IMG/VR virus record: IMGVR_UViG_3300020439_002334
Location: 1 to 21,766 of that record
Length of the DNA stretch: 21,766 nt
Reading direction: 5' to 3' (one strand)
DNA from: a virus
The position numbers and the translations under genes were made by a program. The notes under the pieces are model-generated. The model did not search any database and had not been told where the DNA came from. It saw only the letters and a list, made by a program, of their open reading frames with translations. Of the stretch, positions 1 to 21,766 are shown one piece after another. Position 1 is the stretch's first letter; the number at the start of each line of letters is the position of its first letter.

Positions 1-247
1 TAGCACCAGAAATGATGTTGTTACCATAGAGAAGTGAACCAGCAACGGGTTCACGGATGCCATCGATGTCCACAGGAGGAGCAGCGACGAAGGCGACGAT
101 GAAGCAAACGGTTGCTGCCAACAGAGTTGGGATCATCAGCACACCGAACCAACCAACATAAAGACGATTGTTAGTTGAAGTTACCCACTCGCAGAAATTT
201 TCCCAAGTGGATGCGCCTTGTTGACGCGAAAGAACAGAATTAGCCAT
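1..247 (-). CDS. psbA: Photosystem II D1 protein, N-terminal part (cut by window edge)
   Basis: This is the first 82 codons of the photosystem II reaction-centre protein D1, read from an ATG at 247; the rest lies beyond position 1. The translation contains the near-invariant D1 stretches [29 protein letters not shown] and [12 protein letters not shown], with the first membrane helix at about residues 30-52. Cyanophages carry psbA to replace the rapidly photodamaged host D1 and keep photosynthesis running during infection (known). The gene has its own promoter and a structured leader of about 175 nt. The identity is certain. Whether the copy is intact cannot be judged, because about three quarters of it is outside the window. 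Confidence 0.98.
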
Positions 248-298
248 TGTTTTTGAAAAAGGGTAGTTAAGAGTGCGGGGAACACTAGTAGTATTATT

Positions 299-352
299 CC
301 TGCGACACCCTCCGCCGCAGGTATGAGAGGCGTGTTTTACTTGGATAGCCTC
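299..352 (-). ncRNA. Structured 5' leader of psbA (two hairpins; PhotoRC-like candidate)
   Basis: The untranslated leader between the psbA promoter and its ATG contains two consecutive hairpins on the minus strand: GAGGC/GCCTC (348-352 with 327-331) and CCTGCG/CGCAGG (316-321 with 299-304), the second with an 11-nt loop. Conserved RNA motifs called PhotoRC are known in leaders of photosystem genes of marine cyanobacteria and cyanophages. Location and strand fit, but I cannot confirm a match to that motif from memory. No ORF occupies this stretch. Confidence 0.45.
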
Positions 353-429
353 GGTAAGGTGATTAGACCCGTTTCTCCAAGTTTACAAGAGATTAAAAAC
401 GTTACGTTTCTTAACTCGTTGATTTATTT

Positions 430-458
430 AGTATACTTCGGTTTACCGTCCCTGTCAA
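430..458 (-). promoter_or_regulatory. Sigma70-type promoter of psbA
   Basis: On the minus strand TTGACA (453-458) is followed after 17 bp by TATACT (430-435), a near-consensus vegetative promoter. It lies between the upstream small gene and psbA and would start RNA near 423. The -10 box runs straight into CTAAATAAATC (421-431), which resembles the T4-type late element, so early and late signals may overlap here (inference). Confidence 0.7.
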
Positions 459-505
459 GCCCCTTGTCTGGAGTGAAGAAGTGGTGTGTCCCGAAGACCC
501 CTATA

Positions 506-661
506 TTATAGACGATACTCCTCAATCTTGTCCAGCACTTTGTTCAGGTATTTTTGGGCGATTGCTTTCTCTCCAGGATATCCCTCATCGCTGTCCACCT
601 GATACTTCAACTTCATCACATAACATTTCAGTTCTTCTTTGTCAAGTTGTCCGCGTGGCAT
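506..661 (-). CDS. Small conserved cyanophage protein (51 aa) next to psbA
   Basis: This 51-residue ORF starts at ATG 661 (MPRGQLDKEELK...) and ends with TAA at 506. It is charged and predicted to be helical, with no membrane segment. I recognise the N-terminal MPRGQL-KEELK pattern and the C-terminal KYLNKVLDKIEEYR pattern as typical of a short protein common in T4-like cyanophages, but its function is unknown. It sits between the terminator at 667-700 and the psbA promoter, so it may be transcribed by read-through. No good Shine-Dalgarno sequence is visible. Confidence 0.75.
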   Translation of the reverse strand: MPRGQLDKEELKCYVMKLKYQVDSDEGYPGEKAIAQKYLNKVLDKIEEYRL

Positions 662-666
662 AATAC

Positions 667-700
667 AAAAAAACTCTGCCCTTTATATAGAGCAGAGTTT
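667..700 (-). terminator. Rho-independent terminator after the ferredoxin/hli cluster
   Basis: On the minus strand the 9-bp stem AAACTCTGC/GCAGAGTTT (692-700 with 671-679), with a 12-nt loop, is followed by a short T run. It lies just after the stop codon of the small membrane gene ending at 706, so it should close the transcript that starts at the hli promoter near 1935. Confidence 0.8.
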
Positions 701-705
701 AAAAC

Positions 706-843
706 TTATATTGGGTTGTGTGCGGGAATCATCATACCACCACCGTGGTCATCGTCATCATCTACGTCCTCAGTAAATAGAGCAGCATAAAAGATAAATG
801 TGCCCAACATTATAGAACTTAGAAGTAACATATCATTCACCAT
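706..843 (-). CDS. Small membrane protein with acidic Asp-rich tail (45 aa)
   Basis: This 45-residue ORF begins at ATG 843, overlapping the end of the upstream hli gene by 7 nt. A hydrophobic segment at residues 5-22 is followed by an acidic run (EDVDDDDD), a glycine patch and the tail MMIPAHNPI. Starts further upstream would lie inside hli and are less likely. It looks like a single-pass membrane protein of the kind found beside hli genes in cyanophages; its function is unknown. It is the last gene before the terminator at 667-700. Confidence 0.7.
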   Translation of the reverse strand: MVNDMLLLSSIMLGTFIFYAALFTEDVDDDDDHGGGMMIPAHNPI

Positions 844-944
844 ACACCTGGGATAATTTGACCCGTAGCGGTATAGGATCCCATAGCAGCCATGACTCCA
901 ATCATTGCTGCCCAACCATTAATACGTTCTGCTTTTTCGTTCAT
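837..944 (-). CDS. hli: High-light-inducible protein, minimal form (35 aa)
   Basis: This 35-residue ORF starts at ATG 944 (ATGA overlap with the upstream gene's stop). It carries the chlorophyll a/b-binding-like helix AERINGWAAMIG (residues 5-16) followed by GQIIPG. High-light-inducible proteins bind chlorophyll and carotenoid in thylakoid membranes and protect photosystem assembly and repair. The conserved Glu and Asn are present. The Arg of the usual ExxNGR motif is replaced by Trp (residue 11), which removes the usual inter-helix salt bridge. It is almost nothing but the membrane helix. Confidence 0.88.
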   Translation of the reverse strand: MNEKAERINGWAAMIGVMAAMGSYTATGQIIPGVW

Positions 945-1090
945 TGTTTTTGCTCCAAAGTTTTGTTTGTGATAATTATTTTCTCACCATCATGGGTGAA
1001 TTGTAACTCATCATCCGGATGCCACAGAAGTTCTTCATACATGTCATCCAGTTTTTGCATGTCTTCAAACAGTTGATTAGGATTTGGCAT
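941..1090 (-). CDS. Small acidic protein of the ferredoxin/hli cluster (49 aa)
   Basis: This 49-residue ORF starts at ATG 1090 (MPNPNQLFEDMQKLDDMYEE...) and ends in TGA overlapping the hli start (ATGA). It overlaps the upstream thioredoxin-like gene by 14 nt. An in-frame start at 1135 exists but would lie deep in that gene. The protein is acidic, with an amphipathic N-terminal helix and a hydrophilic beta-rich tail (ELQFTHDGEKIIITN). Its function is unknown. Tight coupling with redox and hli genes suggests co-expression only. Confidence 0.7.
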   Translation of the reverse strand: MPNPNQLFEDMQKLDDMYEELLWHPDDELQFTHDGEKIIITNKTLEQKQ

Positions 1091-1370
1091 ATTGATCAAA
1101 TAACTTTCTAATGTTTTGAGTAATCTCCATACCACCAGTTTTCTTTTCGAGAATTAATCCGTTAGGAGAAGTAACGACAAGAACTGGAGTGGCGGTCACA
1201 CTATACTCTTTCGCAAGATCAAGTGCTTCTTGAGATGGAGATGACCCAAAATCTTCAAGATCTACCTTTTCAATAATGCTGGTTCTTTCATCTTTAATAG
1301 AATCAAAGTATTTTTCAACCAACATACAGGGACCGCAAGAATCCTTAGAGAAAAGAAGAAATTTGTTCAT
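1077..1370 (-). CDS. Thioredoxin/glutaredoxin-like protein with CGPC site
   Basis: This 97-residue protein has the redox motif CGPC at residues 12-15, a predicted thioredoxin fold and the cis-proline segment TATPVLVV around residues 59-66. The CGPC site is that of classical thioredoxins, which reduce disulfides in targets such as ribonucleotide reductase and Calvin-cycle enzymes. The gene follows ferredoxin with an ATGA overlap, so the two electron carriers are translationally coupled. Ferredoxin-dependent reduction of this protein would normally need a ferredoxin-thioredoxin reductase, presumably the host's (inference). Its length is slightly short for thioredoxin (about 105). Confidence 0.9.
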   Translation of the reverse strand: MNKFLLFSKDSCGPCMLVEKYFDSIKDERTSIIEKVDLEDFGSSPSQEALDLAKEYSVTATPVLVVTSPNGLILEKKTGGMEITQNIRKLFDQYAKS

Positions 1371-1663
1371 CAGTAAAGTTCCTCCTCTTTTTCAGTCTCA
1401 GCAACAACGTCAGAAGTTGGATAGGAAACACAAAGAAGTGCAAATCCTGCTTCCATTTGGTCATCATCAAGAAAAGACTGATCTCCCTGATCGATAGTAC
1501 CACTTACGATTTTACCGGCACAAGATGAACAAGCACCTGCACGACACGAGTAAGGAAGGTCAACACCTTGTTCCTCAGCAGCATCAAGGATGTACTGATC
1601 GTCTTCACAGGTAATAGTATTTTCGGTACCGTCGGGAGAGCGGAGAGTAACATTAAATGTCAT
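1370..1663 (-). CDS. petF: Plant-type [2Fe-2S] ferredoxin
   Basis: This 97-residue soluble ferredoxin has cluster ligands at Cys40, Cys45, Cys48 and Cys78, giving the C-X4-C-X2-C-X29-C spacing of photosynthetic ferredoxins and the signature [10 protein letters not shown]. It accepts electrons from photosystem I and passes them to NADP+ reductase, nitrogen assimilation, bilin reductases or ribonucleotide reduction. Phage copies probably steer host reducing power. The length matches the family. It overlaps the downstream thioredoxin-like gene by ATGA and follows hli by a 35-bp gap without a terminator, so it probably shares the promoter at 1935-1964. Confidence 0.97.
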
Positions 1664-1698
1664 AAAAGTTTTTTTAATAAATGTTTTCTATATAGCAA

Positions 1699-1908
1699 TC
1701 ACAGAATACCAAAGAAAAGGTTTCCTGTCAAGGCATAAGATACAATTGCGGCAACAAATCCCATCATAGCAGTACGTCCATTCAGTTTTTCTGCACGTTC
1801 TGCATAGGTCTCATAACCATAACGCTCGGCATCGGTCTGAGAGATATACATGCGTGGTTCTCTTGCAAACAAATTTTGTTGTCCACGCTCATTTGTTGTT
1901 ACGGTCAT
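1699..1908 (-). CDS. hli: High-light-inducible protein (69 aa)
   Basis: This 69-residue protein has the canonical HLIP helix AEKLNGRTAMMGF (about residues 38-50) followed by a hydrophobic stretch ending TGNLFFGIL. The N-terminal 35 residues are hydrophilic and lead into an ERAEKLNGR start of helix. It should bind chlorophyll/carotenoid in the thylakoid and dissipate excess light energy. It is the first gene after a strong promoter, with a 5' leader of only about 20 nt and no clear Shine-Dalgarno sequence. Start ATG 1908. Confidence 0.95.
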   Translation of the reverse strand: MTVTTNERGQQNLFAREPRMYISQTDAERYGYETYAERAEKLNGRTAMMGFVAAIVSYALTGNLFFGIL

Positions 1909-1925
1909 TGTCTTATGTGAAGAAC

Positions 1926-1964
1926 TGTTACAATATTATATAGTAATGTAACAATTCTTGTCAA
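1926..1964 (-). promoter_or_regulatory. Consensus sigma70 promoter of the hli-petF cluster with flanking inverted repeat
   Basis: On the minus strand a perfect TTGACA (1959-1964) and a perfect TATAAT (1935-1940) are separated by 18 bp. A 7-bp inverted repeat, TGTTACA/TGTAACA (1947-1953 and 1926-1932, 14 bp apart), brackets the -10 box. It could be an operator or a leader hairpin. RNA should start near 1928. Confidence 0.85.
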
Positions 1965-1984
1965 GCCCTAATTTGTATCAGATT

Positions 1985-2689
1985 TTACCTAACCGCTTTT
2001 TGATAGGGTCTTCCCTTCTCATCAAACCCATCAATATCAATATGAACGGGATCTCCGCTAAAATTATCAGCAGGAGCAACTAGCAGATAGGGTCCAGGAA
2101 CTCTATCTGCTTTCCAATCATAAGTTCTAAATTGAGAGATATGAAAGTGAATAGTAATAACTTTCTTACCAGGGTTTCTACAGGTATATCCAAGTTCTCT
2201 CATATGATATGTAATTTTATTATCACAACCAGGAACACCCATCGTGTAGTTCATACCTTCAGATGTCAAAACTGGTGTCTTAAAAATCCATACATCCTGT
2301 GATGCTGCATTATCATATGGTTCAATTTCCCAATTCTTACCATCACCCGAAGTAATCTCCCAACGACTTAATGCATAAAATTGCATAGTCATATCAATAC
2401 TATTAAAATATCTAAGAGTATCGTCAAAAATAATATCAGCATTAGAAACAATACAAATCTCATTTCTCATATGAGTATTGCAGTATTCAAAAAGACTTTG
2501 ATATGTAGGGCGTTTTTTTACAACAACTCGTTCTATCTTGGGAGAATCAAAATTGAGTTCTGCATCCTCTTCCATGAAAATATAGATCTTGTCAATATAA
2601 TCATTGGCAAGATTCTGGTGAAGACAGTATAAAAGCTCCCCATTCCTAATATGATTTAAGGAATTAAAATATTCAATAATTAAATTCAT
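1985..2689 (-). CDS. Putative GT-A-like glycosyltransferase (234 aa)
   Basis: Last gene of the sugar cassette. The 234-residue protein has an N-terminal beta-alpha region (IIEYFNSLNHIRNGELLYCL) and a candidate metal/nucleotide-sugar site SNADIIFDD at residues 82-90, where NAD resembles a degenerate DXD motif. Further on, YALSRWEI and QDVWIFKTP look like acceptor-side elements of GT-A enzymes. I cannot assign a CAZy family. ATG 2689 overlaps the upstream epimerase stop (ATGA), so the two are coupled. A glycosyltransferase role is inferred from fold-like features and neighbours. Confidence 0.6.
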   Translation of the reverse strand: MNLIIEYFNSLNHIRNGELLYCLHQNLANDYIDKIYIFMEEDAELNFDSPKIERVVVKKRPTYQSLFEYCNTHMRNEICIVSNADIIFDDTLRYFNSIDMTMQFYALSRWEITSGDGKNWEIEPYDNAASQDVWIFKTPVLTSEGMNYTMGVPGCDNKITYHMRELGYTCRNPGKKVITIHFHISQFRTYDWKADRVPGPYLLVAPADNFSGDPVHIDIDGFDEKGRPYQKAVR

Positions 2690-3579
2690 TGTTCAGAAAT
2701 CCACTTCATAAGATTTACTTTTGGATCCCAACCAAAAGTTTGTTTTAACTTATCATTATTTGCAAGAGTCACTCTGGACTCTCCAATCCTTGGAGGAATA
2801 TTTGTTTGATTGTCAGAAATCACATTCGCAATCTCATTAATTGAATAATTTATACCATTACCAACATTATACAACTGACCATAATTTTCATCATCAACAT
2901 CTACCGTTGCCGCAAGCACGTTAGCAGATACAACATCAGATACATGAGTAAAGTCTCTACGTTGCTCCCCATCACCAACAATAGTCAGAGATTCTCCAGC
3001 AGCACGTTGACGCAAGAAAATACCAATCACAGGAGCATATTGACCTCTTAAAGGTTGCCTTTCTCCGTAAACATTAAAATACCTAAAGAATACTGTTTTC
3101 AATCCAAAGAGATCATTATACATCTTACAAAGTTTTTCACCAGAAACTTTAGATACAGAATATGGATTTAAACAATCATCTCTTTGAGTCTCTTCGTTAG
3201 GTGGTTTATTGAATCCATATCCAGAAGAGGTTGAAGAATAAATGACTTTCTTAACTCCTGCTTCACGGGCACATTGAAGTACCGTAACTGTGCCAACGCA
3301 GTTTACACTTACTGCCTCAATTGGATTTAAAATTGCAGGTTGAATTCTTGCCTCTGCCGCAGTATGAAAAACATAATCTACTCCATCATATAGAGGTTTT
3401 GTCTTTTCATAATCACGAATATCATACTTATAATTTTGTGCTTTATCATTCCAATAAAATTCTTCATTAGATTCAGCACTTTCACTATCAATTACAACAA
3501 CCTCATGACCCATCTCAAGCAGTTTATCTACTAAATGAGATCCAATAAAACCTGCTCCACCTGTTACTAATGATTTCAT
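2686..3579 (-). CDS. NAD-dependent sugar-nucleotide 4-epimerase/dehydratase (extended SDR)
   Basis: This 297-residue extended short-chain dehydrogenase has the NAD-binding GGAGFIGS at residues 7-14, a Ser/Thr segment YSSTSSGYG near 114-122, and the catalytic pair Tyr140-x3-Lys144 (YSVSK). These are hallmarks of the GalE/UDP-GlcNAc 4-epimerase/UDP-glucuronate decarboxylase group. HTAAEARIQP at 72-81 fits the UDP-GlcNAc 4-epimerase (WbpP) branch, but substrate choice cannot be settled. It would supply a C4-epimerised nucleotide sugar to neighbouring transferases. It lies 2 nt after the FkbM gene upstream and is ATGA-coupled to the next gene. Confidence 0.9.
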   Translation of the reverse strand: MKSLVTGGAGFIGSHLVDKLLEMGHEVVVIDSESAESNEEFYWNDKAQNYKYDIRDYEKTKPLYDGVDYVFHTAAEARIQPAILNPIEAVSVNCVGTVTVLQCAREAGVKKVIYSSTSSGYGFNKPPNEETQRDDCLNPYSVSKVSGEKLCKMYNDLFGLKTVFFRYFNVYGERQPLRGQYAPVIGIFLRQRAAGESLTIVGDGEQRRDFTHVSDVVSANVLAATVDVDDENYGQLYNVGNGINYSINEIANVISDNQTNIPPRIGESRVTLANNDKLKQTFGWDPKVNLMKWISEQ

Positions 3580-3581
3580 TT

Positions 3582-4223
3582 TTACTCTTTTGAAAATACA
3601 ACATCAACTTGAAAAGTACTACCATAAGGAAAAATACCCTCAATTTTATCCATACACTTATGCTCTTCTATAATCTCATATTTTGAGAATCCAATTTGTT
3701 TCATGTAATCAATAACTTCATCAAACAAAGGACTTCCTTCATTGTATTGAAGTATAGCGACTTCTAGTATAACATAAGATGCTTTTTTTACTGTCTCAAG
3801 TCCACCCCTAATAATATCTAGTTCAGATCCTTGAGTGTCGATTTTAATTATATCAAAAGTCTTATTATCAACTTTACTTATAACTTCATCTAAAGTAAAC
3901 GTATTTTTTTTAACTTGAACACTATTTTTATAATGTATAGTTCTTTCTTTCAGATAAGAAGTTCCTGTGCATGTAGGATTTTTTGGATTTAAATGTAAGA
4001 TTACTTCCTTATTAGTATCACTCAATAAAACAATACAGTGAGAAAAGGGCAAATTATCTAAAACCTCTTCACAATTTTCATTACCTTCCAACATTAAAGA
4101 ATCTATATTTTTCCACACTCGTCTACAAAACATAGAAAAATTTCCATAATGTGCCCCAATATCTAATAGTGTATTAGGAGTGTAACTTTTAGACAACTCA
4201 ATCAAATAATTTTCAATAGTCAT
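3582..4223 (-). CDS. FkbM-family SAM-dependent methyltransferase
   Basis: This 213-residue protein has the SAM-binding LLDIGAHYGNFS at residues 19-30 and the FkbM signature IIKIDTQGSELDIIRGG at 125-141. FkbM-type enzymes O-methylate sugars or polyketides and are frequent in O-antigen and capsule loci. It overlaps the upstream GT4-like gene by 4 nt. A second FkbM gene lies at 8304-8951 with little similarity outside the motifs, so they probably methylate different positions or sugars (inference). Confidence 0.9.
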   Translation of the reverse strand: MTIENYLIELSKSYTPNTLLDIGAHYGNFSMFCRRVWKNIDSLMLEGNENCEEVLDNLPFSHCIVLLSDTNKEVILHLNPKNPTCTGTSYLKERTIHYKNSVQVKKNTFTLDEVISKVDNKTFDIIKIDTQGSELDIIRGGLETVKKASYVILEVAILQYNEGSPLFDEVIDYMKQIGFSKYEIIEEHKCMDKIEGIFPYGSTFQVDVVFSKE

Positions 4224-5170
4224 AAATAAACTTCCTCAAACTTTTGAATTACTTTCTCTGGAGTATAATCTTGATAACAATTCCATTCTAAAGAATTTAT
4301 TTCTTTTTTATCAAGATTCCTGAGAATATGAAGAATCTCAGAATAGTTTTCGTAATAAATTCCTTTTTCATCCAGAGTATCTATGTGATTTCTTTCTGGA
4401 GACTTTTCATAAGTAATCACAGGTTTATTTCTAATAGAAAACTCGGCACAAGAAAGTCCAAATGATTCTCCCTGATTTCTAGCATGAAGCATTACATCAC
4501 AAGTGTTAATGAATTTTGTTTTTGTTTCTAGACAAGAACTTCCAGGAAGATATATCACTCTTTCATGTTCAATAAATGGTTGTGTAAATTGAAAAACAAA
4601 CCAAACATCTGCTCTTTCAGAAAGAACTTGAGATATAGCATTCTTTACAAATCCCAAATCAAAAGTTTCCCACCCACCATTTCTTCCAAAAACCAAATCA
4701 CTTTTTGGAATCGATAGTTCTTCTCTCATATCAGTTTCAACATCTGGAAGATGAACTATATGAGGAACACAAGGAACTGTGAAATCAGTTAATTTAGAAA
4801 GCCATTCAGAACACATTGCATAAACGTCTCCATGTATCCACTCCCTTTTCCATGCAGAAGAAGTGGCACTAACTAAATTTTTACAATTAGTAGAGATAAC
4901 TCCATCATTACTACCCCCTTTCATCATAAAAAAATAATCGCATTTATTTTTTTCCAAAATATAATCTATTTGACTATTATTTGAATAGTCAAATACCAAA
5001 AATTCTTTTTTAAATTTTTTCAATACATCTTGATTATTTGCTGGATGATTTATATTGTACATCACAATTGGTTCTATTTCCAAATAATGTCTAGTCCAAT
5101 ATGCCCAGTCATAAATGGCTGTTGTAGTTCCTCTCAAAGACAAACTATTATCATGAAATGCTATTTTCAT
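4220..5170 (-). CDS. GT4-like (GT-B fold) glycosyltransferase
   Basis: Read from ATG 5170 (MKIAFHDNSLSLRG...), the protein has 316 residues; an in-frame TTG at 5206 would extend it into the upstream gene and is unlikely. An N-terminal Rossmann strand followed by SLRGTTTA resembles the acceptor-side glycine region. The C-terminal ARNQGESFGLSCAEF (about 230-244) matches the E-x7-E donor motif of retaining GT4 glycosyltransferases. It should transfer a sugar from a nucleotide donor at the cytoplasmic membrane face. Donor unknown. It overlaps the upstream gene by 20 nt. Confidence 0.82.
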   Translation of the reverse strand: MKIAFHDNSLSLRGTTTAIYDWAYWTRHYLEIEPIVMYNINHPANNQDVLKKFKKEFLVFDYSNNSQIDYILEKNKCDYFFMMKGGSNDGVISTNCKNLVSATSSAWKREWIHGDVYAMCSEWLSKLTDFTVPCVPHIVHLPDVETDMREELSIPKSDLVFGRNGGWETFDLGFVKNAISQVLSERADVWFVFQFTQPFIEHERVIYLPGSSCLETKTKFINTCDVMLHARNQGESFGLSCAEFSIRNKPVITYEKSPERNHIDTLDEKGIYYENYSEILHILRNLDKKEINSLEWNCYQDYTPEKVIQKFEEVYL

Positions 5171-6065
5171 CTTTTTGTAGTAGTATAGTAGATTTATCCA
5201 TCTCAATTATTTCATCAATAGTATCGTCATCTAATTCCGTATAGAGAATGATTTTATCTTTACAAAGTTGTAAAGGTTTTCCGCCAAGAATAACCTCATT
5301 ACCAGTCAAATCAGAAGCACCCGTATTATCTAAAATATAAATAGGGGTTTCAGAACACAATATAGAAAGAACTGCAGTTCCAGTTGTTTGAGATATATTT
5401 GAAATACATCTTTTTTTATCTTTTATCAGAGATACAAAATCAACTAACTTTTCAACATATGTACATTTATTTTCTAAACAAAAACTTTCAGTACCATATC
5501 CAACAACAAATATATTTTCTGTTAACTGGGATTTTATTTTTTTTATCAAATTTTTATAAAAATTACTATCATGACTGAAATTTTTATAATTATTATGATC
5601 TCTGGATCTTAGACTTAATACAATATACTTATCAGGCTTCTCTATCGTCGATTTAGATAAGTCAAATCCATTAAATAATTCCTCGTAATCTTCATCATGA
5701 CGAACATATTTTCCGTTTTTATCGATAAAGGTACTTGTAGAATTAAAAGAAAATTGATTAGCACTACCAGGCATTCTCGTAATGGTCCAATCATCTACAG
5801 TATCGGAATTAGTAAGATTTAAATTTTTAAATTCATCATATGAAATAACATTATGAAAAAGTTTAGAATAGAAAAATACTCTATCTTCAGAAGTTACCAT
5901 CGTATAATCACGTAGTTGATGATAGGAATGAGTTTTTATTAATTTTATAAAATCAAATCTACTACCAACCACTTCCCATCCCAACTCAAAATAATTATTT
6001 AAAGTTGAAGAGTCATTTCCAGATACTCCTTTTTTTAGAGATTTTCCAAGAATAATATAATGCAT
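5151..6065 (-). CDS. Hypothetical protein of the sugar cassette, possible GT-B-type glycosyltransferase (304 aa)
   Basis: This 304-residue protein is not firmly recognised. The C-terminal half has alternating beta strands and helices (YIVLSLRSR near 148, IFVVGYGTES near 194, then NISQTTGTAVLSILC near 223-237). The last resembles the S/T-x-GTA-x-L nucleotide-sugar pocket of heptosyltransferase-like GT-B enzymes. The N-terminal half is rich in Asp, Ser and aromatic residues. No membrane segment. Position among glycosyltransferases supports a transfer role, but this is inference. Start ATG 6065, with an 8-bp gap from the upstream gene. Confidence 0.5.
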   Translation of the reverse strand: MHYIILGKSLKKGVSGNDSSTLNNYFELGWEVVGSRFDFIKLIKTHSYHQLRDYTMVTSEDRVFFYSKLFHNVISYDEFKNLNLTNSDTVDDWTITRMPGSANQFSFNSTSTFIDKNGKYVRHDEDYEELFNGFDLSKSTIEKPDKYIVLSLRSRDHNNYKNFSHDSNFYKNLIKKIKSQLTENIFVVGYGTESFCLENKCTYVEKLVDFVSLIKDKKRCISNISQTTGTAVLSILCSETPIYILDNTGASDLTGNEVILGGKPLQLCKDKIILYTELDDDTIDEIIEMDKSTILLQKDENSIS

Positions 6066-6073
6066 AATAATCC

Positions 6074-6382
6074 TCAGTAAGTTTTATGACTTCTTTGGAT
6101 ATATTTTCCACTATCTAAGTCTTCACCATTTGTTGCAGCAAAAACAATTTCAACTAATTTTTCATCCACTTCATCAATAAGTTGATTTCTTTGAACGTTA
6201 AGATCACATGCTTTTTTCAAAGACTCCCAAAGTTTTTGTGCCCCATCTTCAGTATCAAAGTACTTTGCTTTATATTCTTCAAAAGACATTCTACGAATTT
6301 CATAGAGTAACTCTTGATTATTCCACATTTTTAAATCAACAGTAGTGAGTTTGTCGATTAAAGATCCAAGTGTGTCAGCCAT
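6074..6382 (-). CDS. Small conserved helical protein of glycan loci (102 aa)
   Basis: This 102-residue all-helical protein starts MADTLGSLIDKLTTVDLKMWNN and has the dense central patterns RRMSFEEYKAKYF and KKACDLNVQRNQLIDEVDEKL (around 30-75), ending in SHKTY. Proteins of this shape occur in bacterial sugar-biosynthesis loci as far as I recall, without an assigned function. There are no catalytic motifs, cysteine pairs or membrane segments. It lies between the acyltransferase gene and a putative glycosyltransferase, separated by 8-13 bp, and is co-transcribed. It could be a partner or scaffold. Confidence 0.7.
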   Translation of the reverse strand: MADTLGSLIDKLTTVDLKMWNNQELLYEIRRMSFEEYKAKYFDTEDGAQKLWESLKKACDLNVQRNQLIDEVDEKLVEIVFAATNGEDLDSGKYIQRSHKTY

Positions 6383-6395
6383 TTTAATTAATTCC

Positions 6396-7019
6396 TCAAT
6401 TTTTCCAATGAATTAAATCACTTTCTAACTCATCCAATTCATTTTCCTCTCTATATAGAACTTCCTGTTTAAGAGGATTTTTCAATCTTCTTCCCATTTT
6501 TTCTACAGGAATTCCCGAATATACAGACCATTCATCCAAATCTTCTTTAACTAAAGATAGAGCACCTACAGAAGCACCTTCAGACAAAGTTACTTTTGGA
6601 AGTATCACAGTGGATGATCCAATTATAACATGTTTTTCCAATATAACTTTACCAACTTTGACTTTTTTATACTTATCTGGAACAGTAGGATTTGTTAAAC
6701 TTCTACCCAGATAATCATCGGAAGCAGAGTATATTTTAACTCCACTAGATAATCCACTAAAATCTTTCATCACAACACCACCTTTACATGACAATAAACA
6801 ATTACTACCGATGTGAACGTTAGATCCTATTGTTAAACTACCTCCAACACTATTAATAATAGTAAATGCATCGATCCTAACATTAGAACCTATCGAAACA
6901 TTTTCAATACCATGTATAAGACAAGTTTCATCTATGAGAACATTACTACCAATTTTTTTAAATCCAATATCCGACATATCCCTTTCGGTCATAAATCGTG
7001 ATTCAAACATTTGATTCAT
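6396..7019 (-). CDS. Hexapeptide-repeat (left-handed beta-helix) acyltransferase
   Basis: This 207-residue protein contains repeated hexapeptides of the [LIV]-G-x4 kind (SIGSNVRIDAF, TIGSNVHIGSNC, VGKVILEKHVIIGSSTVILPKVTL) over about residues 20-185, and the terminal pattern YSGIPVEKMGRR typical of this superfamily. Such enzymes transfer acetyl or other acyl groups from acyl-CoA to sugar hydroxyl or amino groups. It follows the perosamine-synthase-like gene, so N-acylation of a 4-amino-4,6-dideoxy sugar, or O-acetylation of the glycan, is the likely job (inference). It does not closely resemble O157 WbdR as I recall it. Start ATG 7019; Met4 and Met10 are alternatives. Confidence 0.88.
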   Translation of the reverse strand: MNQMFESRFMTERDMSDIGFKKIGSNVLIDETCLIHGIENVSIGSNVRIDAFTIINSVGGSLTIGSNVHIGSNCLLSCKGGVVMKDFSGLSSGVKIYSASDDYLGRSLTNPTVPDKYKKVKVGKVILEKHVIIGSSTVILPKVTLSEGASVGALSLVKEDLDEWSVYSGIPVEKMGRRLKNPLKQEVLYREENELDELESDLIHWKN

Positions 7020-7158
7020 CCTCTAATAAGATTTTTGCTCGATAAACTAAAATTTTTTTGATTAAATTTTTCACATCTTGATCAATTTGTGGATTTTTTC
7101 TAACATACCATAATATTATATCACATAAAATTTTTAAATCTAGTTTAGAAAAATTCAC
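7003..7158 (-). CDS. Possible tiny ORF (51 aa, GTG start) between aminotransferase and acyltransferase
   Basis: The 150-bp gap between two sugar genes is filled by a 51-codon ORF from GTG 7158 to TGA 7003, overlapping the next gene by 17 nt. It reads NFSKLDLKILCDIILWYVRKN..., a plausible amphipathic helical protein rich in Lys, Ile and Asp. An in-frame stop just upstream fixes GTG as the start, and no Shine-Dalgarno sequence precedes it. It may simply be AT-rich sequence that stays open by chance. Function unknown. Confidence 0.4.
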   Translation of the reverse strand: MNFSKLDLKILCDIILWYVRKNPQIDQDVKNLIKKILVYRAKILLEDESNV

Positions 7159-7169
7159 TACATTCTAAT

Positions 7170-8264
7170 TTAGAAATCACAAAAATTTAAAATAGTCTTA
7201 CTTATATATTCTAACTCAAATTCCTTTAAATCTGGATAACTTGGAATATTAAATCCTCGTCTACTTATATCTTCTGAAATTTTATGAGATTGATACTTAT
7301 GAGAGTACATAGGCATTGTATGTACAGGATAGAACAAAGGTCTTGTATCTATACCATTCTCAGTCAAATACTTTCTAAACTTATCTCTCTGATCTTGATT
7401 GCAATCAAGAAGAATACTATTCATCCAATAGCTATGGATAGTATCTGGTTGTTCTTTATGTGTTTTAATGTGTGTTCCTTCAAAAGCAGAGTGATAATAA
7501 TCCGCAATTTTTCTCTTCTTTTCAATCAACTCATCAGATCTTTCCAATTGAGCCTGACCAATAGCACATGCAATATTAGTCATTCGATAGTTATATCCAA
7601 CAACATCATGCCAGTACTGACGATGCTCTGCAAGTCCTTGACCTTTTAAGTGAATTGCTCTTCTGTAGAGAGTTTCATTATTAGTTACAACCATACCACC
7701 TTCACCTGCGGTTATAGTCTTGTTACCAAAAAAACTGTACGTAGAAATATCTCCAAAAGACCCCACATGTCTTCCTTTGTATCTTGTGCCAAATCCTTCT
7801 GCACAATCCTCAACGAGGAAGACATCATTCTCCTTTGCAATCTTACAAATAGAGTCCATATCACATGACTGACCATATAGATGGACAATCATAATTGCTT
7901 TTGTTTTGGGAGTTATCTTTTTTACAATATCTTCTGGGTCTACTTGCCAAGTTTCTTCTAAGGAATCAACAAATATTGGTGTAGCACCACAATAAACAAT
8001 TGCATTTACAGAAGCAATATACGTAAATGTAGGTACGATTACTTCATCTCCAGGTCCAATACCCAAAGCAAGAAGTGCTAAATGTAAAGCAACTGTACCA
8101 TTACAAACAGTAGTTGCATAATCTACACTAGTTTTTTGTGCAAAAGATTTTTCAAAAAGATTTACATACTTACCCTTAGAAGAAATCCAAGAACTATCTA
8201 AACAATCATTTACATATTGTTTTTCAAGATTAGTAATTGATGGTTGATAAACAGGTATTTTCAT
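7170..8264 (-). CDS. per: GDP-perosamine synthase-like PLP aminotransferase (DegT family)
   Basis: This 364-residue DegT/DnrJ/EryC1-family aminotransferase has the PLP Schiff-base lysine at Lys182 in SFFGNKTITAGEGG and the pyridoxal-nitrogen Asp at 153 in VEDCAE. From memory it follows GDP-perosamine synthases (RfbE of E. coli O157 and V. cholerae O1) almost end to end: PVYQPS near the start, DS-WISSKG, YATTV-NGTVALHLALLALGI, KGQGLA-HRQYWHDV, and RP-FYPVHTMPMYS. RfbE converts GDP-4-keto-6-deoxymannose, the product of the Gmd in this cassette, plus glutamate to GDP-perosamine. Other DegT sugar aminotransferases are possible. Length fits. No clear Shine-Dalgarno. Confidence 0.85.
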   Translation of the reverse strand: MKIPVYQPSITNLEKQYVNDCLDSSWISSKGKYVNLFEKSFAQKTSVDYATTVCNGTVALHLALLALGIGPGDEVIVPTFTYIASVNAIVYCGATPIFVDSLEETWQVDPEDIVKKITPKTKAIMIVHLYGQSCDMDSICKIAKENDVFLVEDCAEGFGTRYKGRHVGSFGDISTYSFFGNKTITAGEGGMVVTNNETLYRRAIHLKGQGLAEHRQYWHDVVGYNYRMTNIACAIGQAQLERSDELIEKKRKIADYYHSAFEGTHIKTHKEQPDTIHSYWMNSILLDCNQDQRDKFRKYLTENGIDTRPLFYPVHTMPMYSHKYQSHKISEDISRRGFNIPSYPDLKEFELEYISKTILNFCDF

Positions 8265-8303
8265 ATTTATTTTTTTGCACCGGTTTAAAAATAATTAAAC
8301 TTA

Positions 8304-8951
8304 TTATTCATTTTTATATGCGGTATTTTCAAATAAAACGTTTCCCATATCTTTCCAAGGAAGTTCTTCAAATACAACATCAAATCCTATTTGTTTCATA
8401 TTGTCTTTAAACTTATCATACAAAATAGTTCCTTCATACATTTCCATCAAAGAAACTTCACAATACAAATATTTTGTGTTGGAAATTATTTTAGGAGATG
8501 ATTTAATTATATCATATTCAGACCCCTGAACATCCAACCACATAAAGTCCAATTTAGAAATTTTATTTTCATCACACCAACTATCCAAATTGACGACTTC
8601 AACTTCTTGTTCTTCAGAAAATTTTACATTTTCATGAAAGGTTAAATGTTCTTTAGGTGTTCGTAAGGAAGAAGAAGCAGAAGTTTGTCCAGAAACATTG
8701 CTGACGTAAATAGATTTTTTTTCGCTTCTTTCTCCCAAAGCTTTTTTTTCTATAAAAACATTTTTATATTGTGATGTATTTGTTATAGATCTTGTATAAA
8801 GTTCTTCTACAGGTTCAAACCCATAAATTTTTCCCTTTCTAAAATAATGTCCAAAAAACCTTGTATCTCCCCCATCATATGTTCCAGCTTCAACTATAGT
8901 TGCATCTTTGGGAATATTTTCCAACACCCAATCATAAATTTCACTTTGCAT
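8304..8951 (-). CDS. FkbM-family SAM-dependent methyltransferase (second copy)
   Basis: This 215-residue protein has the SAM site IVEAGTYDGGDT at 19-30, the acidic GFEPVEE at 44-50, and the FkbM signature DFMWLDVQGSEYDIIK at 135-150. It probably O-methylates a sugar hydroxyl of the glycan made by this locus. The sequence differs strongly from the FkbM protein at 3582-4223, arguing against recent duplication. It lies 2 nt after the GT10-like gene. Confidence 0.9.
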   Translation of the reverse strand: MQSEIYDWVLENIPKDATIVEAGTYDGGDTRFFGHYFRKGKIYGFEPVEELYTRSITNTSQYKNVFIEKKALGERSEKKSIYVSNVSGQTSASSSLRTPKEHLTFHENVKFSEEQEVEVVNLDSWCDENKISKLDFMWLDVQGSEYDIIKSSPKIISNTKYLYCEVSLMEMYEGTILYDKFKDNMKQIGFDVVFEELPWKDMGNVLFENTAYKNE

Positions 8952-8953
8952 TT

Positions 8954-9808
8954 TTAATCCAGAATTTTTTTAAAGTTAGCACAAATCTCATCCAAAGTCA
9001 ATTTTTCTTTAAAAAGAGGTTTGTTTTTCATTTCTATGTATGATGAATTATTAGAATCTATTCTTTGAATTAGTTCCATCAACTCTTCATCACTCATATC
9101 AACAGCATTAATAAAACACTCAGAATTAAAATCTTCTGAAATTGTTTTATCTCCATAATAAATTGGAATATTACCTGCAATTTTACCATGTAAAAGTTTT
9201 TCTGTGTGATATCCAGGAGTTACTGAATTCTCATAACATAGAGAAAACTTATAATCAGAAATCAAATCCATCTTATAATTCTCACCATCTGGTAATGGTT
9301 GATTTGAATTTGCCTTTCCAAACACTTCAACAGTTTTGTATCTAGAAATATTTTGAATTGCTCTGATTCTAGATTCAATCTGTTTACCATAAACTATAGT
9401 ACAAAACTTATCTTTTGGTTTTAAAGTGAATTCATTTTCACCATAAAGATATGATTCTGGAATCAACCATTCTGGATTATCATAAGTCTTTACATCAAAC
9501 CAATCAATATAAAGATACCAAAGGGGAAGTCTAAAGTTCTTCCCACCATAAGAATCCTTCTCAAAAGTTAAAGAATAATCGCACTTTTTAAAATTTGGAG
9601 ATATATTTTCTCCGGTAAAGAAAATCTTTTTGCAGTTTTTATACCTTCCATTTTCTTTTCCAAAAACACTGAAAAACATTACATCAGCATCTTCTGGATG
9701 AACTACTTCAACATTTTCATATAATTCACGAATAACGTGGATGAAAAAATTATTATTTGGATCAAATGCTTTTGGATATTGCCAGAAGTCTGAGAATGTT
9801 ATTTTCAT
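8954..9808 (-). CDS. GT10-family fucosyltransferase-like protein
   Basis: This 284-residue protein matches alpha-1,3/4-fucosyltransferases of CAZy family GT10. KIFFTGENISPNF at 61-73 corresponds to the acceptor/donor loop of Helicobacter FucT, LPLWYL at 94-99 to its RMPLYY region, and CYENS...GYHTEKLLHGKIAGNIPIYYG at 191-219 to the conserved GDP-fucose-binding segment (Glu-Asn, Thr-Glu-Lys). It would transfer L-fucose from GDP-L-fucose to a glycan, and the donor can be made by Gmd and Fcl in the same operon. There is no heptad-repeat tail as in H. pylori. It is ATGA-coupled to the upstream GT25-like gene. Confidence 0.88.
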   Translation of the reverse strand: MKITFSDFWQYPKAFDPNNNFFIHVIRELYENVEVVHPEDADVMFFSVFGKENGRYKNCKKIFFTGENISPNFKKCDYSLTFEKDSYGGKNFRLPLWYLYIDWFDVKTYDNPEWLIPESYLYGENEFTLKPKDKFCTIVYGKQIESRIRAIQNISRYKTVEVFGKANSNQPLPDGENYKMDLISDYKFSLCYENSVTPGYHTEKLLHGKIAGNIPIYYGDKTISEDFNSECFINAVDMSDEELMELIQRIDSNNSSYIEMKNKPLFKEKLTLDEICANFKKILD

Positions 9809-10491
9809 GGTTGAATAAAAGACTTATCTAAGTTTAAATGAGATGACTGCTGTAACGCTGGTTCAGTCCAGGCAACTTTCATATTTTCTTTAATTATGAT
9901 TTCGTTTAGTTTAAAATCAATTGGCCAATTTACTGGATATAGATTTTTCACAATCATTTTAGCAGCATCCAAAGAAAACATCATCGCATGGGTACATCTT
10001 GTCAACTGATTAGATCCATAGTGAATCAATCTATTCTCTCTAACATATGGAGATCTAAATCCAAAACAACTACCCAACATCAAACAATCAAGTTTTGGAT
10101 CATGATTAATAAACTCAGATTGACAAATATCCAAATACTCTTCAAAGTTATTTGGAAGCATAATGTCATCTTCCAAAATAACAATTAGATCATACCCATT
10201 CTCGATTTGTTGTTCGAAACAATATTGATGTTTCAGATATAAAGAAAGTTCTGGAATAGTTACCTTTCTTCCAGCATTCTCATATAAGGTATATTGATTT
10301 TGCTGAACCCCAGGAACATTTGAATTGATAACAAGATCTTTTACACCAACAATTTGATCATAATCTTCAGTTATCTCTTCTGGAGAAAACTTTTCTACCC
10401 ACTCAACTTCTATGTTTCTAAAAGAAAAAAATTTATCAAGATATTCTTTTCTATGTGTTAATGGTGGATGATGGCAAACAAAAATTTTCAT
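9805..10491 (-). CDS. GT25-family LPS glycosyltransferase-like protein
   Basis: This 228-residue protein has the N-terminal MKIFVCHHPPLTHRKEYL typical of GT25 (family name LPS glycosyltransferase), the metal-binding ILEDDI at residues 106-111, and the downstream CTHAMMFSLDAAK and WPIDFKLNE segments that complete the GT25 pattern. Bacterial members add galactose or related sugars to lipooligosaccharide. It supports a lipopolysaccharide-type target for the cassette. Overlaps by 4 nt with neighbours on both sides. Confidence 0.88.
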   Translation of the reverse strand: MKIFVCHHPPLTHRKEYLDKFFSFRNIEVEWVEKFSPEEITEDYDQIVGVKDLVINSNVPGVQQNQYTLYENAGRKVTIPELSLYLKHQYCFEQQIENGYDLIVILEDDIMLPNNFEEYLDICQSEFINHDPKLDCLMLGSCFGFRSPYVRENRLIHYGSNQLTRCTHAMMFSLDAAKMIVKNLYPVNWPIDFKLNEIIIKENMKVAWTEPALQQSSHLNLDKSFIQP

Positions 10492-11345
10492 TGCACTCTT
10501 TTAATAATATTATTAAAAACACCTTGAAGAGAAAAATAATCTTGATAAAGTTCTTGACCCTTCTTCAACATCTCATTATATGTATCATCAGAAATATTCT
10601 TCAAAATATTGTAGGTATCCCCAATATGATCATCATCAATTATAACACAAAATTCTTCCCAGTCTAATTCATCAGACCAAGGAAGTGCATGATCGTCGGA
10701 AATATAAACGGGAACTGTACCAAGTTGGAATGATTCATAGAGCCTGAAACTAGTCGTCCCATATCCTCTAGGGCAAAGAGAAAACTTAGAAGCAGACATG
10801 ACATCAAGGAAGTTATTCAATTTCTCTTCTCCAACATTAATATCCCAATTTCCTGCTTTAACAAGACAATCGTCTTTACGACGAAACGCCTTTACCATAT
10901 CGGTTCTAACCCAATAAGTATTAGAACCAATAAAAGAAGCAAAATACTTCTGCCTTCTTTCTGGAACATTTTGAATTGAAGAGCACACTAATGGAATTGG
11001 AATTACGTTTCCTTTTTTACGATTTCCACCTGCAGAGAAGATCATAGTATCTTCCGGGAAATCTTCGAAAGGACCATCATCTTGCTGACAAACAGTAAAA
11101 TAACTGCCATCAGATTTGAGAGTATTATTTAAAAGTCCCTGAAGATCTGGATATGGTTGCCCTGCCCAAATTTTATTACAAAAAATATTTGACCAGAAAA
11201 TATCAATATATTCTCTTTCAGGTTTATCTTCTAATTTTTGATATTGAGTATAAAAATATTCCTCAAGATAATCTCCCTGATGATATGGAGGATATGTTGG
11301 GGTAAGAGACTTTGGTCTCAGATAATTTTCATTCAAATAAACCAC
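10488..11345 (-). CDS. Exostosin-like (GT47-type) glycosyltransferase
   Basis: This 285-residue protein has the C-terminal exostosin signature KFSLCPRGYGTTSFRLYESF followed by LGTVPVYISD (187-217), the nucleotide-sugar-binding half of GT47 enzymes. Bacterial relatives act in O-antigen and capsule synthesis. The start is GTG at 11345, supported by a perfect Shine-Dalgarno AAGGAGG seven bases upstream, one of the few strong ones in this window. It overlaps the preceding gene by 13 nt. Confidence 0.85.
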   Translation of the reverse strand: MVYLNENYLRPKSLTPTYPPYHQGDYLEEYFYTQYQKLEDKPEREYIDIFWSNIFCNKIWAGQPYPDLQGLLNNTLKSDGSYFTVCQQDDGPFEDFPEDTMIFSAGGNRKKGNVIPIPLVCSSIQNVPERRQKYFASFIGSNTYWVRTDMVKAFRRKDDCLVKAGNWDINVGEEKLNNFLDVMSASKFSLCPRGYGTTSFRLYESFQLGTVPVYISDDHALPWSDELDWEEFCVIIDDDHIGDTYNILKNISDDTYNEMLKKGQELYQDYFSLQGVFNNIIKRVQ

Positions 11346-12004
11346 AATCCTTCCTCCTTAAACTTATTAATTTTAGTTTCCACACCGACCATCCAATTAT
11401 TATGAACAATCATGGCGTTTTCTTTTTTACCCTGCTGATAATAAACATTACCATTTGGAAACAAATCTTCTGACAATAATGCAATATTATCATGATACTT
11501 AGAAAGACCAATACGATTCATAATCAACTGATCATCATCACTTTCGTCAGCACCACATTCTTCAATCAATTGACGGCACTCAGAAGTTTCATTAAATACC
11601 ATAAATCCAGTACAGATTGTAGATCCAGGAGCATCAGTTTGAAATAGTACTTCATCATGACCTGTAAGAAGTTCTACAGGATTTTCTTTAAAGACAATAT
11701 CAGTATCAACCCACATAAGATTAGGATGTTCTTTATGAACCTGACTGATGATTTTCCATTTATGTCTAACTACGTTCCTGAATCCACTATTACTATTAAA
11801 TGTCCAATCCTGATATTCTTTTAGGTCACTATTCATGTAAAGGAAAGCACCTTTATATCCCTCAAGAATAAAAGATTTATAAACATCTTCATCCATACAT
11901 GCAATAATAAAGTCATCCATGTTGATGCCCACGTTCTCAGCGGACCTCAACATATTCAAACAAATATCGTGACATCCAGAATTCAGAAAAGTCAGAAATT
12001 TCAT
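11333..12004 (-). CDS. GT77-like nucleotide-diphospho-sugar transferase
   Basis: This 223-residue GT-A enzyme has the motif WVDTDIVFKENP with DTD at residues 100-102 (metal and nucleotide-sugar binding). It is followed by CTGFMVFN near 130 and DDQLIMN near 157, and a late HNNWMVG motif, which is the pattern of the nucleotide-diphospho-sugar transferase family behind GT77. The donor is unknown. ATG 12004 overlaps the Fcl stop (ATGA). Confidence 0.85.
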   Translation of the reverse strand: MKFLTFLNSGCHDICLNMLRSAENVGINMDDFIIACMDEDVYKSFILEGYKGAFLYMNSDLKEYQDWTFNSNSGFRNVVRHKWKIISQVHKEHPNLMWVDTDIVFKENPVELLTGHDEVLFQTDAPGSTICTGFMVFNETSECRQLIEECGADESDDDQLIMNRIGLSKYHDNIALLSEDLFPNGNVYYQQGKKENAMIVHNNWMVGVETKINKFKEEGLWFI

Positions 12005-12951
12005 TGATCTTTATACCACTCATAAGTTGTTTTAATTCCGTCTTTGAGAGAAATTTTTGGTTTCCACCCAAGAGATTTGATCTTATCCACATTAAGAACT
12101 TTTCTTGGTGTTCCATTCGGTTTAGAAGTATCCCATGTTGTTTGACCTGGGCATCCAACTACATCAGAAACAATACCTGCAAGTTCTTTAATAGTAATAT
12201 CTTCTCCTGTTCCAACATTAATTGGTTCTGAAGAATCATAATCTTTCATACAAGTATAACATGCTTCGGCAAGGTCATCAACATGAAGAAACTCTCTCCG
12301 TGCCGAACCGTCACCCCAAAGTTTTACATCTGGCCACCAAGGACCGCCCATATCAATAGTATATCCTTCGGTCTTTGCATAATGATACTTTGCAATCATC
12401 GCAGGAAGAACATGAGATGACTCCAAATCAAAGTTATCATTAGGACCATACAGGTTAGTAGGCATCAGAGAGATTGCATTAAATCCATACTGTTTACGAT
12501 ATGCCTGACACATCTTAATTCCAGCAATCTTTGCAATCGCATAAGCATCATTCGTAGGTTCAAGAGGACCAGTCATTAGATACTCTTCCTTAATTGGTTG
12601 CTCACACATCTTCGGATAGATGCATGAAGATCCAAGGAACAAGAGTTTCTTAACACCAAACTTACGGGCAGTATGAATGATATTTGATTGAATCATCAAA
12701 TTATCATAGATGAAATGTGCAGGATATTCACTATTAGCCCCAATACCACCTACCTTCGCAGCAGCAAGATAAACGTATTCTGGTTCATTTATTCTAAAGA
12801 AAGTTTCAACATCTTCTTGACGACGCAAATCCCAACGCGAAGATGGTGATGAAAGAATATTGGTGTATCCCTTCCAATGAAGCATACGAACAATTGCTGA
12901 CCCTACCAGTCCAGTATTACCAGCAACATAGACTCGACTCTCACTGTTCAT
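12001..12951 (-). CDS. fcl: GDP-L-fucose synthase
   Basis: This 316-residue extended SDR carries out the 3,5-epimerisation and NADPH-dependent 4-reduction of GDP-4-keto-6-deoxymannose to GDP-L-fucose. It has the cofactor motif GNTGLVG (11-17), the catalytic Ser/Cys segment LGSSCIYP (106-113), and Tyr137-x3-Lys141 (YAIAK). [12 protein letters not shown] is diagnostic of this family. ATG 12951 is chosen over an in-frame TTG at 12969 because GAGGAA at 12962-12967 provides a Shine-Dalgarno ten bases upstream. It overlaps the gmd end by 11 nt. The two enzymes form the complete two-step GDP-fucose pathway. Confidence 0.97.
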
Positions 12952-13942
12952 GACTACACATTTCCTCAACTAATTCTTTAAACGAAGTTTTAGGTGTCCA
13001 ACCCAGTTCTTCTTTTGCCTTTGTAGCATCACCTAATAAAGTTTCAACTTCAGCAGGTCGAAAATATTTAGAGTCAACAGAAACAATAATTTTTTTAGTA
13101 TTCTTATCTAAGGCAACTTCATCCAGACCACTACGATGCCATTCCAAATCAAATCCAAAATGAGGTGCTGCCTCCTCAACAAACTGACGAACAGAATATT
13201 GTTTTCCCGTGGCAATTACAAAATCATCAGGTTTATCTTGCTGAAGCATTAACCACATTGCCTCAACATAATCTCTGGCATGTCCCCAGTCACGAAGTGC
13301 ATCAAGATTGCCAAGATATAAACGATCCTGTTTACCTTCAGAGATTGCTTTGAGTGCTCTTGTAATCTTACGAGTTACAAATGTCTCACCTCGTCTTGGA
13401 GATTCATGATTAAACAAAATGCCACTACAGGCATACATTCCATATGACTCACGATAGTTTTTTACAATCCAATATCCATACAGTTTTGCAACACCATATG
13501 GAGAACGTGGATAAAAAGGTGTCGTTTCTGTTTGAGGAATCTCTTGAACTTTACCATACAGTTCGCTAGTAGATGCCTGATAGATACGAACCTTATCTTC
13601 CATACCCAGAAGACGAACTGCCTCAAGGACTCTCAGAGTGCCTAAAGCGTCTGTCTGACCAGTATACTCAGGCATTTCAAATGATACCTTTACATGACTC
13701 TGAGCCCCAAGATTATAAATCTCATCTGGTTGAACCTGCTGAATAACTCTCACCAAGTTAGTAGAATCAGTCAGATCTCCATAATGAAGATGTAATTGTG
13801 GATAAATGTGATCAATTCGGTGGGTATTAATTAAAGAAGAACGGCGAATAATACCATGAACTTCATATCCCCTCTCAAGAAGAAGTTCTGCTAGGTATGA
13901 TCCATCTTGCCCAGTAATACCGCTAATTAAAGCAACTTTCAT
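12941..13942 (-). CDS. gmd: GDP-mannose 4,6-dehydratase
   Basis: This 333-residue extended SDR oxidises and dehydrates GDP-D-mannose to GDP-4-keto-6-deoxy-D-mannose. Visible are the NADP motif GITGQDG (8-14), the HRIDHIYP substrate region, the catalytic segment STSELYG (124-130), and Tyr149-x3-Lys153 in [23 protein letters not shown] and the length are typical. It opens the sugar cassette directly behind its promoter. Its product is the branch point for GDP-fucose (Fcl) and, probably, GDP-perosamine (gene at 7170-8264). GDP-mannose must come from the host, because no synthesis genes are present. Confidence 0.97.
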
Positions 13943-13962
13943 TTACAAGTTTATTTTTTTAT

Positions 13963-13992
13963 ATTATACTAAAAAAGGACGGTTGATGTCAA
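13963..13992 (-). promoter_or_regulatory. Sigma70-type promoter of the sugar cassette, -35 inside a terminator loop
   Basis: On the minus strand a perfect TTGACA (13987-13992) and a perfect TATAAT (13963-13968) are 18 bp apart. RNA would start near 13956, leaving a leader of about 14 nt before the gmd ATG. The -35 hexamer overlaps the loop and stem of the terminator hairpin at 13977-13998. It is the only strong promoter seen ahead of the 12-kb cassette. Confidence 0.82.
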
Positions 13993-13998
13993 CCGTCC
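13971..13998 (-). terminator. Perfect Rho-independent terminator ahead of gmd
   Basis: A 9-bp perfect stem GGACGGTTG/CAACCGTCC (13990-13998 with 13977-13985), with the 4-nt loop ACAT, is followed by six T residues on the minus strand (13971-13976). It should end RNAs from the two small genes and the pseudoknot array upstream. It lies 29 nt before the gmd ATG and could also act as an attenuator for read-through into gmd. Confidence 0.88.
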
Positions 13999-14021
13999 GA
14001 AATAGGGTTTTACATGCCGCG

Positions 14022-14157
14022 CCACTTGCTCTTTGACCTGAAGCAAGAAACAGGGCGGGAGAGAGATCCCATCCGCACCACTTGCTCTTTGTGGAAGCAA
14101 GAAACCAAAGGAGGTCAATGACTCCACCACTTACTTTTGAAAGAAGTAAGAAACTTC
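14022..14157 (-). ncRNA. Three tandem RNA units that can fold as H-type pseudoknots
   Basis: Three related units (minus strand: 14127-14157, 14078-14107, 14022-14054) repeat every 49-56 nt in a non-coding stretch of about 190 nt (13999-14189). Each reads: variable strand a, UUU, CUURCUU, strand a', A-rich linker, AGYAAG, UGG. CUUGCU/AGCAAG becomes CUUACU/AGUAAG in the most upstream unit, a compensatory change. Strands a/a' also covary: CCUG/CAGG, UGG/CCA, GAAG/CUUU (one G-U). The order a-b-a'-b' is a classical H-type pseudoknot with a U-rich loop 1 and A-rich loop 3. A plain hairpin (TGAAGG/CCTTCA, 14163-14178) precedes the array and the terminator follows. I do not recognise the family. Confidence 0.65.
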
Positions 14158-14189
14158 GGGAATGAAGGGGTTCCTTCAACCGACCAGGG

Positions 14190-14450
14190 CTAGTTTTGAG
14201 ACGATACCGAGTCTTTTCGATAAGCAGGAACACCATCAGGATCTAACCAACATGTATAATCATGATCTTCCATAGCAGTCATCAACTGCATTTCATTATC
14301 ACAAAGATACATATCACGATAACGACCCGTGTATGAATCTACTTTTTGAATGCGACAATCTGGCATACCATTGATTTCCAGAGTGCCGACTTGAATATAA
14401 CGATAAGGAAACCGTTCAAGAAGAACGGTTGGTTTTTTGGATACTTTCAT
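14190..14450 (-). CDS. Hypothetical cyanophage protein (86 aa)
   Basis: This 86-residue ORF starts at ATG 14450 and overlaps the upstream stop as TGATG; the codon before it is a TTG that could only add one residue. It is beta-rich and aromatic-rich (RFPYRYIQVGTLEINGMPDCRIQKVDSYTG, then YTCWLDPDGVPAYRKDS), with no membrane segment or catalytic motif. Function unknown. It is the last gene before the pseudoknot array. Its first codons contain an 8-bp inverted repeat (14410-14430) described under findings. Confidence 0.75.
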   Translation of the reverse strand: MKVSKKPTVLLERFPYRYIQVGTLEINGMPDCRIQKVDSYTGRYRDMYLCDNEMQLMTAMEDHDYTCWLDPDGVPAYRKDSVSSQN

Positions 14451-14668
14451 CAAGCAACTTCAACAGTTTCAAGATCTGCAAACAGATTTTCCATTAGCAT
14501 TTCATAATCATCCAGAGGTTCTCCAGAGAATACTACTCCTTCACTTTCATAATAACGACGGACCTTTTTGTAAAGTTTCGGATTCTTCACATCAAGGTAA
14601 ATATCGCCATTAGCAGCAGAACGCAGAGTGACGATATCTTTGGACTTGAATTTTTCAGTCAGTGCCAT
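14450..14668 (-). CDS. Hypothetical cyanophage protein (72 aa)
   Basis: This 72-residue acidic protein (MALTEKFKSKDIVTLRSAANGDIY...) has a mixed beta/alpha N-terminal part and an acidic helical C-terminus (DDYEMLMENLFADLETVEVA). No known motif. It has its own promoter at 14692-14720 and is coupled to the following gene by TGATG. The leader is short, without a strong Shine-Dalgarno. Confidence 0.78.
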   Translation of the reverse strand: MALTEKFKSKDIVTLRSAANGDIYLDVKNPKLYKKVRRYYESEGVVFSGEPLDDYEMLMENLFADLETVEVA

Positions 14669-14691
14669 TTTCTGTTTTTGTTTACCTGAAT

Positions 14692-14720
14692 ATTATAAGG
14701 TTTGAAAGTTATTTAGTCAA
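14692..14720 (-). promoter_or_regulatory. Sigma70-type promoter after tRNA-Pro
   Basis: On the minus strand TTGACT (14715-14720) and TATAAT (14692-14697) are separated by 17 bp. It would drive the two small genes, the pseudoknot array and stop at the terminator at 13971-13998. Confidence 0.8.
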
Positions 14721-14724
14721 GGGT

Positions 14725-14742
14725 GCCAGTTTTGAGACTGGC
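14725..14742 (-). other. Hairpin directly downstream of tRNA-Pro
   Basis: The 6-bp stem GCCAGT/ACTGGC with a 6-nt loop starts 4 nt after the tRNA 3' end. No T run follows, so it is more likely a processing or stabilising stem of the tRNA precursor than an efficient terminator. Confidence 0.5.
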
Positions 14743-14745
14743 AAG

Positions 14746-14819
14746 TCCGGATTGAGGGATTCGAACCCCCGACCCCTTCTTCCCAAAAGAAGTGCGCTAC
14801 CAAACTGCGCTAAATCCGG
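14746..14819 (-). tRNA. tRNA-Pro(UGG)
   Basis: This is a complete 74-nt cloverleaf. The acceptor stem CCGGATT/AATCCGG has 7 perfect pairs. D-arm GCGC...GCGC, anticodon stem CTTCT/AGAAG with loop TTTGGGA (anticodon TGG, reading CCA), a T-arm with TTCGAAT, and discriminator A are all present. C1-G72 with A73 agrees with bacterial proline tRNAs. No CCA end is encoded. It is preceded by its own promoter and a structured leader. Confidence 0.97.
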
Positions 14820-14823
14820 AAGT

Positions 14824-14893
14824 GGTAGTTCCTATCGCCGCCAGTCCTGAACTACCGAAGGAGACTGCCGCAGTTGAGGTTTAACCCCTCAAC
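14824..14893 (-). ncRNA. Structured leader RNA upstream of tRNA-Pro
   Basis: Between the promoter at 14901-14929 and the tRNA, the minus-strand RNA has a 7-bp hairpin GTTGAGG/CCTCAAC (14887-14893 with 14873-14879). Two interlocked helices follow: CAGTC/GACTG (14863-14867 with 14842-14846) and the 8-bp GGTAGTTC/GAACTACC (14849-14856 with 14824-14831). Their order a-b-a'-b' would make a pseudoknot. The last helix ends 4 nt before the tRNA 5' end. No ORF fits. It may be a tRNA leader or a separate small RNA. Confidence 0.5.
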
Positions 14894-14900
14894 AGAACTA

Positions 14901-14929
14901 ATTATACTACTTCTTGTGCCCCCTGTCAA
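14901..14929 (-). promoter_or_regulatory. Sigma70-type promoter of tRNA-Pro
   Basis: On the minus strand TTGACA (14924-14929) and TATAAT (14901-14906) are separated by 17 bp, an ideal promoter. Its -35 and spacer lie inside the 3' end of the coding sequence at 14907-15068. Confidence 0.88.
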
Positions 14930-15068
14930 ATGGTTCCCAGTGCTCCCATCCATAATGATGCACTGCCCACATACCTAAGATGGGAACAAATACAAGAAGA
15001 AACCCCATGACTCCTAAACACCATGGGGTGTTCATTACATGACGAACAAAAAGTTGTACGTGTGTCAT
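14907..15068 (-). CDS. Small single-pass membrane protein (53 aa)
   Basis: This 53-residue ORF runs from ATG 15068 to TAG 14907. A hydrophobic helix at about residues 17-36 (CLGVMGFLLVFVPILGMWAV) is followed by an aromatic, basic tail (HHYGWEHWEPFDRGHKK). ATG overlaps the stop of the preceding 28-residue ORF (ATGA). It is the last gene of the PTOX-gnd-zwf chain, and its 3' end contains the tRNA-Pro promoter. Function unknown. Confidence 0.72.
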   Translation of the reverse strand: MTHVQLFVRHVMNTPWCLGVMGFLLVFVPILGMWAVHHYGWEHWEPFDRGHKK

Positions 15069-15151
15069 TGTGGATATGCGTTGTTAAGTCCCCAAACAAT
15101 AAAAAGGGCAATAGCACCAAACAAAAGAATGGTACTGAATGTAAGGTTCAT
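15065..15151 (-). CDS. Single-helix membrane micro-protein (28 aa)
   Basis: This 28-residue ORF begins at ATG 15151, overlapping the zwf stop (ATGA), and ends in TGA overlapping the next start (ATGA). It is nearly all one membrane helix (LTFSTILLFGAIALFIVWGL) with a short NNAYPQ tail. Its size and the VWG near the helix end recall the small cytochrome b6f subunit PetN, but this similarity is too weak to name it. The perfect fit between two coupled genes supports real translation. Confidence 0.62.
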   Translation of the reverse strand: MNLTFSTILLFGAIALFIVWGLNNAYPQ

Positions 15152-16485
15152 GCTGGATAATCCCAATCGGTAATGAATTCTGTTTTGTGTACTGGACCCC
15201 ACGACCCTTCATGATAGATGTATGGGGCAGTTCTTACCTTACAAGTATCGCCAGTACAGAGTAAATCGTCAACAATTCGCCAGGATTCCAACACTTCTTC
15301 TGAGTGTACAAAATGAGATTGGTCTTCGTGAACGGCATCATAAAGAAGTTTTTCATATCCATCAACACCTAACCAGTCAGGATATCGGTGTGTAAGTGTA
15401 GCCTCTTCAACGGTATCACCAAGTCCAGGTGACTTCACATCAATCTTAATATCAAGGTGTGCGTGTGGTTGTAAACGCATCACAATACGATCTTTATGCT
15501 CTCCCTCAAAGTAATGAAGTGGTGGTGCCTTGAGTTTAATAACAACTTCTACACACTGATAAGGCATTTTCTTACCAGTCAAGAAATGGAATGGAACGCC
15601 TTGCCATCTCCAGTTATCAATATAAAGATCACCTGCCACAAAAGTCTGTGTCATCGACTCTGGACCAACACCTTTCTCTGCACGATATCCTTCATATTGA
15701 CCTGTAATAAGTTTGCCACCCAATCTTGTGGCAGCAAGAACCTTTGTCTTCTCTCTGCGTATTTCAGTCGCATTCATACGGCAGGGTGCTTCCATCGCAA
15801 TAAGAGCCAGAACCTGAAGCATATGGTTCTGTAACATGTCTCTAACTACACCTGCACCTTCATAGTATTGAGAGCGTCCTTCACAACCAATAGTCTCAGT
15901 AGCAAAGATTTGAACCTCTTCTATGTACTCCCGGTTCCAAAGTGGTTCCAATAAAATATTGCCAAAGCGGGTGGTAAGGATATTATTAACAGTATCTTTA
16001 CCGAGATAATGGTCAATGCGATATACTTGTTTCTCGCGTAAATGTCGAGAAACCACAGATTGTAAATGACTAGCAGATTTATAATCGTACCCAAAGGGTT
16101 TTTCAATAACAACACGGGATTTTTCTGGGTCATCGAGAAGTCCTGCTGATTTTAGGTTTACGATTGCATCCTCATATCTTTCTGGTGGAACTGAAAGAAA
16201 ATAAGTCGTATCATCATCAGACTGCAATCTCTCCAAAGTATCAACTCTAGAAAGGTCTGCAGACCTATAGTCTACCCATTGAATAAATTCTTCGTCATCA
16301 ACACCAAGATGTTCTAACCAACTTTCCTTACTATGCTCTGTTCTTGATACTCCAATAATAGTAAATTGAGAAGGAAGAAGATCTTGCCTCCACAATTTAT
16401 TCAAAGCAGGTATAAGTTTTCTTTTGCAGAGATCTCCAGTAGCACCGAAAATTACAATACGTTTTGGTTTAGTGGGCTGTTCCAT
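15148..16485 (-). CDS. zwf: Glucose-6-phosphate 1-dehydrogenase
   Basis: The enzyme oxidises glucose-6-phosphate to 6-phosphogluconolactone with NADP+, the entry step of the oxidative pentose phosphate pathway. From ATG 16485 the protein has 445 residues: NADP-binding IVIFGATGDL (10-19), EKPFG (128-132), and substrate/catalytic RIDHYLGK (156-163, with His159). YYEGAGVVRDMLQNHMLQ follows in its usual place. A longer frame from ATG 16587 adds 34 residues unlike any G6PDH, and that stretch is better explained as a separate small gene in another frame. NADPH and pentoses made here would feed phage nucleotide synthesis. Confidence 0.95.
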   Translation of the reverse strand: MEQPTKPKRIVIFGATGDLCKRKLIPALNKLWRQDLLPSQFTIIGVSRTEHSKESWLEHLGVDDEEFIQWVDYRSADLSRVDTLERLQSDDDTTYFLSVPPERYEDAIVNLKSAGLLDDPEKSRVVIEKPFGYDYKSASHLQSVVSRHLREKQVYRIDHYLGKDTVNNILTTRFGNILLEPLWNREYIEEVQIFATETIGCEGRSQYYEGAGVVRDMLQNHMLQVLALIAMEAPCRMNATEIRREKTKVLAATRLGGKLITGQYEGYRAEKGVGPESMTQTFVAGDLYIDNWRWQGVPFHFLTGKKMPYQCVEVVIKLKAPPLHYFEGEHKDRIVMRLQPHAHLDIKIDVKSPGLGDTVEEATLTHRYPDWLGVDGYEKLLYDAVHEDQSHFVHSEEVLESWRIVDDLLCTGDTCKVRTAPYIYHEGSWGPVHKTEFITDWDYPA

Positions 16486-16597
16486 TTCCTTTGTAGTCCT
16501 CCGACTCGTAATAAACCGTTTCACCTTTAAATCGTCCAAATGCGATGGTGGCACATACAAATGGTATTGATATCCAGAGTAAGACATTACCTAACAT
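16469..16597 (-). CDS. Hidden small membrane protein overlapping gnd and zwf (42 aa)
   Basis: This 42-residue ORF runs from ATG 16597 to TAA 16469. It starts inside the last codons of gnd (11-nt overlap) and ends inside the first codons of zwf (17-nt overlap with ATG 16485). The product has an N-terminal membrane helix (NVLLWISIPFVCATIAFG, residues 4-21) and a polar tail GETVYYESEDYKGNG. The gap between the gnd stop and the G6PDH-like sequence is thus fully coding. I do not recognise the family. It could easily be missed behind the longer zwf frame. Confidence 0.68.
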   Translation of the reverse strand: MLGNVLLWISIPFVCATIAFGRFKGETVYYESEDYKGNGTAH

Positions 16598-17642
16598 GAT
16601 GACCACCAAACATATAACGCATACCATTCAAAATCTTGGCCGCGAAAGCACCAAGACGGCGTGAATTAAATCTTTCATAGAGAGCAGTGCTGAGTACAGG
16701 AGCGGGTACGCCAAGATCCACAGCAGCGTGAACCGTCCAACGACCCTCACCAGAGTCTGATACTCCACCATCGAACTTGCTAAGCTCTCTATCGTTCCGT
16801 AAAACATCAGCGGTAAGATCGAGTAACCAAGAACCAACCACACTACCACGACGCCATAACTCAGCCACCTCAGAAACATCAATATCATATTGATAATCTG
16901 CCGGATTTTCCATCGGAGCAACCTCAGCATCACCCTCCTTAACGTATGCTGACCCAGCATTAGCTTCATGCAGGATATTAAATCCTTCTGCGTATGCTTG
17001 CATGATTCCATACTCAATACCATTATGCACCATCTTTACAAAATGACCTGCACCTGGTGGACCACAATGCAGCCATCCGTGCTCTGCAGATGTTTCATGA
17101 CTCAAAGGATCAGTGCGATGGGCAGATCCAATACCTGGCGCGAGTGCCCTGAAGATAGGAGAGCAGACGGATACTGCAGTATTTGAACCACCAACCATAA
17201 GACAGTATCCACGCTCCAAACCGTAAACACCACCACTAGTACCGCAGTCAAGATACGCGATGCCAAGTTTAGATAACCGTTCTGCCCTGCGTCTAGAGTC
17301 TTTAAAATTGGAATTGCCATGATCAATAATAATATCGCCTTCCACACAAAATTGTAATAACTCATTTAGTGTGTCCTCTACTGTTTCTGCTGGTACAACC
17401 ATCATGAAGACACCTGGACAATCAAATTTTTGACCGTCTTCATCATATACCGACTTTTGTGAATGAACTATTTGAACAAGGCTTTCCAGAGAAGTGGTAC
17501 ATCCACTAATATAACCCTCTTCATATTGATGACAAGCTTTTTCATAATTGTTTCTGTAACCCCATACTTCGTGTCCTGCTTTGATAAGACGACGGGACAT
17601 TCCCTCGCCCATTCTACCCAATCCGATGATTCCTACCTTCAT
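16587..17642 (-). CDS. gnd: 6-phosphogluconate dehydrogenase (decarboxylating)
   Basis: This 351-residue protein oxidatively decarboxylates 6-phosphogluconate to ribulose-5-phosphate. It has the N-terminal dinucleotide motif GLGRMGEG (7-14), DHGNSN (107-112), the substrate-binding GTSGG (134-138), and the catalytic GAGHFVKMVHNGIEYG (197-212) with Lys203 and Asn207. It is shorter than the 470-residue E. coli Gnd and belongs to the short YqeC/GntZ-like form. Start ATG 17642 is coupled to the upstream micro-ORF. zwf, two genes on, makes its precursor. Confidence 0.95.
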   Translation of the reverse strand: MKVGIIGLGRMGEGMSRRLIKAGHEVWGYRNNYEKACHQYEEGYISGCTTSLESLVQIVHSQKSVYDEDGQKFDCPGVFMMVVPAETVEDTLNELLQFCVEGDIIIDHGNSNFKDSRRRAERLSKLGIAYLDCGTSGGVYGLERGYCLMVGGSNTAVSVCSPIFRALAPGIGSAHRTDPLSHETSAEHGWLHCGPPGAGHFVKMVHNGIEYGIMQAYAEGFNILHEANAGSAYVKEGDAEVAPMENPADYQYDIDVSEVAELWRRGSVVGSWLLDLTADVLRNDRELSKFDGGVSDSGEGRWTVHAAVDLGVPAPVLSTALYERFNSRRLGAFAAKILNGMRYMFGGHHVR

Positions 17643-17728
17643 TTTCCACCTCTATATCTTACTGGCCAAGTTGATTCTAGTGTAACAGTTAAAAGAAGAA
17701 CGAAAAAAAGAACAAATGCTACTGTCAT
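17639..17728 (-). CDS. Single-helix membrane micro-protein (29 aa)
   Basis: This 29-residue ORF runs from ATG 17728 to TGA 17639. It is one hydrophobic helix (VAFVLFFVLLLTVTLE) followed by a basic tail (TWPVRYRGGK). It joins its neighbours with 4-nt (upstream) and 3-nt (gnd start) overlaps, exactly filling the interval between the 55-residue gene and gnd. Function unknown. Confidence 0.62.
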   Translation of the reverse strand: MTVAFVLFFVLLLTVTLESTWPVRYRGGK

Positions 17729-17892
17729 ATTGTACTACCCGGAACATAATTAATGCCATCAAGAAGTTCATCCAATAATGCGCCATATTCTCTAAACTTT
17801 CTGTCACCGGCAATATAAGATCTCTGTCTCCTCCAAATTGCTTCGGCAAGCAATTTTCTTTCTTCGGTTGTAAATTGTTCTGTTCTGGTCAT
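17725..17892 (-). CDS. Small conserved cyanophage protein (55 aa)
   Basis: This 55-residue soluble ORF runs from ATG 17892 to TGA 17725, with ATGA overlaps at both ends. It is helical and charged (TEERKLLAEAIWRRQRSYIAG, then FREYGALLDELLDGINYVPG). I recall this WRRQRS-IAGD...LLDELLDG pattern as common in cyanomyoviruses, with no function assigned. Confidence 0.75.
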   Translation of the reverse strand: MTRTEQFTTEERKLLAEAIWRRQRSYIAGDRKFREYGALLDELLDGINYVPGSTI

Positions 17893-18392
17893 TTAATTAA
17901 TTCCATTGCTTTATGTAGTTCTCTTGAATGTTCCAGTTCATCATTTAAAATTTCAAGGATTTTGTCGTCATGACCATTAAGTGCCAGATGTTTTGCATAC
18001 GTTGTAGCAGCATGAATTTCTATCTCGTATGACAAATGGTATGCAGACTTAGGAGCCACCCAATAATAAACCACGTTGACCCAATAATAGATAAGGACGA
18101 GGTGTTTGGCGACAAAGCGATCCACCCAATAAGCATTACCGCCCCTACTTTCCATGTATTCCAGATGTGATGTTTCATTTATGCTCTGTTCGAAGTGTTG
18201 AAGCATGAGGTCTATATGTTCGGGTCCTCTAAGACCCATAGACTCTCGGAAATGTAAGACACTCAAAAATGCAAAATAAGGTGCCCGAGCAATCTCCTCA
18301 AGCACCCAGAATCTTTGATAATCTCTACCACGATAAAGATAATCAATAATGGAGATTGTAACTAATAGTGCAAAAGAGTTTAGTTTTTTCAT
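17889..18392 (-). CDS. ptoX: Plastoquinol terminal oxidase (PTOX, alternative oxidase family)
   Basis: This membrane-bound di-iron oxidase would pass electrons from plastoquinol to oxygen. From ATG 18392 it has 167 residues. Iron-ligand motifs appear in order: VLEEIARAPYF (30-40, Glu32), NETSH (72-76, Glu73 and His76), YEIEIHA (122-128, Glu123/Glu125) and DELEH (151-155, Glu152 and His155). LSVLHFRES at 43-51 matches the conserved helix of plastid and cyanobacterial PTOX. It relieves an over-reduced photosynthetic chain when phage infection blocks carbon fixation (known for cyanophages). The upstream extension to 18449 overlaps another gene and is rejected. TAATG coupling upstream. Confidence 0.94.
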   Translation of the reverse strand: MKKLNSFALLVTISIIDYLYRGRDYQRFWVLEEIARAPYFAFLSVLHFRESMGLRGPEHIDLMLQHFEQSINETSHLEYMESRGGNAYWVDRFVAKHLVLIYYWVNVVYYWVAPKSAYHLSYEIEIHAATTYAKHLALNGHDDKILEILNDELEHSRELHKAMELIK

Positions 18393-18505
18393 TACTCTCC
18401 CTCTTCTTTTTTTCTGATAAGATAACCAAGTAAAATTCCACTTAACCAAGAAACATAAAGGTATAGAATGTTTTCAGTAAATTTAATAAATTCACTCCAC
18501 TCCAT
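18392..18505 (-). CDS. Small membrane protein preceding PTOX (37 aa)
   Basis: This 37-residue ORF runs from ATG 18505 to TAA 18392; the stop shares a base with the PTOX start (TAATG). A helix at residues 12-32 (ILYLYVSWLSGILLGYLI) is followed by RKKEEGE. A purine-rich stretch ATGAGGAGG just upstream gives a good Shine-Dalgarno site. Coupling suggests it is made with PTOX. Function unknown. Confidence 0.68.
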   Translation of the reverse strand: MEWSEFIKFTENILYLYVSWLSGILLGYLIRKKEEGE

Positions 18506-18617
18506 ACTCATCCTCCTCATATAAAGGACAAGGTTCTTCAAAAAGATGTTGCATTCTAAGTTGTTTAATGCGTTCTTTAAGTCCTTTATAGAACTCTCTT
18601 TTTTCGTCCTCTGTCAT
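18492..18617 (-). CDS. Small charged protein (41 aa)
   Basis: This 41-residue ORF runs from ATG 18617 to TGA 18492, ATGA-coupled to the upstream gene and overlapping the next by 14 nt. The first half is a basic/acidic helix (TEDEKREFYKGLKERIKQLR), the second acidic (EEPCPLYEEDEYGVE). No membrane segment. Function unknown; real translation is supported by the unbroken overlap pattern. Confidence 0.6.
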   Translation of the reverse strand: MTEDEKREFYKGLKERIKQLRMQHLFEEPCPLYEEDEYGVE

Positions 18618-18793
18618 TTAGTCTTTTCTTGAAAGTATGATGGTAACGGACATCCCTTAAAGTCCTGTATTTCATCTATTGCCAAAACAAACATAGTCGC
18701 AAAACCCAAACAAAAAGCAAATAGCATTTGAGGAAAGTTATAATTTCCCATGTTTGCAGTGGGATCAGGTTCATCATCATGAGGATGAATCAT
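18614..18793 (-). CDS. Small membrane protein (59 aa)
   Basis: From ATG 18793 this encodes 59 residues: a His/Asp-rich head (MIHPHDDEPDPTANMG), one membrane helix (FPQMLFAFCLGFATMFVLAI, about 20-39) and a tail EIQDFKGCPLPSYF. An earlier ATG at 18862 would add 23 Lys/Ser-rich residues but overlap the upstream gene by 86 nt, so the later start (17-nt overlap) is preferred. Function unknown. Confidence 0.65.
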   Translation of the reverse strand: MIHPHDDEPDPTANMGNYNFPQMLFAFCLGFATMFVLAIDEIQDFKGCPLPSYFQEKTK

Positions 18794-18986
18794 CTTTGCT
18801 ATTTCTTCGGATGATTTTTTCGACTTGTCGTCGGACTTCATCTCTTTTTTGTTGGTCTTCATGATCCTTACGGGAGTATCCGTTTTTTTGATGTAGAATA
18901 AAATGCCCTTGACAGAACATTGTTATACCAAAAATAAGCATCAGTACGATGCCTATCCATTCTAAGATAAGTTGATTTGTAACCAT
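18777..18986 (-). CDS. Small membrane protein with charged tail (69 aa)
   Basis: This 69-residue ORF from ATG 18986 has an N-terminal membrane helix (LILEWIGIVLMLIFGITMFC, about 6-25) and a long charged cytoplasmic-type tail (SRKDHEDQQKRDEVRRQVEKIIRR). It overlaps the preceding gene by 25 nt and the next by 17 nt. Function unknown. Confidence 0.65.
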   Translation of the reverse strand: MVTNQLILEWIGIVLMLIFGITMFCQGHFILHQKNGYSRKDHEDQQKRDEVRRQVEKIIRRNSKDDSSS

Positions 18987-19168
18987 GGCAATATTGGTGG
19001 TATTACTCCAATAAGTCGAAGCAGACCCTCAGCAAAAAGTGCAAGAACAACCCACCCAACACACATACTAATAATTGAAGCATTACGATTATGTCGGCGT
19101 ATTGCAGCATCAATCATCTCCTGACACTCTTCTTTTGTCACGTAATGAACAGGTTTAATTTCATCCAT
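18962..19168 (-). CDS. Small membrane protein (68 aa)
   Basis: From ATG 19168 the product has 68 residues: a soluble head (MDEIKPVHYVTKEECQEMID) with an amphipathic segment, then one membrane helix (about 30-50, IISMCVGWVVLALFAEGLLR) and a short IGVIPPILPW stretch. An ATG at 19180 adds four residues but enlarges the overlap with the preceding gene; neither start has a clear Shine-Dalgarno. The head plus helix plus proline-rich end looks typical of cyanophage membrane proteins of unknown function. Confidence 0.72.
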   Translation of the reverse strand: MDEIKPVHYVTKEECQEMIDAAIRRHNRNASIISMCVGWVVLALFAEGLLRLIGVIPPILPWLQINLS

Positions 19169-19325
19169 CCTGTGAGACATCTCTATTATCCATCATATTA
19201 TCAAGAGGATCTGGTCCCCCAGTAACTATAGCACAAGCTCTTTGGTAGAAGAAGTTATCAGTATTTCCTGATGCTTCAAACGTTTCCTTAACCTTCACCC
19301 AATTATCATAGGTGTGTTTGTCCAT
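19161..19325 (-). CDS. Small conserved cyanophage protein (54 aa), first gene of the redox operon
   Basis: This 54-residue soluble ORF runs from ATG 19325 to TGA 19161. It contains YDNWVKVKETFEASGNTDNFFYQRACAI and GGPDPLD, a pattern I recall from short proteins widespread in T4-like cyanophages and pelagiphages. Function unknown. It follows the promoter at 19354-19381 by about 25 nt and overlaps the next gene by 8 nt. Confidence 0.75.
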   Translation of the reverse strand: MDKHTYDNWVKVKETFEASGNTDNFFYQRACAIVTGGPDPLDNMMDNRDVSQDG

Positions 19326-19353
19326 GTTGGTGCCTCTAAACTACACACTAGCT

Positions 19354-19381
19354 ATAATAATTAAATATTGACTTTTGTCAA
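19354..19381 (-). promoter_or_regulatory. Sigma70-type promoter of the PTOX-gnd-zwf operon
   Basis: On the minus strand TTGACA (19376-19381) is followed after 16 bp by TATTAT (19354-19359). The -35 is the first arm of a small inverted repeat TTGAC-AAAA-GTCAA (19368-19381). It lies between tRNA-Ser and the first gene of the operon. Confidence 0.7.
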
Positions 19382-19420
19382 GTATGTTAGGGTTTCCTAA
19401 AAGTGTTTAAGAAAATATAA

Positions 19421-19506
19421 AGGAAAGTGAGGGATTCGAACCCTCGGAGACTACTAATCTCTTCAGTTTTCAAGACTGATGCAATCGACCGCTCTGCCAA
19501 CTTTCC
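19421..19506 (-). tRNA. tRNA-Ser(UGA)
   Basis: This 86-nt class II tRNA has the acceptor stem GGAAAGT/ACTTTCC, a D-arm, the anticodon stem TCAGT/ACTGA with loop CTTGAAA (anticodon TGA, reading UCA), a long 17-nt variable arm and the T-arm GAGGG-TTCGAAT-CCCTC. The discriminator is U, while serine tRNAs usually have G73. No CCA is encoded. Confidence 0.96.
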
Positions 19507-19511
19507 AAATT

Positions 19512-19769
19512 TTATCGGACTTCAAAATCCAATTTACGAATTTTGCGTTTTCGTCTTTGTTCTTGCCACTCAATATCTTGTTGTGACAAAACTCCCTTTT
19601 TATCTTTGGGTTGATATGAGTTTATCATAACAACCTGACCCAAGTCAACTGCAGAAACCCTATCACCACGTATTGTTGTCATATTAGGGCAACCACAAGA
19701 AACCGTCTTACTTGGATGTCCCTCCAATTCCCTGCCACAGGAAGAACATCTTATCTTAATATTGTCCAT
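19512..19769 (-). CDS. Small Cys-cluster protein, possible zinc ribbon (85 aa)
   Basis: This 85-residue protein has Cys8-x2-Cys11 (CSSC) and Cys25-x-Cys27 (CGC), which could bind zinc or iron near the N-terminus (IKIRCSSCGRELEGHPSKTVSCGCPN). A conserved middle MTTIRGDRVSAVDLGQVVM and the basic tail QEQRRKRKIRKLDFEVR follow. I recall this architecture as widely shared by T4-like cyanophages and pelagiphages, without a known function. Its stop lies 5 nt before the tRNA-Ser 5' end, so mRNA and tRNA may be co-transcribed and cut apart. Confidence 0.82.
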   Translation of the reverse strand: MDNIKIRCSSCGRELEGHPSKTVSCGCPNMTTIRGDRVSAVDLGQVVMINSYQPKDKKGVLSQQDIEWQEQRRKRKIRKLDFEVR

Positions 19770-19800
19770 TTTAATGTTCTAAACTTCTTCAGTTTTCAGT

Positions 19801-19808
19801 TATTTATC
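19801..19808 (-). promoter_or_regulatory. T4-type late promoter-like element
   Basis: On the minus strand GATAAATA differs in one base from the T4 late -10 consensus TATAAATA and stands 31 nt before the ATG of the Cys-cluster gene. It overlaps the dioxygenase stop. Low-information motif in an AT-rich genome. Confidence 0.3.
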
Positions 19809-20376
19809 TAAAATCTGGTCCACCATACCAACCAACTATTGTTGTCCTTTCACCAGACTTTAAAGGTCTAACTCGATGTAGTGTGGTAGAGGGAAATATT
19901 ACACAGTCACCCATATCTAATTTTAGAGTTTCCATATGATTATGACCATCCAAAATCAATTGAAGTTCTCCTCCTTCATAATCATCTTTACTACTCAGAC
20001 ATAAAACTAATGAAACCTTTCTAAATCCTACATCATTTTCAGGTGCAGAAATATCAGAATGCCATTTGTATCCAGTACCCTTTCCATTATAATGTAAAAA
20101 TTGAACTTCATCATGCCAACCAACCAAATCATAATTAAATAATTCTCTATTAACTTCTCTCACATAATAGTCTAAAAGACCATTAATCCAATAAGCCTCA
20201 GGAATATTACCAGACAAACAATTCCTAATAGAGGAATTATAAACACCACCTTCATCATCCCCCATGACTGTGGCATGACCTAATTCCACATTATCAGCAA
20301 TAAATTTAAAAATATCTTTAACTATACTTCCAGACAATCCAGTATTAAAAGAAGCAAACTCAGGATAATTTTTCAT
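19804..20376 (-). CDS. 2-oxoglutarate/Fe(II)-dependent dioxygenase
   Basis: This 190-residue protein of the prolyl-4-hydroxylase-like fold has iron ligands His106-x-Asp108 (WHSDI) and His167 (TLHRV), with Arg177 (ERTTIVGW) placed to bind 2-oxoglutarate. A conserved FRKVSLVLCLS strand and EGGELQL complete the double-stranded beta helix. Such enzymes couple 2-oxoglutarate decarboxylation to hydroxylation of a protein, nucleic acid or small molecule. They are abundant in T4-like cyanophages, but the substrate is unknown. Start ATG 20376 is preferred over the preceding GTG. Confidence 0.93.
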   Translation of the reverse strand: MKNYPEFASFNTGLSGSIVKDIFKFIADNVELGHATVMGDDEGGVYNSSIRNCLSGNIPEAYWINGLLDYYVREVNRELFNYDLVGWHDEVQFLHYNGKGTGYKWHSDISAPENDVGFRKVSLVLCLSSKDDYEGGELQLILDGHNHMETLKLDMGDCVIFPSTTLHRVRPLKSGERTTIVGWYGGPDFR

Positions 20377-20392
20377 CACAATTCAAACTAAA

Positions 20393-20464
20393 TGGGCAAT
20401 ATCGGATTCGAACCAATGACCAACTGCGTGTAAAGCAGCTGCGCTACCGCTGCGCTAATCGCCC
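20393..20464 (-). tRNA. tRNA-Val(UAC)
   Basis: This complete 72-nt cloverleaf has the acceptor GGGCGAT/ATTGCCC with one G-U pair, D-arm GCGC...GCGC, anticodon arm GCTGC-TTTACAC-GCAGT (anticodon TAC, reading GUA), T-arm with TTCGAAT, and discriminator A. No encoded CCA. Its first 10 nt overlap the end of the upstream coding sequence. Confidence 0.97.
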
Positions 20465-20640
20465 CTATCTCTACATTGTAGCATATACTCTACAGTATTG
20501 GCAACATCTTCCATGGCATCTCTGAGAAATGGTTGTTGCCCAGAATGTTGTTCTGTTTTGGTAATACCGTTTTTCCACTCTTCAACAAGCGTCCAACGCC
20601 ATTGTTCCATGCTTTTTGAATACCAAAGGTTAATCTTCAT
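20455..20640 (-). CDS. Small conserved cyanophage protein (61 aa), 3' end overlaps tRNA-Val
   Basis: This 61-residue protein (MKINLWYSKSMEQWRWTLVEEW..., then SGQQPFLRDAMEDVANTVEYML) is one I recall as common in T4-like cyanophages, function unknown. It is Trp-rich at the N-terminus with an amphipathic C-terminal helix. The last codons and TAG lie within the first 10 nt of the tRNA gene. A TATAAT (about 20657-20662) just upstream hints at a promoter, but I see no good -35. Confidence 0.75.
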   Translation of the reverse strand: MKINLWYSKSMEQWRWTLVEEWKNGITKTEQHSGQQPFLRDAMEDVANTVEYMLQCRDRGD

Positions 20641-20665
20641 AATAACAAAGATTCTGTATTATATA

Positions 20666-20881
20666 TCAATTAAATATAGGTCTAATTTCATGACCATATC
20701 TACGACGCATCTCTTTCATCTGTTCAGGACTATTTCCATATAATCCCATATTATAATAGACACAATCAATATATCTAAGGTCTTCCCTAGTTGCATCAAC
20801 GGTAAAGTAATCACAATAGACAAGAATCTCTTGTGGTACTTCGACTTTCTGATAATCAATATCAATATAAAAAGGAGTCAT
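20666..20881 (-). CDS. Hypothetical small protein (71 aa)
   Basis: This 71-residue soluble protein has an acidic N-terminal half (FYIDIDYQKVEVPQEILVYCDYF) and a basic tail (EQMKEMRRRYGHEIRP). No known motif. Its ATG (20881) directly follows the T run of the terminator at 20882-20908, so no leader or Shine-Dalgarno site is available except the hairpin itself. Translation of terminated RNA is impossible; read-through or leaderless initiation would be needed. Function unknown. Confidence 0.68.
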   Translation of the reverse strand: MTPFYIDIDYQKVEVPQEILVYCDYFTVDATREDLRYIDCVYYNMGLYGNSPEQMKEMRRRYGHEIRPIFN

Positions 20882-20908
20882 AAAAAAAGGAGGAGTGTTG
20901 TCTCCTCC
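20882..20908 (-). terminator. Rho-independent terminator
   Basis: The perfect 7-bp GC-rich stem GGAGGAG/CTCCTCC (20902-20908 with 20889-20895), with a 6-nt loop, is followed by seven T residues on the minus strand. It ends the transcript of the right-hand cluster. A late-promoter-like AATAAATA lies just upstream (20910-20917). Confidence 0.9.
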
Positions 20909-20915
20909 ATATTTA

Positions 20916-21116
20916 TTATTCTAAAGTCTGACTACTATTTTTCTCCATCTCTAATAAAGCTTTAGTAATTGCATCTTCAGGATCTGTCATTGTTTGCTCA
21001 AGATGATATTGTTTAACGTTTTCCAGTGCTTTATTAAAAAGATCCATTCCTTTTTGCTCCATGGCAAATGCAGGAGAAGAAATGAAAAAGAGAATTCCAA
21101 AAACAAGTACTTTCAC
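20916..21116 (-). CDS. Small secreted or periplasmic protein (66 aa)
   Basis: The start is GTG at 21116 (sharing GTGA with the preceding stop). The first 18 residues form a clear signal peptide (KVLVFGILFFISSPAFA with an A-x-A-type cleavage site). The mature 48 residues are helical and charged (MEQKGMDLFNKALENVKQYH...). A secreted or periplasmic location is likely; function unknown. Last gene before the terminator at 20882-20908. Confidence 0.72.
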   Translation of the reverse strand: MKVLVFGILFFISSPAFAMEQKGMDLFNKALENVKQYHLEQTMTDPEDAITKALLEMEKNSSQTLE

Positions 21117-21316
21117 CAGTCGTCGTCTCCACTAAACTTTAAACTTTCTTGGTGTCCCTTATGGTTATTACAATAACCATGCACATCTATTTCCATTTTT
21201 TTGTGAGCATCAGTATGAATACTCTCAATTGCAATAAGAACTCCCAGAAGGATTGCTGGAAGCAACCACACCTGGGATGAGGCAATTTCTAACCAACTAG
21301 GACGATTATTTTTCAT
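21113..21316 (-). CDS. Small membrane protein (67 aa)
   Basis: This 67-residue ORF from ATG 21316 has a membrane helix at about residues 15-33 (QVWLLPAILLGVLIAIESI) and a His/Asp-rich tail (HTDAHKKMEIDVHGYCNNHKGH...). It overlaps the upstream gene by 11 nt and the next by 4 nt. The His-rich tail might bind metal (speculative). Function unknown. Confidence 0.68.
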   Translation of the reverse strand: MKNNRPSWLEIASSQVWLLPAILLGVLIAIESIHTDAHKKMEIDVHGYCNNHKGHQESLKFSGDDDW

Positions 21317-21455
21317 AACAATAAAGACTTCCAGTCATAGGATTAGGAGTACAAGTAAATTTTACTTTTTGAGTTATCAATCCCATTATAACAAATAACT
21401 GGGCAATTACAACTAGTGCTAGGGCGTTTTTGCCCAGAAATTTGTTAAGTTTCAT
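21306..21455 (-). CDS. Small membrane protein (49 aa)
   Basis: This 49-residue ORF runs from ATG 21455 to TAA 21306, its ATG sharing a base with the stop of the preceding gene (TAATG). A membrane helix at residues 10-27 (NALALVVIAQLFVIMGLI) is followed by a polar tail with two cysteines (TCTPNPMTGSLYCYE). Function unknown. Confidence 0.68.
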   Translation of the reverse strand: MKLNKFLGKNALALVVIAQLFVIMGLITQKVKFTCTPNPMTGSLYCYEK

Positions 21456-21766
21456 TAGAACTTGAAGATACTAATACTATTTACTGCATCCTTTTCATTA
21501 GATGTAATAAAGAGTCCTTCTCCTTCAAGGGCAAGGAGTCCTTCAGGTGCTTTACCTGTAGGGAGGATCTGGAGGAGTTTGGGAGAAGACAGATCAGTGA
21601 TATCATAAACACCAACTGCATTTGCTCTCTCAGCACCTACGAACAGCATACGAGTGCCACCATAGGTTCCAACCGTGACGGATTCAGGCTCAACACCTTT
21701 CTTCTCAGCACGTTTGTCGTTCCAGTAACCTGCCTTTGCGAGAGTATTCTCAAAGGTGTTTCCTGA
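21455..21766 (-). CDS. Choice-of-anchor I-like beta-propeller protein, C-terminal fragment (5' end outside window)
   Basis: The frame is open from the window edge to TAA at 21455 (103 residues). It contains NDKRAEKKGVEPESVTVG and FVGAERANAVGVYDITD, then GKAPEGLLAL and LFITSNEKDAVNSISIF. This repeated strand pattern is that of the choice-of-anchor I / esterase-like beta-propeller family. Bacterial members are secreted or surface proteins, some tied to phosphatase or phytase-like activity. Two or so propeller blades are visible. Role in the phage is unknown. An internal ATG at 21649 is not the real start. Confidence 0.8.
   Translation of the reverse strand, partial: SGNTFENTLAKAGYWNDKRAEKKGVEPESVTVGTYGGTRMLFVGAERANAVGVYDITDLSSPKLLQILPTGKAPEGLLALEGEGLFITSNEKDAVNSISIFKF

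Follow-up and report, generated by a model that had tools for sequence, protein, structure and literature searches.

Tandem wcaG pseudoknots at a candidate transcription-unit boundary ahead of a viral glycan cassette

Weinberg et al. described the wcaG RNA in 2010 as a candidate riboswitch, occurring in marine metagenomes and cyanophages near exopolysaccharide and high-light genes (PMC2864571). Later cyanophage papers restate it as a cis-regulator of exopolysaccharide genes, and the parts of these papers available to us contain no test of wcaG (PMC9602691, PMC9964418, PMC10665884). In the literature that we searched, we found neither a cyanophage transcript map covering wcaG nor a description of its arrangement at transcription boundaries. 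The RNA family, known but of unexplained function, belongs to abundant marine viruses. Two other described RNAs invite comparison. The STAXI motif consists of tandem repeated pseudoknots near phage or mobile genes (PMC2864571), while manA RNA (RF01745) is a cyanophage cis-RNA that was described beside wcaG and lies near wcaG in S-CREM1 (PMC9964418).

Here we analysed a window of 21,766 nucleotides (positions 1 to 21,766 of the IMG/VR virus record IMGVR_UViG_3300020439_002334), in which a sequence-only reading had noticed three tandem pseudoknots and had left undecided whether they are related to wcaG. The Rfam covariance-model scan that it had proposed settled this point: the wcaG model RF01761 is matched over its full length (model positions 1-98 of 98) with 91.8 bits against a gathering cutoff of 42, and PhotoRC-II (RF01717) was found elsewhere in the window. 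By this match the three-unit array is wcaG RNA, a member of an RNA family of marine cyanobacterial viruses, and its setting is the one described for the family, a cyanophage context upstream of exopolysaccharide or high-light genes, here with gmd. The Rfam model comprises only two pseudoknot-bearing stems and covers pseudoknots 2 and 3 together with the intervening hairpin. The array in the window adds a further pseudoknot, which gives only a 27-bit echo outside the match, and a fourth, upstream module (type A), which the model misses as well. Moreover, unlike in the Rfam description, the RNA and the gene are separated by a terminator that contains a promoter. STAXI shares the tandem pseudoknots and the phage or mobile neighbourhood, but differs in sequence and neighbours and gave no match in the Rfam search of the window; manA RNA, although likewise a cyanophage cis-RNA, was absent in the same search. 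Weak matches to sR15, Plastid-psbM and FtrA fell below the cutoff and were taken as chance. While the family itself is known, the sequence comparison thus points to two new aspects, an array that exceeds the Rfam model in length and modularity, and its boundary arrangement. The features are collected in Table 1.

Table 1. Features of the array and its surroundings (positions in the window)
Feature	Position	Strand	Basis or remark
Predicted sigma-70 promoter TTGACT-N17-TATAAT upstream of phrog_552	14692..14720	-	11/12 match
phrog_552 gene	14450..14668	-	
phrog_481 gene, directly upstream of the array	14190..14453	-	
Type-A module: hairpin AGAC/GUCU, loop UCGGUAUC, A-rich stretch, UGG	14184..14214	-	sequence; overlaps phrog_481 3' end
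Linker hairpin 1: UCGG...CCGA around UGAAGG/CCUUCA	14156..14183	-	MFE and centroid fold
Pseudoknot 1: GAAG.UUU.CUUACUU.CUUU.CAA.AAGUAAG.UGG	14127..14157	-	pseudoknot finder; outside Rfam match
Linker hairpin 2 (GGAGUCAUUGACCUCC)	14110..14125	-	sequence
Rfam wcaG RNA (RF01761), full-length model match	14011..14109	-	91.8 bits, cutoff 42
Pseudoknot 2: UGG.UUU.CUUGCUU.CCA.CAAA.GAGCAAG.UGG	14078..14107	-	Rfam and finder
Linker hairpin 3 (UGCGGAUGGG...CCCGCC), conserved after the penultimate unit	14055..14077	-	Rfam match; relatives
Pseudoknot 3: CCUG.UUU.CUUGCUU.CAGG.UCAAA.GAGCAAG.UGG	14022..14054	-	Rfam and finder; last-unit covariation in relatives
Spacer beginning CGCGGCAUG (relatives: CGUGCAUG or CGAGCCUG)	13999..14021	-	comparison of arrays
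Intrinsic terminator GGACGGUUGA-CAUC... hairpin and U6 tract	13971..13998	-	hairpin 13998-13977, U-tract to 13971
Sigma-70-type promoter TTGACA-N18-TATAAT in the terminator, predicted to drive gmd	13963..13992	-	12/12 match
gmd, GDP-mannose 4,6-dehydratase, first cassette gene	12941..13942	-	

With a finder written for UGG-ended H-type pseudoknots we recovered exactly three units, on the minus strand between 14157 and 14022 and spaced 50 and 53 nt apart, in the same frame that had been read from the letters. All three units carry UUU as the first loop (L1) and a helix S2 formed by CUURCUU with AAGUAAG or GAGCAAG, followed by UGG; the helix S1 is in turn GAAG/CUUU, UGG/CCA and CCUG/CAGG. No further UUU-loop unit of equal score was found elsewhere in the window, and 150 Markov (dinucleotide-based) shuffles of the window, searched on both strands, furnished two such units in total and never an adjacent pair, compared with three adjacent units in the real sequence. 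In a calculation that ignores pseudoknots, the 246-nt region also has a better fold than all but one of 200 shuffles (z = -2.74); the closing pairs of linker hairpin 1 overlap S1 of pseudoknot 1. The claimed extent, three units and a terminator, was borne out, but the array is larger than had been stated, since the type-A module covers the last codons of phrog_481 (stop codon at 14190-14192). A 90-aa open reading frame over the array (13964-14236) uses another frame and overlaps phrog_481, and we treated it as spurious. In shorthand the array reads APPP, one type-A module and three pseudoknots, a form found in 12 arrays in all.

Relatives were collected with a degenerate pattern in viral contigs (L002-L121), through homologues of the upstream and downstream proteins, and from a few genome contigs; after removal of near-duplicates this consensus search, which the sequence-only reading had suggested, gave 168 non-redundant arrays, 167 of them with enough sequence for downstream counts. 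One helix of one unit is fixed by the search pattern. We therefore tested covariation solely on last units that fall outside this pattern, located via the sequence 3' of them, with pairing not required. In these 80 last units S2 is fully paired in 73 (partner-shuffled mean 29, maximum 40) and S1 in 67 (mean 38, maximum 45). S2 is freely rewritten from unit to unit, with CUUGCUU, CCAAUUU, ACGGCAU, CCUAGUU and AGUUAUU among the versions found. The type-A module recurs as a hairpin whose loop reads, for instance, ACGGAUG, with an A-rich stretch and UGG after it; it mostly lies upstream of the other modules, and its arms are paired in 129 of 167 relatives (shuffled mean 46, maximum 59). Arrays hold one to five modules, and the hairpin modules precede the pseudoknots in nearly all of them. 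With both pseudoknot helices covarying far beyond the partner-shuffled controls, the comparison supports the view that the array is a selected RNA structure, as had been proposed.

The spacer showed a pattern of its own. At bases 4-11 after the final UGG of the array, the 8-mer is CGUGCAUG in 91 and CGAGCCUG in 63 of the 168 arrays and the two are almost never mixed, which amounts to two positions changing together, with no obvious partner for pairing. A host origin of the arrays was considered and set aside: the pattern scan of genome contigs, weak owing to its stringent pattern, returned 13 loci, none of them titled as a cyanobacterium, and the real arrays resemble phage contigs in MAGs. Three contigs binned as Crocinitomicaceae, Saprospiraceae and a Euryarchaeote (L125, L130 and L134) carry wcaG-type units and look like cyanophage contamination of MAGs; L125 and L134 also have the terminator/promoter.

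As had been claimed, the array lies upstream of sugar genes: gmd opens a glycan cassette of about 12 kb (about 1985-13942, minus strand). In the relatives the gene before the array belongs to several families of small proteins, mainly phrog_481, phrog_552, a 77-aa membrane protein and a coiled-coil protein, and the array starts within -25 to +10 nt of the upstream stop codon in 90 of 147 cases. Where small genes intervene after phrog_481, many arrays are found 0.4-1.1 kb further on, right before the first sugar gene. We therefore rejected the array as the 3' UTR of one given upstream gene, given that the upstream families vary and that genes inserted after phrog_481 push the array further along. 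Downstream we find nucleotide-sugar epimerase/dehydratase families in 38 of 87 cases and a cytidylyltransferase in 15 of 87; tail-fibre, hli/ferredoxin (hli in the S-SZBM1 region) and tRNA genes also occur as neighbours. A hand tally of phrog_481 loci, in which a sugar gene comes next in 27 of 33 loci with the array and in 2 of 17 without it (Fisher p 2e-6), was kept in weakened form only, because many of the "without" loci have the array 0.4-1.1 kb on, before the cassette. Judged from these gene orders, the array stays beside the first gene of a variable cassette while the upstream gene is interchangeable, and therefore marks where the variable region begins, not where any particular gene ends. 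All eight isolate genomes (8/8) contain exactly one copy.

The strong terminator that had been placed 29 nt before gmd is real, its tail ending about 28 nt before the start codon (13942). The view of the array as non-coding and terminator-ending was likewise upheld, with the additions that the RNA lies on the minus strand and that the terminator contains a perfect sigma-70 promoter, which had been overlooked; a perfect TTGACA/TATAAT promoter is expected 0.05 times per shuffled window. Downstream of the 167 arrays we counted 131 predicted terminators with an embedded promoter, 16 terminators alone, 13 tRNA genes and 7 cases with neither, so that a terminator or a following tRNA gene is near 96% of the arrays (160/167). 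The terminator scan alone gave a hit within 115 nt downstream in 150 of 167, at a median of 19 nt after the last UGG and with 94 distinct stems, and in 115 of these 150 terminators a TATAAT-like hexamer lies exactly 17 nt after the loop TTG. The tRNA genes, mostly Gly-UCC or Leu-UAG, lie 34-55 nt downstream, a few of them together with a terminator-like hairpin. The isolates show both layouts: S-SKS1, S-SM2 and SynMITS9220M01 have the array, the terminator/promoter and sugar genes (in S-SKS1 with gmd, as in the window), and S-PM2, S-RSM4 and Sf-CH11 have the array, a hairpin without a U-tract and then tRNA-Gly.

Since the embedded promoter follows the array in 131 of the 167, the mRNA of the sugar genes most likely starts downstream of the array, contrary to the cis-regulatory (5'-UTR) label in Rfam; read-through transcripts may exist besides. 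Indeed, the next start codon in the relatives usually lies 30-40 nt past the terminator, so that an mRNA begun at the embedded promoter has no room for the array. The array would then probably form the tail of the preceding RNA and not the leader of the sugar-gene RNA. A classical riboswitch or cis-regulator in the 5' UTR of the downstream gene was the original proposal (PMC2864571) and would agree with the position upstream of sugar and high-light genes and with the minority of arrays that lead directly into a coding gene; with the promoter downstream of the array, its short distance to the start codon and no antiterminator pairing, we regard it as very improbable. With a promoter usually placed between the RNA and its presumed target gene, the 2010 riboswitch proposal becomes directly testable.

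Our best explanation, which we hold tentatively and at slightly less than an even chance, is a structured transcription-unit boundary with a capped 3' end and a promoter restart, instead of a 5' UTR of the glycan mRNA. The array lies where a few small phage genes give way to the interchangeable cassette, and would be transcribed as the 3' part of a phrog_552-phrog_481 mRNA from an upstream promoter, for which the predicted one before phrog_552 is the likely start. The 3' end of this mRNA would be set by the terminator or, ahead of a tRNA, by processing of the tRNA 5' end; the compact pseudoknots may shield the mRNA from 3'-to-5' decay or from passing machinery, and transcription of the cassette would begin anew at the promoter inside the terminator. 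The module would in this way separate two transcription units and restart transcription. Compact pseudoknots of this kind, with UUU as the first loop and an A-rich third loop, resist unfolding in other systems; that the wcaG pseudoknots protect RNA from nuclease is a guess by analogy. Extended to the family, wcaG may be no 5'-UTR riboswitch but the RNA part of such a boundary: tandem pseudoknots would form the 3' end, the terminator joined to them would hold the promoter of the next unit, and each cyanophage genome would use the arrangement once, where its variable glycan, tail-fibre or light-gene region begins; this broader statement we consider possible, yet doubtful. Against the boundary model, the single copy per genome and the downstream bias toward sugar genes are not expected of a generic 3' cap, and 7 of 167 arrays are followed by a gene without terminator or tRNA. 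A generic 3' terminator device is itself weakened by the single copy in the 8/8 isolates.

The main rival of the boundary model is a regulated read-through gate, in which the array, riboswitch-like or by processive antitermination in cis, passes the polymerase through the terminator into the cassette under some condition, with the embedded promoter as a separate basal supply. Processive antitermination RNAs are known from HK022 (put) and from Bacillus polysaccharide operons (the EAR element, EAR/epsC). These provide a possible parallel, being structured RNAs ahead of polysaccharide genes (EAR) or phage terminators (put); the window array has no sequence or Rfam match to them and carries a promoter inside its terminator. 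A gate would be consistent with an array that keeps beside the first cassette gene when the upstream gene changes, with the mostly nucleotide-sugar enzymes downstream, with one copy per genome, with the tight terminator spacing and with the conserved CGUGCAUG/CGAGCCUG spacer. In the relatives, however, neither terminator arm shows excess complementarity to the array region (7.19 versus 7.16 +/- 0.06 with permuted partners), and we thus rejected an antiterminator helix between array and terminator, of the mutually exclusive type used by riboswitches. This missing pairing, the promoter inside the terminator and the arrays that lead into tRNA genes, where there is no terminator to control, speak against a simple version of the gate. 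The gate model as a whole we judge rather unlikely. For the same lack of complementarity, and with the promoter downstream of the array, the ligand-sensing attenuator that the sequence-only reading had offered first is not supported; its other options, a 3' UTR or a nuclease block, would fit the anatomy better.

Alternatively, the array could be set free as a stable RNA, about 200-250 nt long, and act in trans or as a decoy by binding a host or phage protein through its UGG-ended modules. Repeated similar modules in variable number, the defined 3' end (terminator or tRNA in 160/167) and the single copy per genome would suit such a role; it leaves the sugar-gene neighbourhood unexplained, the window showed no separate promoter for the array after the upstream gene, and we find it improbable.

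Terminator/promoter hybrids are rarer away from arrays than at them, 18 versus 82 on the same contigs. Array-free terminators with an embedded TTGACA/TATAAT-like promoter were seen on the cyanophage contigs L018, L045, L064, L087, L096, L106 and L119, and the combination is possibly a general terminate-and-restart device. The window holds three perfect TTGACA-N16-18-TATAAT promoters, at 1964, 13992 and 14929 and all on the minus strand (expected 0.05 in shuffles); one precedes an hli gene and one is the terminator-embedded promoter before gmd. Besides gmd, the cassette encodes an epimerase resembling GDP-fucose synthase, glycosyltransferases of the GT47, GT25 and GT10 (fucosyltransferase) types, an FkbM methyltransferase, an aminotransferase and a hexapeptide acyltransferase, and upstream of it lie genes for glucose-6-phosphate and 6-phosphogluconate dehydrogenases and a plastoquinol oxidase. 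Finally, the PhotoRC-II RNA (286-394, minus strand; 45.2 bits, cutoff 39) sits directly upstream of psbA (about 1-246, minus strand), which is cut off by the contig end.
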